Source: Gammaproteobacteria bacterium (lineage in GTDB: Bacteria; Pseudomonadota; Gammaproteobacteria; Burkholderiales; Rhodocyclaceae). From it: a DNA stretch of 64,000 nucleotides. The translations under genes were made by a program, and so were the position numbers. The first letter of the stretch is position 1; each line of letters opens with the position of its first letter. Where the stretch lies: positions 1 through 64,000 of the forward strand of contig JAHJHI010000038.1 in assembly GCA_018824085.1 (NCBI GenBank), in the 5' to 3' direction. Positions 1 to 64,000 of the stretch are shown in pieces. The notes beneath the pieces are model-generated. The model did not search any database. It was not told where the DNA came from and saw only the letters and a list, made by a program, of their open reading frames with translations.

Positions 1-773
1 CGACTACGGCCTGAAGCTCATCCCGGTCGATTTCGCACAGCAGGTGCTGCCCGGCACCTTCGAGTTCGCGCTCTGCCACCTGGTCGACAACGACCTCGAT
101 CTCTCCACGCTCCGTGCCCGCTACACCAACGACACCGGCGGCGCTCCGGCCTTCGATCCGGCCGTGCTGCTCAAGATCGTGCTGCTTGGCTACTCGCGCG
201 GGCTGATCAGCTCCCGATCCATCGCCACGGCCTGCCGCAACAACGTGCTGTTCATGGCGGTCTCTGGCGACAGCGCGCCGCACTTCACCACGGTTGCGCA
301 CTTCATCAGCAGTCTCGGCATTGAGGCCCAAGCGCTCTTCACCGAGGTGCTGCTGGTGTGCGACCGCCAGGGGCTGATCGGACGCGAGCTCTTCGCCATC
401 GACGGTGTGAAGCTTCCGTCGAATGCATCGAAGGCGAAGAGCGGCACGCGTGCCGATTTCGAGCGCGAGGCGGCGAAGATGCCGGCGCACGCCGGAGAAG
501 ACCAAAGTAAGACAGGTCGCCTTCTTCCGCGGCAAGCGCGCCTCAACGGAGTCCCACACCGAGCGGATGAAGCGGCGCATCGATTCCACGGAGGGCAAAC
601 GGATGATCGCCGCGCGGTTTGCCACCGTCGAGCCCGTGTTCGGCAACCTGAGGCACAACAAACGGCTCGGCCGCTTCACGCTGCGCGGGCGCGAGAAGGT
701 GGATGGACAATGGAAGCTGTACTGCCTGGTGCACAACATCGAAAAGCTCGGGCACCATGGATACGCGAATTAG
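1..773 (+). pseudogene. IS1182-type transposase remnant, 5' cut by window and internally deleted
   Basis: The open frame enters from the left edge, so the true start is outside the window. The first part, to about base 485, encodes the N-terminal transposase half, including a helical region that ends in an FAIDGVKLPSNAS block. The reading then has to shift frame near 481-495 to continue as the family C-terminus (TPEKTKVRQVAFF, VEPVFGNLRHNKRLGRFTLR, GQWKLYCLVHNIEKL). The middle, which should carry most of the DDE catalytic core, is absent: the two parts total only about 255 residues against roughly 450-500 in intact relatives. The element is therefore a non-functional deletion derivative. Family assignment rests on recalled C-terminal motifs. 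IS1182-type is the best fit, and a related DDE group cannot be excluded. Confidence 0.8.
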
Positions 774-974
774 GTAAGTTGGCGGGCGAGACCGACGCCA
801 TATCGAGAGCGCCGGGCAGCGGACAGGGCTGACCTCAGGGGAAGAACATGAAACGAAGATCGCGGGAGTGAAACGATGATGAACGACTTCCATCCGGCGA
901 CGGCCGGAAGCAATCGCTTGCCCCGAGATGGGGTATTTCTACAGCGTCGTTATGTGTAAGAAAGGGACCCTCCG
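774..974. other. Short non-coding stretch, possible right end of the transposase element
   Basis: No convincing gene lies here. The segment around 928-953 (GGGGTATTTCTACAGCGTCG and following bases) resembles the terminal sequence of some IS1182-type elements, so the element may end near 953, just before the HNH gene. No left end is in the window to pair with it, so this is only a suggestion. Confidence 0.3.
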
Positions 975-1727
975 ATGAGTCGTCGGCAGCTCATTGAATC
1001 CCATGGCGCTACCTGTCTGAATTGGACGTGGAGCTGGTCGTTTGTGAACACCAAAAAGAAGGTGGTCATTTTCGGCGCTTGGGACCGAAACACAGACGGC
1101 AATACCTCTTTGATCCTGAGCGAAACCTGGGAACGTCGGCGAGGCAGGAAACAGCCAGCCTACAAACAGGCTCGCGAGCATATCCGGCTGGTGGAAGAGG
1201 AAGGGTATAGGTTAATGACCTTTCCCATGAAGTACTCCGACGCCAACAAAGATGAAAATGGCATCGGTCCTGCCAAGATTGATGGATTCGAGCCCCGGTT
1301 ACAGGAAAGAACCTTAAAGAGGGTGGGTGGTAGCTGGTACGCATCCGACGATTCCCTCGGCAGCCTCCTTCCAGAAGAAGTGGAGATGCCGGAGCAGTTC
1401 GTGGAAGGGGCATCGAAGACGGTTGCGGTAAACACATTTGAACGCAATGCAGAAGCGAGAGCTAAGTGCATTAAACGGCACGGGTACAAGTGCGCCGTGT
1501 GCGAGTTCGACTTCGCGGTCCACTATGGCTCTATTGGTGAGAAGTACATTCATGTGCACCATGTCGTTCCGCTGTCCGAGATAGGGCGCGAGTACATTCT
1601 GAACCCAATCAAGGATCTCGTGCCTGTTTGCCCGAATTGCCATGCGATCATTCATCGTACTCGGCCAGCCATGTCGGTCGAGCAATTGCGAAGGCATCTG
1701 GAAGAGCGAAATGCTAAGAACACATAA
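975..1727 (+). CDS. HNH endonuclease with an unassigned N-terminal module
   Basis: The product has 250 residues. The C-terminal third is a zinc-finger HNH nuclease: C173-x2-C176, the H195-H196 pair in an IHVHHVVPLSEI block, then DLVPVCPNCHAIIH with C219, C222, N221 and H227. The first 125 residues form a separate domain rich in tryptophan (WTWSW near 17-21, VIFGAWD near 31-37). It resembles the N-terminal regions of HNH proteins annotated as McrA-like, but I cannot name the fold. The likely role is cutting of foreign or modified DNA, by analogy with Type IV enzymes. The gene is visibly richer in A/T than its neighbours and sits between transposase remnants, which suggests horizontal transfer. 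No methyltransferase gene is adjacent, so a classical restriction-modification pair is unlikely. The ATG follows a GGGA-type ribosome site. Confidence 0.8.
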   Translation: MSRRQLIESHGATCLNWTWSWSFVNTKKKVVIFGAWDRNTDGNTSLILSETWERRRGRKQPAYKQAREHIRLVEEEGYRLMTFPMKYSDANKDENGIGPAKIDGFEPRLQERTLKRVGGSWYASDDSLGSLLPEEVEMPEQFVEGASKTVAVNTFERNAEARAKCIKRHGYKCAVCEFDFAVHYGSIGEKYIHVHHVVPLSEIGREYILNPIKDLVPVCPNCHAIIHRTRPAMSVEQLRRHLEERNAKNT

Positions 1728-1728
1728 C

Positions 1729-1808
1729 CAGTCGTATATGGACTCCCCCCAAAATCAAGACTGACCGATAGTCTGGTTTTTCCGGGTAGATCACTTGCAG
1801 TCGTATAT
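1729..1808. repeat. 11-bp direct repeat flanking a 58-bp spacer
   Basis: The sequence CAGTCGTATAT occurs at 1729-1739 and again at 1798-1808, immediately after the HNH gene. The spacer contains a C-run and a short hairpin followed by T residues. The pair could be an insertion scar or a duplication. No known element was recognised between the copies. Confidence 0.6.
1751..1782 (+). terminator. Weak candidate terminator of the HNH gene
   Basis: A five-base-pair stem (AGACT with AGTCT, seven-base loop) is followed by GG and five T residues, 23 bases after the HNH stop codon. Flanking A-run and T-run bases could extend the stem. The stem is short, so this is only a candidate. Confidence 0.35.
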
Positions 1809-2000
1809 CCGGCATCTGTTGTGGGTTCAAAGTGACCCGTGCCGACATGGAATCTGCGCGGGGAGCGCCAATCGCTACAAGCGGCACGCGTGCTGCTGCT
1901 GGAAGGGTTATCGGCGTTCATCCCCGTGGGTGTGACCCGGTTGGCCATGATGGGCGATCTGTCTCGTGGCAAGCGATGGTGGGCAGTGCTCGGGTGTTGC

Positions 2001-2516
2001 TCAGGCAGCCACGGCGAAGGCGGCCCGGTCGGCCTTTCTTGCCAGCCGGGGTTGGGGTTCGCCGTAGGCGGTGGCATCGCGCAGCACGCTGTAGCAGATG
2101 CGTGCGAGCTTGTTGGCCATCGCGCAGGCGGCCTTGTTGTGATGGGTGCGCGCCTGGATGTTCACCGCCCACGGGCGCAGCGCATCCAGACTTCGGTTTG
2201 CGCGCGCGGCCACGCTGGCCGCTCTGAGGCAGGCGCGCGCACCGTGCGTGAGCAGCATGCGCAGGTACTTGTCGCCCTGCTTCGAGATGCGCCCAAGCTT
2301 GCGGGTCAATCCCGACGAGTGTTCGCGTGGCGTCAGCCCGAACCAGCTCGCGAAGTGGCGAGCATCCCTGAAGTGGCGGACCGAGCCACCGGTGGCCGCC
2401 ACCATCGCAGTGGCGGTGAGCAGGCCGATGCCGGGAATGGTGAGCAGCCGGGAGCAGGCTTCGCTCTGACGCGCGAGCTGCGACAGTTCCTGCTCCAGCC
2501 GCGCGATGCGCGCTCT
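2001..2516 (-). pseudogene. IS110-family transposase, C-terminal fragment
   Basis: About 171 codons of the transposase C-terminus remain, read on the minus strand and ending at TGA at 2001. Recognisable blocks are the helix-hairpin-helix-like LTIPGIGLLTATAMVA, then GLTPREHSSG, then GRISKQGDKYLRMLLTHGAR, all typical of the IS110/IS1111 transposase_20 region. The N-terminal DEDD catalytic domain is missing. The frame stays open beyond 2516, but those codons no longer match the family. The fragment stops exactly where an IS3-like end begins, so a second insertion or recombination probably truncated it. It is non-functional by itself. Confidence 0.8.
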
Positions 2517-2540
2517 GAATCGCCCCGGGTTTCGCGGAGG
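2516..2540. mobile_element. Possible IS3-family terminal inverted repeat
   Basis: The sequence starting TGAATCGCCCCGGGTTTCGC closely resembles the TGAACCGCCCCGGGTTT ends I recall from IS3-family (IS51/IS2-like) elements. It lies at the broken edge of the IS110 fragment. No IS3 transposase is present between here and the DMT gene. The assignment is from memory of the motif only. Confidence 0.35.
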
Positions 2541-2626
2541 TGACATGCCCCGATTCCTCGAACCCCCGCACCAGTCGGAAGAAGGGCCGTTGGTCTCCAC
2601 CTGACTGCCACGAAACGAACAGCGCC

Positions 2627-3547
2627 TCAGCCAGGGCGCCTGCCGCGCCGGCGTCCTGGCCGCGCGGCGACGAAGGCGCCGGCGGATACGAAGAGCAGGC
2701 CGGCGATGAGCCAGCCGGACAGCGCTTCGCCCAGCAGCGGCGCGGCGGCGACGCCGGCGAGGACCGGCACCATCGCCACCAGCGCACCGGTACGTTCGGC
2801 GCCGAGGCTGTGCACGGCTTTCAGGAACAGCATCATCGCGATGAGGGTGACACCGGCGCCCTGGTACAGGCCCTGGGCGACCAGCATGCCGAGCGGCACG
2901 TCGCCGACGCCCTTGGGCAGCCACAGCAGATAGACCGGCATGAACAGCAGCGTGGAGGCGAGGGCGACGAAGCGGGTCAGCGTCCATGGGTCGTGCGCCC
3001 ATCGCTTCGCCAGCACGCTGTAGATCGCCCACGCGAGCGAGCCGCCGAGCAGCAGCGCGTCACCGACGAGTACCTCGGGCGTCCAGGCGTGGCCCCCGGC
3101 GACGTAGTGGGCTGCGACGCAGACTATGCCGACGGCGATGCCGGCAAGCCCGATCATGCGCGAGGCGTCAGGCCGCGCGCCGCCGAGTGCCCAGGCGACG
3201 GCGGCGATGAGGAAGGGCTGCATGCCGGGCAGCAGTATGGCGCCGTGCGCGGCCGGCGCGAATTTGAACGCGGCGAACACGAACACGCCATAGATCAGCC
3301 CGCCGAGCAGCGCGAGCACCCACATCTTCAGGTCGAACCAGATGCCGCGCGGCAGATCGCCGAGGAAGGGCAGCAACAGCAGTGACGCGGTGCCGAGACG
3401 CAGCGCGAGCGTGTCGTAGGGGGTGAGGGCGGTGACGCCGCCGAGCCGGGAGATGAGGATGAAGCCGGTCCAGATGGCGACGGTGCCGGCGGCGGCGAGA
3501 TAGCCGCCAAGGCGCGGGGAGGCGGTGGCGGCGGCAAGGTTGGGCAT
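2627..3547 (-). CDS. EamA/DMT-family transporter
   Basis: This is a drug/metabolite transporter superfamily protein of about 306 residues, at the normal family length. About ten hydrophobic helices form two EamA repeats; the first begins near AAAGTVAIWTGFILISRLGG and the second near GDALLLGGSLAWAIYSVLAK. Its substrate is unknown; relatives export amino acids or small metabolites across the inner membrane. The ATG at 3547 (MPNLAAATA) was chosen. A TTG seven codons earlier is possible but unneeded. The C-terminus ends in an arginine/glycine-rich tail (RPGRRRGRRPG) close to the mobile-element debris downstream, so the tail may have been altered by insertion. Confidence 0.85.
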   Translation of the reverse strand: MPNLAAATASPRLGGYLAAAGTVAIWTGFILISRLGGVTALTPYDTLALRLGTASLLLLPFLGDLPRGIWFDLKMWVLALLGGLIYGVFVFAAFKFAPAAHGAILLPGMQPFLIAAVAWALGGARPDASRMIGLAGIAVGIVCVAAHYVAGGHAWTPEVLVGDALLLGGSLAWAIYSVLAKRWAHDPWTLTRFVALASTLLFMPVYLLWLPKGVGDVPLGMLVAQGLYQGAGVTLIAMMLFLKAVHSLGAERTGALVAMVPVLAGVAAAPLLGEALSGWLIAGLLFVSAGAFVAARPGRRRGRRPG

Positions 3548-3697
3548 GAGGCGGGGGCTCGGATGCAAAGGTGCGAGCTTAGGCGAGTTTCGTGCCGGAT
3601 TCGATGCGCGTGCGCGGACTGATCTCGCTCAAGGTGGTGCCGTCCGATCGGGCCACACTGAAGTCATGGGCATGTGCCCGCCTCGAAAGGATCTGTC

Positions 3698-4120
3698 ATG
3701 AGTACGCGTTCCATTGCATTCATCGTGAAGGACCAGTCGCCGGAGATTCTCGGCCCGGAAGACACCGTGCGCCGGGCCTGCCAGCGCATGTGGGAGCGGC
3801 GCATCGGCGCGGTGCTGGTGGTCGATGGCAAGGGTGTGCTGGCCGGCATCTTCACCGGGCGCGACGCGGTGCGCATGCTGGCCGAGGACAGTACGGGCGC
3901 GGACACGCCGCTGTCGCGCGCGATGACGCCACATCCGGCGACCATCGAGCCGCAGCGCACGGCGATCGACGCGCTGCGCGCGATGAGCGACGGTGGTTAC
4001 CGTCACCTGCCGGTGGTCGACGGCGGAAAGGTCGTGGGCATCGTGTCGCGCGGCGATTTCAACGGCGTGGAGTTCGAGCGGCTGAGTGATGAAACCAGTC
4101 TGTGGGAGTGCATCAGCTAG
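3698..4120 (+). CDS. Two-CBS-domain protein
   Basis: The 140-residue cytoplasmic protein consists of a tandem pair of CBS domains. The first covers roughly residues 8-65 (IGAVLVVDGKGVLAGIFTGR) and the second residues 75-130 (YRHLPVVDGGKVVGIVSRGD). CBS pairs usually bind adenine nucleotides and act as energy sensors. No enzymatic domain is attached and no target gene is adjacent, so the role is unknown. The ATG at 3698 is preceded by CGAAAGGA at good spacing and is preferred over a GTG eight codons upstream. Confidence 0.85.
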   Translation: MSTRSIAFIVKDQSPEILGPEDTVRRACQRMWERRIGAVLVVDGKGVLAGIFTGRDAVRMLAEDSTGADTPLSRAMTPHPATIEPQRTAIDALRAMSDGGYRHLPVVDGGKVVGIVSRGDFNGVEFERLSDETSLWECIS

Positions 4121-4149
4121 GGGTTGTTGGCGTTCACGCACCCTCGGCG

Positions 4150-5301
4150 TCATGCGTCCGGCGCGCCGCACGCCGACGAGTAGCGGTGGCGCCAGTCGTG
4201 CGCGGAGGCGTGCCACCACATGCGGTCGAACGTGAGCGAGAGCGCCGGCAGCACCGACGCGAAGTAGTGCTCGGCGGCGCTCGGCCCGGCGCTGGGGGCG
4301 GCGCTCTGGCGATGCTGGCCGCAGGCGTCGTCGATGCGCAGCGCGGCAAGGCGTTCGGCAAGGCAGGGGTGGGTGTCCATGTCGCCCGTCAAGCTGCCGT
4401 CCGACAGGTGGTCGCGCAGCCCGGCCAGTGCGTCCTGGCGCGCAAAGCCCGCCTGCATGCCGAAGCCCATGTCGCGGAAGGGCCGAAAGCTCGGGCGGCG
4501 CCGGTGATGCGCCTGGTCCATCACCTTGCGCCAGTAGTTCTCGGTCAGGAAGCGGTCTTTCATCGCCACTTCGAGCAAGGCGCTGGCCAGTGCGTGCTTG
4601 CCGACGGCACGAGCGGCCAGCGCGTCGGCCTCGAATTCGTCCAGCCGCGACAGTTGCAGGGACTGATGCAGGTCGATCCGTGCGGTGGCGTCAAGCAGGC
4701 GCCGCGCGATGGCGCCGGGCCACGAGCTGTCTTCGTCGATGCGGTCGTAGCAACGCAGCCACCACGTGCGCAGATGCGCGCGCCACGCTTCGGCACCGTT
4801 GCGCTGTGCCGCGAGGTGGGCCAGTTCATGCGCGAGTACCGCGGCCAGTTGCGGCGCCGTCAGGCTGTGCGCGAGCGGAATGCCTACCAGCAGCGTCGTG
4901 CGCATCGGCCCGATCAGCCCCCACGCCGGACGGCACACGACGGCGGCGTTGATGTCCGGCGTGACTTCGATGTCGTGTACGCGACGCGCGCCCAGTCGTT
5001 CGCACAGGCGGTCTATGCGGCGCCGGAAACCGGGCGCGCAGGATCCGGAGAGCGGGATGCCGCGGTCGACCGCGGCGGGCACCCATAGCCAGCGCCCGAG
5101 GCGTGCGGTGAGCAGCAGGCACAGGGCCAGCGCGACCGAGGCCGGTACGGCCGGCAGCGCAGGCATGTCGCGCATTGCGACGAGCAAGGCGAGCGCTGCG
5201 GCCAGCGCGCCGACGCACAGGACGCCGAGCGAGATCAGGCAGATCGCCGCGCGTTGGGTGAGCTCTTGACGCAAGGTCTGCTGCCGGGGGTCGGGGCGCA
5301 T
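4150..5301 (-). CDS. M48-family membrane metallopeptidase
   Basis: The product has 383 residues. Two hydrophobic helices (about 18-42 and 52-75) anchor it in the inner membrane, followed by a zinc peptidase domain. The HELAH motif is at 158-162, and the third zinc ligand is probably in DEFEAD at 221-226. Relatives are HtpX/Ste24-like membrane quality-control proteases or DUF-type M48 proteins of unknown substrate. The ATG at 5301 follows a GAGGA ribosome site. The gene is convergent with the CBS gene and divergent from the 5564 gene. A specific substrate cannot be assigned. Confidence 0.82.
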   Translation of the reverse strand: MRPDPRQQTLRQELTQRAAICLISLGVLCVGALAAALALLVAMRDMPALPAVPASVALALCLLLTARLGRWLWVPAAVDRGIPLSGSCAPGFRRRIDRLCERLGARRVHDIEVTPDINAAVVCRPAWGLIGPMRTTLLVGIPLAHSLTAPQLAAVLAHELAHLAAQRNGAEAWRAHLRTWWLRCYDRIDEDSSWPGAIARRLLDATARIDLHQSLQLSRLDEFEADALAARAVGKHALASALLEVAMKDRFLTENYWRKVMDQAHHRRRPSFRPFRDMGFGMQAGFARQDALAGLRDHLSDGSLTGDMDTHPCLAERLAALRIDDACGQHRQSAAPSAGPSAAEHYFASVLPALSLTFDRMWWHASAHDWRHRYSSACGAPDA

Positions 5302-5563
5302 CGTGCTGTCCTCGCAAAAGCGCCGGCACAGGCCGGTCGGTCAGGGGGTGGCTCGTTTATACGTGCCGTGTGCGGGCGCGACAATCGCCCGAATGCCTGA
5401 TTTGCGCTGCCCGGTGGACGTGCAGTCTGCCGATGGCGGCACGGTGTCCGGTGCATTCGCGTCAATGTGACGGTTTATGCATTTTTGCAGTCGCCCCCGG
5501 CCTAGACTAGGGCCCCTTCCTTGACATCGAAACGGCGTCCGGCACACGGAGCGCACCTGATAC
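5302..5563. other. Divergent intergenic region, 262 bp
   Basis: This region separates the M48 gene (minus) and the 5564 gene (plus) and must hold both promoters. A TTGACA hexamer lies at 5521-5526, but I found no matching -10 box at the right distance. A near-palindrome GGCCTAGACTAGGGCC lies near 5497-5513. Nothing here can be assigned firmly. Confidence 0.5.
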
Positions 5564-6055
5564 ATGGCCCTTCCCCTGCTCGAGCCGGACAGCGAGTTCG
5601 CCGATTTCGGCCTGCTTGAACTCCTCGATCTGTGCACGCGCAACGCGCGTGAACGCCTGATTCGCTTCGGCACCGTATGGCCGTTCGGCGCCTACGTCTG
5701 CCCGGCGGGCTACGTTCGGGCACTGGAGTCCGACCCGAAGAACTACGCATTGCCGCACTACGCGCAGTACGAAATCCTGCACGACAGACTGGTCGCGATG
5801 GCCTGGGACGAACGGCTCATCGCCTATGCGCTGGTGGCGCAGATCAACGTGCCGGAAGAGATCGATCCGGCGCGCACGCAATCCATCCGCGTGCATTTCG
5901 AATCACCAAGCGTGTCGACCTATCTCTACACGCCTTTTGTTGCGCCACCATGCCGCGCCATGCCGCCGACGCGTGCCGACTGGGCGCGTACGCGCTTCCT
6001 GGAGGCTTTCACCACGGCAGCCAATCCGAACGTGTTCGAGTCGCTGCGCGGCTGA
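5564..6055 (+). CDS. Conserved-looking hypothetical protein, 163 aa
   Basis: I do not recognise a family. The predicted protein is soluble and acidic, with no signal peptide or membrane helix. Codon use matches the neighbours and the frame is uninterrupted, so it is probably real. It contains a run that could form a mixed alpha/beta fold (AYALVAQINVPEEIDPART, then IRVHFESPSVSTYLYTPF). It ends 30 bases before the TRIC-channel gene on the same strand and may be cotranscribed with it. Start: ATG directly after CTGATAC; the ribosome site is weak. Confidence 0.65.
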   Translation: MALPLLEPDSEFADFGLLELLDLCTRNARERLIRFGTVWPFGAYVCPAGYVRALESDPKNYALPHYAQYEILHDRLVAMAWDERLIAYALVAQINVPEEIDPARTQSIRVHFESPSVSTYLYTPFVAPPCRAMPPTRADWARTRFLEAFTTAANPNVFESLRG

Positions 6056-6084
6056 CCGCCGCCGGCGGCGCCTACAATCGCGCC

Positions 6085-6720
6085 ATGCCGAAATTCCAGC
6101 TGCTGATTTCCTTCATCGAGTTCGCCGCGACGCTGTCCTTCGCCATTTCCGGATTCATCGAAGCGGCGCGCCGCCGCATGGACGTGGTCGGCGTGTTCGC
6201 GGTCGCTTTCATCACCGCGTTCGGCGGCGGCACGGTGCGCGACGTGCTGCTCGATCGCCGCCCGTTCTTCTGGGTCGAGCACCAGCTGCATGTCTGGCTC
6301 ATCTTCGGGCTTGCGATCGCGGCCGTGCCCTGGCTGCAGGCGCGCCACCACCACTTCACGGAGCGCGCCATGCTGCTGCCCGACGCGCTCGGTCTTGGCC
6401 TGTTCTGCGTGTCCGGCGTGGGGCTGGCGCACCAGACGGGCATGCCGCTGTTCGTGTCGGTCATGATGGGCGTCATCACCGGGGTGTTCGGCGGCGTCAT
6501 GCGCGACGTGATCTGCAACGAGGTGCCTTTCGTGTTCCGCGACCATCGACCGTACGCGCTGTGCGCCTTCGTCGGCGCCTGGGTCTATCTGGGCCTCAAC
6601 GCGCTCGCCGTTACGCCGCTGGTGTCGATGTCGGTGTCGGTCGTGCTCATCGCCGGGCTGCGGATGTCTGCCGTGCTGAGCGGCTGGACGGTGCCCGGCT
6701 GGCCGGACGAGCGCGTTTGA
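6085..6720 (+). CDS. TRIC-type cation channel family protein (UPF0126/YadS-like)
   Basis: The 211-residue inner-membrane protein has about seven hydrophobic helices in two homologous halves. Both halves carry the glycine-rich family signature: AFITAFGGGTVRDVLLDRRP near residues 45-64 and GVITGVFGGVMRDVICNEVP near 130-150. The family contains prokaryotic homologues of trimeric intracellular cation channels, probably passing K+ or Na+. The physiological role in bacteria is poorly defined. The start is the ATG at 6085 (MPKFQLL), because the frame upstream overlaps the preceding gene. Confidence 0.88.
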   Translation: MPKFQLLISFIEFAATLSFAISGFIEAARRRMDVVGVFAVAFITAFGGGTVRDVLLDRRPFFWVEHQLHVWLIFGLAIAAVPWLQARHHHFTERAMLLPDALGLGLFCVSGVGLAHQTGMPLFVSVMMGVITGVFGGVMRDVICNEVPFVFRDHRPYALCAFVGAWVYLGLNALAVTPLVSMSVSVVLIAGLRMSAVLSGWTVPGWPDERV

Positions 6721-6738
6721 GCGCCGCCCGGCCCGGCG

Positions 6739-7290
6739 TCATACGCGCTGCAGGCCGCCGTCGACGAGGCGTACACGGTCTCCCGGCCGCAGCCCGGCGT
6801 CACTGCTTTCGCTGAAGGTACGCTGTTCACCGTTGTCCAGCCGCACGCTGATGCGGTAGCCCGTCACCTTCTGCGCGCGGTGCTTCTCGATCTCGTTGCC
6901 GGCGAGCGCGCCGCCGACGGCGCCGAGCACCGTGGCCGTCTTGCGTCCGCCGCCACTGCCGATCTGATTGCCCAGCAGGCCGCCCGCGACGCCGCCGACT
7001 GCAGCGCCCACGCCGGTCGGCGCGTCCCGGGACACGATGGGTTCGATCGCGATGACCTCGCCGGTGTCGGCACGTGCCACGGCAGGTGCCGCCGTGCGCG
7101 ACGATGCCGCGTCACGCACGGGGGATTGCCGCGCGGTCGAGGCCGGCGCCGGCTTGTCGGGTGCCGCGCTCGCCGGCCCGATCGGTATCGTGGCTTGCGG
7201 ATCGCAGGCGGCCAGCAACAGGCTGGCACTCAACAGGCAGGTGCCGGCCATGCGGCGGGCGAGCGGTACCGGTTCCGGATGTGGCGTCAT
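6739..7290 (-). CDS. Glycine-zipper outer-membrane lipoprotein
   Basis: The product has 183 residues. It has a lipoprotein signal peptide with lipobox LLAAC and modified cysteine C29. A low-complexity linker rich in Ala/Pro follows, then a glycine-zipper 2TM domain around residues 90-130 (GAAVGGVAGGLLGNQIGSGG and GAVGGALAGNEIEKH), as in SlyB/OsmB-like proteins. The tail (GYRISVRLDNGEQRTFSE) is the usual family ending. It probably sits in the outer membrane and contributes to envelope integrity. The ATG overlaps the stop of the upstream 53-residue gene by four bases (ATGA), so the two are likely translationally coupled. Confidence 0.82.
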   Translation of the reverse strand: MTPHPEPVPLARRMAGTCLLSASLLLAACDPQATIPIGPASAAPDKPAPASTARQSPVRDAASSRTAAPAVARADTGEVIAIEPIVSRDAPTGVGAAVGGVAGGLLGNQIGSGGGRKTATVLGAVGGALAGNEIEKHRAQKVTGYRISVRLDNGEQRTFSESSDAGLRPGDRVRLVDGGLQRV

Positions 7291-7448
7291 TCTTCTTCTC
7301 CCTTTTCGAGGTTGGCTACGGCGGCGCGAAGGGTCGAGCCGGCAGCGGCGGCGGCGCGCTCGACCGGACCGTCCTCCGGTTCGGTGGCCGCCAGCGCCAC
7401 GGTGGCGGCGAGCATCAGGGCGCACATGATTCGTTGCGGAACTGACAT
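7287..7448 (-). CDS. Small predicted secreted protein, 53 aa
   Basis: This short frame starts with ATG at 7448 after a GGAGAG ribosome site. It encodes a hydrophobic N-terminus (IMCALMLAATVALAATEPE) that reads as a signal peptide cut after ALA. The remaining exported piece, about 30 residues, is Ala/Glu-rich. Its stop overlaps the start of the glycine-zipper lipoprotein in an ATGA. I know no family for it. The ribosome site, signal peptide and coupling argue for a real gene; its shortness keeps confidence moderate. Confidence 0.55.
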   Translation of the reverse strand: MSVPQRIMCALMLAATVALAATEPEDGPVERAAAAAGSTLRAAVANLEKGEEE

Positions 7449-7687
7449 GGGTTTCAATCTCTCCGGCTGGATCCGATGCAACAGCGCGCAGCGCGCGCCA
7501 TTCGTGTGCTGCAAGCCTACGGTACGGGCGATGCCGACGAGGTCAGCGCGGCGTCCGCCCATGCGTGGGGGCTGTCCTACACTCGAACGTGCGGCCACTC
7601 GGCTGCTGTAGCATTCGCCGCGCATGACGCGCCGCGCGCATCCGCACGGCGCGGCCCCACAACGATTTGTTTTTCCCGGGATTCACC

Positions 7688-8626
7688 ATGGCCGGAGCCA
7701 GCCTGCTTGCCCTGCTTGACGACATCGCCAGCGTGCTCGACGACGTGGCGACGCTGACCAAGGTCGCCGCGAAAAAGACCACCGGCGTGCTCGGCGACGA
7801 TCTCGCGCTCAATGCGCAACAGGTCACCGGGGTGCGCGCCGAGCGCGAGATTCCCGTAGTGCTTGCAGTCGCGCGCGGCTCGCTGCGCAACAAGGTGATC
7901 CTCGTGCCGGCCGCGCTGGCAATCAGCGCGCTGATTCCGTGGGCGGTCACGCCATTGCTGATGCTCGGCGGCCTGTTCCTCTGTTTCGAGGGCTTCGAGA
8001 AGCTGGCGCACAGGTTCATGCACGACGCGAGCGAAGACGCCGCGAAGGCGGCCGCCCGGCGCAGCGCGCTGATCGCGTCGGAGGTCGATCTGGTGGCGTT
8101 CGAGAAGGAGAAGATCACCGGCGCCGTGCGCACCGACTTCATCCTGTCGGCCGAAATCATCGCCATCACGCTCGGCACGGTGACCGACGCATCGTTCGTC
8201 ACGCAGTTGCTGGTGCTCAGCGGCGTCGCCGCGCTGATGACCGTCGGCGTCTATGGCCTGGTGGCCGGCATCGTCAAGCTGGACGACGGCGGCCTGCTGC
8301 TGAGCCGCAGCGTCGGCGACGGCCTGTTCGCCCGCGCGAAACGCGCATCAGGGCGCGGCATCCTGGTGGCCGCGCCCTGGCTCATGAAAGGTCTGTCCGT
8401 GGCGGGTACCGCGGCCATGTTCCTCGTCGGTGGCGGCATCCTCACGCACGGCATTCCGGCCCTGCATGACTGGATACACCACCTCACGCAAGGTGCGGCG
8501 GGCTGGGTTGCCGCGCTGACACCGCTGCTGGGCGACGCACTGACCGGCGTGCTGGCGGGCGCCGTGACGCTGGCCGTCGTGTCGGGCGTGCGCGCGCTGT
8601 GGCCGGGAAAGGCTGATGCGGCGTGA
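7688..8626 (+). CDS. DUF808 (YedI-like) membrane protein
   Basis: The 312-residue integral membrane protein matches the DUF808 family by its N-terminus (LLALLDDIASVLDDVATLTK, AAKKTTGVLGDDLALNAQQV) and its ordered hydrophobic helices. A GFEKLAH segment near residue 105 and the EKEKITGAVRTDFILSAEII block near 140 are also family-typical. Molecular function is unknown in this family. The ATG at 7688 is preferred because it gives the normal N-terminus; a TTG seven codons earlier is possible. It is convergent with the DUF1566 gene. Confidence 0.85.
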   Translation: MAGASLLALLDDIASVLDDVATLTKVAAKKTTGVLGDDLALNAQQVTGVRAEREIPVVLAVARGSLRNKVILVPAALAISALIPWAVTPLLMLGGLFLCFEGFEKLAHRFMHDASEDAAKAAARRSALIASEVDLVAFEKEKITGAVRTDFILSAEIIAITLGTVTDASFVTQLLVLSGVAALMTVGVYGLVAGIVKLDDGGLLLSRSVGDGLFARAKRASGRGILVAAPWLMKGLSVAGTAAMFLVGGGILTHGIPALHDWIHHLTQGAAGWVAALTPLLGDALTGVLAGAVTLAVVSGVRALWPGKADAA

Positions 8627-8663
8627 AGCTCCGGCGACGGGCAGGCTGCGGGCGCCCGTCGAA

Positions 8664-9626
8664 TCACTTTGTCCGCAGCCCGCCTGCCGGCGTGCGCGCG
8701 ACCAGCCTGACGGCGCGCGCGTCGCCGCGATAGCAGCTGTCCGCGCGGCTTTCGTCGCAGGAAACGCCCCACACCGCAGCTTCTTCCCGATCGCCCAGCG
8801 CCCAGTAGCCGGTGTCCGGCGCGTCGGGAAAGGCGGTGGTGTCCCGGATGGACGCGAGGTCGGCGCCGTACAGCATTTGCAGTTCCGCGAGTACCGGCAG
8901 GCGCCAGCCGGCGGATTCAAGTTGCCGCGCTTCGGCGAACCACACCTTCTTCGCAATGCCCACGCAGCCGAGATCGGCCTGCCAGCGCTGGCCGACGCTG
9001 CAGCGCTGCCAGCTCAGGCCGGTCAGGCGGTCAGTGACGATGTCCGCCCGTGCGATGAAGCGGGCGCTGCCGTCCGGCACTGGGAGCGGTGCGGCGGGCT
9101 GGCCGGCCGACGGCTGGCTGGCGGCCACGACGCAGCACGCGACGAGGCCGCGCCAGCGACCGCTGCGCACCAGCCGCACGCTGTCGCGGTTGGTACGCGG
9201 CGGGAAGTAGTGGTTGGCGATGCCGTTGTCGAAATAAACGTACCAGGACAGCGAGGTGTCGCGGTCTCCGGTGGCCCAGAAATAGGCGGGCGGCGTGTCC
9301 GGAAACAGGGCGCTGTCTATCGTGGGCTTGCGCCCCTTCACGACGATGGATTTCAGTTCGTCCAGCGTGGGCACGCGCCAGCCGTCGGCTTCCAGCGCCT
9401 TCGCCTCGTCGAACGTCAGCCGCAGGACTTCGCCGGTGCAGCGCGCGGTGCCGTCCCAGCGCTGGCCGTGGCTGCAGCGCTGCCAGGTCAGATCGGTCTT
9501 GCGGTCATGGACCACGTCACCGTGGGCTTCCAGCATGGCGGCGCGCGGTGGCGCTTCGCCCGCGCAGGCACTGCCGGCGATGAGGGTCAGGGCGGGCAGC
9601 AGCAGTCGCAAGGTCCAGGCGGACAT
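8664..9626 (-). CDS. Exported protein with two DUF1566 (Lcl C-terminal-like) domains
   Basis: The product has 320 residues with an N-terminal signal peptide (LLLPALTLIAGSACAGEA). Two copies of a DUF1566 unit follow, covering about residues 38-155 and 195-315. Each has the pattern D-x-x-T-x-LxWQRCS...GQRW, an A-x-x-L-E-x-x-GWRLP/VP motif, and a final YWA(T)GDR stretch with a VRLVR ending. The fold belongs to the FGE-sulfatase/C-type-lectin-like group and is generally extracellular. The conserved cysteines suggest disulfides in the periplasm or outside the cell. Binding partners are unknown. The ATG at 9626 is used in preference to a TTG two codons earlier. It lies 25 bases downstream of the HupE gene on the same strand. 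Confidence 0.78.
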   Translation of the reverse strand: MSAWTLRLLLPALTLIAGSACAGEAPPRAAMLEAHGDVVHDRKTDLTWQRCSHGQRWDGTARCTGEVLRLTFDEAKALEADGWRVPTLDELKSIVVKGRKPTIDSALFPDTPPAYFWATGDRDTSLSWYVYFDNGIANHYFPPRTNRDSVRLVRSGRWRGLVACCVVAASQPSAGQPAAPLPVPDGSARFIARADIVTDRLTGLSWQRCSVGQRWQADLGCVGIAKKVWFAEARQLESAGWRLPVLAELQMLYGADLASIRDTTAFPDAPDTGYWALGDREEAAVWGVSCDESRADSCYRGDARAVRLVARTPAGGLRTK

Positions 9627-9651
9627 CGGCAATCCTCGAATGGGTCGGTTG

Positions 9652-10854
9652 TCAGATTCGGTTGATGAACATCACGGCGCCGGTGCCGGCGACCGCCAGC
9701 GACGCCAGCGCGGACAGCGCGCCGCCCCAGGACAGGCGGCGCCACAGCAGCACGAGCGGCAGCGTGGCGGCGATGATGGCCAGCTGGCCGGCTTCGACGC
9801 CCACGTTGAAGTAGAGCAGCGAGCCGAGCAGGTCTTCGCGCAGCCCCATTTCGCGCAGCACGTAGCTGAAGCCCACGCCGTGGATCAGGCCGAAGGCGAA
9901 TACCAGGGCGGCACGGCGCAGCACGGGGCCGGTGCCGTCCTCGCGAAAGCGCGGCTGCTTTCTCCGGCGCAGCGCCCACAGGTTTTCGAGGCCGATGTAG
10001 AGGATGGTCAGCGCGATCAGCGGCTCGGTGACGCGGGACGGAAAGTCGACCAGGCCCAGCGTGGACAGGCCCAGCGTGACCGAATGCGCCAGCGTGAATG
10101 ACGTGACGAGCAGCAGCAGGCGGCGCCACGAATGCGTGACCAGCACGAGGCCGACCACGAACAGGACGTGGTCGAGCCCGAGGAAGATGTGCTTGAGCCC
10201 GAGCGTGATGAAACCCGGATCGAGCTGTTCCAGCGAGATGCCGCCCAGACTGGCGGCCGGCTCGACCACGCGGGGCAGTGCGTCCTCGCCGCCGGCGAGC
10301 GCTTCCTTGAGCCCGCGGTTGGGGTCGGCGTCGAAGAAGCCGCTCGCCAGCGGCTGACCCCACTGCGCGAGCAGCGCGGCGACCGGTATCGACAGCGTCC
10401 GGTTCTCGGCTGTGAAGCGCATGCGCTGGCGCTGGCCGGCCATGAACACGCGGACGAAGTTTTCGTGGTCGGCCCAGCGTTCGAAGAACAGGCCGTAGCC
10501 GATGGACAGCCCGTCCACGCCGTGGGGGCAGGCGTACGTGAGCTGGTACTGGTAGGACGGCAGCTTGTCCAGCGCGCGGGCGCGTGCATGGGTGATCAGG
10601 CAGCGTTCGCCGGCGGCGCGGATCGACCAGCCGTCGCGCACGGCGGCGAGGTAGGCGGGTGGCGGCGAGACGTCACCCTGTCCGGGGACGGCGTTCAGTT
10701 CGAGCAGGCTGTCGGACGGCAGCGTGTAGAGGATGCGGATGCCGGTGGCGGTGATCTGGATGGAGGTGTCCGTGAAGCCGCTGATGTGGGCCAGCGCGGC
10801 GGCGGGCGCGCACAGCAGCACGAGCAGGATGCGGCGTGCGTGGCGCGACAGCAT
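9652..10854 (-). CDS. HupE/UreJ-family membrane protein
   Basis: The product has 400 residues. A signal peptide (ILLVLLCAPAAALA) leads a periplasmic domain of about 180 residues, followed by six or seven helices. The membrane part has the HupE/UreJ_2 signature: GLKHIFLGLDHVLFVVGL, LAHSVTLGLS, EPLIALTILYIGLEN, then FAFGLIHGVGFSYVL with conserved histidines that may bind metal. Family members are proposed to be secondary nickel or cobalt transporters linked to hydrogenase or urease, but no such enzyme is in this window. The ATG at 10854 gives a clean signal peptide; an in-frame GTG at 10884 would add ten residues. The hairpins just upstream separate it from the PEP-CTERM gene. Confidence 0.82.
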   Translation of the reverse strand: MLSRHARRILLVLLCAPAAALAHISGFTDTSIQITATGIRILYTLPSDSLLELNAVPGQGDVSPPPAYLAAVRDGWSIRAAGERCLITHARARALDKLPSYQYQLTYACPHGVDGLSIGYGLFFERWADHENFVRVFMAGQRQRMRFTAENRTLSIPVAALLAQWGQPLASGFFDADPNRGLKEALAGGEDALPRVVEPAASLGGISLEQLDPGFITLGLKHIFLGLDHVLFVVGLVLVTHSWRRLLLLVTSFTLAHSVTLGLSTLGLVDFPSRVTEPLIALTILYIGLENLWALRRRKQPRFREDGTGPVLRRAALVFAFGLIHGVGFSYVLREMGLREDLLGSLLYFNVGVEAGQLAIIAATLPLVLLWRRLSWGGALSALASLAVAGTGAVMFINRI

Positions 10855-10920
10855 GGACAGGAGGGCGGGCAGGGGTTCGATCACGGCGCGGCAGACGGTT
10901 GTCCGCTTCGGCTGCCGAAG

Positions 10921-10954
10921 CGGGAAAAAAGAAACCGCCCGCGCGGGCGGGCGG
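10921..10954 (-). terminator. Rho-independent terminator after the PEP-CTERM gene
   Basis: On the minus strand a perfect eight-base-pair palindrome (CCGCCCGC with GCGGGCGG, 10935-10950) is followed by TTTCTTTTTT, beginning about 30 bases after the PEP-CTERM stop codon. A second perfect hairpin, with nine-base arms CCGCTTCGG and CCGAAGCGG and a three-base loop, lies at 10903-10923, between this terminator and the HupE gene. Confidence 0.8.
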
Positions 10955-10980
10955 CAAGGTGCAACAGGGTCGTTCGGGAA

Positions 10981-12120
10981 TCAGGCGTTGCGGCGGCGCA
11001 GGAAGAGGACCAGCAGGCCGGCGCCCATCATCAGCCAGGTGCCGGGTTCGGGCACCAGCGCCACGCTGGTGCGGCCGAACAGGTTCGCGTTTTCGCCATT
11101 GAGATAGGTCATGCCGTGATTCAGGTTGCCGGCGTTCGAATGCACGTCGATGAACGTCTGGCCGGCGGCCAGGACTTCGAACGTGAGGGTGGCCAGTTGC
11201 AGCGATGCCTGACCTTCGTCGCCGATGCTCTCGAACACCGAGCCCGCCACGTCAACGTCGTCGAAGAAGACGCTGTCGTCGTCCCACGGACCGGCGACGC
11301 TGACGTTCGCGAGCTTGAGCAGCGAGGTGTCGAAGCCGAGGTCGAAACCGAAGGCGAGCAGCTCGTCGGCGCCGTGGATGCCGCCGAACGGCGACATGAG
11401 CGCCACGGTGACGTCGAAGGTGGTGCCGATGCGGGCTGTCGTCGGGGCGCTCAGCTGTGCGTTGGCCGGCGCCAGGCTCAGTGCGAGGTTGTCGGCGTAG
11501 CCGTCGTTGGACGAGCCGCCGGCGCGCGACATCGACAGTTCGACCGTGGCCGACGTGGCGCCCAGCGGCACCCAGCCGGAAGACTCCCGGTACAGCATCG
11601 CCGTCGTGCTGTCGCGTTCGGAGGCCTGGACCGGGCCGACGATGTGCGTGCCGATGACATTGTTCGCGGCGTCGAGATAGGTCACGGACAGCGTGGCGTT
11701 GTCGTTCTGCGCGCCGTAGCCGCCGAGCCAGCCGGACAGCGAGAAGTAGGCGCCGGCGCCGTTGATGCCGCCGGTCGCGAAATCGAGGCTGATGGTCTGC
11801 GTGCCTTTGGACAGGCCGGTGTAACCACCGCCGAACAGGTTGGCGCCGCGGTCGGCCGGGCCCGGGTCGGTGCTCGTCGGGTAGCCGAGCGGACCGCCCA
11901 CCTCGTACGAAATGGCGGTCAGTTCGCCGGTGACGGCCCAGCCCGGCAACGAGTTGGCGAGGTAGCTGCCGTCACCGCCGGTCGCGCTTTCGGCGCCGCC
12001 GTTGAGGATCAGGTTGCTGTTCCATTCGGCGTGCACCTCGGCCGCCATCGGGGCGGTTGCCAGTGCGGCGACCAGCAGCGCGGCGCGCAGTGCGCGGCGG
12101 GGTGTGTTGTTGGTGTTCAT
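10981..12120 (-). CDS. PEP-CTERM surface protein with cohesin-like domain
   Basis: The product has 379 residues. A signal peptide (LRAALLVAALATAPMAAEVHA) precedes a jelly-roll-like region at about 33-220 (SNLILNGGAE, then an LSGWLGGYG segment). Residues 223-354 resemble a cohesin-type beta sandwich: ARIGTTFDVTVAL, LAFGFDLGFDTSLLKLANV, ASLQLATLTFEVLAAGQT. The end is a PEP-CTERM sorting signal: VPEPGTW, then a hydrophobic helix, then FLRRR. Exosortase/EpsH systems recognise such tails and release the protein to the surface or biofilm matrix; no exosortase gene is in the window. The gene starts 41 bases after the dockerin-bearing phosphatase on the same strand and is closed by a strong terminator. 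The cohesin call is from sequence pattern only and needs structural support. The sorting signal is clear. Confidence 0.85.
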   Translation of the reverse strand: MNTNNTPRRALRAALLVAALATAPMAAEVHAEWNSNLILNGGAESATGGDGSYLANSLPGWAVTGELTAISYEVGGPLGYPTSTDPGPADRGANLFGGGYTGLSKGTQTISLDFATGGINGAGAYFSLSGWLGGYGAQNDNATLSVTYLDAANNVIGTHIVGPVQASERDSTTAMLYRESSGWVPLGATSATVELSMSRAGGSSNDGYADNLALSLAPANAQLSAPTTARIGTTFDVTVALMSPFGGIHGADELLAFGFDLGFDTSLLKLANVSVAGPWDDDSVFFDDVDVAGSVFESIGDEGQASLQLATLTFEVLAAGQTFIDVHSNAGNLNHGMTYLNGENANLFGRTSVALVPEPGTWLMMGAGLLVLFLRRRNA

Positions 12121-12161
12121 GCGTTCGGCTCCGGATGTCTTGGAAAGTCGGTGGGCGGCGC

Positions 12162-15101
12162 TCATTGCTGCGTGTAGATCGCGTACCACAGCTTGTAGTC
12201 CTGCTGCGTGATGCAGCTGTCGCTGTCGAAATTGGCCGCGGCGACGTAGCGGGCGTCGCCGGCGCAGCTGCCCATCGCTGCGCGCTGGGCATTCCGGTCG
12301 GCAACGTCAACCTTGCCGTCGCCGTTGATGTCGCCCAGCTTCACCACCTTGAACGCGACGCGGGGCGCGCCTTCGGTGTAGCCGTCGTTGAGCAGGAAGG
12401 CGGCGAAGTATTCGCCGGTCGCCAGCCCGCTGAAGCTCGCGCTGCCCGACGTGGCGGCGGCGTAGGTCCATTTGACAGAATTGACGGTGCCCGGCGTCTG
12501 GCCCTTGCGGTAGATGCCGATCCAGTCCTTCGCGCCGCCCGGGGTGTTGGCCCAGTTCAGCACGACGGCCTCGGTGTCGAAGAACTCGCCCTTCGCGACG
12601 GCCATCGTTGCCGCGGGCGGCGGCAGTTGCGCGTCGCCGACCGAAAATTCGACCCGGTTCGACACTTCCGTGTAGGAGTCATTCGTATACATGGCCGCGA
12701 AGTAGTTGCCGTCGGCCAGGTCGTCGGTGACGCGCACGCTGCCGCTCGCCTTCCCTTCGAAGTAGTAGTAGCCGATCAGCTTGTCGACGCCCGGGGTGTC
12801 TCCCAGCCTGAAGATGCCGATGTAGTCCTTCGGGATGCCCGGGCCGTCGGCGAAGCTGATGTCGAAGTCTTCGCCCGGCTCCAGCGCCTGCCTGGCCATC
12901 GACACCGTGGCGATCCGGTCGCCGACCGAGAAGCCGATGCGGTCGATCAGTTCGAAGTAGCCGTCATTGACGAAGAAGCCGGCGTAGTAGTAGCCCTTGG
13001 CCAGACCGCTGAAGCTGACGCTGCCACTGGCGCTCGGCGCGTACTTGTACTGCGTGGAGCCGGTCTGCCCCGGTTCCTGGCCGACGCGGTAGATGCCGAT
13101 CCAGTCCTTGGCGCCGCCCGGCGCGTTGCTCCAGCTGAAGCCGGCGGTTTCGCCGACGGCCAGTTCGGTCTTGTTGATGCTGACGACGGGAATGTTGCCG
13201 ACGTAGAAGCTCACCCGGTCGGCGATTTCCGTGTAGCCGTCGTCGGTGAAGAAGGCGGCGTAGTACTCGACGCCGGCCGCCAGACCCGAGAACTCGACGT
13301 GGCCGTTGGGGCCCGGCACGTAGGCGAATTTTTGCGAGGTGACGCTGCCGGGTTTCTGGCCGGCCTTGTAGACCCCGATCCAGTCCTTGGGCTTGCCGTA
13401 GCCGTTGGCGTAATCGACGCGCACCTTCTCGCCCGGCGCGAATGCCCTCTTCGACAGGCTCAGGGACGGCGCGCCGGTGGTGCTGCCTTCCACCTTGAAG
13501 GACAGGCTGTCCGACCAGGGCGACCACTCCACGTTGCGGTCACGGTGGCGCACGCGCACGAAGTAGTCGCCGTTGGGCAGGCCGAATTCGGGCACCTCGT
13601 AGGCCATGATGTCCAGGCCGGCGTTGATGTCCACCGGTTCGTAGTCCGGCGCGCCGGTGTCGCCATAAATGTTCTCGTAATCGCGCACGCTGTCCACCAC
13701 GAGGTCGGTGAAGCTGTCATTGCGCGAGAACTGGAACTGCGTGCTGTTCAGTTCTTCCTGGAAGGTCGACTCGAAGTCCGAGCTGGTGAAGGTGTAGGGC
13801 AGCGTGACCGGGCCGTCGAGCGTGTTGGTCAGTTGCGGCTTCTCCGGCGCGCCGTGGTTCAGGTTGCGATGGAATTCGTCGGTCTGCCGGCTGGTGTAGA
13901 CGAAGCCGAGCTTGGGGTGCGCTTCGGAGTACGAGCGGACCGTCATTTCCTTGGTCGCCACGTCGATCTCGACCAGCTGCCAGGTCCAGTTGGCGATCGT
14001 CTTCTGGACGTCGTCGAAGTCCTTCTCGGTGGATTGGCCCCAGTACTGGTCCCACGCGGTGCCGCCGGAAATCATGTGGTAGGTGGGCCACTCGCGGGTC
14101 TGGCCGCGGGCGTACAGATGGTGATGGCCGGCGACGTTGAGCACGTGCTTGCGCGACACGGACAGGATGGGCATGACCTGGTCGCGGAACCAGCCCGAGA
14201 TGTCGCCCACATACTGTTCCGCCTGGTACGGACGGTGCACCACGCTGATGACCCAATCCACTTGCGGGTCGGCGTCGGCGGCGGTGATCACGCTGCGCGC
14301 CCATTCCTTCTGCGTGGCGGTGGGGGCTTCGCTGTCGAGGTGGATGAACAGCACGCGACCCACGTGGTTGGCGTAGTAGCGCTCATCCGGTCCCGGTGCG
14401 TTGCCCTTGTAGTTGATGCCGTCGATGAAGAAGTGCGCCTTCCAGTTGGTCATCCCGTTGTCGTAGTAGACCTCGTGATTGCCGATCGTCGTCATGATGG
14501 GCACGTTCTTCGACAGCGGCTCGGACTGCCGGAAGTGCAGGTTCTCGTAGTGGTCCAGCGTGCCGACGTCGACCTGGTCGCCGTCGTTGATGACGATGTT
14601 GATGACCTCTTCCAGCGGCTGGCCGTACAGCGATTCGATCTTCGCGCGCGCCGCGTTCAGCATCGTCAGGTAGCGGCTCTGGTCGCGGATCTGGTGGTCG
14701 CCCGCGACGAGGATGCGGTACTTGCCGCTGACCTTCGACGAGTCCGGCTGCGTGCGGAAGCGGAACACGTCCGATACCGCCGTGGCGGTGCGCACGCGGT
14801 AGTAGTAGAAGGTGTCCGGCGCAAGGCCTGACAGCTGGACGCCGTGGAAGAAGTAGTTCGACGACAGCTGCTGGTTCGAGCCGCTGGCCTGCCGGTCGAG
14901 CTTGCCTTCGGACGTGCCGTATTCGACGATCGAACTGCCGGGCGTCGACGTTTTCCAGCTCACCCAGATGGATGTCGCGGTGGGCGTCTGGAGATAGGGG
15001 ACCATGTCGGTCGCCCAGGCGGCGTTGCACGCCAGGAGTACGGCTGCCAGGACGATGCGGCCATACAGGCGCGCGATCAGGTTGCGGAAGGGGTGCGTCA
15101 C
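12162..15101 (-). CDS. Secreted purple-acid-phosphatase-like enzyme with four Ig-like repeats and a dockerin
   Basis: The product has 979 residues, with a signal peptide cut near AWA-30. Residues 33-117 form a fibronectin-III-like domain, as in purple acid phosphatases. The calcineurin-type metallophosphatase spans about 128-400, with D135, the NDGDQVD block at 172-178, GNHE at 207-210, H289 and the GHHH motif at 325-328. Four repeats of about 90 residues follow at 545-919, each with a K-D-W/Y-I-G-I-Y/F core. Residues 921-979 look like a type I dockerin: loop 1 has D924, N926, D928, D932 and D935, and loop 2 has N957, D959, D961, T965 and D968, 33 residues apart. Likely roles are phosphate release from organic phosphates and docking to a cohesin. 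The GTG start follows GAGG at good spacing. It is the first gene of a unit with the PEP-CTERM protein. Confidence 0.85.
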   Translation of the reverse strand: MTHPFRNLIARLYGRIVLAAVLLACNAAWATDMVPYLQTPTATSIWVSWKTSTPGSSIVEYGTSEGKLDRQASGSNQQLSSNYFFHGVQLSGLAPDTFYYYRVRTATAVSDVFRFRTQPDSSKVSGKYRILVAGDHQIRDQSRYLTMLNAARAKIESLYGQPLEEVINIVINDGDQVDVGTLDHYENLHFRQSEPLSKNVPIMTTIGNHEVYYDNGMTNWKAHFFIDGINYKGNAPGPDERYYANHVGRVLFIHLDSEAPTATQKEWARSVITAADADPQVDWVISVVHRPYQAEQYVGDISGWFRDQVMPILSVSRKHVLNVAGHHHLYARGQTREWPTYHMISGGTAWDQYWGQSTEKDFDDVQKTIANWTWQLVEIDVATKEMTVRSYSEAHPKLGFVYTSRQTDEFHRNLNHGAPEKPQLTNTLDGPVTLPYTFTSSDFESTFQEELNSTQFQFSRNDSFTDLVVDSVRDYENIYGDTGAPDYEPVDINAGLDIMAYEVPEFGLPNGDYFVRVRHRDRNVEWSPWSDSLSFKVEGSTTGAPSLSLSKRAFAPGEKVRVDYANGYGKPKDWIGVYKAGQKPGSVTSQKFAYVPGPNGHVEFSGLAAGVEYYAAFFTDDGYTEIADRVSFYVGNIPVVSINKTELAVGETAGFSWSNAPGGAKDWIGIYRVGQEPGQTGSTQYKYAPSASGSVSFSGLAKGYYYAGFFVNDGYFELIDRIGFSVGDRIATVSMARQALEPGEDFDISFADGPGIPKDYIGIFRLGDTPGVDKLIGYYYFEGKASGSVRVTDDLADGNYFAAMYTNDSYTEVSNRVEFSVGDAQLPPPAATMAVAKGEFFDTEAVVLNWANTPGGAKDWIGIYRKGQTPGTVNSVKWTYAAATSGSASFSGLATGEYFAAFLLNDGYTEGAPRVAFKVVKLGDINGDGKVDVADRNAQRAAMGSCAGDARYVAAANFDSDSCITQQDYKLWYAIYTQQ
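12345..13469 (-). repeat. Four tandem DWIGIY-type protein repeats within the phosphatase gene
   Basis: These are coding repeats at residues 545-635, 637-727, 731-822 and 831-919 of the phosphatase. Each has an APGE-like start, a G-x-x-KDWIGIY strand, a G-Q-x-PG turn, a G-SVSFSGLA strand and a FF-DGYTE ending. They look like Ig-like or SKICH-like beta modules. They are diverged at the DNA level, so the duplication is not recent. Confidence 0.8.
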
Positions 15102-15248
15102 GGTGGTGCCCTCGGTCGGAATTCGGCGAGGAGCGATGATGCGGCGGGAGTTTGACGAATGATCTATCGGCCCTGGGCCGAATCCATGAGCCGTTGAGAC
15201 TATGCGGCGCCGTGTCGGGCGCGCTGGAGGCCCGGAGCGGGCCCGCCG
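15102..15248. other. Intergenic region upstream of the phosphatase, 147 bp
   Basis: This region lies between the trhO stop (minus strand) and the phosphatase start (minus strand). It should hold the promoter of the phosphatase/PEP-CTERM unit. No clear sigma-70, sigma-54 or phosphate-box (Pho box) motif was seen. Confidence 0.5.
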
Positions 15249-15977
15249 TCAGGAGGCTGTCGTGTGCGCCGGCGTGAGGTCGGGCGCCAGCGCGCCGCGG
15301 TCGTCGAACACGACGCAGTTGCCGTGCCAGTGGGCACCGCCCACCTCCTCGAAGTAGCGCAGGATGCCGCCTTCGAGCTGATAGACCTGATTGAATCCGG
15401 CGCGCTTCATCAGTGGCGCGGCCTTTTCGCAGCGGATGCCGCCGGTGCAGAAGGTGACGATGGGCGTGTCCTTCAGATCGGCCATGCCCTCCAGTGCCGC
15501 CGGAAATTCGCCGAAGCTGGACAGACCGGGATCAAGCGCGCGGTCGAAGCTGCCCTGTTCGATTTCCCAGCGGTTGCGCGTGTCGAGGATGACGAAGGGG
15601 CGGCCCTCGTCGTACCAGCGTTTGAGCTCCTGTGCCGGCAGATACGGCGCCGGGCTGTCGGCGGCCGAGAAGCCGGCCAGGCCGAGCGTGACGATCTCTT
15701 TCTTCAGGCGCACGCGCAGGCGCTTGAACGGCAGCGACTCGGAATGGCTCCATTTGATGTCCAGCGCGGCGAAGCGGGGGTCTTGCTGCAGCTGCCCGCA
15801 AAAGGCCTGCAATGCCGCTTCGACGCCGGCCAGGAAGATGTTGATGCCCTCCGGCGCGAGCAGGATCGTGCCCTTGAGCCCGCGCTCTTGCGCCGCGTCA
15901 TGCAGTCGCGTGCGCAGCGCCTCCCGGTCATCGAGCGGCACGAAGCGGTAGGCGGCGATGTTTGCGTAGCGGGACAT
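15249..15977 (-). CDS. trhO: tRNA uridine(34) hydroxylase TrhO (rhodanese family)
   Basis: The 242-residue cytoplasmic enzyme belongs to the YceA/TrhO family, which forms 5-hydroxyuridine at tRNA wobble position 34 using molecular oxygen. An N-terminal acylphosphatase-like domain (about 5-95, with the GTILLAPEGINIFLAG block) precedes a rhodanese domain. The active-site loop is FCTGGIRCEKA, with catalytic C177 and a second cysteine at 183. Length is slightly short of the enterobacterial enzyme (about 350), as is common for the betaproteobacterial form. The start MSRYANIAAYRF at 15977 is the conserved family start; four extra codons upstream are unlikely. Confidence 0.9.
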   Translation of the reverse strand: MSRYANIAAYRFVPLDDREALRTRLHDAAQERGLKGTILLAPEGINIFLAGVEAALQAFCGQLQQDPRFAALDIKWSHSESLPFKRLRVRLKKEIVTLGLAGFSAADSPAPYLPAQELKRWYDEGRPFVILDTRNRWEIEQGSFDRALDPGLSSFGEFPAALEGMADLKDTPIVTFCTGGIRCEKAAPLMKRAGFNQVYQLEGGILRYFEEVGGAHWHGNCVVFDDRGALAPDLTPAHTTAS

Positions 15978-16058
15978 GCGGAAGATCACTCGAAGCGGTC
16001 AGGGGGCGGCCGCAAAGTATACCCTTGCCACTCCCCGACCCATCGAGAGAGCACGTCC

Positions 16059-16769
16059 ATGACCGCCATGCACGGCCCGGCTTACACACCGGAAGCCCAT
16101 TTCAGCCACCGCACCGGCTGGCTGCGCGCCGCCGTTCTGGGTGCCAACGATGGCGTGGTGTCCACGGCCAGCCTCATTTCCGGCGTGGCGGCTGCGCATG
16201 CCGCCGGTGACGTCGTGCTGCTGACCGGCGTCGCCGGACTGGTGGCGGGCGCGATGTCGATGGCGGCCGGCGAGTTCGTGTCGGTCAGTTCGCAGGCCGA
16301 CACCGAACACGCCGACCTCGAACTGGAGCGGCGCGAACAGGTGAACAACCCGCGCTTCGAACTGGCGGAACTGGCCGCCATCTATGAAGCGCGCGGCGTG
16401 GAGCCGGCGCTGGCGTCGGAAGTGGCCCGTCAGCTGATGGCGCGCGACGCGCTGGAAGCGCACGCACGCGACGAACTGGGCATTACGGCGAACGGGCGGG
16501 CGCGCCCGGTGCAGGCCGCAGCCGCGTCGGCCGCGGCTTTCTCCGCCGGTGCCGCGGTGCCCTTGCTGGCAGTGGTCGCGGCGCCGGCCGCGGCGCTGAC
16601 GCCGGCGGTCATCGGCGCATCGCTGTTCGCGCTGGCGCTGCTCGGGGCGGTGTCCGCGCGCACCGGGGGGGCGCCGGTGTTGCGCGCGACGGTGCGCGTC
16701 ACGTTCTGGGGTGCCGCCGCGATGGCGCTGACCACGCTGGTCGGATCGTGGTTCGGCGTGGCCGTCTGA
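16059..16769 (+). CDS. VIT1/CCC1-family transporter
   Basis: The 236-residue membrane protein has about five hydrophobic helices. The family block GANDGVVSTASLISGVAAA lies at about residues 28-46, followed by SMAAGEFVSVSSQADTEHAD. The hydrophilic middle (about 85-145) is rich in charged residues and could bind metal. Relatives export Fe2+ or Mn2+ from the cytoplasm. The ATG at 16059 follows GAGAGA; the longer upstream frame overlaps trhO and is rejected. It is divergent from trhO and convergent with the small lipoprotein gene. Confidence 0.87.
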   Translation: MTAMHGPAYTPEAHFSHRTGWLRAAVLGANDGVVSTASLISGVAAAHAAGDVVLLTGVAGLVAGAMSMAAGEFVSVSSQADTEHADLELERREQVNNPRFELAELAAIYEARGVEPALASEVARQLMARDALEAHARDELGITANGRARPVQAAAASAAAFSAGAAVPLLAVVAAPAAALTPAVIGASLFALALLGAVSARTGGAPVLRATVRVTFWGAAAMALTTLVGSWFGVAV

Positions 16770-16782
16770 TGCGCGCGAACGC

Positions 16783-17166
16783 CTAGCGGCGGTAGTGCGG
16801 GCGCCAGTAGTCGCCCCACGGATAGCGCGGATACATCGGGTAGCCGTACATCCACAGGCGGTCGCGCTCGCGCATCGCCTCGCGTGCGCGCTCGGCGTCG
16901 ATGAGCACCTGCTGCATGTGGTCGATGACCTCGTCGGCCACGCCGCGATCCCGCAGTTCGGCGAGTTCCGACGCTTTCAGCGCGTACAGGCCGCCGCTTT
17001 CGTCGATGCGGTCGATGATTTCGGCGGGCGTCAGCCCGTCCTGCGACATCTGCACGATGTCTTCGATGCTGGGCGCCGGCGGGCGTGGCGGGTAGGTGGC
17101 GCAGCCACCGAGCAACAGCGTCAAACCGCCGGCGAGCAGCCAGACGGCGATCTTTCCATTCAGCAT
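16783..17166 (-). CDS. Small predicted lipoprotein, 127 aa
   Basis: A lipoprotein signal ends at lipobox LGGC with C22. The mature part holds a helical segment that resembles a short SHOCT-like or DUF-type helix pair (SIEDIVQMSQDGLTPAEIID, then LRDRGVADEVIDHMQQVLID). It ends in an aromatic, proline-rich tail (YGYPMYPRYPWGDYW). Function is unknown; the motif of helix-turn with G-x-x-D-E-V-I-D recurs in stress-related envelope lipoproteins. ATG at 17166 gives the full signal peptide. It lies 42 bases after glnE on the same strand. Confidence 0.7.
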   Translation of the reverse strand: MLNGKIAVWLLAGGLTLLLGGCATYPPRPPAPSIEDIVQMSQDGLTPAEIIDRIDESGGLYALKASELAELRDRGVADEVIDHMQQVLIDAERAREAMRERDRLWMYGYPMYPRYPWGDYWRPHYRR

Positions 17167-17208
17167 TTGAGGGCTCCGGTGCCGTACATCGTCCTGTTGG
17201 AGTGGCAT

Positions 17209-19932
17209 CTAGGCGGGGGAGTTCGTCGCGTCGCCGAACAGGCGGGCCCACACGGCGCCGATCGCGGCGCGCTCGGTCGTCACCTTGTCGGGCGCCACGC
17301 AGGCGCGTGAGTCGTTCAGGCGCAGGCCGTGCTGCAGCCGGCGCAGCGTGCGATAGGCGTCGCCGGCGGCGATGGCTTCGTCCTGCGGCAGCAGCCCGGC
17401 CGTGGCGGCCAGACGCAGCAACGCGATATTGCCGAGATTGGCGCTCAGTTCAGGATGTCGGTGCGCGTGCGCAAGTACCAGATACTGCACGGCGAACTCC
17501 AGGTCGATCAGGCCGCCGGGGTCCTTCTTGATGTCGAATTCGTCGTCCGCACGGCCCTTGTTGTCCATCATCTTGCGGCGCATCGCCAGCACTTCGTCGC
17601 GCAGCACCGTCAGGTCGCGTTCGCGCGTCAACACTTCCCGACGGATGGCCTCGAACCGCTCGCCCACCCCGGCGTCGCCGGCCGAGAAGCGCGCGCGCGT
17701 GAGCGCCTGGTGCTCCCATTCCCACGCGGACGTGTCCTGATACTGGCGGAAGGCCTCGACCGAGCTGACAAGCAGGCCGGATTCGCCGTTGGGGCGCAGC
17801 CGGGTGTCTGTTTCGAACAGCAGGCCGGCGCTGGTGTGGCTGGACAACCATGTGAGCAGGCGCTGCGCCAGCCGGGCGTAGGTTTCCTGCGCGGATTCGT
17901 GGTCGTCGTCGAACAGGAAGATCACGTCCAGATCGGAGGCGTAGCCGAGCTCCTTGCCGCCCAGCTTGCCGTAGCTGATGACGGCGAAGCGCGGCACTTC
18001 GCAATGGCGCCGCGTCAGCTTGCTCCAGCACATGTCGAGCGCCACGCGCAGCATCACGTCGGCCAGTGCGGACAGGTGGTCGGACACGCGCTCCACCGTC
18101 AGCGCACCGGCGATGTCGCGCGCGAGCAGCCGGAACACCTGCGCGTGATGCGCGTCGCGCATCGTGTCCATCTGCCGCTCGGTGTCGTCGCCCAGCTGGG
18201 CCAGATCGCTGCGCAGCGCCGCTTCGAACGCCGGCCAGTCCGGTTCGGCCGTCAGCAGGCGCGCGTCCAGCAGTTCGTCGAGCAGGATGGGGTGGCGCGC
18301 CAGATAGCCGGATGCCCAGCTGGAGGCGCCGATGAGGCGCGCGACCTGATCGAGCGCCTGCGGGAATTCGGCCAGCAGCGCGAGGTAGGCGGCGCGCCGG
18401 CTGATCGTCTCCAGCAGTTCGAGGCCGCGCAGCGCGGTGGCGCCCGGCTGCGGCGTGTTGACGCAGGCTTCCAGCAGTTTGGGTACCAGCGCATCGACCC
18501 GGGTGCGCGAGCTGTCGGGAAGTTGGCGATAGCGGCTGCCCGCCTTGAAGGCCGCGAGCCGCTGCGCGAGCATTTCCGGGTCGTCGAAGCCGAGTTCGGA
18601 CAGCGCGCTGCAGCAGTCCTCGTCCTGGTCGGTGCCCGGGGCAACGTCCTGCCACAGTGCGCGCGGCGCCGGTGTGTCGGATTCCTGCGCGCCGAACACC
18701 GCGTCGAAGTGGCGGCTCACGCGGGCGCGATGCGCGTCGAGTTCGGCCAGCAGCGCCGCGTAGTCGTCGAAACCCATGCTGCCGGCGATCTGCGCCTGCG
18801 CTTCGGGCGAGGCCGGCAGCTTGTGGGTCTGCGCGTCGTCGATGTACTGCAGCCGGTGTTCGAGCCGGCGCAGGAAAACGTAGGCGGCCTGCAGCTCGTC
18901 GACGGTGTCCGCTTCGAGCACGCCGCGCAGCGCCAGGCGGTCCAGCACCTTCTGTGTCGGACGGATCTGCAGCGGGGTTTCGCGTCCGCCGCGGATGAGC
19001 TGGAAAACCTGGGCGATGAATTCGATCTCGCGGATGCCGCCCGGGCCGAGCTTGACGTTGTCGGCCATGTCGCGGCGCGCCACCTCGCGCCGGATCTGCG
19101 CGTGCAGGTCGCGCATCGCGTTGATCGCGCCGAAATCAAGGTATTTGCGGAACACGAAGGGCTTGCGCAGCGCTTCCAGTTCGTCGTGCCGGCCGCCGGT
19201 CAGCGCTCGTGCCTTGATCCAGGCGTAGCGCTCCCACTCCCGGCCCTGCGTGATGAAGTAGTTTTCCAGCATGTCGAAGCTGCAGGCCAGCGGGCCGGAG
19301 TCGCCGTTCGGGCGCAGCCGCATGTCGACGCGGAACACGAAGCCGTCGGCGGTCGCCTCCGACAGCAATTCGATCACCTTGCGCCCCATGCGCGTGAAGA
19401 AGTCGAAGTTGTCGATGCGCTTGCCGCGCCCGGTCGGTGTTTCGCCGTCGGTTTCGCCGCCTTCCGGATAGACGAAGATGAAATCGACGTCGGAGCTGAC
19501 GTTGAGCTCGCGCCCGCCCAGCTTGCCCATGCCGATGCAGATGAAGGGCTGCGTGCGGCCGTCTTCGCCGCGCGGCTCGCCGAAGCGCGCGACGAGCGCG
19601 CTTCGCGCCTGTTCGGCCGCGACGTGCACGGTCAGTTCGGCCAGCAGCGTCATGCTTTCGGTGACTTCGTCGAGATCGGCCATCCCGGCCAGATCGCGCA
19701 CGATCAGGTGCGCCATCGTGCGGGCGCGCAGCTGGCGCAGCGCGGCCTTGAGTGACGCGTCGTCATCCTGTTCGAACGGCAGCTGGGTCAGCCAGTCGCG
19801 CAATACGTGCGCGCTGGCGCAGGCCTGCAGCGTGGTGGCGATCGTTTCGCGCATGGCCGGCTGCGACGCGAGCAGGCGCGACAGGTAATGGCTGTGGCGG
19901 GTGGCGTGATCGATTGCGGCGGCGGCATCCAT
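17209..19932 (-). CDS. glnE: Glutamine synthetase adenylyltransferase/adenylyl-removing enzyme
   Basis: The 907-residue protein adenylylates and deadenylylates glutamine synthetase in response to PII, tuning ammonia assimilation. It has two nucleotidyltransferase domains with helical linkers. The N-terminal adenylyl-removing site shows GMGKLGGRELNVSSDVDFIF at about 134-153 with S147, D148 and D150. The C-terminal adenylylating site shows SYGKLGGKELGYASDLDVIF near 650-670. Length is close to the family norm of about 930-950. The ATG at 19932 has a weak ribosome site but gives a natural N-terminus. It is transcribed divergently from yhdP. Confidence 0.95.
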   Translation of the reverse strand: MDAAAAIDHATRHSHYLSRLLASQPAMRETIATTLQACASAHVLRDWLTQLPFEQDDDASLKAALRQLRARTMAHLIVRDLAGMADLDEVTESMTLLAELTVHVAAEQARSALVARFGEPRGEDGRTQPFICIGMGKLGGRELNVSSDVDFIFVYPEGGETDGETPTGRGKRIDNFDFFTRMGRKVIELLSEATADGFVFRVDMRLRPNGDSGPLACSFDMLENYFITQGREWERYAWIKARALTGGRHDELEALRKPFVFRKYLDFGAINAMRDLHAQIRREVARRDMADNVKLGPGGIREIEFIAQVFQLIRGGRETPLQIRPTQKVLDRLALRGVLEADTVDELQAAYVFLRRLEHRLQYIDDAQTHKLPASPEAQAQIAGSMGFDDYAALLAELDAHRARVSRHFDAVFGAQESDTPAPRALWQDVAPGTDQDEDCCSALSELGFDDPEMLAQRLAAFKAGSRYRQLPDSSRTRVDALVPKLLEACVNTPQPGATALRGLELLETISRRAAYLALLAEFPQALDQVARLIGASSWASGYLARHPILLDELLDARLLTAEPDWPAFEAALRSDLAQLGDDTERQMDTMRDAHHAQVFRLLARDIAGALTVERVSDHLSALADVMLRVALDMCWSKLTRRHCEVPRFAVISYGKLGGKELGYASDLDVIFLFDDDHESAQETYARLAQRLLTWLSSHTSAGLLFETDTRLRPNGESGLLVSSVEAFRQYQDTSAWEWEHQALTRARFSAGDAGVGERFEAIRREVLTRERDLTVLRDEVLAMRRKMMDNKGRADDEFDIKKDPGGLIDLEFAVQYLVLAHAHRHPELSANLGNIALLRLAATAGLLPQDEAIAAGDAYRTLRRLQHGLRLNDSRACVAPDKVTTERAAIGAVWARLFGDATNSPA

Positions 19933-20112
19933 CTGGAGTCTCTGGGCGGGTTGGCGACGTGGCGTGTCGATTATGCAAAAAATGCGGGCGCGTTCACTGT
20001 TGTAAGCAGCACCTTACAAAGCGCGATCCGGCCAGCGTTGCGGGTAAACTCCGGCATCGCTACCCGAACGCAGCCAGACAAGGCGCTTCAGCACTGACTG
20101 CACGAACAGATC

Positions 20113-23100
20113 TTGCCCGACTCCACCTCCGAAAACACCCTTTCCCCGGCCGGTTCCGGTACGGCTGAGGTCATTCGCCCGTTGTGGCGGCGCTGGGCGA
20201 GCCGTGCATTCACCGGCCTGCTGCTGCTCTACGTCGCGTGCGCGTGCATCGTGCTGCTGGCCCGCCACGTGCTGTTGCCGGAGGTCGATAGCTATCGCCC
20301 GCAGATCGAGCGCGCGATCGGCGACGCCCTGCAGCGTCAGGTGCGCATCGACCATCTGGCCGCCCAATGGAACGGCCTCTATCCGCAGTTCGAAGTCCGC
20401 GGCCTCACGCTGCTCGACGAGCAGGGGCAACCGGCATTGCGGCTTGAACAGGTGGATGCCGCGCCCGGCTATTCGTCGCTGCTGCGCGGACGGCTGCACC
20501 TGCACCGGCTCGACATCAACGGGCCGCAACTGCAGCTGCGGCGCGACACAGCCGGCGTGCTGCATGTGGCCGGGCTCGCGCAGGAAGCCGGTGGCGAACC
20601 CGGCAGTTTCCTGCGCTGGCTGTTGGCGCAGGGGCAGATCAACATCCGGAACGCCGGGCTGGTGTGGCTGGACGAACAGCGGCCCGGTTCGCCACCGCTG
20701 CATCTGACCCAGGTCAATCTGCGGCTCGACAACAGTGGCTCACGGCATCTGTTCGGGCTTTCCGCGCAGCCGCCGCGCGAACTCGCGCAACGGCTGGACC
20801 TGCGCGGCGACGTGCGCCTGCCTGACGAATCCGATTTTGGCAGTGCGTCGGGCGAGCTGTTCGCGTCGCTCGAAGGCGCCGACATGGCGGTTTGGCGAGC
20901 CTGGGTGGACTACCCGGTGGAGCTGCCGCAAGGGCGCGGGGCGGCGCGCGTCTGGGCGCGTTTCGACGGACCTGCGCTGGCCGAGGTGACCGGCGAGCTT
21001 GCGCTGGCCGACGTGAAGCTGCGCCTCGCGCCGGAGCTGCCGCTGCTCGATCTCGTCAGCCTGTCCGGGCGTGTCAGCGCCGCGCACCTGAGCAGCGAGC
21101 GGATCGACGCGCACGCCCGGCAGCTCGAACTGGTCACGCGCGATGGCGTGAGCGTGAGCCCGACCAGCATCGACGTGAAGTGGCAGGCATCGGCCGACGG
21201 CCTGCCCGGACGCGGCGAGGTGTCGGCGAACACGCTGGATCTCGACGCGCTGACGCGACTCGCCGCCTTCATGCCCCTGTCCGACCGCCTGCGCGAACAG
21301 CTGGCGCGGCGCGCGCCGCATGGCCGCCTGCTCGAGCTGGACGCCGGCTGGAGCGGCGACATCGCGGCACCTGCAGGCTTTCGCGTGAGCGCCACGTTCG
21401 ACCGCGTCGGCATGAATGCGGATGGCGACATGCCGGGCTTTGCCGGCCTCAGTGGCCGCATCGACGGCAGCGACGCACGCGGCAGCCTGGTGCTCGACGC
21501 GCCGGGCCTGACGCTCGACCTGCCGGGCGTGTTCGCCGAACCGAAGGTGGCGTTCGCGCAGTTCGCGCTGCGTTCCGGCTGGACCCGCAGCGACGGCGAA
21601 ACGGCGATCACCATCGAATCACTGAGCTTCCGCAATGCCGATGCGCACGGACAGTTTCATGGGCGATACCAGACGATGGCCGGCACGGCGGGTGAAATCG
21701 ACCTCGAAGGCAAGTTGCTGCAGGGCGACGCGCGAGCCGTATGGCGCTATCTGCCGCTGACCATCGGCGCGGATACGCGCGACTGGCTCAGGTCTGCGCT
21801 GACCGCCGGGCGCGCACCGGAAGCGACGCTGCGGCTGCGCGGCAAACTGGATGAATTCCCGTTCGACGGCGGCCGTGACGGCATATTCCAGGTCCGGGTG
21901 AAGGCCGAGGGCGTGACCGTGAACTTCGGCGAAAGCTGGCCGCCGCTGACCGCGCTGAACGCCGACGTGCTGTTTGAAGGCCCGCGCATGCTCATCAGCT
22001 CGCACGACGGCACCATCATGAATACCCGCCTTGGCGCGACGACGGCCGAAATACCGGATCTCGACGCCGCCGAGGAAATGCTGCTGGTGCGTGGCTCCAC
22101 CAGCGGCGCGACGGCCGACGTGCTGCGCTACATCGACGCCAGCCCCATCGCCGAGCGCATCGACCGCTTCACGTCGGGCATGCGCGCCGAAGGTCGCGGC
22201 AAACTCACGCTGGCGCTGGACATTCCGCTGCGTCACTCGAAGGACACGACCGTCAAGGGCGAGTACGCGTTCGCCGGCAACCGGCTGACCATCGACGACA
22301 CCGTGCCGGTGCTGCATGACGCGGCCGGCAAGGTGAGCTTCACCGACAGCGCGCTGAGCATCCGGGGCGCCCAGGCGACGGCGCTCGGATTTCCGATGAC
22401 GCTCGACGTGGCCACCGCCGAAGGCGGCGTGGTCAAGGTCGATGCCCGTGGCCGTGCATCGATGGAAGCGCTGCGCAGCCAGTTTCCGCAGCCCTGGCTG
22501 GCCGGGCTGAGTGGCAGCGCGAACTGGCAGGCCCGGCTGGGCGTGCTGCGCGCCGGCGTGGACATGACGGTGGAGGCGGACCTGTCGCAGGTCGCATCGA
22601 CATTGCCGGCGCCATTCGCCAAGCCCGCGGGCGAGGCGCTCGAGCTGAAAGTGGAACGCATCGGTGCGCTCGACGCGCGCGAGTCCGCACGGCGCGGACT
22701 GCCCGCGATCGGCGCCGGACGCGAGTTGCTGCGCGTGAGTGCCGGGCGCTTCGGCAGCGCCGACATCGTGCGTCGCTCGGGCCCGTCGGGCTGGGAGATG
22801 GAGCGCGGCGCGATCGGCCTGCCGAAGCAGCCGGCACTGCCGGATAGCGGGCTGGCGCTTGCCGTGCAGGCGGACACGCTGGACATCGACGCGCTGCGAA
22901 GCGCCTTCGTCGGGCCTGCCGCGCCGGGTGACGGGGACGACGGGGACGATGCGGGCGACGTGCCGTTGAGCCGTTTCAGCATCGAAGCGAAGCATGTCCG
23001 CTTGCTGGGACATCCGTTTGACGCGGTCAAGGCGGATGGTCGGCGACGCAACGATGCGTGGGAAATCGATCTGGCCAGCACGCAGGCGCGCGGGCGCGTG

Positions 23101-24066
23101 AGCTGGAACGCGCAGGGCAAGGGCCGGGTCCAGGCGCGTTTTGATCAGCTGGTGATCGACACCGGTACGGACGACGCCGAGGGTGCCGCGCCCGCCGCCC
23201 CGGCCGAGGTGAGCGACGAGCTGGAGGCGTTGCCCGCGCTCGACATCGCGGCGGAGAATTTCGTGCTGGACGGCCGGTCGCTCGGCAAGCTGGCGCTGCT
23301 GGCCAGCAACGAGCGCCGTGCCTGGCTGATCGACCGGCTGTCGCTGGCCATGCCCGAGGGCAGCTTCGACGCGAAAGGCGCATGGGGTCGCCCGGCGGGC
23401 GCGGTGCGCGGGCCGCGCGAGACGCGGCTCGACTTCACGATCGACGCGCCCGACGCGGGCAAGCTGCTCGACCGCCTCGGCCACGCCGGCACGCTGCGGC
23501 GCGGTGCCGCGAACATGTCAGGCAATGTGAGCTGGCAGGGCAGTCCGCTCAGCCTGGATCACGCGACGCTGTCCGGCGCCTTCCGTCTGAAAGCCACCAA
23601 CGGCCAGTTCAGCAAGATCAATCCGGGTGCGGGCCGGCTGCTCGGCATCCTCAGCCTGCAGTCGTTGCCGCGGCGCATCACGCTGGATTTTCGTGACGTG
23701 TTCAGTGAAGGCTTTGCTTTTGACCTGATCGAGGGGAATGTATCCGTCGGGCGTGGCATCATGAAGACCGACGATTTCGAGCTGGCCGGCCCGGCGGCGC
23801 GGATCCGCTTCAGTGGCAGTGCCGACATCGCGGCCGAGACGCAGAACCTTGTGGTGCGGGTCCAGCCCGCACTGAGCGACAGCCTGTCGGTCGGCGCCAT
23901 GATCGCCAACCCGGCGGTCGGCGTGGCGGCCTATCTGGCGCAGAAGGTCCTGCAGGATCCTCTCGGTCAGATATTCGCCTTCCGCTACGCGGTTACCGGA
24001 TCGTGGGACGACCCGGTCGTGACCAAGCTGGCAGGCGGGCAGGAGAAACCCTCCGGGCGCAACTAG
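20113..24066 (+). CDS. yhdP: YhdP-family AsmA-like protein (TIGR02099)
   Basis: The product is 1317 residues, within the family range. It has a single N-terminal membrane helix (about 33-57, FTGLLLLYVACACIVLLARH), then a very long periplasmic region built of repeating beta segments as in AsmA/TamB/YdbH proteins. Family members bridge the inner and outer membranes and move phospholipids. A DUF3971-like part and an AsmA-like C-terminal region (around 1150-1300, with FSKINPGAGRLLGILSLQSL) are recognisable. The TTG at 20113 must be used to keep the membrane helix; no ATG or GTG precedes it in frame closely. Downstream are nit, FeeM-like and tldD genes with small gaps. Confidence 0.88.
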   Translation: MPDSTSENTLSPAGSGTAEVIRPLWRRWASRAFTGLLLLYVACACIVLLARHVLLPEVDSYRPQIERAIGDALQRQVRIDHLAAQWNGLYPQFEVRGLTLLDEQGQPALRLEQVDAAPGYSSLLRGRLHLHRLDINGPQLQLRRDTAGVLHVAGLAQEAGGEPGSFLRWLLAQGQINIRNAGLVWLDEQRPGSPPLHLTQVNLRLDNSGSRHLFGLSAQPPRELAQRLDLRGDVRLPDESDFGSASGELFASLEGADMAVWRAWVDYPVELPQGRGAARVWARFDGPALAEVTGELALADVKLRLAPELPLLDLVSLSGRVSAAHLSSERIDAHARQLELVTRDGVSVSPTSIDVKWQASADGLPGRGEVSANTLDLDALTRLAAFMPLSDRLREQLARRAPHGRLLELDAGWSGDIAAPAGFRVSATFDRVGMNADGDMPGFAGLSGRIDGSDARGSLVLDAPGLTLDLPGVFAEPKVAFAQFALRSGWTRSDGETAITIESLSFRNADAHGQFHGRYQTMAGTAGEIDLEGKLLQGDARAVWRYLPLTIGADTRDWLRSALTAGRAPEATLRLRGKLDEFPFDGGRDGIFQVRVKAEGVTVNFGESWPPLTALNADVLFEGPRMLISSHDGTIMNTRLGATTAEIPDLDAAEEMLLVRGSTSGATADVLRYIDASPIAERIDRFTSGMRAEGRGKLTLALDIPLRHSKDTTVKGEYAFAGNRLTIDDTVPVLHDAAGKVSFTDSALSIRGAQATALGFPMTLDVATAEGGVVKVDARGRASMEALRSQFPQPWLAGLSGSANWQARLGVLRAGVDMTVEADLSQVASTLPAPFAKPAGEALELKVERIGALDARESARRGLPAIGAGRELLRVSAGRFGSADIVRRSGPSGWEMERGAIGLPKQPALPDSGLALAVQADTLDIDALRSAFVGPAAPGDGDDGDDAGDVPLSRFSIEAKHVRLLGHPFDAVKADGRRRNDAWEIDLASTQARGRVSWNAQGKGRVQARFDQLVIDTGTDDAEGAAPAAPAEVSDELEALPALDIAAENFVLDGRSLGKLALLASNERRAWLIDRLSLAMPEGSFDAKGAWGRPAGAVRGPRETRLDFTIDAPDAGKLLDRLGHAGTLRRGAANMSGNVSWQGSPLSLDHATLSGAFRLKATNGQFSKINPGAGRLLGILSLQSLPRRITLDFRDVFSEGFAFDLIEGNVSVGRGIMKTDDFELAGPAARIRFSGSADIAAETQNLVVRVQPALSDSLSVGAMIANPAVGVAAYLAQKVLQDPLGQIFAFRYAVTGSWDDPVVTKLAGGQEKPSGRN

Positions 24067-24108
24067 CGGGGAAACCTTGCCCGATGTCATGAAACTGAAA
24101 GGCTGCGT

Positions 24109-24927
24109 ATGAACAATCCAGCAAAGACGCGGGTCGCCGCCGTTCAGATGGTGTCCGGCCCGGTGGTCGCAGACAATCTGGCGGAAGCCGCGCACTGGAT
24201 CGCCGAAGCGGCGCGCCAGGGTGCGGGCCTTGTGGCCTTGCCCGAGTATTTCCCGCTTATTTCCGGTGACGAGGCCGACAAGCTGACGATCCGGGAGACC
24301 GATGGCGACGGCCCTATACAGCGTTTCCTGTCCGGGTGCGCGCGCCGTCACGGCATCTGGCTCATCGGCGGCTCGGTGCCCTTGCTGGCGGACGTGCAGG
24401 ACAAGGTCCGCAACACCTGCCTTGCGTACGGACCGGATGGTGCGCAGGTGGGGCGCTACGACAAGATCCATCTTTTTGCTTTCCAGCGCGGAAACGAAAA
24501 CTATGACGAGGCGCGCACGATCGAGGCGGGCAGCGAACCGGTCGCCATCACGACGCCGTTCGGCCGGGTCGGCCTGTCGATCTGCTACGACCTGCGTTTT
24601 CCGGAATTCTTCCGTGCGCTGGGCGACATGCGCCTGCTGGTGCTCGGCGCCGCGTTCACTGAAACGACGGGGCGTGCGCACTGGGAACTGCTGCTGCGCG
24701 CGCGCGCCGTCGAGAACCAGTGCTATGTGCTCGCATCGGCCCAGGGCGGCGTGCATCCGTCAGGCCGGCGCACCTGGGGCGAATCCATGCTGATCGATCC
24801 ATGGGGGCAGGTGGTGAACCGGCTGGCGCGTGGCCCCGGCGTGGTGGTCGGTGACATCGATGAAGAGTATCTTCTTGACATCCGGAAGAACCTCCCCGCG
24901 CTTGGCCACCGCCGAATCGGCTGCTGA
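24109..24927 (+). CDS. Nitrilase-superfamily amidohydrolase (Nit1/omega-amidase-like)
   Basis: The 272-residue cytoplasmic enzyme has the nitrilase catalytic triad: E46 in ALPEYF, K119 in RYDKIHLF and C159 in [10 protein letters not shown]. The pattern fits the Nit1/NitC branch, whose members hydrolyse deaminated glutathione or omega-amides as a metabolite-repair activity. Substrate cannot be settled from sequence. The gene begins 42 bases after yhdP and its stop is four bases before the next start, so yhdP-nit-FeeM-like probably form one transcript. Confidence 0.87.
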
Positions 24928-24931
24928 CACC

Positions 24932-25714
24932 ATGGAAGACCAGTCAACCCGCCCGAACCCGCGCTTTCCGCACACGCTGGCGGAAGTGACGGTGATGGAC
25001 GTCGAGCGCCTGCGGCCGATGTGCATCGAGCAGGACGAGATTGCCGGCACGCGCGAGATGGCGCAGCAGAAGGACAAGTTCCGCGTGCGCCTTCTGAGCA
25101 GTGACACCGAGAAGCGCGAGGGCGCGAGCCTGCTGATCGAGAAGATGTATTCGTGGCGCGGCTACCATGCGGCGAAGAATCTCGATGAAGCGCCGAACCG
25201 GATCACGCTGGTGGCCGAATTCGACGGCCACGTCTATGGGACGATCACCGTCAACCTGGATTCGCCGACCGGCCTGTCGGTCGATGAAACCTATCCGGAC
25301 GTGATGCAGACGTTGCGAGGACAGGGCCGGCGCGTGTGCGAGGTCGGCAAGTTCGCGGTCGAACAGTCGGTGCGCTCCAAGCGCCTGATGGGCACGCTGT
25401 TCCACCTGCTCGTGATCTACGCCTTCCGCATCCAGAAGTGCACCGACGCGCTGATCGAGGTGAATCCGCGCCATCGCGGTTTCTACGAGAAATATCTCGA
25501 ATTCCATGCGGCGGCCGAAGAGCGCATGTGCGATCGCGTCGGCGCGCCGGCCGTGCTGTTGCGGCTCAGCTGCGAAACCTACCGGGAGCGCACGGATGAA
25601 CTTGGCGGGCGCTGGCGTGATCTGAAGGACGAGAAGTCCATGTACAAGTATTTTTTCCCGCGCGCTGAGGAAGACGCCATCGTCGAGCGGCTTTCTCCGG
25701 CGAACAAGGGCTGA
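24932..25714 (+). CDS. FeeM-like N-acyl amino acid synthase (GNAT fold)
   Basis: The product has 260 residues and lacks a signal peptide. It has a GNAT-like fold with segments such as RVRLLSSDTEKREGASLLIE, then TLVAEFDGHVYGTITVNLDS, then CEVGKFAVEQSVRSKRLMGT, as in the N-acyl amino acid synthase FeeM group. FeeM joins long-chain acyl groups from acyl carrier protein to tyrosine or other amino acids. The R/K-rich stretch near GKFAVEQSVRSK is the probable acyl-donor region. The start ATG is four bases after the nitrilase stop. The position between nit and tldD suggests the gene was inserted into an otherwise widespread betaproteobacterial block. The family call is moderate; the reaction is inference. 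Confidence 0.7.
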   Translation: MEDQSTRPNPRFPHTLAEVTVMDVERLRPMCIEQDEIAGTREMAQQKDKFRVRLLSSDTEKREGASLLIEKMYSWRGYHAAKNLDEAPNRITLVAEFDGHVYGTITVNLDSPTGLSVDETYPDVMQTLRGQGRRVCEVGKFAVEQSVRSKRLMGTLFHLLVIYAFRIQKCTDALIEVNPRHRGFYEKYLEFHAAAEERMCDRVGAPAVLLRLSCETYRERTDELGGRWRDLKDEKSMYKYFFPRAEEDAIVERLSPANKG

Positions 25715-25735
25715 ACTTAACCAGGTTTCTGATTG

Positions 25736-27232
25736 ATGACACGCAACACACGCACCTCCACGCAGCGCCGTCAGGACAGCACCCCTTTCGTGATGCCGAC
25801 CGATCTGATGGACACCGCGCAGGCCACGCTGCTCGCGCCGTCGAGCCTCGGCCGCAGCGATCTCGATCGCGTGTTCGGCCTGCTCGGCTCGCACCGCATC
25901 GACTACGCGGACCTGTATTTCCAGTACCAGTGCAGCGAGGCGTGGAGCCTGGAGGAAGGCATCGTCAAGTCGGGCAGTTTCAACATCGAACAGGGCGTCG
26001 GTGTGCGCGCCATCCAGGGCGAGAAGACCGCCTTCGCGTATTCGGACGAAATCAGCATGCCGGCGCTCGAAGCGGCGGCCCGCGCCACGCGCGCCATCGC
26101 GTCGCAGGGCCAGAGCCTGAGCGCGCGCGCGGTGACCACGCACGCACCGGTACCGCTGTATTCCGCGCAGAACCCGGCGGCGTCGCTGACGGACACCGCC
26201 AAGGTGAAGCTGCTGGAGCGGCTCGAGTCCTACGCGCGGGCCGAAGACGGCCGCGTGACGCAGGTCATGGCACACATCGCCGGCACGCACGAGGTCATCA
26301 TGGTGATGCGCAGCGACGGCCACATGGCGGCTGACGTGCGCCCGCTGGTGCGCGTTTCGGTCACCGTCATCATGCAGGACGGCGCGCGGCGCGAGCAGGG
26401 TTCCTCGGGCGGCGGCGGCCGCTTCGACTACGGCTACTTCACCGACGAGGTGCTGCGCGACTACGCCGCCCGCGCGGTGCATCAGGCCCGGGTAAACCTG
26501 GACGCGCGTCCGGCGCCGGCCGGCACCATGAGCGTCGTGCTCGGCCCCGGCTGGCCGGGCATCCTGCTGCACGAGGCGATCGGCCACGGTCTGGAGGGTG
26601 ACTTCAACCGCAAGGGCAGTTCGGCATTTGCCGGACGCATGGGCCAGCAGGTGGCGTCGCGCGGCGTGACCGTCGTCGATGACGGCACGCTTGCGAACCG
26701 CCGCGGCTCACTGACGGTGGACGACGAAGGCAACCCGACCCAATGCACGACGCTGATCGAGGACGGCAAGCTGGTGGGCTACATGCAGGACAGCCTGAAC
26801 GCCCGGCTGATGGGCGTGGCCCCGACCGGCAACGGCCGGCGCGAGAGCTTTGCCCACCTGCCGATGCCGCGCATGACGAATACCTACATGCTCAATGGCG
26901 ACCGCGAGCCGGAAGAGATCATCCGTTCGGTCAAGAAGGGCCTGTACGCGGTGAACTTCGGCGGCGGCCAGGTCGACATCACGAGCGGCAAGTTCGTGTT
27001 CTCGGGCGCCGAGGTGTACATGATCGAGAACGGGCGCGTGACCTATCCGATCAAGGGTGCGACGCTGATCGGCAACGGCCCGGACGCACTGACCCGCGTG
27101 TCGATGATAGGCAACGATATGGCGCTCGACAGCGGTGTCGGTACCTGTGGCAAGGAAGGCCAGAGCGTGCCGGTCGGCGTCGGCCAGCCGACGCTGCGCA
27201 TCGATGGACTGACCGTGGGTGGCACTGCCTGA
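25736..27232 (+). CDS. tldD: Metalloprotease TldD
   Basis: The product has 498 residues. TldD pairs with PmbA (TldE) to form a zinc protease that degrades unfolded or antitoxin peptides and processes modified peptides such as microcin B17. The catalytic HEAIGHGLEGD motif is at about residue 279-289, with the fourth ligand in the conserved C-terminal part. The block SHRIDYADLYFQ near residue 50 and the GVGVRAIQGEKTAFAYSDEI region are family-typical. The pmbA partner is not in this window. The ATG at 25736 is used; MPTDLM at 25793 is a possible alternative, with no clear ribosome site for either. Confidence 0.93.
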   Translation: MTRNTRTSTQRRQDSTPFVMPTDLMDTAQATLLAPSSLGRSDLDRVFGLLGSHRIDYADLYFQYQCSEAWSLEEGIVKSGSFNIEQGVGVRAIQGEKTAFAYSDEISMPALEAAARATRAIASQGQSLSARAVTTHAPVPLYSAQNPAASLTDTAKVKLLERLESYARAEDGRVTQVMAHIAGTHEVIMVMRSDGHMAADVRPLVRVSVTVIMQDGARREQGSSGGGGRFDYGYFTDEVLRDYAARAVHQARVNLDARPAPAGTMSVVLGPGWPGILLHEAIGHGLEGDFNRKGSSAFAGRMGQQVASRGVTVVDDGTLANRRGSLTVDDEGNPTQCTTLIEDGKLVGYMQDSLNARLMGVAPTGNGRRESFAHLPMPRMTNTYMLNGDREPEEIIRSVKKGLYAVNFGGGQVDITSGKFVFSGAEVYMIENGRVTYPIKGATLIGNGPDALTRVSMIGNDMALDSGVGTCGKEGQSVPVGVGQPTLRIDGLTVGGTA

Positions 27233-27260
27233 CCCTTTCCGCCGGCAACGCGGCGCCATC

Positions 27261-27782
27261 ATGCCTCCTTACTTCTCACGCTGGATCCCGTCACGGGAAC
27301 GCATACTCGGGGCGCCGTTCGTGTCGCCCTTCGCCCGTCACCTGTCGGATGACAGGCTCTGGCACGCCAACCGCCACAGCGTGGCGCGCGCCGTGTCCAT
27401 CGGCCTGTTCTTCGGACTGATGATCCCGTTCGCGCAGTTCCTGCTCGCCATCATCGCCGCCGTCTTCCTGCGCGCGCACATCGCCATCAGCGCCGCGTGC
27501 ACGCTGATCACCAACCCGTTCACGTTTCCGCCGATCTACTGGGCGGCGTACGAACTGGGCAATTTCGTGTTGTCGCGCTCCGATGCAACCGGCCACGCCC
27601 GGGTCATCGAACGCACGGCGGAGCGCATCGGCGATCTCGGCACCGGCTGGGTCGAAGGCTTCTGGATCTGGCTCAGCGCGGCCGGCCTGCCGCTGGTGAC
27701 CGGTCTGTTCATCATGGCCTGTACCGCGTCGATCGCCGGTTTCGTGGCGGTGCAGCTGCTGTGGCGCGACCGGCAGCACTGA
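27261..27782 (+). CDS. DUF2062 membrane protein
   Basis: The 173-residue protein has three or four hydrophobic helices. It matches DUF2062 by the VARAVSIGLFFGLMIPFAQF block near residue 43 and by SAACTLITNPFTFPPIYWAA near residue 77. The family is of unknown molecular function; some members neighbour glycosyltransferases. The ATG at 27261 was chosen because the upstream codons overlap tldD. It is followed, after 133 bases, by aroG. Confidence 0.8.
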   Translation: MPPYFSRWIPSRERILGAPFVSPFARHLSDDRLWHANRHSVARAVSIGLFFGLMIPFAQFLLAIIAAVFLRAHIAISAACTLITNPFTFPPIYWAAYELGNFVLSRSDATGHARVIERTAERIGDLGTGWVEGFWIWLSAAGLPLVTGLFIMACTASIAGFVAVQLLWRDRQH

Positions 27783-27915
27783 GCGGGCGGCATGTGTGCG
27801 TGCGTGTTGCATCGGCGCTTCGGGATCGTCCCGACGGAAGTAAGCCCCGCGGCGGGTTAGAATCCGTTTCTTTGAATCGGCGCCCCCGCCCTTGCGGCAC
27901 CGGAAACTGAAGGCC

Positions 27916-28998
27916 ATGAACGCTCCCATGCAAATGATCACCGACGACGTCCGTATCAAGGAAATCCGCGAACTTCTGCCGCCGTCCCACGTGCTGGGCG
28001 AACTGCCCGCCAGCGATGTGGCGTCGGAAACCACGTTTGGCGCGCGTCAGGCGATCCACCGCATCCTGCGCGGCGCGGATGACCGGCTGCTCGTCATCAT
28101 CGGACCGTGCTCCATCCATGACTACAAGGCGGGCCTGGAGTACGCCAGGCTGCTCAAGGCGCAGCGTGACCGGCTGTCGGCCGACCTCGAAATCGTCATG
28201 CGCGTCTATTTCGAGAAACCGCGCACCACGGTGGGCTGGAAGGGCCTGATCAACGATCCCTTCCTGGACAACAGCTTCAAGATCAACGACGGCCTGCGTC
28301 TGGCGCGCCGCATCCTGCTCGAGGTGAACGAACTCGGCCTGCCGGCCGGCACCGAATTCCTCGATACCATCACGCCGCAGTACACGGCTGATCTGGTGGC
28401 CTGGGGCGCCATCGGCGCGCGCACGACGGAAAGCCAGGTGCATCGCGAGCTGGCGTCGGGCCTGTCCTGCCCGGTCGGTTTCAAGAACGGAACCGATGGC
28501 AATGTGCGCATCGCCTCCGACGCGATCAAGTCGGCGCAGTCGCCGCACGTGTTCCTGTCGGTCACGAAGTCGGGCCACTCGGCCATCGTGTCGACGGGCG
28601 GCAACGAGGACTGTCACGTCATCCTGCGTGGCGGCAAGGAGCCGAACTACGACGCCGAGGCTGTCGAAAAGGTGTGCCGCGAACTGGCGGGCGCCGGCGT
28701 TCCGGCCAAGGTGATGATCGATTTCTCGCACGCCAACAGCCGCAAGCAGTGCGCGTTGCAGATGGACGTGGCGCGTGACGTCGCGGCGCAGATGGCCTGC
28801 GGCGAGGACCGCATCTTCGGCGTCATGGTGGAGTCGCACCTGAAGGAAGGGCGTCAGGATCTGGTGGCCGGCAAGGAACCGGAATACGGCCTGAGCGTCA
28901 CCGACGCCTGCCTGGGCTGGGACAAGAGCGTCGAACTGCTCGACACGCTGGCCGAGGCCGTGCGTGCGCGCCGACGCGCGATTGCCGATCGCGACTGA
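27916..28998 (+). CDS. aroG: DAHP synthase, type I (first enzyme of shikimate pathway)
   Basis: The 360-residue cytoplasmic enzyme condenses phosphoenolpyruvate with erythrose 4-phosphate to make DAHP for aromatic amino acids and quinones. The PEP-site motif IIGPCSIHDY is at about residues 58-67. Other class I-alpha blocks are seen in order: RVYFEKPRTTVGWKG, GFKNGTDGN, and the metal-binding SHANS region near 270. The protein has the full E. coli AroG-like length, with an N-terminal extension that may hold feedback inhibition. The allosteric effector cannot be read from sequence. A TAGAAT box at 27858-27863 may be the -10 of its promoter. The next gene begins at the base after its stop. Confidence 0.95.
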   Translation: MNAPMQMITDDVRIKEIRELLPPSHVLGELPASDVASETTFGARQAIHRILRGADDRLLVIIGPCSIHDYKAGLEYARLLKAQRDRLSADLEIVMRVYFEKPRTTVGWKGLINDPFLDNSFKINDGLRLARRILLEVNELGLPAGTEFLDTITPQYTADLVAWGAIGARTTESQVHRELASGLSCPVGFKNGTDGNVRIASDAIKSAQSPHVFLSVTKSGHSAIVSTGGNEDCHVILRGGKEPNYDAEAVEKVCRELAGAGVPAKVMIDFSHANSRKQCALQMDVARDVAAQMACGEDRIFGVMVESHLKEGRQDLVAGKEPEYGLSVTDACLGWDKSVELLDTLAEAVRARRRAIADRD

Positions 28999-30507
28999 GT
29001 GGTAAGCGCGTTCACGGCAGCGGCGCCAGCGACCAGCTGGCGCCGTTTCTACTTTGCGGCCCTGCTGCTGACCTTGCTCTTTCGCGCCTGGTTCGGCGCG
29101 GTCCTGCCCTTCACCGGGGACGAGGCCTATTTCTATTGGTGGGGCAAGGTGCCGGCCGGCGGTTTCTATGACCATCCGCCCATGGTCGGGTGGTGGCTGG
29201 CGGCGCTGATATCGGTGTCGGAGACGGCATGGTGGCTGCGTCTGCCCGCCATCATCCAGCCGGCCGTGCTGTCCTTCATGCTGCTCGCCTTCATGCGGCG
29301 CGACCCGCCGGCGGCACGCTTCGGCGCGGCCACGCTGGTACTGCTGGCGCCGGCTGGCCTGCTCGACGTACTCATCACTACCGACATTCCGCTGGCGTAC
29401 TTCTGCGCCGGCTCCGCACTGCTCTTCCTGCATGCGGTGCGCGCCCGCGTCTCGTGGGCGTTCGCGCTGAGCGGCCTGCTGCTTGGCGCGGCCTTCCTGT
29501 CGAAGTACTTCGCGGTGCTGCTCGGTCTGGCCTATGTCGGCTGGGCGCTGTGGCGGCCGGCCGCGTGGAAGTGGAAGGGACTCGGCCTGCTGGTGCTGTG
29601 CGCGCTGCCCGCCGGACTGTACAACGCATGGTGGAACAGCCAGCACTGCTGGGCCAACGTGATGTTCAACGTGTTCAACCGGCACGGTCGTTCGCATCTG
29701 TCCTGGCAGACGCCGTTGCTCTACGTCGCGATGATGGTGTGGTTGCTGACACCGCCGGTCGCCTGGCGGCTGCTGCGCACGCCGCGCGAATGGATGCGCC
29801 AGCCGGCGCTGCCCTGGCTGGTGCTGCTGCCGCTCGCCGTGTTCGCGCTGTTGTCGGCGGTCAAGACCATAGGCCTGCACTGGGTGTTCTCCTTCGTGCC
29901 GCTTGCCTTCCTGATGTACGCCCGCAGTGTGCCGGAGGTGGCGATGAGGCGCGCGTCGGGCGTTGCCGCCGTGCTCGCGGTGCTGCATGTGGCGGCGGTC
30001 GTCGCCATCGCGAGCCTGCCGGTCGAGACCTGGTCCTCGCCGCTTGGTGCGCGCAAGTACGCAGGCGTGGTGCAGACGGTGAAACACGAAGAGCTGATCG
30101 CCGCGCTCGGCAGCGACGTGTCGCGCTACGAGCTGATGACCGACGGCTATTCGCCGTCGGTGACGATGGGCTACAACCACCGGCGCTACTGGCCGGTGTT
30201 CGGGCCGGCGTCGAGCCATGCGCGTCACGACGACATCCTCACCGATTTCCGTACGCTGGCCGGGCGCGACATCCTTGTCCTGACCAAGGAAGCGCCGGAC
30301 CTGGCTGACTACACGCCGTTCTTCCGCGACGTGGCGGTCGATACGCTGCAGGTGCGCGGCGCCACGTTCTGGCGCGTGCATGGTCACGGCTTCGACTACG
30401 CGGCCTATCATGACCGCGTGCTGGTGCCGGCCCGCCGCCTCTGGTACGACATTCCGGCCTGGTTGCCGGATTGTGGCTGCTACTTCGAAGACCGGTATTT
30501 CCGCTGA
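28999..30507 (+). CDS. Inner-membrane glycosyltransferase (GT39/GT83, ArnT/PMT-like)
   Basis: The product has 502 residues with about ten or eleven hydrophobic helices, then a soluble C-terminal domain. The N-terminal acidic motif LPFTGDEAYFYWWGK at about residues 35-49, followed by HPPMVGWW near 58-65, is the GT-C catalytic loop found in ArnT and PMT_2 enzymes. These transfer sugars from polyprenyl-phosphate carriers to lipid A, protein or other acceptors on the periplasmic side. The GTG start lies at the first base after the aroG stop codon (TGAGTG), and the UbiA-type gene follows after ten bases, so the three probably share a transcript. The sugar and acceptor are unknown. Confidence 0.82.
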   Translation: MVSAFTAAAPATSWRRFYFAALLLTLLFRAWFGAVLPFTGDEAYFYWWGKVPAGGFYDHPPMVGWWLAALISVSETAWWLRLPAIIQPAVLSFMLLAFMRRDPPAARFGAATLVLLAPAGLLDVLITTDIPLAYFCAGSALLFLHAVRARVSWAFALSGLLLGAAFLSKYFAVLLGLAYVGWALWRPAAWKWKGLGLLVLCALPAGLYNAWWNSQHCWANVMFNVFNRHGRSHLSWQTPLLYVAMMVWLLTPPVAWRLLRTPREWMRQPALPWLVLLPLAVFALLSAVKTIGLHWVFSFVPLAFLMYARSVPEVAMRRASGVAAVLAVLHVAAVVAIASLPVETWSSPLGARKYAGVVQTVKHEELIAALGSDVSRYELMTDGYSPSVTMGYNHRRYWPVFGPASSHARHDDILTDFRTLAGRDILVLTKEAPDLADYTPFFRDVAVDTLQVRGATFWRVHGHGFDYAAYHDRVLVPARRLWYDIPAWLPDCGCYFEDRYFR

Positions 30508-30517
30508 GTTGCAACCG

Positions 30518-31384
30518 ATGATCGTCGCCGCCCTGAAGCTGATGCGCCCCGGGCAGTGGGTGAAGAACGGGTTTGTGTTCTTCGGCTTGCTGTTCGGCCA
30601 TGCCTGGCATGCCACCGCCGCCGTGCAGGGCGCGCTGTTCGCCTTTGTAGCGTTCTGCCTGATGTCGAGCGCGGTCTATGCGCTGAATGACCTGCGCGAC
30701 ATCGAGCAGGACCGCCTGCACCCGGTCAAGCGGCTGCGTCCGCTCGCCGCCGGCACGCTGTCGCCGTCGGTCGCCATCATGCTCATGGCCGCGTGTTCGG
30801 TGCTGTCGCTGTGGCTTGCCGGCCAGGTCGGTGACACGCTGGTGTATCTGCTGTGCGCCTACGGGCTGATGAATTTCGGGTACAGCTACGGGCTCAAGCG
30901 GGTTGTCGTGCTCGACGTGTTCATCATCAGCGCGGGCTTCATGCTGCGCCTGCTGGCCGGCACCACGGGGCTCGGCATTCCGCCGTCGAACTGGCTGCTG
31001 ATGTGCGGCCTGCTGCTCACGCTGTTTCTGGGGTTCGCGAAGCGGCGCGCGGAACTGATGCTGATGGAGGACGGCAGCGGTGCGCACCGGCGCGTGCTGG
31101 ATCTGTATTCCGCAACCCTGCTCGACCAGTTCATCACCATCACGGGGGCCTGCTCGGTCGTTGCCTACGCGCTCTACACCGTCGATGAGGACACCGTCCG
31201 CACGCACGGCACGACGCATCTGATCTACACCTTGCCGTTCGTGCTGTACGGACTGTTCCGCTATCTGTACCTGCTGCACCGGCGCGGCGGCGGCGGCGAC
31301 CCGTCACACGACGTGTTCCGGGACCGCCACCTTCTCGTTGCGATGGCGGGCTGGCTGGCCGTGACGCTGTATCTGCTGGGCTGA
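30518..31384 (+). CDS. UbiA-superfamily decaprenyl-phosphate phosphoribosyltransferase-like enzyme
   Basis: The 288-residue inner-membrane protein has about nine hydrophobic helices and the UbiA aspartate-rich motif ALNDLRDIEQDRLHPVKRLR at about residues 55-74. The second motif, with charged residues, lies near GFAKRRAELMLMEDGS (about 170). The pattern NDLRD-x2-D-x2-HP-K-x2-RP fits the branch that makes decaprenyl-phosphoryl-phosphoribose (DPPR synthase, as in mycobacterial Rv3806c) better than the UbiA quinone branch. Such carriers feed arabinosyl or ribosyl transferases. Adjacency to a GT-C enzyme supports a shared glycolipid or glycan pathway. The exact product is inference. Confidence 0.75.
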   Translation: MIVAALKLMRPGQWVKNGFVFFGLLFGHAWHATAAVQGALFAFVAFCLMSSAVYALNDLRDIEQDRLHPVKRLRPLAAGTLSPSVAIMLMAACSVLSLWLAGQVGDTLVYLLCAYGLMNFGYSYGLKRVVVLDVFIISAGFMLRLLAGTTGLGIPPSNWLLMCGLLLTLFLGFAKRRAELMLMEDGSGAHRRVLDLYSATLLDQFITITGACSVVAYALYTVDEDTVRTHGTTHLIYTLPFVLYGLFRYLYLLHRRGGGGDPSHDVFRDRHLLVAMAGWLAVTLYLLG

Positions 31385-31398
31385 GGCGCCGCCCGCGT

Positions 31399-32208
31399 TC
31401 AACGGGGCAGCGCTTCGAACGCCGCGTCGCCACGCCACATGCAGCGCAATACCTGCTCGCCGGCGTCAGCCGGTGCGCTGGACCAGAAGCGCTCGGTTCC
31501 GATGCCGTGTGCGCGCAGCAGTCCGGCTTCGCCGAGCTTGCGCGCGAGCTGGCGCGCCACGGCGTCGCCGGTGTCGATGACGCTGACCTGCGGGCCGGCG
31601 GCCTGTTCGATCAGCGTGCGCAGGAAGGGGTAGTGGGTGCAGCCGAGCACGATGGTGTCGGCGCCCGCCGCGAGCAGGGGGGTGATGTGCGACGCGACCA
31701 GCGCCCGCGTTGCCGGCGTGTCGAGTTCGCCGCGTTCAACGGCTTCGACCAGCCCGGTGCCCGGGCGCGTGATGACCCGGATGTCCCGTCCGACGGTGTC
31801 GAGCAGCGCGGCAAAGCGCGCGCTCGCCAGCGTGCCGGTGGTGGCCAGCACGCCCACGACGCCGGACCGGGTCGCGGCCGCTGCGGGTTTGACGGCGGGC
31901 TCCATGCCGATGACCGGAAGGCCGGGCCAGCGCTCGCGCAGTGCCTGCGCGGCCGCCGCCGTTGCCGTGTTGCAGGCGATCAGCAGCGCCTTGACGCCGT
32001 GCCCGATCAGGAAATGACCGAGCTCGATGCTGCGCTCGCGTATCCACCCGGCGCTGCGTTCGCCGTACGGCGCGTTGCCCGAATCGGCGACATAGAGGAA
32101 GTCGTCTGCAGGGAGGCGCGCCCGCGCATGGCGCAACACCGACAGGCCGCCAAGACCGGAATCGAACACACCGACCGGCGCTTCGGGCGAGAGGCTGGGG
32201 ACGGTCAT
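31399..32208 (-). CDS. murI: Glutamate racemase
   Basis: The 269-residue enzyme interconverts L- and D-glutamate, giving D-Glu for peptidoglycan. The two catalytic cysteines are C79 in LIACNTAT and C190 in VLGCTHYP. The FDSGLGGLSV block with D16 and S17 and the ADSGNAPYGERS segment are standard. ATG at 32208 (MTVPSLSPEAPVGVFD) is chosen; the longer frame upstream runs into the adenosyltransferase gene. It lies 28 bases after the adenosyltransferase on the same strand and is convergent with the UbiA-type gene, which ends 15 bases away. Confidence 0.95.
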   Translation of the reverse strand: MTVPSLSPEAPVGVFDSGLGGLSVLRHARARLPADDFLYVADSGNAPYGERSAGWIRERSIELGHFLIGHGVKALLIACNTATAAAAQALRERWPGLPVIGMEPAVKPAAAATRSGVVGVLATTGTLASARFAALLDTVGRDIRVITRPGTGLVEAVERGELDTPATRALVASHITPLLAAGADTIVLGCTHYPFLRTLIEQAAGPQVSVIDTGDAVARQLARKLGEAGLLRAHGIGTERFWSSAPADAGEQVLRCMWRGDAAFEALPR

Positions 32209-32236
32209 TGACGACACGGCGGGGGACGGGCTGCGT

Positions 32237-32803
32237 TCAGCCCTCGTCGGCGTCGTGCGTGCGGCCGCGCTGCCACAGCACGTCACCGCGCCCGTCGAGG
32301 CGGTTCAGGGTGCGGCCGAGCACGAACAGCAGGTCGGACAGGCGATTCAGATACTGCCGGCTTGCCTCCTGCACCGTGCCTTCGGCCGCGGCGGCGATGA
32401 CCGAGCGCTCGGCGCGGCGGCAGACCGTGCGCGCGAGATGTGCGAGCGAGGCGGCGCGGCTGCCGCCCGGCAGGATGAATTCCTTCAGAGGCTTCAGTTC
32501 GGCGTTGAGCGCCTCGAGTTCGGCGTCCAGCCGGGCAACCTGTTCCGGCTTGATCAGCGAGTAGCCGGGGACGGCCAGTTCGCCGCCGAGGTCGAACAGG
32601 TCGTGCTGGATGTCGGTCAGCAGCGCGGACAGCGTTGCCGGCAGTGCTTCACAGAGCAGCACGCCCAGCATGCTGTTGAGTTCGTCGACATCGCCCAGCG
32701 CATGGATACGGGCGCTGGATTTGGACACCCGGCTGCCGTCTCCCAGCCCTGTTTCGCCGCCGTCGCCGGTGCGCGTTGCAATCTTTGAAAGTCGATGGCC
32801 CAT
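32237..32803 (-). CDS. Cob(I)alamin adenosyltransferase, PduO type
   Basis: The 188-residue enzyme transfers the adenosyl group from ATP to cob(I)alamin to make coenzyme B12. The ATP-binding N-terminus shows IATRTGDGGETGLGDG, followed by a helix bundle with LGDVDELNSMLG. Later blocks are ARTVCRRAER and LNRLSDLLFVLGR, all typical of the PduO/MMAB family. The presence of the gene implies use of adenosylcobalamin-dependent enzymes elsewhere in the genome. A perfect TATAAT lies on the minus strand 33 bases before the start. No cobalamin riboswitch fold was seen upstream. Confidence 0.93.
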   Translation of the reverse strand: MGHRLSKIATRTGDGGETGLGDGSRVSKSSARIHALGDVDELNSMLGVLLCEALPATLSALLTDIQHDLFDLGGELAVPGYSLIKPEQVARLDAELEALNAELKPLKEFILPGGSRAASLAHLARTVCRRAERSVIAAAAEGTVQEASRQYLNRLSDLLFVLGRTLNRLDGRGDVLWQRGRTHDADEG

Positions 32804-33016
32804 GGGATCTTTGATGTGTTGGATAAGCGGTATTGATTATAAGTGCGCGGTTATATAAGGCCACACAAGTTAGAATCCTTCCCATATTCCCACGACAGCG
32901 CATACAGCGTGCTGGCGGGAATGCGCGGGCAGCCATCATCCGGCGCCGCCGCGCGGTTCATGCATACTCAGGCAGACCACAACAACCCCGCAAACGAAAA
33001 TACAGACGGAGTAGCC
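32804..33016. promoter_or_regulatory. Divergent promoter region, adenosyltransferase and glycerate kinase
   Basis: A minus-strand TATAAT lies at 32836-32841, likely the -10 box for the adenosyltransferase/murI unit. On the plus strand TAGAAT at 32871-32876 may be the -10 for glycerate kinase. Clear -35 boxes were not identified for either. A similar GTTAGAATCC string occurs before aroG. Confidence 0.4.
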
Positions 33017-34315
33017 GTGAGCAATACATCGACCCTCGATTCCAAAGATTTCCTGCGCAAGCTTTTCCAGGCGGCTTTCGACGCCGCCAATCCCGACCTG
33101 TGCGTGCCGGCCAATCTGCCGCCGCCGCCCAAGGGCCGCACCCTTGTCGTCGGGGCCGGCAAGGCAGCCGCTTCGATGGCGCTCGCGGTGGAGAAGAACT
33201 GGCCGGGCGAACTGTCCGGCCTTGTCGTGACCCGATACGGGCATGGCGCGCCGTGCAGCCGCATCGAAGTGGTCGAGGCGTCGCATCCGGTGCCGGACGC
33301 TGCAGGCCAGCAGGCCGCGAAACGCATTCTGCAGTCGGTACAGGGGCTGACGGAAGACGATCTCGTCATCGCATTGATTTCCGGTGGCGGCTCGGCGCTG
33401 CTGTCGGCGCCGGCCGAAGGCCTGACGCTGGAAGACAAGCAGGCGGTCAACCGTGCGCTGCTTGCCAGCGGTGCGGCGATCCAGGAGATGAACTGCGTGC
33501 GCAAGCATCTGTCGTCGATGAAGGGCGGACGACTGGCCCAGGCCTGCCATCCGGCGCGCGTGCTCACGCTGGTGATTTCCGACGTGCCGGGCGATGACCC
33601 GGCTGTCGTGGCGTCCGGCCCGACCGTGCCGGACACGACGACGCGCGAGGACGCGCTCGCCATCATCCGCCGCTATGACATCGAAGTGCCGGCCGCCGTG
33701 ATGGCCTGGCTGTCGAGCCCGGAATCGGAAACGCCCAAGGCGGACGACGCGCGTCTCGCGCGCTGCGAAACCCGGGTCATTTCGACGGCGCAGGCGTCGC
33801 TGATGGCAGCTGCCGAGGTGGCGCGCGCCGCGGGCGTGACGCCGCTGGTGCTGGGCGACATGATCGAGGGCGAATCCGCCGATGCCGGCAAGGTGCTGGC
33901 CGGCGTGGCCAAGGCGTGCGCGATCAACGGCACGCCGCTGGCGCCGCCGTGCGTGCTGCTGTCGGGCGGTGAAACCACCGTCACGCTCGGCACCATCAAG
34001 CCCGGCCAGAAGCCGCGCGGCGGACGCAACACCGAATTCCTGCTGTCGCTGGCCATCGCGCTGGACGGCATGAAGGGTATCCATGCCGTGTCGGGCGACA
34101 CCGACGGCATCGACGGCAGCGAGGACAACGCCGGCGCCATCGTCACCGACGACACGCTGGCGCGCGCCCGTGCCGCCGGCATCGATCCGCGCCAGATGCT
34201 GGATCTGCACGATGCCTACGGCTTCTTCCTCGGCATCGACGATCTCATCGTGACCGGTCCCACGCTGACCAACGTGAACGATTTCCGCGCGATCTACATC
34301 GAGAAGACGGCGTAG
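33017..34315 (+). CDS. Glycerate 2-kinase (MOFRL family)
   Basis: The 432-residue cytoplasmic enzyme phosphorylates D-glycerate to 2-phosphoglycerate. The family fold is shown by the N-terminal VVGAGKAAASMALAVEKNW block near 42-60, the LISGGGSALLSAP loop near 120, and the MOFRL-domain C-terminus with KPGQKPRGGRNTEFLLS and SGDTDGIDGSEDNAGAIV. It links glyoxylate/serine-cycle carbon to central metabolism, so it fits with glcDEF nearby. The GTG at 33017 has a GGAG site at six bases; the long upstream frame is not needed. A hairpin follows the stop. Confidence 0.9.
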   Translation: MSNTSTLDSKDFLRKLFQAAFDAANPDLCVPANLPPPPKGRTLVVGAGKAAASMALAVEKNWPGELSGLVVTRYGHGAPCSRIEVVEASHPVPDAAGQQAAKRILQSVQGLTEDDLVIALISGGGSALLSAPAEGLTLEDKQAVNRALLASGAAIQEMNCVRKHLSSMKGGRLAQACHPARVLTLVISDVPGDDPAVVASGPTVPDTTTREDALAIIRRYDIEVPAAVMAWLSSPESETPKADDARLARCETRVISTAQASLMAAAEVARAAGVTPLVLGDMIEGESADAGKVLAGVAKACAINGTPLAPPCVLLSGGETTVTLGTIKPGQKPRGGRNTEFLLSLAIALDGMKGIHAVSGDTDGIDGSEDNAGAIVTDDTLARARAAGIDPRQMLDLHDAYGFFLGIDDLIVTGPTLTNVNDFRAIYIEKTA

Positions 34316-34330
34316 GACGGTTTGATCCGG

Positions 34331-34368
34331 CATGTGGAAACGGCGTCTTCGGACGCCGTTTCCACATG
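34331..34368. terminator. Perfect 17-bp stem with TTCG loop between convergent genes
   Basis: The arms CATGTGGAAACGGCGTC and GACGCCGTTTCCACATG pair perfectly around TTCG, the very stable C(UUCG)G tetraloop. It sits between the glycerate kinase and flavodoxin genes, so it can act for both strands. There is no strong T-run on either side, so Rho-independent action is uncertain; it may block 3' exonucleases. Confidence 0.6.
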
Positions 34369-34381
34369 TGCGCTGCGCCGA

Positions 34382-34846
34382 TCAGAACGCGCCGTAGTCG
34401 ATGCCGGTCGCCATCGTTTCACCCAGCTCCTCGCAGCGCGCGATGTCCTGAGCGGTCACCTCCTTGCGTGCGACGAGCGCCTCCGCAACCAGCTTCCAGC
34501 CGTAGCCGGTGGCGATGCGCCCGACCTCGCGCACGGCGCCGCTGCCGTCGTTGCCGGCGCTGACGAACAGCGCGTAGGGCAGGCCGGTGAGGCGTCCTTC
34601 GCACGGGTAGTAGGTGCGGTCGAAGAAATCCTTGATGGCCCCCGACATGTAGCCGAAGTTCTCCGGCGTGCCGATGATCAGGCCGTCACAGCCCAGCAGG
34701 TCATCGACACCCGCGTCGAAGGCGCGCAGCAGGCGCGTATCCGTACGCGTGCAGCGCGCGGCGCCGGCGAATACGGCGTCCGCCATGCGACCGGTATGGC
34801 CCGATTGCGTGTGATGGACGATGAGCAACTGCTTGCGGCGGGACAT
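34382..34846 (-). CDS. Flavodoxin-family NAD(P)H-dependent oxidoreductase
   Basis: The 154-residue soluble protein has a flavodoxin-like FMN site: the phosphate loop HHTQSGHTGRMA at about residues 11-22 and the GTPENFGYMSGAIKDFFDRT loop at 59-78, which is typical of NADPH-dependent FMN reductases and WrbA/flavodoxin_2-like proteins. The tail is compact and gives no further clue. Substrate unknown; quinone or nitro-compound reduction are options. It is divergent from the nitronate-monooxygenase-like gene, leaving 144 bases between them. Confidence 0.82.
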   Translation of the reverse strand: MSRRKQLLIVHHTQSGHTGRMADAVFAGAARCTRTDTRLLRAFDAGVDDLLGCDGLIIGTPENFGYMSGAIKDFFDRTYYPCEGRLTGLPYALFVSAGNDGSGAVREVGRIATGYGWKLVAEALVARKEVTAQDIARCEELGETMATGIDYGAF

Positions 34847-34990
34847 GCGGGAGGCGGCGGCGCGCCGGTTGATCGTGAAAGTGCCAGTGTGCCCAGTCGC
34901 ACCGGCGCGGTGCAAGCGCGCTCGACGGCGGATGGACTCGCTGGTTACGATATGCGCGGTGCCCATGTGCCCGGGCGTGAGGAGTCCTTT

Positions 34991-36028
34991 GTGCTGACCG
35001 GTTTGCTGAATATCGAATTGCCCGTCGTGCAGGCGCCGATGGCGGGCGTGCAGGACAGCGCGCTTGCGATCGCGGTGAGCGATGCGGGCGGGCTGGGTTC
35101 GCTGCCGTGCGCCATGCTTGACGCGGCCGGCGTGGCCCGCGAACTGGCGGCCATCCGTTCCGCGACCGGACGGCCGGTGAACCTCAATTTCTTCGCGCAT
35201 CGTCAGCCGGCGTTCGACGCAGTGTGCGATGCGCAGTGGCGCCGCGTACTGCGTGTCTATTACGACGAGCTGTCGCTCGACCCCGACGACATTCCCGCCG
35301 GCCCCGGGCGCGCGGCGTTCAATGCGGACATGGTCGAGGCGCTGCGGCCGTTCGCGCCGCAGGTGGTGAGCTTCCATTTCGGGCTGCCGGACGAGGCGCT
35401 GCTGGCGCCGTTGCGCGGTTGGGGCGCGAAGATCATGGCGACGGCGACCACGGTTGCGGAAGCGCGCTGGCTGGACGCACGCGGTGCCGACGTGATCATC
35501 GCGCAGGGCCTGGAAGCGGGAGGGCATCGCGGCATGTTCCTGTCGGCAGACGTGTCGACCCAGCTGGGACTGTTCGCGCTGCTGCCGCAGGTGGTGCGCG
35601 CGGTCGGCGTGCCGGTGCTCGCTGCCGGTGGCATTGCGGACGCCGCCGGGCTGGCAGCGGCGCGTGCGCTGGGTGCATCCGGCGTGCAGGTCGGCACCGC
35701 CTACCTGCTGTGTCCGGAAGCGACAACGGGCGCACTGCATCGCGCCGCCCTGCAGGACGAGACGCGACGGCACAGCGCGCTGACCAACCTGTTTTCCGGG
35801 CGGCCGGCGCGCGGCCTGATGAATCGCCTGATGGCCGAATGCGGGCCGATGAGCGGCCAGGTGCCGGCGTTTCCGCTGGCAGCGGCGGCCGTCGCGCCGC
35901 TGCGGGCAAGGGCGGAAAGCCTCGGGCGGGACGACTTCTCTCCGTTGTGGTCGGGACAGAATCCGGCCGGTTGCCGGGCGATGCCGGCAGCCGCGCTGAC
36001 CCGTCTCATCGCCGGCCGCGCCGACTGA
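34991..36028 (+). CDS. Nitronate monooxygenase-like FMN enzyme (2-nitropropane dioxygenase family)
   Basis: The product has 345 residues. A TIM-barrel FMN protein: VVQAPMAGVQDSALAIAVSD near residue 9-28, LAAGGIADAAGLAAARALGA near 200-220 and the GVQVGTAYLLCPEA block near 222-236 are the NMO family landmarks; QGLEAGGHRG at 172-181 holds the probable catalytic histidine. It may detoxify propionate 3-nitronate. The GTG at 34991 follows AGGAG with good spacing; an upstream ATG at 34951 is possible. The gene is convergent with the RES gene, nine bases apart. Confidence 0.85.
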   Translation: MLTGLLNIELPVVQAPMAGVQDSALAIAVSDAGGLGSLPCAMLDAAGVARELAAIRSATGRPVNLNFFAHRQPAFDAVCDAQWRRVLRVYYDELSLDPDDIPAGPGRAAFNADMVEALRPFAPQVVSFHFGLPDEALLAPLRGWGAKIMATATTVAEARWLDARGADVIIAQGLEAGGHRGMFLSADVSTQLGLFALLPQVVRAVGVPVLAAGGIADAAGLAAARALGASGVQVGTAYLLCPEATTGALHRAALQDETRRHSALTNLFSGRPARGLMNRLMAECGPMSGQVPAFPLAAAAVAPLRARAESLGRDDFSPLWSGQNPAGCRAMPAAALTRLIAGRAD

Positions 36029-36037
36029 GTGCGGGCG

Positions 36038-36787
36038 CTACAGCGCGGGTTGCGGCAGTCGGCCGTCGACGGCGAACTGTTCGAACGGGAATTCGTGGAT
36101 GGTCTGCGCGCCGTGCGCGAGATAGCGCACCGTCCGGCCCGATGTTTCCGCCAGCCATGGTTCGGTGAAGCCGGGGCGCGGCTGGGCCAGCGCGCCGGGC
36201 GAGAACAGCGCGACATTTGCACCGCGTGCCGGATCGCGTGCCGAGCGGTATTCGAACGCGGCGACACCCGCTTCGCGCATCGCGCTGCCCAGCGCCTGCG
36301 TCGTGCGGTAGTCGGCGGGATCCGTGAGCGACGCGTGCCACGCGTCAAAGGGCGCGTGCTGCAGGCGCACGCCGAGCGCAGTGGCGTAACGTGCTTCGAA
36401 TACGGAATGCTGCGTGCTCAACGGCCGGGCCGGCGGTGTCGCCATGCCGTGCCAGAACACGAAGCGATAGTAGGCGGCTTCGGCCAGCAGGGTGGGCAAG
36501 CTCAACGCGCCATAGAACAGCGCGGGCTCGCTGCGTCGTCCGAAGCGCGAACCGTAGCGCAGCGGCGGATAGCGGAACGGTGTGGCCAGGAGGTAGTGCA
36601 GGTGTGCGGTGCCGTCGCGCCAGGGCGGCTTGGTGGCGTCCAGCAGGTCTTCCAGCACCTGCTGCTTGTCCAGCGCACCGACCAGACGCGTGGTGGCGAT
36701 CTGCTCCTGGTCCTCGATCATGCGCAGCAGCGTGCCCTTGAGCGGGCCGATGTGGCGGGCGCCCTGTGCCGCGAGCCAGATATCCAT
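36038..36787 (-). CDS. RES-domain toxin (NAD-degrading family)
   Basis: The 249-residue protein carries the RES domain of type II toxins, which split NAD+ by phosphorolysis or hydrolysis and arrest growth. Probable active residues are R81 in LRYGSRFG, Y92, E103 in LLAEAAYYRF and S196 in NVALFSPGAL. The start ATG overlaps the antitoxin stop by one base (TGATG), so translation is coupled. It is the distal gene of the pair, as in most RES/Xre modules. Toxicity is inferred from family. Confidence 0.9.
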   Translation of the reverse strand: MDIWLAAQGARHIGPLKGTLLRMIEDQEQIATTRLVGALDKQQVLEDLLDATKPPWRDGTAHLHYLLATPFRYPPLRYGSRFGRRSEPALFYGALSLPTLLAEAAYYRFVFWHGMATPPARPLSTQHSVFEARYATALGVRLQHAPFDAWHASLTDPADYRTTQALGSAMREAGVAAFEYRSARDPARGANVALFSPGALAQPRPGFTEPWLAETSGRTVRYLAHGAQTIHEFPFEQFAVDGRLPQPAL

Positions 36788-37146
36788 CAGACCTTGCCGC
36801 GCATCGCGTCCAGATATTCGAGTACGTTGATCAGTCCCTGCACGGAGCGCACCTGATCGCGCGGAATCGCGCCGGTGTGCAGGTTGTGGGTGCGCATCCA
36901 GTGCTGCATCGCGTCGCCGTCGCCGCCGACGAGCACGAACAGTGCGCGGTAGATGCGGATCAGCAGCAGGGCCAGTTCGCCGGCTTTCGACGCCGGGTCG
37001 AGGTGGCCGCGGCTGATCGCGCTGCGGTCCTTGCCGACCACCAGGCCGAGCTCGGCCTGGGTCATGCCCAGGGCCCGGCCGGCATTGACGAAGGCTTCCG
37101 CCAGGACGGCCGCTTGATCGGGTTTGTGTGCGAGGGCGAGTGACAT
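36787..37146 (-). CDS. Xre/MbcA/ParS-type antitoxin
   Basis: The 119-residue protein has an N-terminal Xre helix-turn-helix region (MTQAELGLVVGKDRSAISRG, about 28-47) and a C-terminal toxin-binding domain of the MbcA/ParS type (MQHWMRTHNLHTGAIPRDQV, then INVLEYLDAMRG). It would bind and neutralise the RES toxin and repress the operon. It is the first gene, directly behind a short palindromic region that looks like its operator. Confidence 0.9.
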   Translation of the reverse strand: MSLALAHKPDQAAVLAEAFVNAGRALGMTQAELGLVVGKDRSAISRGHLDPASKAGELALLLIRIYRALFVLVGGDGDAMQHWMRTHNLHTGAIPRDQVRSVQGLINVLEYLDAMRGKV

Positions 37147-37162
37147 GGCGAGCTCAGATGGT

Positions 37163-37204
37163 GTGCAATGATCACTTTATATCATCTAAATGTGTGATAT
37201 GCAC
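37163..37204 (-). promoter_or_regulatory. Candidate operator/promoter of the RES/Xre module
   Basis: Nested inverted repeats lie 17-58 bases before the antitoxin start. The outer arms GTGCA/TGCAC bracket TGATCAC and TGTGATAT half-sites, and ATATCA/TGATAT flank ten bases at 37178-37199. A minus-strand TATAAA at 37176-37181 could be the -10 box. This A/T-rich patch is unlike the surrounding DNA and fits autoregulation by the antitoxin. Confidence 0.5.
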
Positions 37205-37333
37205 TTTTCAGGCTGCGCGCCGGCTTACGCAGTCGGTACGCAACCTCCCTGCGTCCGGTGGTGTCGCGGCGCAGCGACGCCGGGTGTCTGCGGGTATCAT
37301 CGACGGCTGATTCGCCTCCTCCCGCACAGCGCC

Positions 37334-38824
37334 ATGAGTACCGCCACGCAGGCCCTTCCGGAATCCGTCACCGACACCGCGACGCTGATCGCAGAGCTCG
37401 CGCGCGAGTTGCCGGCCGATTGCCTGATCACCGACACCGGCCGGCTGCGTGCCTACGAGTGCGACGGCCTGATGCTGATGCGGGAGATGCCGCTGGTCGT
37501 CGCGCTGCCCGCCACCGAGGCGCAGGTGATTGCGGTGCTGCGCACCTGTCATCGCCTGGGCGTGCCGGTCGTGCCGCGCGGCGCCGGCACGGGCCTGTCG
37601 GGCGGCGCCACGCCGCATGCGCAGGGCGTCGTGCTGTCGACGGCGCGCCTGAACCGCATCGTGTCGGTCGACCGGCTGGCGCAGCAGGCCGTCGTGCAGC
37701 CCGGCGTGCGCAATCTCGCGGTGTCGGAAGCCGCGGCGCCGCACGGTCTGTACTACGCGCCCGATCCGTCGTCGCAGATCGCCTGCAGCATCGGCGGCAA
37801 TGTCGCGGAGAATTCGGGTGGCGTGCATTGCCTGAAGTACGGGCTCACCGTGCACAACGTGCTGCGCGTGCGGCTTGTGAGCATGGCGGGCGAGGTCATG
37901 GAGATCGGCAGCGAAGCACCTGACAGCCCGGGTTATGACCTGCTGGCGCTGACGATCGGTTCCGAAGGGCTGCTCGGCGTCGTGACCGAAGTGACGGTCA
38001 AGCTCGTGCCCAAGCCGCGCGTCGCGCGCTGTGTGCTGGCCGCTTTCGACGACATCCGGCGCGCCGGTCAGGCGGTGGCTGACGTCATCGCCGCAGGCAT
38101 CATTCCGGCCGGGCTGGAAATGATGGACCAGGCGACCACCGCCGCCGTCGAGCAGTTCGTGCATGCCGGTTACCCGCTGGACGCCACCGCCATCCTGCTG
38201 TGCGAATCCGACGGTACGGCGGAGGAGGTCGAAGACGAGATAGCGCGTGTGCGCGCGCTGCTCGACGCCGCCGGTGCCACCGAGATCCGCGTGTCGAGCG
38301 ACGAGGCGGAGCGCCTGCGCTTCTGGGCCGGGCGCAAGGCGGCGTTTCCGGCCGCGGGGCGCATTTCGCCCGACTACTACTGCATGGACGGCACCATTCC
38401 GCGCAAGCGTCTGGCCGAGATGCTGGAGGCGATGAACGCCATGTCGGCCAGATACGGTTTGCGCTGCCTGAACGTGTTCCATGCCGGCGACGGCAATCTG
38501 CATCCGCTCATCCTGTTCGATTCAAACGTCCCGGACGAGCTGCATCGCGCGGAAGCGTTCGGCGTCGAGATCCTCGAACTGTCGGTGGCGCTCGGCGGCA
38601 CCATCACCGGCGAGCACGGCGTCGGGCTCGAAAAGATCAACCAGATGTGCACGCAGTTCGCGCCGGACGAACTCGACATGTTCCACCGGGTGAAGGCCGC
38701 GTTCGACCCGGCGGGATTGATGAATCCGGGCAAGGCCGTGCCCACGCTGCATCGCTGCGCCGAGATGGGCCGCATGCACGTGCACCACGGCGAACTGCCA
38801 CACCCGGAATTGCCGCGCTTCTGA
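37334..38824 (+). CDS. glcD: Glycolate oxidase FAD-linked subunit GlcD
   Basis: The 496-residue subunit oxidises glycolate (and D-lactate in some species) to glyoxylate. The PCMH-type FAD domain shows PVVPRGAGTGLSGGATPHAQ near residues 77-96 and IGGNVAENSGGVHCLKYG near 153-170. The C-terminal FAD-oxidase part has NVFHAGDGNLHPLI near 377-390 and GEHGVGLEKI near 423-432. The complex is membrane-associated and passes electrons to quinone through GlcF. The stop overlaps the glcE start in TGATGATGA. Confidence 0.94.
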   Translation: MSTATQALPESVTDTATLIAELARELPADCLITDTGRLRAYECDGLMLMREMPLVVALPATEAQVIAVLRTCHRLGVPVVPRGAGTGLSGGATPHAQGVVLSTARLNRIVSVDRLAQQAVVQPGVRNLAVSEAAAPHGLYYAPDPSSQIACSIGGNVAENSGGVHCLKYGLTVHNVLRVRLVSMAGEVMEIGSEAPDSPGYDLLALTIGSEGLLGVVTEVTVKLVPKPRVARCVLAAFDDIRRAGQAVADVIAAGIIPAGLEMMDQATTAAVEQFVHAGYPLDATAILLCESDGTAEEVEDEIARVRALLDAAGATEIRVSSDEAERLRFWAGRKAAFPAAGRISPDYYCMDGTIPRKRLAEMLEAMNAMSARYGLRCLNVFHAGDGNLHPLILFDSNVPDELHRAEAFGVEILELSVALGGTITGEHGVGLEKINQMCTQFAPDELDMFHRVKAAFDPAGLMNPGKAVPTLHRCAEMGRMHVHHGELPHPELPRF

Positions 38825-39903
38825 TGATGACGACTTCCTTTCATGCGGTACTGCGCGAGCAGGTGCTGGACGCGGCGGCCCGGGGCGGCACGCTGCGCCC
38901 GCACGGCAGCGGCTCCAAGGACTTTCTGGCGCAGGCGCTCGCGGGTACGCCGCTGGACATGCGCGGCGTGCAGGGCGTGATCGCGTATGAGCCGTCCGAG
39001 CTCTACATCACCGCGCACGCCGGCACGCGCATCGCCGACATCGAAGCGCTGCTGGCAAGCCACCAGCAGATGCTGGCGTTCGAGCCACCGCACTTCGGGG
39101 CGTCGGCAACGCTGGGCGGCGTGCTGGCAAGCGGCCTGTCCGGGCCGCGTCGCGTCGCCGCCGGCAGCCTGCGCGACTTCGTGCTCGGCGTGAGCCTGAT
39201 GGACGGACAAGGGCGCGTGCTGCGCTTTGGCGGACAGGTGATGAAGAACGTGGCCGGCTTCGACGTGTCGCGGCTGATCGCAGGCAGCTTCGGCACGCTC
39301 GGACTGGTGCTCGATGTGACGCTCAAGGTGTTGCCGGTGCCGCAGGCCGAACAGACGCGGGTGCTTGAGCTGGACGAAACCGAAGCACTCGTGCGGCTGC
39401 GCGAGTGGGGGGCGCAACCGTTGCCGTTGTCGGCCAGCGCCTGGCATGACGGGCGCCTGTGCGTGCGTCTGTCCGGGGCGCAGGTGGCCATCGATGCCGC
39501 TGCGCGTCTCATCGGCGGCGAAGCGGCCGACGGCTGCGCGGCGACTGGCTACTGGCAGTCGCTGCGCGAGCATCTGCAGGGCTTTTTCGCGGGTGATGCG
39601 CCGCTGTGGCGCGTCGCGCTGCCGCCGGTTGCGCCGCGCCTGCCGATCGACGGCGACGTCCTGCTGGAGTGGCACGGCATGCAGCGCTGGCTGCGCAGCG
39701 ACGCGGACGCCGACGCGCTGCGTCATGTCGTGAGCGCACTCGGCGGGCACGCCACGCTGTTTCGAGGTGGCCGGGCGCTCGACCGCGAACTTGGCGTGTT
39801 CGAGCCGCTGGCGCCCGAGGTCATGGCCGTGCACCGTCGCCTGAAGCAGGCTTTCGATCCGTCCGGCGTGTTCAGCCCCGGACGCCTCTACGCAGAACTG
39901 TGA
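38824..39903 (+). CDS. glcE: Glycolate oxidase FAD-binding subunit GlcE
   Basis: The 359-residue subunit is a shorter PCMH-type FAD protein. It shows the LRPHGSGSKDFL loop at about 24-35, the FGASATLGGVLASGLSGPRR block at about 79-98 and the KNVAGFDVSRLIAGSFGTLG block at about 142-161. It ends with the FDPSGVFSPGRLY tail shared with D-lactate dehydrogenases. The start ATG overlaps the glcD stop by one base. A second ATG follows directly and could be used instead. Confidence 0.93.
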   Translation: MMTTSFHAVLREQVLDAAARGGTLRPHGSGSKDFLAQALAGTPLDMRGVQGVIAYEPSELYITAHAGTRIADIEALLASHQQMLAFEPPHFGASATLGGVLASGLSGPRRVAAGSLRDFVLGVSLMDGQGRVLRFGGQVMKNVAGFDVSRLIAGSFGTLGLVLDVTLKVLPVPQAEQTRVLELDETEALVRLREWGAQPLPLSASAWHDGRLCVRLSGAQVAIDAAARLIGGEAADGCAATGYWQSLREHLQGFFAGDAPLWRVALPPVAPRLPIDGDVLLEWHGMQRWLRSDADADALRHVVSALGGHATLFRGGRALDRELGVFEPLAPEVMAVHRRLKQAFDPSGVFSPGRLYAEL

Positions 39904-39913
39904 GATCCCGTTA

Positions 39914-41155
39914 ATGCAGACCGGACTGGCCGATTTCATCCGCGATACACCCGAGGGCGACGCCGCCGAGGCGGTGCTGCGCAAATGCGTGCATTGCGGC
40001 TTCTGCAACGCGACCTGTCCGACCTATCAACTGCTGGGTGATGAACTTGATGGCCCGCGCGGGCGCATCTATCTGATGAAGCAGATGCTGGAGGGAGAGG
40101 TTGCCGCGGAGACCGTGCTGCCCCACCTCGACCGCTGCCTGACCTGCCGCAATTGCGAATCCACCTGCCCGTCGGGCGTGCGCTACAGCGAGCTGGTGGA
40201 TGTCGGCCGTGCGGTGGCGGAGCGCCGCGCACGACGCCCGTTCGCGCAGCGCGCCGCGCGCTGGGTGCTGCGTGAAGGCCTGTCGCGCCCCGGTGTGTTC
40301 GGCACCGCGCTGGCGCTTGGGCGGCTTGCGAGGCCATTGCTGCCGGCCGCCCTGGCGGCCAAGGTCGCGCCGGCGCGACCCGCCGGTGACTGGCCGCCGG
40401 CCCGTCATCCGCGGCGCATGCTGGTGCTGGCCGGCTGCGTGCAGCCGGCGCTGATGCCCGACGTGAACGCGGCCGCCGCGCGTGTGCTCGATCTGGTCGG
40501 CGTTTCCCTCGTCGAACATGCGCGGGCGGGTTGCTGCGGGGCGCTGCGTTTCCACCTGAACGATCAGGAAGGCGGGCGGCGCGACATGCGCGCACTGATC
40601 GATGCATGGTGGCCTGCGATCGAGGGCGGCGAGATCGAAGCCATCGTGATGACCGCATCGGGCTGCGGCAGCACGGTGCGCGAGTACGGGCACCTGCTCG
40701 CAGGTGACGCGGAGTACGCCGGACGTGCGGCGCGTGTCGCCGCGATGACGCGTGACCTGTCCGAGGTGCTGCACGCGGAGCGCGTGCAGATTGCCGGACT
40801 GTTCGCGGCGCAGCAGCGCGCTCCGGTGCCGCTCGCCTACCACCCGCCGTGCTCGCTGCAGCACGGACAGCAGGTGCGAGGGCTGGCAGAAGGGCTGTTG
40901 CAGGCGGCCGGCTATGCCTTGACGGCGGTCAGCGACAGCCATCTGTGCTGTGGTTCGGCCGGCAGCTATTCGCTGTTGCAGCCGCAGCTTGCACGCACCC
41001 TGCGCGACAACAAGCTGGAGGCGCTCGAAGCCGCAGGAGCGCCGCGTATCGCGAGTGCCAACGTCGGCTGCATCGCGCATCTGCAGACCGGTACCGGCGT
41101 GCCGGTCCGGCACTGGATCGAATGGCTGGACGAGGTTTTGATGCAAGGTGCATGA
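39914..41155 (+). CDS. glcF: Glycolate oxidase iron-sulfur subunit GlcF
   Basis: The 413-residue subunit carries two 4Fe-4S motifs, C25-x2-C28-x2-C31-x3-C35 and C75-x2-C78-x2-C81-x3-C85. Two CCG-type cysteine-rich domains follow, visible as GCCGAL near residue 210 and LCCGSAGSY near 345. It takes electrons from GlcDE to the quinone pool. The ATG is ten bases after glcE, completing the glcDEF operon. No glcG, glcC or glycolate permease gene is adjacent. Confidence 0.94.
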   Translation: MQTGLADFIRDTPEGDAAEAVLRKCVHCGFCNATCPTYQLLGDELDGPRGRIYLMKQMLEGEVAAETVLPHLDRCLTCRNCESTCPSGVRYSELVDVGRAVAERRARRPFAQRAARWVLREGLSRPGVFGTALALGRLARPLLPAALAAKVAPARPAGDWPPARHPRRMLVLAGCVQPALMPDVNAAAARVLDLVGVSLVEHARAGCCGALRFHLNDQEGGRRDMRALIDAWWPAIEGGEIEAIVMTASGCGSTVREYGHLLAGDAEYAGRAARVAAMTRDLSEVLHAERVQIAGLFAAQQRAPVPLAYHPPCSLQHGQQVRGLAEGLLQAAGYALTAVSDSHLCCGSAGSYSLLQPQLARTLRDNKLEALEAAGAPRIASANVGCIAHLQTGTGVPVRHWIEWLDEVLMQGA

Positions 41156-41180
41156 GCCCCGCCTGTTTGCAGGAATGCCC

Positions 41181-41207
41181 TCAAGTTTTCGGGTTGTACG
41201 CCGTTAT
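41181..41207 (+). promoter_or_regulatory. Sigma-28 (FliA)-like promoter for the HDOD gene
   Basis: TCAAGTTT at 41181-41188, an 11-base spacer, and GCCGTTAT at 41200-41207 match the sigma-28 pattern TMAAGTTT-N11-GCCGATAA with few differences. The ATG of the HDOD gene lies 41 bases downstream. This would place the gene in the motility/chemotaxis regulon. Confidence 0.6.
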
Positions 41208-41247
41208 TCGCCGTAACGCGCTATACAACCATCGAGTGACACCTGCA

Positions 41248-42102
41248 ATGAAAAACGCACGCGCCAGTTTGCCGCTTAGTGCAGAAAACCTGCTTGAATC
41301 CCCCACCGTTCTGTTGCCATCGAAGCCCGGCCTGCTGATGGAGGTCGAGCACCTGATGCGCGACCCCGATTTCGACGCGGGTGCGCTCGCGGAAATCATT
41401 TCCCGTGATCCCGCCGTACTGGCCGCGCTGTTCAAGCTGTGCCGCTCGCCGGCCTACTGTCGCGGGCGGGCGCCGGCCAACGCCGAACAGGTGCTGATGC
41501 TGGTCGGCCTGACGCAGACGGTCAATCTCGTTCGCGGGGTGTCCATCCGCCAGGCAGCGGGTGGGTCGTCGCCGACGATGGCGCGCTTCTGGTCGCGTTG
41601 CGAGGAGATCGCCACCATCGCCTCGCTGATCGCCGGTGAACGCGTGAAGGTGTGCAGCGTGTTTCCCGACCAGGCCTATCTGGCGGCAATGTTTCACGAC
41701 TGCGGCGTGCCGCTGCTGTGCGCGCGCTATCCGGAATACTGGAAGCGGCTCGGTCTGGACGACGACTCGGTCTGGGTCGATGTCGCGCTGGAGAACGAAA
41801 TCTATCGTCTCGACCACGCGACGGTCGGCTTCTGGGTTGCCCGCAACTGGGGCCTGCCCGACCTGATCGTGCAGGCCATCCGCCACCATCACGACTTGCC
41901 CGACGACGACACCTTCGGGCTGCGCAGCACGATCGGCATCGTCGCGCTGGCGACCCATATCTTCCTCGGGAACAAGGGGCTGCACGACCCGGCATGGCCG
42001 ATCCGGGGCGATGGCGTTCTCGCGGAGCTGGGCATCCACGAGAGCGCTCTGGATGAATACATCGACGAGATCAACGAGCGTCACGCCAGTTTTTCGCTGT
42101 GA
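41248..42102 (+). CDS. HDOD-domain protein
   Basis: The 284-residue cytoplasmic protein is an HDOD domain, a catalytically degenerate HD relative used in signalling and motility. Typical blocks are LMRDPDFDAGALAEIISRDP near 33-52, then HDCGVPLLCARYPEYW near 151-166 and DHATVGFWVARNWGLP near 190-205. Relatives modulate flagella, chemotaxis and stress responses. ATG at 41248 is chosen; it lies downstream of a sigma-28-like promoter. A PP2C phosphatase gene follows after 100 bases. Confidence 0.85.
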   Translation: MKNARASLPLSAENLLESPTVLLPSKPGLLMEVEHLMRDPDFDAGALAEIISRDPAVLAALFKLCRSPAYCRGRAPANAEQVLMLVGLTQTVNLVRGVSIRQAAGGSSPTMARFWSRCEEIATIASLIAGERVKVCSVFPDQAYLAAMFHDCGVPLLCARYPEYWKRLGLDDDSVWVDVALENEIYRLDHATVGFWVARNWGLPDLIVQAIRHHHDLPDDDTFGLRSTIGIVALATHIFLGNKGLHDPAWPIRGDGVLAELGIHESALDEYIDEINERHASFSL

Positions 42103-42202
42103 ACATTCGTGAATTGAACCGAAGCAATTGCAACGCCGTCTTTGTCGGCATCGCCGATGTGCCCGGTACAGATAGAATCGGAAGACGTATCCGGAAACCT
42201 TC

Positions 42203-43018
42203 ATGGCGCTAAAACTCGACAGCTGCGTTGCGCAGCACATTGGAGACCGCAAGGAGCAGCAGGATCGCGCCGCCGTGTTTCCCCATTCGCGGCACAAGGG
42301 CATGCTCATGGCAGCGCTCGCCGACGGTATGGGCGGGCACAGCGGCGGCGCCATGGCGGCCGAGCAGGTGATCCTGAAGGCGCGCGAGAATTTCGAGAGC
42401 TACGCGCCCAGTGTCGAAACGCCTGAACAGCTGCTGCGCAGCATCGTCGAGGAAGCGCACGTCGTCATCAAGCTCACGCGCTTCACGTCGGAGCAGGATC
42501 CGCACTCGACGGCCTGCGTGCTGTTGCTGCAGTCCGGACGCGCCGACTGGGCGCATTGTGGCGACTCGCGCATCTACCATTTCCGCAACGACATGAAGAT
42601 GGCGAGCAGCAGCGACCATTCACTGGTCGGAGAACTGATGCGCCAGGGCAAGCTCGACGAGGAAGGTGCAAAGAGCCATCCGCAGCGCAACCTGCTGCTG
42701 CATTGTCTGGGTGCCCAGAAGGAACCGGTGATCGACTACGGCGGCTGCTCGACGCTGGCTGATGGCGACAGTTTCATGATCTGTTCCGACGGCATGTGGG
42801 CCTACTTTTCCGACGAGGAGATCGGCGGCGTGCTGTCGGTCTATTCGGCGCGCGAGGCAGCCGAAGTGTTCATCAAGCGCGCGCGCGAGCGCGGCCGTCC
42901 GAGCGGCGACAACGTGTCCCTCATCATCATGAAGCTGGTGGATGTCGAGGCGCGCCAGAAGGCCGATCAGGTCCGGCTGGACGCCGCCCGCCGCAAGCTT
43001 GGCAACATCACGGCCTGA
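42203..43018 (+). CDS. PP2C/PPM-family serine/threonine phosphatase
   Basis: The 271-residue cytoplasmic phosphatase uses two metal ions. The metal-binding landmarks are DRKEQQDRA near 15-23, ADGMGGHSGG at 40-49, GDSRIYHF near 119-126, SDGMWAYF near 197-204 and SGDNVSLI near 236-243. Bacterial PPMs of this type reverse Hanks-type kinase phosphorylation; no kinase gene is adjacent. The start ATG follows an ATCCGGAAACC sequence, with a poor ribosome site. TAGAAT near 42172 may be the -10 box. Confidence 0.87.
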   Translation: MALKLDSCVAQHIGDRKEQQDRAAVFPHSRHKGMLMAALADGMGGHSGGAMAAEQVILKARENFESYAPSVETPEQLLRSIVEEAHVVIKLTRFTSEQDPHSTACVLLLQSGRADWAHCGDSRIYHFRNDMKMASSSDHSLVGELMRQGKLDEEGAKSHPQRNLLLHCLGAQKEPVIDYGGCSTLADGDSFMICSDGMWAYFSDEEIGGVLSVYSAREAAEVFIKRARERGRPSGDNVSLIIMKLVDVEARQKADQVRLDAARRKLGNITA

Positions 43019-43040
43019 CCGGGACCGTCTCCGCAGTCTT

Positions 43041-44132
43041 TCAGTCCAGCCAGTGGCGGCGCCAGAACACCGCGCCGAGCACGGCTGCGACCCCGCCCAT
43101 CAGGACCAGCGCAAGCGTGAAGCCGTCGGGCGACGCGAGCCATGGCATCGACTTGAAGTTCATGCCGAAGATGCCGGCGATCAGCGCGGCGGGCATGAAC
43201 AGCATGGTGATCACGGTGAGCACCCGCACCTCCTGATTCACGCGCTGGCTGAGCGCCGACAGGTACACGTCAAGCAGGCCGGACAGCACCTCGCGCATCG
43301 TGTCGACCGACTCGATGAGGAAGGTGAGATGGTCCTGCACGTCGCGCAGGTAGACGCGCGTTTCGGCGTGGATCTGCGGGAAATCGCCGCGCTGCAGGCT
43401 GCCGATCACTTCGCGCAGCGGCCACAGCGCGCGTCTCAATGTCAGCGTGTCGCGCCGGGCCTGGTGCAGTGACGCCATCTGCGCGCTGCCCGGCCGCTCG
43501 AACAGCTCTTCCTCCAGCACGTCGAGCCGTTCGCCTATGCGCTCGATGACGTCGAAGTAGTTGTCGACCACGGTATCGACGAGGCTGTAGGCGAGGTGGT
43601 CTATGCCGCAGCCGCGCAAGGTTCCATGGGCCTTGCGCAGGCGCTCGCGCACCGGCTCGAAACAGCCGCTCGGACGTTCCTGGAAGCTCAGCAGGAAGTC
43701 GTGGCCCAGCACCAGGCTGAACTGTTCCGACGACAGCGTCAGGCCGTCGGCCGACAGTGTGAGCATGCGCGCCACCGCGAACACCTGCTCGCCGTAGCTT
43801 TCGACCTTCGGTCGCTGCTCGGTGTTGGCGATGTCCTCCAGCATCAGCGGATGCAGGTGGAAGCGCTGGCCGATCTCCGCCAGGACCCCGGTGTCGTGCA
43901 CGCCATGCACATTGAGCCAGCGCAGCGGCAGGCGACTCTCGTGGGTGCGCGACGACTCGATGGAGGCGAAGCGCGTCTCCCGCAATTCGTCGGCGCTGTA
44001 CTCGATCAGCGAAATGCCCGCTTCGGCCGTGCGGCGCGCACCGATGTGAACCATCGAGCCGGGAGCGAGCCCGCGCTTGGCGGAGCGCCGCACCGGTTTT
44101 TCGACCTTCATTCTGGAGCGCCGGACGTTCAT
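43041..44132 (-). CDS. corA: CorA-family Mg2+/Co2+ channel
   Basis: The 363-residue protein has a large N-terminal cytoplasmic domain with long helices and two C-terminal membrane helices. The signature GMNFKSMP at the end of the first helix is the CorA selectivity loop. Earlier residues, such as HLHPLMLEDIANTEQRPK near 97-114, are typical of the family. The pentamer admits Mg2+ into the cell. ATG at 44132 follows GAAGGT; MKVEKPV at 44111 is an alternative. It is convergent with the PP2C gene and divergent from pntAA. Confidence 0.92.
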   Translation of the reverse strand: MNVRRSRMKVEKPVRRSAKRGLAPGSMVHIGARRTAEAGISLIEYSADELRETRFASIESSRTHESRLPLRWLNVHGVHDTGVLAEIGQRFHLHPLMLEDIANTEQRPKVESYGEQVFAVARMLTLSADGLTLSSEQFSLVLGHDFLLSFQERPSGCFEPVRERLRKAHGTLRGCGIDHLAYSLVDTVVDNYFDVIERIGERLDVLEEELFERPGSAQMASLHQARRDTLTLRRALWPLREVIGSLQRGDFPQIHAETRVYLRDVQDHLTFLIESVDTMREVLSGLLDVYLSALSQRVNQEVRVLTVITMLFMPAALIAGIFGMNFKSMPWLASPDGFTLALVLMGGVAAVLGAVFWRRHWLD

Positions 44133-44319
44133 TGATATACCTTCATTTTCCGTGACCCACTGCACATATGGCCGGCTCAGGATAGTATGCGCAGGCCAGC
44201 CGGGACGCGCCATCCGCGAAAGTTCCCGGCGACTCGAAAACGTCCGCATGCACAGGCTGGACGCAGCCGGCGTTTTCCGCAGGGTTCAGCACAAGATGTT
44301 CAACCAGGGAGGAGGGTAC

Positions 44320-45450
44320 ATGGCAGTCACCATCGGTGTGCCGAAGGAGACGGCGGAGGGCGAACACAGGGTCGCGCTCACGCCGGAAGTGGTCAAGAAA
44401 TTCGTGGCACTGGGTGCGGCGGTACAGGTACAGAGCGGTGCCGGCGAAGCCAGCCACTATCGCGATCAGGACTTCGTCGACGCCGGCGCGACGCTGGCGG
44501 ACAGCAGCGAACACATCCACTCGACCGCCGACGTCGTGCTGCGGGTCGGCGTGCCGACCAACATGCAGATCGAGGCGTTGAAGCCGGGGGCCGTGCTCAC
44601 CGGCTTCCTGCAGCCCTATTCGGATCGCGCCCGTGCCGCCCGGCTGGCGGAACGCGGCATCACGAGTTTCGCCGTCGAGCTGGTACCGCGCATTTCACGC
44701 GCACAGAGCATGGACGCGCTGTCGTCGCAGGCGGCCGTGGCCGGCTACCAGTGCGTGCTGATCGCCGCCAGCCATTGTCCGAAGTTCTTCCCGATGCTCA
44801 CCTACGCGGCCGGCACCATCCGTCCGGCGCGTGCGCTGGTCATCGGTGCAGGGGTTGCAGGCCTGCAGGCCATCGCCACCGCGAAACGGCTTGGCGCCAT
44901 CGTCGAAGCCTATGACGTACGTCCGGAAACGAAGGAACAGATCGAATCCCTCGGTGCCAAGTTCGTCGATACCGGCGTATCTGCGGCAGGCACGGGCGGC
45001 TATGCCCGCGAACTGACAGACGAAGAGAAGGCGCAGCAGGCGGTGAAGCTCGGCAAGGCAGTCGCCATGGCCGACGTGCTCATCACCACCGCGGCGATTC
45101 CCGGCAAGCGCGCACCGCGCATCATTTCGCTCGACATGATTGAAGGCATGAAGCCTGGCGCGGTCGTCGTCGACATGGCGTGCGAGTCCGGCGGCAACGT
45201 CGATGGCACCATCGCCGGACAGTCGGTGACGGTCGGCAACGCACTGGTCATCGGCCCCGCGAACATCACGTCGCGCATGCCGGTGCATTCGTCCGACATG
45301 TATGCAAAGAATCTTTTCAACCTGCTGTCGCCCTTCGTGAAGGACGGTCAGTTCGTGCCCGACTGGGAAGACGAAGTGATTGCCGGAACGGCGCTGACGC
45401 ATGCCGGCGAAGTCCGCCATGCGATGGTGAAGAAGGTGCTGGGTCTGTGA
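44320..45450 (+). CDS. pntAA: NAD(P) transhydrogenase subunit alpha part 1
   Basis: The 376-residue soluble NAD(H)-binding subunit corresponds to domain I of proton-translocating transhydrogenase. The GVPKETAEGEHRVALTPE N-terminus, the ALVIGAGVAGLQAIATAKRLG Rossmann loop near 170 and the RIISLDMIEGMKPGAVVVDM block near 265 are family-typical. The enzyme uses the proton gradient to make NADPH from NADH. ATG at 44320 has a strong GGAGG site. The alpha subunit is split into AA and AB here, as in Rhodospirillum-type systems. Confidence 0.93.
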   Translation: MAVTIGVPKETAEGEHRVALTPEVVKKFVALGAAVQVQSGAGEASHYRDQDFVDAGATLADSSEHIHSTADVVLRVGVPTNMQIEALKPGAVLTGFLQPYSDRARAARLAERGITSFAVELVPRISRAQSMDALSSQAAVAGYQCVLIAASHCPKFFPMLTYAAGTIRPARALVIGAGVAGLQAIATAKRLGAIVEAYDVRPETKEQIESLGAKFVDTGVSAAGTGGYARELTDEEKAQQAVKLGKAVAMADVLITTAAIPGKRAPRIISLDMIEGMKPGAVVVDMACESGGNVDGTIAGQSVTVGNALVIGPANITSRMPVHSSDMYAKNLFNLLSPFVKDGQFVPDWEDEVIAGTALTHAGEVRHAMVKKVLGL

Positions 45451-45466
45451 GCCCGCGCGGCGCGCG

Positions 45467-45519
45467 CCCGGTACGCGGCTGACGTCGCACGCGCCTCGAC
45501 GCAGGCGTGCCGTACCGGG
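45467..45519 (+). promoter_or_regulatory. Intercistronic stem-loop between pntAA and pntAB
   Basis: Arms CCCGGTACG (45467-45475) and CGTACCGGG (45511-45519) pair perfectly, and an inner pair GCACG/CGTGC extends the cruciform. It lies in the 110-base gap between pntAA and pntAB. It could stabilise or separate the transcripts. Confidence 0.55.
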
Positions 45520-45560
45520 AGTCGTCCGGCGGTCATCCCGAAAGAAGAAAGGATCAAGAA

Positions 45561-45836
45561 ATGGAAGCTCTTTACATATTCATGCTCGCGGCATTCACCG
45601 GCTATGAGGTGATCGCGCGCGTACCCGTCATCCTGCACACGCCGCTGATGTCCGGCTCCAACTTCGTGCACGGCGTTGTGCTGGTCGGCGCCATGGTGGT
45701 GCTCGGCCATGCCGATCCGGAAGATCCGCTGCAGCTCACGATAGGCTTCATCGCCGTCGTGCTCGGTGCGGCGAATGCGGCCGGCGGCTATGTCGTGACC
45801 GAGCGCATGCTCGCCATGTTCACCAAAAAGAACTAA
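45561..45836 (+). CDS. pntAB: NAD(P) transhydrogenase subunit alpha part 2
   Basis: The 91-residue membrane subunit has about three helices, carrying the PntAB pattern: YIFMLAAFTGYEVIARVPVI, then TPLMSGSNFVHGVVLVGAMV and TIGFIAVVLGAANAAGGYVV. It forms part of the proton channel with PntB. The ATG at 45561 has an AAAGGA site. It lies 13 bases before pntB. Confidence 0.93.
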   Translation: MEALYIFMLAAFTGYEVIARVPVILHTPLMSGSNFVHGVVLVGAMVVLGHADPEDPLQLTIGFIAVVLGAANAAGGYVVTERMLAMFTKKN

Positions 45837-45849
45837 GGGAGCCGACAAC

Positions 45850-47223
45850 GTGAGTGCAAAACTTCTGGTCGACGCATCCTATTTCGTCGTCGCCGTACTG
45901 TTCATCCTCGGCCTCAAGGCGATGGCTTCACCGGTCACTGCACGCAAGGGCATCGTGTGGGCGGGCATCGGCATGGTCGTGGCCACGCTGGTCACCTTCG
46001 CCACGCCCGGCATGCAGAACTTCGGGCTCATCATCGCGGCAATCGCCCTGGGCGGTGCGGTGGCGTGGTGGTCCGGCAAGGTGGTCAAGATGACCGACAT
46101 GCCGCAGATGGTCGCCATCTACAACGGCATGGGCGGCGGTGCCGCCGCTGCCATCGCTGCGCTTGAATTCGCGCGCGGCGAAGTGCATGGCGTGGTCTTC
46201 ACCGCGCTGGCCACGCTCGGCGCGCTGATCGGCGCCGTGTCCTTCTCCGGTTCCTGCGTCGCCTTCGCGAAGCTGCAGGGCCTGATGACCAAGGCCTGGC
46301 GACTGCCGGCGCAGAACGCAGTCAACATCGTGCTCGGTCTGGCGACCGTGCTGGTGGGTGTCGGCATCGTCGTCAGCGGCGACCCGACGACGACGCAGAT
46401 CATCGCCTTCTTCATCCTGTCGCTGGTGCTCGGCGTCATCATCACGCTGCCGATCGGCGGCGCCGACATGCCGGTGGTCATTTCGCTGTTCAATGCCTTC
46501 ACCGGCCTGGCAGTCGGTTTCGAAGGCTATGTGCTCGGCATTCCGGCGCTCATCATCGCCGGCATCGTGGTCGGGGCAGCCGGCACCTTGCTGACCCAGC
46601 TGATGGCCAGGGCGATGAACCGTCCGATCACCAACATCCTGTTCTCGCCCATCACCGGCGAGGCGCAGGCGGGCTCGGGCCCGACCGGCACGATGAAGGA
46701 ATGCTCGGCGATGGATGCCGCGTCGATGATGCGTTACGCGCAGAAGGTCATCATCGTGCCGGGCTACGGCATGGCGGTTGCCGGCGCGCAGCACAAGGTC
46801 TATGAAATGACCAAGCTGCTGGAGGAAGCCGGCGTCGAAGTCAGCTTTGCCATCCACCCGGTGGCCGGACGCATGCCCGGACACATGAACGTGCTGCTGG
46901 CGGAAGCGGGTGTGCCCTACGAACAGATCTTCGACCTTGAGGAGATCAACGAGGAGTTCGGACAGGCCGACGTGGCGCTGGTGATCGGCGCAAACGACGT
47001 GGTCAACCCGGTGGCCCGCACCGACAAGACCAGTCCGATCTACGGCATGCCGATTCTCAATGCCGACAAGGCGCAGAACGTCATCGTCATCAAGCGCGGC
47101 AAGGGTGCCGGCTACTCGGGCATCGAGAACGCGCTGTTCTTCGAAGACAACTGCCGCCTGTGCTACGGCTCGGCGCAGGGCGTTGTCGGAGAGATGATCG
47201 GCCACGTCAAGGCGCTCAGCTGA
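45850..47223 (+). CDS. pntB: NAD(P) transhydrogenase subunit beta
   Basis: The product has 457 residues. The membrane half has about nine helices with many Gly/Ala runs. The NADP(H)-binding domain follows, with IIVPGYGMAVAGAQHKVYEM near 299-318, then GRMPGHMNVLLAEAGVPYEQ near 338-357 and VNPVARTDKTSPIYGMPILN. The GTG start at 45850 follows a GGGAG site. A strong terminator follows the stop codon. Confidence 0.94.
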   Translation: MSAKLLVDASYFVVAVLFILGLKAMASPVTARKGIVWAGIGMVVATLVTFATPGMQNFGLIIAAIALGGAVAWWSGKVVKMTDMPQMVAIYNGMGGGAAAAIAALEFARGEVHGVVFTALATLGALIGAVSFSGSCVAFAKLQGLMTKAWRLPAQNAVNIVLGLATVLVGVGIVVSGDPTTTQIIAFFILSLVLGVIITLPIGGADMPVVISLFNAFTGLAVGFEGYVLGIPALIIAGIVVGAAGTLLTQLMARAMNRPITNILFSPITGEAQAGSGPTGTMKECSAMDAASMMRYAQKVIIVPGYGMAVAGAQHKVYEMTKLLEEAGVEVSFAIHPVAGRMPGHMNVLLAEAGVPYEQIFDLEEINEEFGQADVALVIGANDVVNPVARTDKTSPIYGMPILNADKAQNVIVIKRGKGAGYSGIENALFFEDNCRLCYGSAQGVVGEMIGHVKALS

Positions 47224-47242
47224 CCGGTCCGGTGTGCTGGCC

Positions 47243-47280
47243 AAAACCGCGTGTCCGCGAGAGCGGCACGCGGTTTTTTC
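47243..47280 (+). terminator. Rho-independent terminator after pntB
   Basis: AAAACCGCGTG (47243-47253) pairs with CACGCGGTTTT (47267-47277), giving an eleven-base stem with a 13-base loop, followed by more T residues. It starts 20 bases after the pntB stop. The A-run on the left arm means it could also work on the opposite strand for the convergent AraC gene. Confidence 0.85.
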
Positions 47281-47330
47281 ATTTGTGCGGCGCGGGTGAC
47301 GAAGATGCCGTGACGCAGGCGGCGGCGACG

Positions 47331-48218
47331 CTACCCGGCGTGTGACGCCCGCAGCTTCGCGGGCGTGAGCCCGAGCCGTGCATGGATCACGCGCGTCATG
47401 TGGGCCTGATCGGAGAATCCGCAGCATGCGGCCACCTCCTTGATCGCCAGCGTGCCTGTCGTGAGGAGTTGCCGTGCGCGCTTGACCCGCTGGTCGATGA
47501 CGAATGCGTGAGGGGTCGTGCCCTGCGTTTCACGGAACCGGCGGAAAAAGGTGCATGCGCCGAGCCCTGCGGCTTCCGCCATGTCGTCCAGGCTCAGGGC
47601 TTCGTGCAGGCGCGCGTCTATCAGTTCGAGCACGCGCCGCAACTGCTGCGCGGACAGGCGTCCGCCCGGTGTCGCGTCGCGGAAGGTCACGAGTGCGTAC
47701 TTGCGCAGCAGATGCACGGCAAGCTGCGTTCCCAGCGCCTCGGCGTACAGGGCGCCGCCCATCACGGGCTGTGCCGCCTCGCTTGCGATGGCGTCGGTCA
47801 GCGCGAGCAGGGTGCGGTCCTTCGTGCACAGCACGTCGTGCAGACGCACATCGGCCACCGGGCGCTCCATCACTTCCCCGGCCACCTTCGACATCAGGCT
47901 GTTGGACAGATAGACATGCGATACGTCGATGTCGCACGTCCAGTGCCAATGGGACTCCTGCGACATCGTCAGCAGCGACGCATCGTCCGGCGCGCACACG
48001 GCGCTGGACCACCGATCATCGCAGCGCCGGTTCATCGGGGTCTGGCCGCTGTTGTAGCGAACGACCATGAAGTGGTCCAGCGGCGGGATCGGGACGTCGA
48101 GCCCCGTGTAGTGGTAGGAGCGATGGCCGACGCCCTTCCAGCCCAGATTGTCGCTGGATGCGAGCACCTTGCCCGGCACCCAGTGCGGGAGCTCTGTCGG
48201 TGTGATCACGTTCGGCAT
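47331..48218 (-). CDS. AraC-family transcriptional regulator
   Basis: The 295-residue regulator has a C-terminal AraC/XylS double helix-turn-helix. The first helix region is LSLDDMAEAAGLGACTFFRR near 208-227 and the second ends IKEVAACCGFSDQAHMTRVI near 258-277. The N-terminal part (about 1-190) is the ligand-sensing region, with no clear cupin motif. ATG at 48218 follows GGAGGAAA. It lies downstream of the MetX-like and BVMO genes on the same strand and probably controls them; a 21-bp-spaced direct repeat upstream of the BVMO gene is a fitting operator. Confidence 0.88.
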   Translation of the reverse strand: MPNVITPTELPHWVPGKVLASSDNLGWKGVGHRSYHYTGLDVPIPPLDHFMVVRYNSGQTPMNRRCDDRWSSAVCAPDDASLLTMSQESHWHWTCDIDVSHVYLSNSLMSKVAGEVMERPVADVRLHDVLCTKDRTLLALTDAIASEAAQPVMGGALYAEALGTQLAVHLLRKYALVTFRDATPGGRLSAQQLRRVLELIDARLHEALSLDDMAEAAGLGACTFFRRFRETQGTTPHAFVIDQRVKRARQLLTTGTLAIKEVAACCGFSDQAHMTRVIHARLGLTPAKLRASHAG

Positions 48219-48379
48219 GTCGTTTCCTCCGCGGAGAAGGCCGGACCGGCAGGGGCTGCAATCCGGATGACGCCCCGAAAGCGCAGTGATCTCGCTGTCG
48301 GGGCGATCCAGCTTAACAGACCGGAACACGGCCGGTGGCGAGGGGGCGTCGCCGGCTTCCTGTCAGTCCCTCCTCCGCG

Positions 48380-49435
48380 CTATGTGACGTCGAAGGCGAG
48401 CAGTTCCGACAGGTGGGCGTCGATCTGGGCGGCGTAGTCCGGGTCGTATCCGAACAGGCCGAAGTGGCCGTCAACACTGTCGATGGGCCGGAACTCGCTT
48501 CCCGGAATCATCGCCTGTTCGGCCCGGCAGTCGGCCAGCGGGAAGAACATGTCGTGGCTGATCGGCATGACGAAGGTTTTCGCCCTGATGCGCCCGAGTG
48601 CGGCCTTGAGGTCGCCGCCCGCATGCCTGCCGACATCCGCGTGCTGCCACTTCCAGGCCATGCACAGCAGGTCGTTCGGATCCATCGGCGCGAAGTAGGC
48701 GACCATGAAACGCTCGACGAAGTCCTGCACGGACTCGAAACCCATGGCCAGGTGGCGGCCGGTGCGGAAGAAGTCGGGGCTCCAGCCCATGACGGTCCAC
48801 AACCGGGCATGGCGGCGCAGCCCGTCGCTCACGTCGGACGACTGCAGATACCGCCCGCTGCGGAAGTCGGGATCCGTCGTGATGGCTTCGATCAGCGTGT
48901 CGGCGAACAGGAAGTCATGTTCGGTATTGCGGGCGGTCCCGGCGATCGGCGCTGCGCGCTTGACCATGTCGGGATAGCGTACCGCCCACTCATACGTCTG
49001 CTGCGCGCCCATTGATCCGCCGACCACCAGTGCCAGCGTGTCGATGCCGAAGTGCGCGGTGAGCAGCCGGTGCTGCGCGCGGACATCATCGCCGATGCGC
49101 ACCTTCGGAAAGCCGGCCATGCCGAGTGCGCCGTCAGTGTTGTGCGGCGAGGTCGACAGTCCGCCGCCGATCTGGTTGGCCAGCACGATGAAATAGCGCT
49201 CCGGGTCCAGCGCGCGGCCCGGGCCGATGTAGACCTGTTCCATGATCCTGCTGCTGCCCGAATACCAGGTCGGAATGAGGATTGCGTTGTCGCGGGCGGC
49301 GTTGAGCGTGCCGTGCGTGGCCACCGCGAGCGTGCAATCCGGAATCGTCCCGCCTTCTTCGAGTTCGAGGTCGCCGATGCCGATGCGTTCGTACGGACCG
49401 TGAATGTCCTGGCTGTAGTAGTTGTTCTCAATCAC
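48380..49435 (-). CDS. MetX-like alpha/beta hydrolase
   Basis: The 351-residue protein is an alpha/beta hydrolase of the homoserine O-acetyltransferase (MetX) superfamily. The catalytic triad reads S141 in VVGGSMGAQQ, D295 in ISHDMFFP and H324 in DGHFGLFGY. The real homoserine acetyltransferase has characteristic early motifs that are only partly present, so an esterase or acyltransferase of another metabolite is more likely. It follows a BVMO gene, and a role in cleaving the ester product is inference. The GTG start at 49435 follows GGAGAA; an ATG at 49462 is possible. Confidence 0.78.
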   Translation of the reverse strand: MIENNYYSQDIHGPYERIGIGDLELEEGGTIPDCTLAVATHGTLNAARDNAILIPTWYSGSSRIMEQVYIGPGRALDPERYFIVLANQIGGGLSTSPHNTDGALGMAGFPKVRIGDDVRAQHRLLTAHFGIDTLALVVGGSMGAQQTYEWAVRYPDMVKRAAPIAGTARNTEHDFLFADTLIEAITTDPDFRSGRYLQSSDVSDGLRRHARLWTVMGWSPDFFRTGRHLAMGFESVQDFVERFMVAYFAPMDPNDLLCMAWKWQHADVGRHAGGDLKAALGRIRAKTFVMPISHDMFFPLADCRAEQAMIPGSEFRPIDSVDGHFGLFGYDPDYAAQIDAHLSELLAFDVT

Positions 49436-49578
49436 AGGGTTCTCCTTCCCCGGTGCCGCCATGGCATCCGGTGTGCGACGCATGGCGGCGCTTGATCGGG
49501 CCTGAAGCGGGTGCGTGTCGGCACCGCGGTTCCAGGCGTGTCGGTCGCTGCGGCGGGCGGCATGCCGTCCGCCGTCAC

Positions 49579-51231
<1,653 letters not shown>

Positions 51232-51354
51232 GTTTTCTCCTCCTTGTCTTGTGGCTGCATGCCGCCGGGCGAGTCGCGCAGGCGACGGGCGCCGCAGCGG
51301 GCTTTCCGCCGGGGGCATGCAGGACAGACTGTAGGGAGGCGTGTTCACTGCGGC

Positions 51355-51389
51355 TTGAACAAACCGGGCAATTCATTGAACGATCCGGG
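51355..51389 (-). promoter_or_regulatory. Candidate AraC-type operator upstream of the BVMO gene
   Basis: TTGAACAAACCGGG at 51355-51368 and TTGAACGATCCGGG at 51376-51389 match at 12 of 14 bases and start exactly 21 bases apart, two helical turns. This is the layout of AraC-family half-sites. They lie 124-158 bases before the BVMO start. A minus-strand TACAGT at 51328-51333 could be the -10 box, with a -35 overlapping the near half-site. Confidence 0.6.
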
Positions 51390-51493
51390 ATGTTTCCGCC
51401 GCGCCATGCACGAGCGCGTGCCTTGCCCGGGCGCGGGCGCCACCATTCGCCGGGCGCTCCGGTGGCCGGCGCGGGGCGCGGTGCCCCGAACGG

Positions 51494-51913
51494 TCAGATT
51501 TTCGAGCGCACCCAGCGCACGAGGTCGGCGGCGCCCATCGCTCCGGACTGGCGCGCGACTTCCCGCCCGCCCTTGAACAGCACCAGTGTCGGAATGCTGC
51601 GTATGCCATGAGCGGCACTGGTTTGCCGGGCGCGTTCCGTATCCACTTTGGCGAAGCGCACATGCGGCAACTGCGCCGCCGCCGCCGTGAACTGCGGCGC
51701 CATGACCTTGCAGGGGCCGCACCAGTCGGCCCAGAAATCGACGAGCACCGGCAGTTCCGTGCCGGCGATGTGGCGCGCGAAGCTGCCGTCGTCGAGTTCG
51801 AAAGGTTCGGCGCGCATCAGCGGGCTCTTGCATCGGGCGCATACCGGTCCGTCATCAAGACGCTCTTGCGGTACGCGATTGGTGGTGCTGCAGTGCGGGC
51901 AGACGACATTCAT
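51494..51913 (-). CDS. trxC: Thioredoxin 2 (TrxC-like)
   Basis: The 139-residue cytoplasmic thiol-disulfide reductase has an N-terminal zinc finger, C5-x2-C8 and C25-x2-C28, and the active site W64-C65-G66-P67-C68 in a normal thioredoxin fold. The TrxC type is often induced by oxidative stress. It lies 69 bases after the AEC transporter on the same strand, so it may be the last gene of that transcript. Confidence 0.93.
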   Translation of the reverse strand: MNVVCPHCSTTNRVPQERLDDGPVCARCKSPLMRAEPFELDDGSFARHIAGTELPVLVDFWADWCGPCKVMAPQFTAAAAQLPHVRFAKVDTERARQTSAAHGIRSIPTLVLFKGGREVARQSGAMGAADLVRWVRSKI

Positions 51914-51982
51914 GGCGATCTCCTTTGCTGCCAGATGCGGCTGACCGTGCCCGCAATCAAGAGCGCGTCCGGTGTCGGTGGA

Positions 51983-52951
51983 TCAACCGAACAGCCCGAG
52001 CGCCATCAGCAGCGGCAGTGACAGCCAGAACAGCAGCGTGCTCCAGCCGATCAGCAGCGCCGAGGCGGCGGCATCGATACGGAAGCGTTCGGCCAGCAGC
52101 AGCGAGGTCATGAAGGTGGGCGTGGCGCATTCCACCAGTGAGGCCCGCTGTGCTTCCGACGGTGCGCCGGACACCAGCAGCACCAGTGCCCACACGAGCA
52201 GCGGCGCCACCAGCAGCTTCACCGCGGACGCGGCGATCACCTCGGTGCGTGGCACCAGGCGGCGCCAGGGTATCGTCATGCCGAGCACGAACACGATGAC
52301 CGGAATCGCGGCCTGGCCGACGAAGCGCGCCGCCTCGACCAGCGGCGGGTAGGCCAGCCCCGTGTACTGCGCGCCCAGCCCGAGCGCGAAGGCCCAGATC
52401 GGCGGCATCATCAGCACGGTGCGCAGCACGTCCGGGCGCTCGCCGTCGGCGTGCGAGCCAAGGCGGGTGGCGATCCAGACGCCCAGCGTCCACACGACGG
52501 GCATCGTCATGAACATGTCGTTGAAGATGGCGTAGCGCATCGCGCCGTCGCCGAAGAAGAATTCCAGCACCGGCGCACCGACGTTGAAGGTGTTGCCGAA
52601 CATGCCGCCGAGCATCAGCGCGGCGCGTGTCGTGTCGTGCAGGCCCGCGCCCAGCCGGGTCTTCCACAGCAGCAGATAGAGCAGCGCGCCGTTGAACAGC
52701 GTGCCGATGCCCACCAGCAGCGGCACCGTCAGCAGGTCGAGGCTGATCGGTGTGACCGCCGCCACCGCGAACAGGATGGCCGGATAGAACACGTAGAGCA
52801 CCAGGCGGTTGAGCTGGGCGCGCAGCGAATCGGCGTCACGCCCTTCGCCCATGCGTGCCGCCCACCAGCCGCCGGCCGCCACCAGCAGCGACAGCGGGAG
52901 CATGACCTGGACCATCAGGCCCGCGAGTTGACTGCCTGTATCTGCGCTCAT
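51983..52951 (-). CDS. AEC-family auxin-efflux-carrier-like transporter
   Basis: The 322-residue inner-membrane protein has about ten helices in two groups of five. Family features include LNRLVLYVFYPAILFAVAAV near 46-65 and the GGMFGNTFNVGAPVLEFFFG block near 113-132. AEC proteins such as MdcF or YfdV carry dicarboxylates or similar acids. The substrate is not known. The ATG overlaps the MFS stop in an ATGA. Confidence 0.85.
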   Translation of the reverse strand: MSADTGSQLAGLMVQVMLPLSLLVAAGGWWAARMGEGRDADSLRAQLNRLVLYVFYPAILFAVAAVTPISLDLLTVPLLVGIGTLFNGALLYLLLWKTRLGAGLHDTTRAALMLGGMFGNTFNVGAPVLEFFFGDGAMRYAIFNDMFMTMPVVWTLGVWIATRLGSHADGERPDVLRTVLMMPPIWAFALGLGAQYTGLAYPPLVEAARFVGQAAIPVIVFVLGMTIPWRRLVPRTEVIAASAVKLLVAPLLVWALVLLVSGAPSEAQRASLVECATPTFMTSLLLAERFRIDAAASALLIGWSTLLFWLSLPLLMALGLFG

Positions 52952-54243
52952 GAATGGATGTCGGTCAGGTTGCGGGCGTGTGTTTCACGGATGAAGGTGG
53001 CGGCCGCCAGCCCGCCGAGCGCGGCTGCCGCGAGCAGCCAGATGCCGGCGGTCATCGCGGCGCTGTCCGGTTGCGCGGCGTCGAGTGCGCGCTGTTCGAT
53101 CACCCGGCCGACCATCGGCTGGAGCAGAGCCGCGCCGAGGAAGCAGCCGGTATTGACCAGGCTGGTGGCCATGCCGGACAGCATGGGCGGATTGACTTCC
53201 TTGGCGCAGGCCCAGGAAAGCGTGAACGCCGAAGCCGACGCGCCGATGAGGCCGAACAGCGCATAGCGGGCCGCCGGCGACAGTGCGGATTCGAGTGCCA
53301 GCGGCATCCAGCACAGCAGATACACGGCAGCGAAGGCGAGCATGACGGCCTTGCGATGCTGCAGATGGTCGGACAGGCGCCCGATGAACAGTGCGCCGAA
53401 GGCGAAGGCGAGCAGCATGACCGTATTGTGGCGCGCGGCCAGATCCCGGCTCATGTCGTGATTGGTCATCAGGTAGGGCACGGCCCACAGTCCGGCGAAT
53501 GCGAAGAAGCTGCCGGCGATGCCGGCATTGACGAACAGGCCGGGCCAGCTCGACGGATTGCCGGCAACCGTTTTCAGCCCCGTCTTCCAGTCGCGTGTCA
53601 GTGCGGCATGCGCCGGCTTGCCTGATTGTTCGCGCAGCGATGGCAGGCCGGCGTCTTCCGGGCGGTCGCGCACGTGCAGCCAGGCGAGCGCCGCCAGAAG
53701 CATCGAGAACACGCCGAGCGCGACGAATACCGCACGCCAGGACACGATGCCCACCAGCAGCGCGAGCGGCGTGGCGGCCACGGCCGCGCCGAGGTTGCCG
53801 ATGCACTGGGTCAGCCCGTTGAGCGTGGCGAACTGGCGTTCCGGAAACCAGGCCGCATTGATCTTGAGCAGCGCGATGAAGGGGAAGGACACGCCGAAAC
53901 CGACCAGCGAACGGCCGATCACCGCCATGCCGAGGCTGTCCGCGAGCGCGAATACGATGGCGCCGATGCCGGCCACCAGACTGCCCGCCGCGACGATGCG
54001 CCGCGGACCGAGCGTGTCCGCGAGCACGCCGGTCGGAATCTGCATCAGCGTGTAGATCCAGAAATAGCTGGCCGCGAGGATGCCGAGCGAGGTCGGGCCG
54101 ACGGCGAAATCCCGCGTCAGTTCGCCGGCGATCGCTGCCGGTGCGGTGCGGTGGAAGAAGGCCAGCACATAGGTACAGGCGATCAGTATGAAAGCGGTCC
54201 AGCGCAGCCTGACCAGCAGGCGGGATTGGTCGTCGGAAAGCAT
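52948..54243 (-). CDS. MFS transporter
   Basis: The 431-residue protein has twelve hydrophobic helices in two halves. The FHRTAPAAIAGELTRDF loop near 30-46 and the DTLGPRRIVAAGSLVAGIGA motif near 76-95 identify the major facilitator superfamily, in the anion/cation symporter or nitrate/hexuronate-like branch. The substrate is unknown. ATG at 54243 gives the normal start. It lies 72 bases after the dctM-type gene on the same strand. Confidence 0.87.
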   Translation of the reverse strand: MLSDDQSRLLVRLRWTAFILIACTYVLAFFHRTAPAAIAGELTRDFAVGPTSLGILAASYFWIYTLMQIPTGVLADTLGPRRIVAAGSLVAGIGAIVFALADSLGMAVIGRSLVGFGVSFPFIALLKINAAWFPERQFATLNGLTQCIGNLGAAVAATPLALLVGIVSWRAVFVALGVFSMLLAALAWLHVRDRPEDAGLPSLREQSGKPAHAALTRDWKTGLKTVAGNPSSWPGLFVNAGIAGSFFAFAGLWAVPYLMTNHDMSRDLAARHNTVMLLAFAFGALFIGRLSDHLQHRKAVMLAFAAVYLLCWMPLALESALSPAARYALFGLIGASASAFTLSWACAKEVNPPMLSGMATSLVNTGCFLGAALLQPMVGRVIEQRALDAAQPDSAAMTAGIWLLAAAALGGLAAATFIRETHARNLTDIHS

Positions 54244-54315
54244 GGCGGCACTATATAGCGGTGCCGCGGCGGATGCGGCGCCATGGCGGCGCCGCATCCA
54301 TCTGTATCGCAGGGC

Positions 54316-56295
54316 TCAGCGATACAGATAGCCGGGCAGCCACAGACCGATGCCCGGGAACATGTAGAGCAGGATGATCGCGATCACCTGTATGCCCATG
54401 AACGGCAGCATGCCGGCAAAGATCTGGTTCAGCGTGACATGCGGTGGCGCGACCCCCTTCAGATAGAAGGCCGACATCGCGACCGGCGGCGACAGGAAGG
54501 CGGTCTGCAGGTTGATCGCCACCAGCAGGCCGAAGAACAGCGGGTCGATGTTGAAGTGCGCGAGCAGCGGAATGAAGATGGGCATGAAGATGACGATGAT
54601 TTCCGTCCACTCCAGCGGCCAGCCGAGCACGAAGATGAGGAACTGAGCCAGCAGCATGAACTGGACGGGCGTCAGATCCATCGACAGCACGAAATGCTCG
54701 ACCAGTTCCTGCCCGCCCAGCAGCGCGAACGCAGCGGAGAAGATCGCGCTGCCCACGAACAGCCAGCACACCATGGCCGACGTCTTCGCGGTCAGGAACA
54801 CCGACTCCTTCACCACGGCCATGTTCAGCCGGCCATAGGCCGCGGCGAGCAGCGTGCCGCCGAACGCACCGACGGCGGCGGCCTCGGTCGGCGTCGCCAG
54901 ACCGAACACGATGGTGCCAAGCACGGCCAGGATGAGCATCGCCAGCGGAAAGAATGACGACAGCAGCATCTTGAATATTTCCAGGCGCTGGAAGCTGAGC
55001 AGCGCGTAGTAGGCGATCAGCAGCACCGAACAGACCGCGACCGTGATCCAGAAGCTGTCCGGTGCGGTGATCGCGGGCGGTGCGGCCTTCATGCCGGCAG
55101 GCGCTTCGCCCAGGGCAGCGGACGGCGGCGGCTCGGCGAGCCCGGTCGATCCTGGCGGCTCTGCGAGCCCGTCCGACAGAGGCGGTTCGCTCAGGCCTTC
55201 GCTCATCGGTGGCTCACTCAGCCCGCCGCTCAATGGCGGTTCGCTCAGGCCGCCACTGAGCGGCGGTTCCGCCAGCGATGATCCCGACGAATAGCTGTCG
55301 TTGAACGATTCCAGCCCCGGCGGCAGCGCGGCTTCGGTTGCGACGCTGCGCGTCATCGAGCCATGCACCGCGAACAGCGCCCAGACGACGGCGATCAGCG
55401 GCAGCAGCGCGAGCAGCAACTGGCCGATCAGCGTGCGCGTTGGCACGTCGGCATTGCGCGGACCTTTCAGCGCGGCCATCAGCGCCGGCAGCGCGCGCGG
55501 GCCATGGCGCTTCGCCACGAGGGAGGACGCGGCCGGCAGCGTGACGTTGCGTTCAGCCGCCGGCAGCGGCGGCGCCCATTCCGGGCGCAGCTTGGCCATC
55601 AGGATCACGTACAGCACGTACAGGCCGGCGAGCATCAGGCCCGGAAAGAAGGCGCCGGCGTAGAGCTTCACGACGGACACGCCGGCGGTTGCGCCATAGA
55701 CGATGAGCATGACCGACGGCGGGATCAGGATGCCGAGGCAGCCGCCGGCCGTGATGACGCCGGCAGACAGCCGGACGTCATAGCCGGCACGCAGCATGGC
55801 CGGCAGCGCGAGCAGGCCCATCAGTGTCACGACCGCGCCGACGATGCCGGTTGCCGTGGCGAAGATGGCGCAGGTCAGCAGCGTGGCGATGGCGAGCGAA
55901 CCGGGCAGGCGCGACATGGCCAGATGCAGGCTCTTGAACAGCTTCTCGATGAGGTTGGCGCGCTCGACCAGATAGCCCATGAACACGAACAGCGGAATCG
56001 ATATCAGCACGTCGCTCGTCATGACCGAATAGGTGCGTTGCACCATCAGGTCCAGCGTGCGCTGTGTCGCCAGGTCGGGGTTTTGCATGGCATAGGCCAG
56101 CCACGCGAACAGCACGCCCATGCCCATCAGCGTGAAGGCGGTCGGGAAGCCGAGCATGATGGCGACGACTACCAGCGCGAGCATCAGCAGGCCGAAGTGG
56201 CCGCTGGTCCACTCGGACGGTGCCGGGCTCAGGAAGATGACGGCGGCGATGATGAGGGCCATCAGGCCGAAGCCGAAGCGCAGCTCCTTTCTCAT
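54316..56295 (-). CDS. dctM: TRAP transporter large permease (DctM type) with a repeat-bearing insertion
   Basis: At 659 residues the protein is longer than the usual DctM of about 430. The N-terminal and C-terminal parts carry the normal multi-helix TRAP fold (AITLLGFPTAFTLMG-like start, IPLFVFMGYLVERANLIEKL, then GLATPTEAAAVGAFGGTLLA). Between about residues 245 and 450 lies an insertion: two extra hydrophobic helices around a loop made of six nonapeptide repeats. The ATG overlaps the dctQ stop (ATGA). Larger permeases of the mannitol/chloroaromatic class also have insertions here, so the extra helices may be ordinary; the repeat tract is not. Confidence 0.88.
   Translation of the reverse strand: MRKELRFGFGLMALIIAAVIFLSPAPSEWTSGHFGLLMLALVVVAIMLGFPTAFTLMGMGVLFAWLAYAMQNPDLATQRTLDLMVQRTYSVMTSDVLISIPLFVFMGYLVERANLIEKLFKSLHLAMSRLPGSLAIATLLTCAIFATATGIVGAVVTLMGLLALPAMLRAGYDVRLSAGVITAGGCLGILIPPSVMLIVYGATAGVSVVKLYAGAFFPGLMLAGLYVLYVILMAKLRPEWAPPLPAAERNVTLPAASSLVAKRHGPRALPALMAALKGPRNADVPTRTLIGQLLLALLPLIAVVWALFAVHGSMTRSVATEAALPPGLESFNDSYSSGSSLAEPPLSGGLSEPPLSGGLSEPPMSEGLSEPPLSDGLAEPPGSTGLAEPPPSAALGEAPAGMKAAPPAITAPDSFWITVAVCSVLLIAYYALLSFQRLEIFKMLLSSFFPLAMLILAVLGTIVFGLATPTEAAAVGAFGGTLLAAAYGRLNMAVVKESVFLTAKTSAMVCWLFVGSAIFSAAFALLGGQELVEHFVLSMDLTPVQFMLLAQFLIFVLGWPLEWTEIIVIFMPIFIPLLAHFNIDPLFFGLLVAINLQTAFLSPPVAMSAFYLKGVAPPHVTLNQIFAGMLPFMGIQVIAIILLYMFPGIGLWLPGYLYR
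55108..55269 (-). repeat. Six tandem 27-bp repeats encoding a nonapeptide in dctM
   Basis: The repeats encode EPPLSGGLS-type units at residues 343-396: EPPLSGGLS twice, EPPMSEGLS, EPPLSDGLA, EPPGSTGLA, EPPPSAALG. The first copies are near-identical in DNA (a 16-base block recurs exactly at 55181 and 55235), and the later copies diverge. This is consistent with slippage expansion at one end. Confidence 0.9.
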
Positions 56296-56882
56296 TTCGC
56301 GCTCCCCTCGACGTCGTCGGCATGCACCATCTTGCGCAGCTTCTCGACGTCGACTTCTTCCACGTCATGCGTGCGCGACGGCCATTCCCCCTGCCGGATG
56401 CAGATGATGCAGCGGATGATTTCCACGACGCCCTGCAGCATCAGCACGCCGCCGGCGAGTGGAATGATGGCCTTGAACGGGTACACCGGAGGGCCGTCGG
56501 ACGTCACCGACGAGTGTTCGTTGATCGCCCATGATTCGGCCGCGAAGTCCCAGCCCGCCCAGCACAGTGCGAGCACGCCGGGCACGAAGAACAGCAGGTA
56601 GAGAATCAGGTCGAGGATGGCCTGCGTGCGCGGGCGGAAGAAGCCGTACAGCACGTCGCCGCGCACGTGGCCGCCGGTGGCGAGCGTGTAGGCGCCGGCC
56701 ATCATGAACAGCGTGCCGTACAGCATGTACGACGCGTCGAAAACCCAGGCGTGCGGGGCGTTCAGCACATAGCGGGAAAAGACCTCGTAGCTGATGACGA
56801 GGGTGAGCAACACGATGGTCCACGCGAACGCGTGGCCGACCAGCGTATTGAAGTGGTCGATACGCAGCAGCAGTTTCTGCAT
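56292..56882 (-). CDS. dctQ: TRAP transporter small permease (DctQ type)
   Basis: The 196-residue inner-membrane protein has four helices. The block VISYEVFSRYVLNAPHAWVF near 31-50 and the HVRGDVLYGFF loop near 72-82 are typical of DctQ. It pairs with the large permease to form the solute channel. The ATG at 56882 is used. The C-terminal cytoplasmic tail (DVEEVDVEKLRKMVHADD) is longer than usual and charged. Confidence 0.85.
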   Translation of the reverse strand: MQKLLLRIDHFNTLVGHAFAWTIVLLTLVISYEVFSRYVLNAPHAWVFDASYMLYGTLFMMAGAYTLATGGHVRGDVLYGFFRPRTQAILDLILYLLFFVPGVLALCWAGWDFAAESWAINEHSSVTSDGPPVYPFKAIIPLAGGVLMLQGVVEIIRCIICIRQGEWPSRTHDVEEVDVEKLRKMVHADDVEGSAK

Positions 56883-56980
56883 GACATGTCCCGGATGCCG
56901 GCAGGCATCCATATCCAGGCTGGCGTGGAAAGGTGCCTGCGCGCCGGACGGCGGCGCGCAGGCTCGCGGCTGCGCCGGGC

Positions 56981-58108
56981 TCAGGCTTTCCTGGAGAAGT
57001 AGTGGTCGTACGCCATGCGGAAGTTGACGGTGGTGTCGTTCTGCCAGCCGGCGGCGCGCTGCGCGAAATCGCGCTGCGAATCGAGCACCTTCTTGAACAG
57101 CGGGTTCTCGGCGGCCTTCTTCGCGATGACCTTGTCCCACGCCTTCAGCTGTTCCTGCAGGATGGCGTCGGGCGTCTTGTAGAACTTCACGCCATCCTTC
57201 TCGCGCATCTCACGGTAGTCGGTCGAATAGCGGTCGATCGCCTTCCATGACATTTCCGCCGATGCCGCCGGCACGGCGCTGGTCAGGATGGCGCGCAGGT
57301 CGGCCGGCAGGGCGTCGAAGCGCTTCTTGTTGAACAGGATTTCGAACTGTTCGGATGCCTGGTGGAAGCTCTGCAGCATGCACACCTTGGACACGTCGGG
57401 GAAGCCGAGCAGGCGGTCGCTGGACGCGTTGTTGAATTCCGCGGCATCGAGCAGGCCCCGGTCCATCGCCGGCACGATTTCGCCGCCCGGCATGGCATTC
57501 ACGGCCACGCCCATGTCGGTGAAGATGTCGATCGACAGGCCGACCGTGCGGAACTTCAGGCCCTTCATGTCCGATGCACGGGATACCGGTTTCTTGAACC
57601 AGCCGAGTGGCTGGGTCGGCATCGGGCCGTACATGAAGGACACGACATCCATGTTCAGGCTCTTGTAGATTTCATCGAGCAGCGCCTTGCCGCCACCGAA
57701 TTCGTGCCAGGCGAGCAGCATGTTGGCATCCATGCCGAAGGCCGGGCCCGAGCCCCACAGCGCGAGCGCCGAGTTCTTGCCGTACCAGTAGGCGATGACG
57801 CCGTGGCCACCGTCCAGCGTGCCCTTGTTGACCGCGTCGAGCAGGTCGAAGGCCTTCACGACGGAGCCGGCCGGCAGCACGTCGATCTTCAGACGGCCGC
57901 CGCTCATGTTGTTCACCAGATTGGCGTAGTCCTGCGCGAATTCGTGGAAGATGTCCTTCGATGGCCAGGTGGATTGCCAGCGCAGGGTGATGGGCGATTG
58001 TGCGACGGAGATGCTCGGGAAACCTATGGCCGCGGTACCGGCGGCGGTGCCGGCGGCCTTGGCCAGGAAATTGCGACGTGCTGACGGGCTTTTTTTCTGG
58101 TCAGACAT
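56981..58108 (-). CDS. dctP: TRAP substrate-binding protein (DctP type)
   Basis: The 375-residue periplasmic protein has a Tat-like signal (SARRNFLAKAAGTAAGTAAI) and a DctP fold. The conserved FRTVGLSIDIFTDMGVAVNA region near 205-224 includes the arginine that binds carboxylates. The other end carries the PDAILQEQLKAWDKVIAKKA helix. The subgroup is related to mannitol/chloroaromatic-compound binders. The ATG has an AGGAGGAG site. A CTGTGTCGCACAG palindrome lies about 60 bases upstream. Confidence 0.88.
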   Translation of the reverse strand: MSDQKKSPSARRNFLAKAAGTAAGTAAIGFPSISVAQSPITLRWQSTWPSKDIFHEFAQDYANLVNNMSGGRLKIDVLPAGSVVKAFDLLDAVNKGTLDGGHGVIAYWYGKNSALALWGSGPAFGMDANMLLAWHEFGGGKALLDEIYKSLNMDVVSFMYGPMPTQPLGWFKKPVSRASDMKGLKFRTVGLSIDIFTDMGVAVNAMPGGEIVPAMDRGLLDAAEFNNASSDRLLGFPDVSKVCMLQSFHQASEQFEILFNKKRFDALPADLRAILTSAVPAASAEMSWKAIDRYSTDYREMREKDGVKFYKTPDAILQEQLKAWDKVIAKKAAENPLFKKVLDSQRDFAQRAAGWQNDTTVNFRMAYDHYFSRKA

Positions 58109-58282
58109 GGTGCTCCTCCTCGTTGTGGTGGTCGCATCGCCCTGCCCGGCACAGATGGGTAGCTGTGTCGCACAGTACCAACGCGTTGCGATCCTAACCC
58201 CGGAAGAAGTCCGCCCACAAGGCGCACTGCAGCGAGCCACCCGCCCGTCACGGGAGGCATCGCCGCAATGGCGCCGCAGCGC
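58109..58282. other. Intergenic region upstream of the TRAP operon
   Basis: This 174-base gap is flanked by the dctP start and the stop of the M48-TPR gene, both on the minus strand. It holds the palindrome CTGTG-TCG-CACAG at about 58169-58181, a possible regulator site for the TRAP genes. No convincing sigma-70 or sigma-54 promoter was found. Confidence 0.4.
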
Positions 58283-59635
58283 CTATTTCTTGACCATGCC
58301 CCAGCTCTGCAGGCGCTGGAATGCGAACTGCGCCTGCGCATCCTTGCTGCCACTGCGTATGTAGGCGGCGTAATGCTGGCTCGCGGCGCGGCGGTCCTGC
58401 ATCGTTTCGTAGGCGACGCCCTTGAGGAACAGCGTGCCCGGGTTGCCGGGCAGCACGCGGTCATAGGCGTCGAACGCGGCCAGCGCCGCCTGGGAGCGGC
58501 CGAGCGCGAGTTGCGATACGCCGCGCTGGTACAGCGCCTGGCCTTCGCCGGGGTAGAGCTTCGCCGCGCGCGCGAAGTGCTGGTCGGCATCCGAATACTG
58601 TTTCTGCGCGATCAGGCACTTGCCCATCAGCACGTTGCCGCAGTAGTCGTCGGGGGCGATCTTCAGCGCCTTCGCGAAGCTGGCTTCGGCTTCTTCCAGC
58701 GACTTCTTCGCCATCAGCGTCTCGCCCTGCTGTTCGGCCTTGATCGCAGGCGCGATGCGCCGCACGCCCGCCGTGTTGTCCATGTAGCGCTCGCGCGACA
58801 GCTTCTTGCCGCGCGACGAACCATAGGTGTCGAGTGCTTCGCGCTCCGCCGTGGCGTAGCGCTCGTCGGACATCGGGTGCGACGAGAACATTGTCGTCAG
58901 CAGGCTGGGTGTTTCCTTGTGCTGGCTGCGCAGCATGTCCATCAGGTCGACCATGCCGTCAGGGTTGTATCCGGCGCTCGTCATGTACTCCATGCCCAGC
59001 GCGTCGGCCTGGCGTTCGTTGTCGCGCGAGTAGCTGGCGAGCAGCGCGCTGGAGCCGATCTGCGTTGCGAGGTTGGCGAGCGGTGCGGCGCCGCGGTAGT
59101 CCGACATGGCGACCGCGACGTTCACGGCGACCGCGCCGGCCTGCGCGATCATGCCGCGCCCGGCCTGCTTTGCGCTGTGGCGCGCGTTCACGTGACCGGA
59201 TTCGTGGCCGAGCAGCGCCGCCAGCTCGTCCTCGCTGTCCATCTCCAGCAGGATGCCGCGCGTGCACGCCATGCTGCCGCCGGGGAAGGTGTAGGCGTTG
59301 ATGTAGTTGGCATTGACGACACGCGCGTTGTACGGCACTTCCGGCCGGTGCGTGTGCCGGCCCAGCGACAGTTCCACGTCGTTGATGTAGCGGTTCAGCG
59401 CGCTGTCCTGCACCGCGCCGTAGTCGGCCGAAAACTGGTGCGGCGACTGCTTGCGGTCAATGTCCAGTTCGCCCTGTTCGGACAGGCCGACGAGCACCTG
59501 CTGGCCGGTGATCGGGTCGGTTGCGCAACCGTAGAGCTGCGGCAGCGTGACGGCCGCGCCGGCGATGCCGGACAGCCAGAGAAAGTCGCGCCGTGTCATT
59601 TCGCGGCGGAAGAATCGATCGTGTGACATGTTCAT
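58283..59635 (-). CDS. M48 metalloprotease with TPR repeats (BepA-like)
   Basis: The 450-residue protein has a Tat-type signal with TRRDFLWLSG near 14-23, then a possible lipobox (LYGC). The protease domain has HESGH at 144-148 and the third ligand E207 with D211 (NERQAD). The C-terminal half, about 290-440, is TPR-like (ALYQRGVSQLALGRSQAALA). It resembles BepA/YfgC, which promotes folding or clearance of outer-membrane proteins such as LptD. A Tat signal is less common in this family. The gene precedes the TRAP operon on the same strand, 174 bases away. Confidence 0.85.
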   Translation of the reverse strand: MNMSHDRFFRREMTRRDFLWLSGIAGAAVTLPQLYGCATDPITGQQVLVGLSEQGELDIDRKQSPHQFSADYGAVQDSALNRYINDVELSLGRHTHRPEVPYNARVVNANYINAYTFPGGSMACTRGILLEMDSEDELAALLGHESGHVNARHSAKQAGRGMIAQAGAVAVNVAVAMSDYRGAAPLANLATQIGSSALLASYSRDNERQADALGMEYMTSAGYNPDGMVDLMDMLRSQHKETPSLLTTMFSSHPMSDERYATAEREALDTYGSSRGKKLSRERYMDNTAGVRRIAPAIKAEQQGETLMAKKSLEEAEASFAKALKIAPDDYCGNVLMGKCLIAQKQYSDADQHFARAAKLYPGEGQALYQRGVSQLALGRSQAALAAFDAYDRVLPGNPGTLFLKGVAYETMQDRRAASQHYAAYIRSGSKDAQAQFAFQRLQSWGMVKK

Positions 59636-59701
59636 GCGTCCTCAAGCAAAGCGATGCCGGTGCCCCATGACGTTCATGCGGCCGTTGCGCCGGCAACCGT
59701 A

Positions 59702-61396
59702 CTACGTCGCCGGTTCGGCGTGTTCGACCATCAGCTGCACGCGGCGCACGCCCTGGTATTCGTTGATGTCCAGCCGGTAGGCGGCGCGCACCTGCGCCGG
59801 AAGCGGTTCGGCGCGGTTGAACCAGATGGCGTCGAAACTGGCGCCGTCCTTCACCAGTGCGAGCTTCAGGTGCTTGTCCTTGAGCAGGCGCTGGTTGCGT
59901 ACCTCGAAACGGTCGGCGAACACCGGCGGCGGAAAACCCTGGCCCCAGGTTTCGGCTTCCATCAAGGTTGCCGCGTGCAGGTTCATCAGCGACGCTTCCA
60001 GTGCGCCGTCGGTTTCTATCGTACGGGTGAGCGCCGCCGGTTCGACCATGTCGGCCACCGCCTGTTCAAACGTTGCGCGGAAGCGCGCCAGATCGTCCTC
60101 GCGCAGCGTCAGGCCGGCGGCCATCGCGTGGCCGCCGAAGCGGATGATGAGGCCGGGCTCGCGCTTGGACACGAGGTCGAGGGCGTCGCGCAGGTGCAGG
60201 CCGGGGATGGAGCGGCCGGAGCCCTTGAGTTCCCCCTCGTTGCCGCGCGCGAAGGCAATGGTCGGGCGGTGCGCGCGCTCCTTGATGCGCGAGGCCACGA
60301 TGCCGATGACGCCCTGGTGCCAGTCCGGGTGGAACAGCGACAGCGACGTCGATTCACCGATGTCGATGCCGGCCAGCTGCGCCTCGGCTTCCTGCTGCAT
60401 GCCCTGTTCGATGTCGCGCCGTTCTCGGTTCATCGCGTCGAGCTGTTCGGCCAGCGTCAGCGCGCGCGCGAAGTCGTCGGTGATCAGGCATTCGATGCCG
60501 ATGGCCATGTCCGAGAGGCGCCCGGCGGCATTGAGGCGCGGCCCGATCGCGAAGCCGAGGTCGAAGGAGTGTGCGCGTGAGGGCTCACGCCCGGCCGCGG
60601 CGAACAGCGCGCGCAGGCCGGGCGTGAGATTGCCGGCGCGGATGCGCTGCATGCCCTGCGTCACCAGCACGCGGTTGTTGTGGTCCAGGCGCACCACGTC
60701 GGCCACCGTTCCGAGCGCGACCAGGTCGAGCAGGTTGCCAAGGTTCGGTGCCTCGCGCCCTTCGAAGGCGCCGCGCCGGCGCAGTTCCGCGCGCAGCGCC
60801 AGCATGACGTAGAACATGACGCCGCAGCCCGCGATCGCCTTGCTCGCGAAGGTGCAGCCGGGCTGGTTCGGATTGACGATGACGTCGGCCGCCGGCAGCG
60901 TGTCGCCCGGCAGGTGATGGTCGGTCACCAGTACCGAAATGCCGAGTTCGTTGGCGCGCGCCACGCCGTCGACGCTGGCGATGCCGTTGTCCACCGTGAT
61001 GATCATGTCCGGCTCGGCATGCGCGGCCAGGTCGACGATTTCCGGTGTCAGGCCGTAGCCGTACTCGAAGCGGTTGGGCACCAGATAGCTGACGTTCGCG
61101 CCCATGGCGCGCAGCGCGCGGATGCCGATGGCGCACGCGGTGGCGCCGTCGCAGTCGTAGTCGGCGACGATGAGCAGGCGCGCGTCGGCCTCGATCGCAT
61201 CCGCCAGCATGATGGCCGCGTCAGAGGCGCCGGTCAGGCTGTCCGGCGCCAGCATGGCTTGCAGCGAATAGTCGATCTGGCTGCGGTCCTGCACGCCGCG
61301 CGCGGCGTACAGGCGGGCGAGCAGCGGGTGGATGCCCTGCTGTTCCAGCATCGCCGAGCTGCGCGGCGGAATCGGGCGGTCGAGTATGCGGGTCAT
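59702..61396 (-). CDS. recJ: Single-stranded-DNA-specific exonuclease RecJ
   Basis: The 564-residue DHH-family nuclease degrades single-stranded DNA 5' to 3' in recombination and mismatch repair. The metal-binding motifs are ADYDCDG with D79, D81 and D83, D136 in TVDNG, and the DHH motif at 159-161 (TDHHLPG). The DHHA1 region follows with FGGHAMAAGLTL near 400. The ATG at 61396 lies seven bases after the phosphoglycerate-mutase-like gene, so the two form one transcript. Confidence 0.95.
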   Translation of the reverse strand: MTRILDRPIPPRSSAMLEQQGIHPLLARLYAARGVQDRSQIDYSLQAMLAPDSLTGASDAAIMLADAIEADARLLIVADYDCDGATACAIGIRALRAMGANVSYLVPNRFEYGYGLTPEIVDLAAHAEPDMIITVDNGIASVDGVARANELGISVLVTDHHLPGDTLPAADVIVNPNQPGCTFASKAIAGCGVMFYVMLALRAELRRRGAFEGREAPNLGNLLDLVALGTVADVVRLDHNNRVLVTQGMQRIRAGNLTPGLRALFAAAGREPSRAHSFDLGFAIGPRLNAAGRLSDMAIGIECLITDDFARALTLAEQLDAMNRERRDIEQGMQQEAEAQLAGIDIGESTSLSLFHPDWHQGVIGIVASRIKERAHRPTIAFARGNEGELKGSGRSIPGLHLRDALDLVSKREPGLIIRFGGHAMAAGLTLREDDLARFRATFEQAVADMVEPAALTRTIETDGALEASLMNLHAATLMEAETWGQGFPPPVFADRFEVRNQRLLKDKHLKLALVKDGASFDAIWFNRAEPLPAQVRAAYRLDINEYQGVRRVQLMVEHAEPAT

Positions 61397-61403
61397 GTCG
61401 GGT

Positions 61404-62414
61404 TCAGGCTCCGGGGCCGGGTATCAGCGGGCGCGCAGTGCGCCAGAATTTCATCAGGTCGGCGCGCCGCACGGTGACTTCGAGCTGCGCGTCGTCGCCG
61501 CCCAGCGTCAGCGTGAGCGTCCGTATCTCGCCACTGCGCAGCGCCTGCACGGCCGGCGCGATCCACTGCGCGTCGAGGGCCTCGACCGCGCGTGTCCAGC
61601 CTTCGTGGTCAAGGTAGAGCGACGGCGACAGCGCGTCGTCGATCAGCACGACATTGCCCGGCTGCATGGCCACGGAGGGCTGCGGCGGCAGCGGCGCGGC
61701 GCGCACGCCGGCCGCCGTCGCCAGACCGTGCGCGAGCGCGTTGTCGCTCCACATCTGCAGGCCGGGCGCGTGCGCGCGCACCGGCAATGCGCCGGCGCCC
61801 CAGAACCACAGGTTGTTGATGGGCGGGCGGCCGGCTTCCTCGCGGGCGGCATTCACCGGGTGCGCGTGAAGCAGCATCTGCGTTTCGTTCATCCATTGGC
61901 GCAGCTGCGCGCCGTCCGGCCCTTCCGGCAGGCGTGCGTCTATCTTGCGGCCGATGGCGGCCCCGGGCGGTGTGGTGAGCGCCTGCACCGGCCGTGCCAG
62001 CGCGATGTGGCCCTGTCCGCCGGCACCCAGTTCAAGCCATCCGACGTCGGTGAAATGCGCGTTCCAGGATGCCGCCAGCGCCGCGGCCTCGGCCGCGTCC
62101 GGCGCCACGTCCGGCGCGTCCGTGAGCAGCAGCGCGTCGCGCGCGAAGCGCAGGTGGGTCGCGTCCGCCGCCAGCCAGTGGCGCAGGTCGGGGGCCGCAC
62201 CGCAGCCGACGCGGCGCAGCGCGGCGAGCGGCGCGGTGCCGTCCAGTCCGAACAGCGCCGCCAGCGCGGACTCCGGTGCGACGGCCGCGCGCCGGATCAG
62301 CCGGCCGCGTGCGATCAGGAGGGACAGCGACGGGGTGCGGGGCGCCGGCGCGGGCGCCGAAGCGGGCGCCGAAGCGGGCCAGAGCAGGCCGGGAAGAACG
62401 AGGTGCAGTGACAT
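61404..62414 (-). CDS. Phosphoglycerate-mutase-like protein
   Basis: The 336-residue protein has the motif PPINNLWFWGAGALP at about residues 191-205, typical of a betaproteobacterial group annotated as cofactor-independent phosphoglycerate mutase/regulatory protein. It lacks the clear alkaline-phosphatase-like metal motifs of a true iPGM, so activity is doubtful. An N-terminal hydrophobic segment (SLHLVLPGLLWPA) is short and may not be a signal. It lies directly upstream of recJ, and this order is common in related genomes. Confidence 0.7.
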   Translation of the reverse strand: MSLHLVLPGLLWPASAPASAPAPAPRTPSLSLLIARGRLIRRAAVAPESALAALFGLDGTAPLAALRRVGCGAAPDLRHWLAADATHLRFARDALLLTDAPDVAPDAAEAAALAASWNAHFTDVGWLELGAGGQGHIALARPVQALTTPPGAAIGRKIDARLPEGPDGAQLRQWMNETQMLLHAHPVNAAREEAGRPPINNLWFWGAGALPVRAHAPGLQMWSDNALAHGLATAAGVRAAPLPPQPSVAMQPGNVVLIDDALSPSLYLDHEGWTRAVEALDAQWIAPAVQALRSGEIRTLTLTLGGDDAQLEVTVRRADLMKFWRTARPLIPGPGA

Positions 62415-62511
62415 GGCGCAAGTGTACCCGTACCGCCGCATTGCGCCGCCACGCGCGCTGTAGCCGGATGCTGACTTGCGGGCGGTGCAAACCCGGTACC
62501 ATGCCGACCCC

Positions 62512-63753
62512 ATGAACTACGAATTCCTGCTCGGTTTGCGCTACGTGCGCGCCAAACGGCGCAACGGTTTCATTTCATTCATTTCCCTCATTTCCACGCT
62601 CGGGCTGGCGCTGGGCGTCGCCGCGCTCATCACCGTGCTGTCGGTGATGAACGGCTTCCAGAAGGAACTGCGCACGCGCATCCTCGGCGTCGCCTCCCAC
62701 GTGCAGGTCACCGGCTACGACAACGAGCTGCCGGACTGGCAGCAGGTGGCCGACGGCGCGCTGAAGAATCCGGACGTGCGCGCCGCTGCCCCCTACATCA
62801 GCGAGCAGGCGATGCTGTCCTTCGACCAGAACGTGCGCGGCGCCATGGTGCGCGGCGTGCTGCCGGCGGCCGAGGACGGCGTGGCCGACTTCAGCCAGCA
62901 CATGCGCATGGGCAGCCTGGACGCGCTCGTGCCGGGCGGCTTCGGCATCGTGCTAGGCATCGAACTGGCGCGCGCGCTGCAGGTGCGCGTCGGCGACAAG
63001 GTGACGCTGATCGCGCCGCAGGGGCTGGTCACGCCGGCTGCCGTGCTGCCGCGCCTGAAGCAGTTTTCCGTGGTCGGCGTGTTCGAAGCCGGCCACTACG
63101 AATACGACGCCAGCCTCGCGCTCATCCACATGCAGGACGCGCAGGCGCTGTACCGCATGGACGACCGCGTGTCCGGCGTGCGGCTCAAGCTGGACGACCT
63201 GTTCAACGCGCCGCGCGTCGCGCGCGAACTGCAGCTTGCGCTGGGCGACCGGCTGCTGGTCGGCGACTGGACGCGCCAGCACGCCAACTTCTTCCGCGCC
63301 ATCGCGATCGAGAAGAACATGATGTTCATCATCCTGCTGCTCATCGTCGCCGTGGCCGCGTTCAACATCGTGTCCATGCTCATCATGGTGGTGACCGACA
63401 AGCAGGCGGACATTGCCATCCTGCGCACGCTGGGCGCGAGCCCCGCCAGCATGATGGCGGTGTTCGTCATACAGGGCGCGGTGATCGGCGGCTTCGGCCT
63501 GCTGCTCGGCGTGGCCGGCGGCCTTGCGCTGGCGGCCAACCTCGGCACCGTCGTGCCGCTGATCGAAAAGGTGGCCGGCGTGTCGCTGTGGTCGCCCGAG
63601 GTGTACTTCATTCCGGAACTGCCATCCGAAATCCTCATGTCCGACGTCGTCGCGGTCACCGTCATCGGCGGCCTGCTCACGCTGGCGGCGACGCTCTATC
63701 CAAGCTGGCGCGCGTCGCGCGTGCAGCCGGCGGAGGCGCTGCGTTATGAGTGA
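62512..63753 (+). CDS. lolC: Lipoprotein-releasing permease LolC/LolE family
   Basis: The 413-residue inner-membrane protein has four helices: one N-terminal, then a large periplasmic domain, then three C-terminal. The [21 protein letters not shown]-terminus and the [20 protein letters not shown] region near 263 are typical of LolC/E. The complex extracts lipoproteins from the inner membrane for LolA. The ATG at 62512 is clear. The gene overlaps lolD by eight bases. Confidence 0.93.
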
Positions 63754-64000
63754 CATCGTGCTGAAGTGCCAGGGCCTGTCGAAAACCTTCTTCCAGGGCA
63801 AGGTCGAGGTGCCGGTGCTGTCCGGCGTCGATCTCGAGGTTGCGCGCGGCGAGCGGGTGGCCGTCGTCGGCGCCAGCGGTTCCGGCAAGAGCACGCTGCT
63901 GCATCTGCTGGGCGGGCTGGACGTGCCGAGCCAGGGCGCCGTGTCACTGCTCGGCCAGCAGTATTCCGCGCTGGGCGAGGCGGCACGCGGCGCGTTGCGC
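63746..64000 (+). CDS. lolD: Lipoprotein-releasing ATPase LolD (3' cut by window)
   Basis: The frame starts at the ATG in GTTATGAGTGACATC, overlapping the lolC stop (ATGAGTGA), and stays open to the window edge with about 85 codons. The product begins [20 protein letters not shown] and has the Walker [19 protein letters not shown] at about residues 45-62. It is the cytoplasmic ATPase of the Lol extractor. The signature and Walker B motifs lie beyond the window. Confidence 0.9.

Follow-up and report, generated by a model that had tools for sequence, protein, structure and literature searches.

Within the window, by which we mean the whole 64,000-nucleotide stretch of DNA that was analysed, two neighbouring genes on the reverse strand encode a phosphatase ending in a dockerin (gene 1) and a putative anchor protein with a cohesin domain and a PEP-CTERM tail (gene 2). 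Their features are as follows.

12162..15101 (-), gene 1, metallophosphatase with a C-terminal dockerin; open reading frame of 979 amino acids, GTG start as listed
14751..14990 (-), Pur_ac_phosph_N (fn3-like) domain, gene 1 residues 38-117; Pfam PF16656, E 8e-20
14115..14717 (-), calcineurin-like phosphoesterase domain, gene 1 residues 129-329; Pfam Metallophos PF00149, E 9.6e-10
12357..13466 (-), repeat region with four KD[WY]IG[IV][YF] motifs, gene 1 residues ~546-915, limits set by eye
12165..12344 (-), dockerin of the window subtype, gene 1 residues 920-979; profile A2, alignments A3 and A6
12297..12332 (-), calcium loop 1, DINGDGKVDVAD, gene 1 residues 924-935; loop pattern match
12198..12233 (-), calcium loop 2, NFDSDSCITQQD, gene 1 residues 957-968; loop pattern match
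12121..12161 (-), gap of 41 bases between gene 1 and gene 2, in which no terminator-like site was found
10981..12120 (-), gene 2, anchor protein; open reading frame of 379 amino acids, ATG at 12120
11455..12024 (-), N-terminal beta-sandwich with a carbohydrate-binding fold, gene 2 residues 33-222; AF2, Foldseek
11044..11463 (-), cohesin domain ending with the PEP motif, gene 2 residues 220-359; profile A4, AF2 model, Foldseek
10984..11055 (-), PEP-CTERM exosortase sorting tail, gene 2 residues 356-379; PF07589, TIGR02595
10934..10955 (-), terminator-like site directly 3' of gene 2, a 9-pair stem with a T-rich tail

The product of gene 1 begins with a signal peptide, as judged by eye, and its phosphoesterase domain contains the motifs GDHQ, GDQVD, GNHE, VVH and GHHH; with this domain and these metal-ligand motifs it is predicted to be a PAP-like metallophosphoesterase. 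True purple acid phosphatases have a Tyr ligand three residues past the Asp of the second motif (GDxxY); in gene 1, GDQVD replaces GDxxY and the tyrosine is absent, so that gene 1 does not qualify as a purple acid phosphatase sensu stricto. A PDB sequence search with the phosphatase gave no useful match. The KD[WY]IG[IV][YF] motifs start at residues 572, 665, 758 and 858 and are taken as marking four putative repeats. At the C-terminus lie two 12-residue calcium loops with Asp/Asn ligands, starting at residues 924 and 957 and thus spaced 33 residues apart, which is the arrangement of a type I dockerin. Gene 1 was alone among the 362 open reading frames of the window (at least 60 amino acids) in having two loop-pattern matches 20-40 residues apart, and its dockerin contains two cysteine residues. 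Pfam analysis of gene 1 alone placed the dockerin under the cut-off (E 0.22). Profile A2, consisting of six dockerin rows with the window sequence among them, matched solved dockerins in the PDB with a best E of 7.8e-13, and other EF-hand proteins more weakly.

The gene 2 product consists, in order, of a signal peptide, a CBM-like domain, the cohesin and the PEP-CTERM region. It has the features of an exosortase substrate, namely a signal peptide and a hydrophobic helix (both judged by eye), a PEP motif, a basic tail and an exosortase in the same genome, and PF07589 matched its tail from residue 356 above the cut-off (E 4.2e-6). NCBIfam analysis of 10 anchors returned PEP-CTERM families only, all under their cut-offs except TIGR02595 in eight of the ten. 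For the cohesin, Pfam did not list PF00963 on gene 2, phmmer with the single gene 2 sequence matched no cohesin in the PDB, and one of nine other anchors scanned passed the PF00963 cut-off (G056, E 4e-15). Profile A4, made from 23 cohesin-domain sequences including that of the window, matched 31 PDB chains with E no higher than 1 (best 3l8q, E 7.4e-7); 28 of them are named scaffoldin, cellulosome anchoring or NagJ proteins, and the remaining three are viral fibres with E above 0.6. An AF2 model made from the single sequence had a mean pLDDT of 65, six of its 14 blocks of ten residues exceeding 80, and the best eight PDB matches found with it by Foldseek were all cohesins (E 1.6e-5 to 9.3e-4), including 2vo8 (E 1.6e-5), 5lxv, 2w1n, 2jh2 and 1g1k. 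The first matches to other domains, at E about 1e-3, were to a CLIPPER adhesin domain and to an S-layer protein. Profile and model agree in suggesting that the domain adopts a cohesin fold.

The N-terminal domain of gene 2 (residues 33-222) was modelled with a pLDDT of 90 from 18 sequences. Foldseek matched it to the Fbs1 sugar-binding domain and to CBM61, CBM16, CBM22 and CBM4, as well as to phage tailspike and meprin domains; Pfam gave no family over these residues, and a PDB search with the sequence profile of the domain gave no useful match. By its modelled fold, the domain thus appears to be carbohydrate-binding-like. A related-locus search with gene 2 returned hardly any relatives of the cohesin; it brought up relatives of the tail and of the N-terminal domain, the latter from Sulfuricella, Lentzea, Crossiella, Chloroflexi, Acidobacteria and others. 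The anchor of a relative of the same genus (G363) is without the CBM-like domain and matches only from query residue 215. Because this relative has the phosphatase-dockerin and the cohesin-PEP-CTERM protein all the same, the cohesin and the tail look like the core of the anchor. Scaffoldins carry a CBM, and a CBM-like domain joined to a cohesin would resemble a scaffoldin in miniature.

The original prediction had described a secreted metallophosphatase ending in a dockerin and, 41 bases away, a gene for a cohesin-like beta sandwich with an exosortase sorting tail; each of these parts was recovered here, with gene 2 downstream of gene 1 on the same strand. The carbohydrate-binding-like domain at residues 33-222 of gene 2 is an addition to that description. 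The two genes are probably one transcript. Terminator-like sites were not enriched over the scanned stretch (4 found, 3.1 expected).

The genome to which the window belongs encodes two exosortases and at least 68 PEP-CTERM matches at a loose limit. On contig C48 it has a second pair, of another subtype than that of the window: the first gene encodes an amidase whose C-terminus is a dockerin (PF00404, E 1e-12), and the next gene a cohesin-PEP-CTERM protein (PF00963, E 0.006, below the cut-off). Cohesin profile A1 and dockerin profile A3 found two dockerins and two PEP-CTERM cohesins in this genome, paired one to one; profile A3 detected no dockerin beyond those of the window and C48. The genome has three cohesin-like domains (window, C48 and C44), of which those on C48 and C44 are below the Pfam cut-off. 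The one on C44 lies at the C-terminus of open reading frame 1444-3249 (-) at locus L003 (G000:C44:4320-7586), as a cohesin-like stretch (PF00963, E 0.007) in a protein that we read as secretin-like from its sequence. Many frames of ~750-900 amino acids in the order match Cohesin strongly and may be of the same kind.

We then examined how often the pair occurs elsewhere. A search of 369 genomes of the class with profile A1 (six rows) gave matches in 19; setting aside the window's genome and G015, both of which contributed sequences to A1, left 17 loci, none of them contained in cohesin query A1 or dockerin profile A2. A same-strand dockerin open reading frame (A2, above 17 bits) was present at 14 of these 17 loci, with gaps of 6-793 bases, compared with none of 40 control PEP-CTERM loci without a cohesin. 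The misses were L148, L154, where the dockerin is two genes away, and L156, which has a phosphatase whose dockerin is below the threshold. L148 (G517, 7009-7659) holds a cohesin-PEP-CTERM gene in a genome without a dockerin at the limit used. The controls were chosen from the best-scoring rows among the PEP-CTERM matches listed and came from 18 of 23 genomes; 12 of the 17 cohort genomes supplied 24 of them, and 39 of the 40 showed a PEP-CTERM-like open reading frame by a simple pattern. The 17-bit threshold was fixed only after the first dockerin scores had been seen; thresholds from 8 to 25 bits gave 16 to 12 of 17 loci paired and always 0/40 controls, the best control score being 6.1 bits, and with filters off 15/17 instead of 14/17 loci were paired at 17 bits. 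Fisher's test on 14/17 against 0/40 gave p 9e-11, a rough guide, as the genomes share history and some controls are from other genomes.

In surveys of the order and the phylum with the wider profile A4, 6/15 further small cohesin loci were paired at the same threshold. Among the nine misses, L158, L160 and L169 reach contig ends, and L165 has a neighbouring dockerin by profile A3 only. The rows already known (G000, G015, G016, G056, G193 and G530) were left out of the 15, and five matches in frames of 768-837 amino acids (G028:C2, G213, G216, G206 and G220) were dropped from the order survey as secretin-like by length. From the dockerin side, a cohesin-PEP-CTERM neighbour was found in four of 18 stretches from the order (G056, G016, G015 and G193). 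These were 20 stretches fetched from Pfam-dockerin rows, minus G363 and with two of G125:C22 counted once; they were of our own choosing, with very long dockerin frames mostly left out. A cohesin predicts a dockerin neighbour far better than the reverse. The gene pair does co-occur in other genomes, in the general form of a dockerin gene with a cohesin-PEP-CTERM gene; the exact phosphatase pair is rare, with one relative in the same genus (G363). Judged from sequence, the window pair is one member of this recurrent dockerin/cohesin-PEP-CTERM gene pair.

Some loci are arranged differently. At L157 (7076-8134, G528) tandem cohesin genes lie behind one dockerin gene, with a PEP-CTERM-like tail on one of them only, and at L149 (G632) a single cohesin gene lies between two same-strand dockerin genes. 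L158 (6941-7875) and L160 (1-935), on G032:C31 and C35, hold cohesin genes that share end sequence and are cut at the contig ends, with a PEP-CTERM match below the threshold inside the frame of L158. A dockerin and a cohesin are adjacent within one polypeptide at G193:C1 6590-7180, G224:C26 114677-115240 and G254:C28 74440-75003, in frames 2,508 to 8,702 amino acids long. Lipoprotein-like genes lie immediately 3' of dockerin genes at L105 (5119-6027, -) and L116 (4620-5543, -), an odd repetition of position; their reading as alternative cohesin anchors was unsupported (hhalign probability 0.4).

Pfam analysis of 20 dockerin partners revealed an enzyme domain in ten: amidase, PAP-like phosphatase, reprolysin, GDSL lipase, GSDH, subtilase, C25 peptidase, phospholipase-C-type phosphoesterase, Exo_endo_phos and M9 collagenase. 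No cellulase was found among the 20. Three had no Pfam match, and the other non-enzyme partners had Ig, PKD, thrombospondin, EF-hand, NHL or IgGFc-binding matches; in L162, L103 and L165, partners scanned in addition to these 20, there were EF-hand, Ig/PKD/cadherin and RHS matches. Most dockerins are C-terminal: in 24 of 28 pairs the protein ends 10 residues or fewer beyond the dockerin, the exceptions being N-terminal in L145 and L147, internal in L143 and 35 residues before the end in L165. At least two cysteine residues were present in the dockerin stretch of 24/28 pairs, suggesting that these dockerins may be stapled by a disulfide bond.

The similarity matrices of the cohesins and dockerins were correlated across the 28 pairs (Mantel r 0.61), with 0/20,000 permutations as high, and remained so when the window subtype was removed (r 0.59, n=24, 0/20,000 permutations). 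Genome G032 likewise carries two pairs (C17 and C26). The window pair resembled G032:C26 with similarities of 0.31 for the cohesin and 0.70 for the dockerin, compared with 0.08 and 0.15 for G032:C17. The C48 pair resembled G032:C17 with 0.27 and 0.30, compared with 0.07 and 0.24 for G032:C26, the dockerin values differing by a small gap. Thus like subtype pairs with like across the two genomes that hold both. Species history is an unlikely source of this co-variation, which can come from joint inheritance of linked genes; binding would be the simplest, if not a proven, reason for the two genes to be inherited jointly.

A plasmid search with the window dockerin as the sole query matched one record, a phospholipase C of Eleftheria terrae with 49% identity; a subtype-I dockerin had no match among plasmids. 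The downstream neighbour of the Eleftheria gene, annotated as a PEP-CTERM sorting domain-containing protein, scored 38 bits with cohesin profile A1 and 28 with A4, and its cohesin shares the motifs DDS and LL[AS]FGF with the window type. Five window-type pairs are known (window, G363, G032:C26, G513 and Eleftheria), and in four of the five the enzyme is a phosphatase or phospholipase C. The G513 partner has FG-GAP, TSP_3 and DUF11 matches, with a phospholipase A2 match below the cut-off. The dockerin subtype of the window is rare, being found in 2/258 genomes of the class, namely the window's own and G513, both of which are in the query; in the family, a close cohesin was found in 1/101 genomes besides the window's own.

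From the domains, gene layout, recurrence, linkage, co-variation and exosortase genes, which were observed directly, we infer with good confidence that a cohesin protein, once processed by an exosortase, keeps its dockerin-tagged neighbour at the envelope, the inferred steps being export, binding, calcium dependence, location and benefit. The phosphatase would be exported via its signal peptide, and calcium would order its C-terminal dockerin. The gene 2 product would also be exported, carrying its one cohesin, and an exosortase would process the PEP-CTERM tail to leave an anchor in the envelope or in the layer of exopolysaccharide, which the carbohydrate-binding-like domain may additionally grip. 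Binding of the cohesin to the dockerin would then keep the phosphatase cell-bound, and the phosphate it releases would stay nearby. Similar pairs with matched cohesin-dockerin subtypes are found again with other exoenzymes and with Ig/PKD-type or unassigned secreted proteins. The surface-docked phosphatase of the original prediction thus appears better founded than before.

Counted against the pair model are the 6/15 loci of the order and phylum surveys, the 4/18 from the dockerin side and the genome without a dockerin (G517), together with the ten of 20 partners without a clear enzyme domain, the rare dockerin subtype, joint inheritance, the single-sequence cohesin model with pLDDT 65 and the lack of a Pfam cohesin call. 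With these in mind, we think it likely, on balance, that exosortase-bearing Proteobacteria run an insulated plug-and-socket display, in which every single-cohesin PEP-CTERM anchor is encoded next to its own dockerin-tagged partner, an exoenzyme or an adhesin-like protein, and several mutually specific subtypes can coexist in one genome. The window anchor would be a one-protein mini-scaffoldin, with a CBM-like domain, a cohesin and a sorting tail.

Anchoring may instead be transient, with the pair binding during export and the PEP-CTERM cohesin retaining the enzyme, at the inner membrane or within the periplasm, up to the point where exosortase processing or another secretion step frees both. 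The fate of PEP-CTERM proteins after processing is reportedly unsettled, and the window's own genome has the protein read as secretin-like with a cohesin-like C-terminus (L003). Haft 2006 (PMC1569441), in the parts covered, deems cleavage of the anchoring sequence likely. A dedicated partner for each subtype and the CBM-like domain of the window anchor would suit a lasting anchor better, and we regard the transient form as improbable. It is also doubtful, to a high degree, that the dockerin docks on another cohesin, such as the second anchor or the secretin-like protein, or on other cells, with plugs and sockets interchangeable; the three cohesin-like domains of the genome would allow this, yet it holds two distinct subtypes, each adjoining its matching partner. 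That the two proteins are generic envelope modules, adjacent through co-regulation without pairing, is very improbable. In its favour, Cohesin matches do occur in other proteins (for example the many ~750-900-residue frames), and dockerins without a cohesin-PEP-CTERM neighbour are common (14/18 stretches); dockerins at 14/17 cohesin loci compared with 0/40 ordinary PEP-CTERM loci, and subtypes that co-vary across the genomes holding both, argue against it.

To our knowledge, what PEP-CTERM proteins do is largely open. The recurrent gene pair offers a testable function for cohesin/dockerin and PEP-CTERM modules, namely that Gram-negative cells use them to display secreted proteins non-covalently, and points to a little-known way of holding such proteins at the cell surface. 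One genome with two matched subtypes is a ready specificity test, and cysteine-bearing dockerins could serve display technology. A full-text literature search, whose scope did not extend to Peer 2009 and Haft 2012, found no report combining PEP-CTERM with a dockerin or cohesin domain; for exosortase with dockerin it returned ANME archaea only, and for phosphatase with cohesin-dockerin nothing related. The words 'dockerin' and 'cohesin' have 0 occurrences in the main text of PMC1569441. The PEP-CTERM/exosortase system described in the parts covered of that paper is like the present one in the tail of the anchor and the exosortases of the genome.

In ANME archaea, cohesin/dockerin proteins are proposed to attach functional proteins to the outer cell layer (PMC9012536 and PMC5244752, parts covered). 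These differ from the pairs described here in being archaeal, with an S-layer and scaffoldin-like multi-cohesin proteins, and a one-to-one gene pair is absent from the parts of these papers covered; the covered part of PMC5244752 describes the function of non-cellulosomal cohesins and dockerins as not known.

Saccharophagus degradans is a marine proteobacterium. Two dockerin-like and six cohesin-like open reading frames are described for it in the covered part of PMC2386152, whose authors ask there, without giving an answer, whether such modules anchor enzymes. The modules and the idea of anchoring are alike, and the parts of that paper covered have neither a gene pair nor PEP-CTERM.

Peer 2009 reportedly described scattered non-cellulosomal cohesin- and dockerin-like modules outside cellulose degraders. 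The occurrence of such modules outside cellulose degraders is alike; here they form a gene pair that recurs and carries a sorting tail.

In the clostridial cellulosome, dockerin-bearing enzymes sit on the cohesins of a scaffoldin, and classical cohesins bind dockerins tightly (PMC9012536, parts covered). The window pair is not a cellulosome, having a single cohesin in its anchor and no cellulase among the 20 partners scanned. Unlike the cellulosome, the window anchor has one cohesin for one partner in the same gene pair and an exosortase tail, and the pairs here have cysteine residues in most dockerins. As in the clostridial system, however, the window pair has its dockerin at the end of the enzyme, and the cohesin and a CBM-like domain on the partner.
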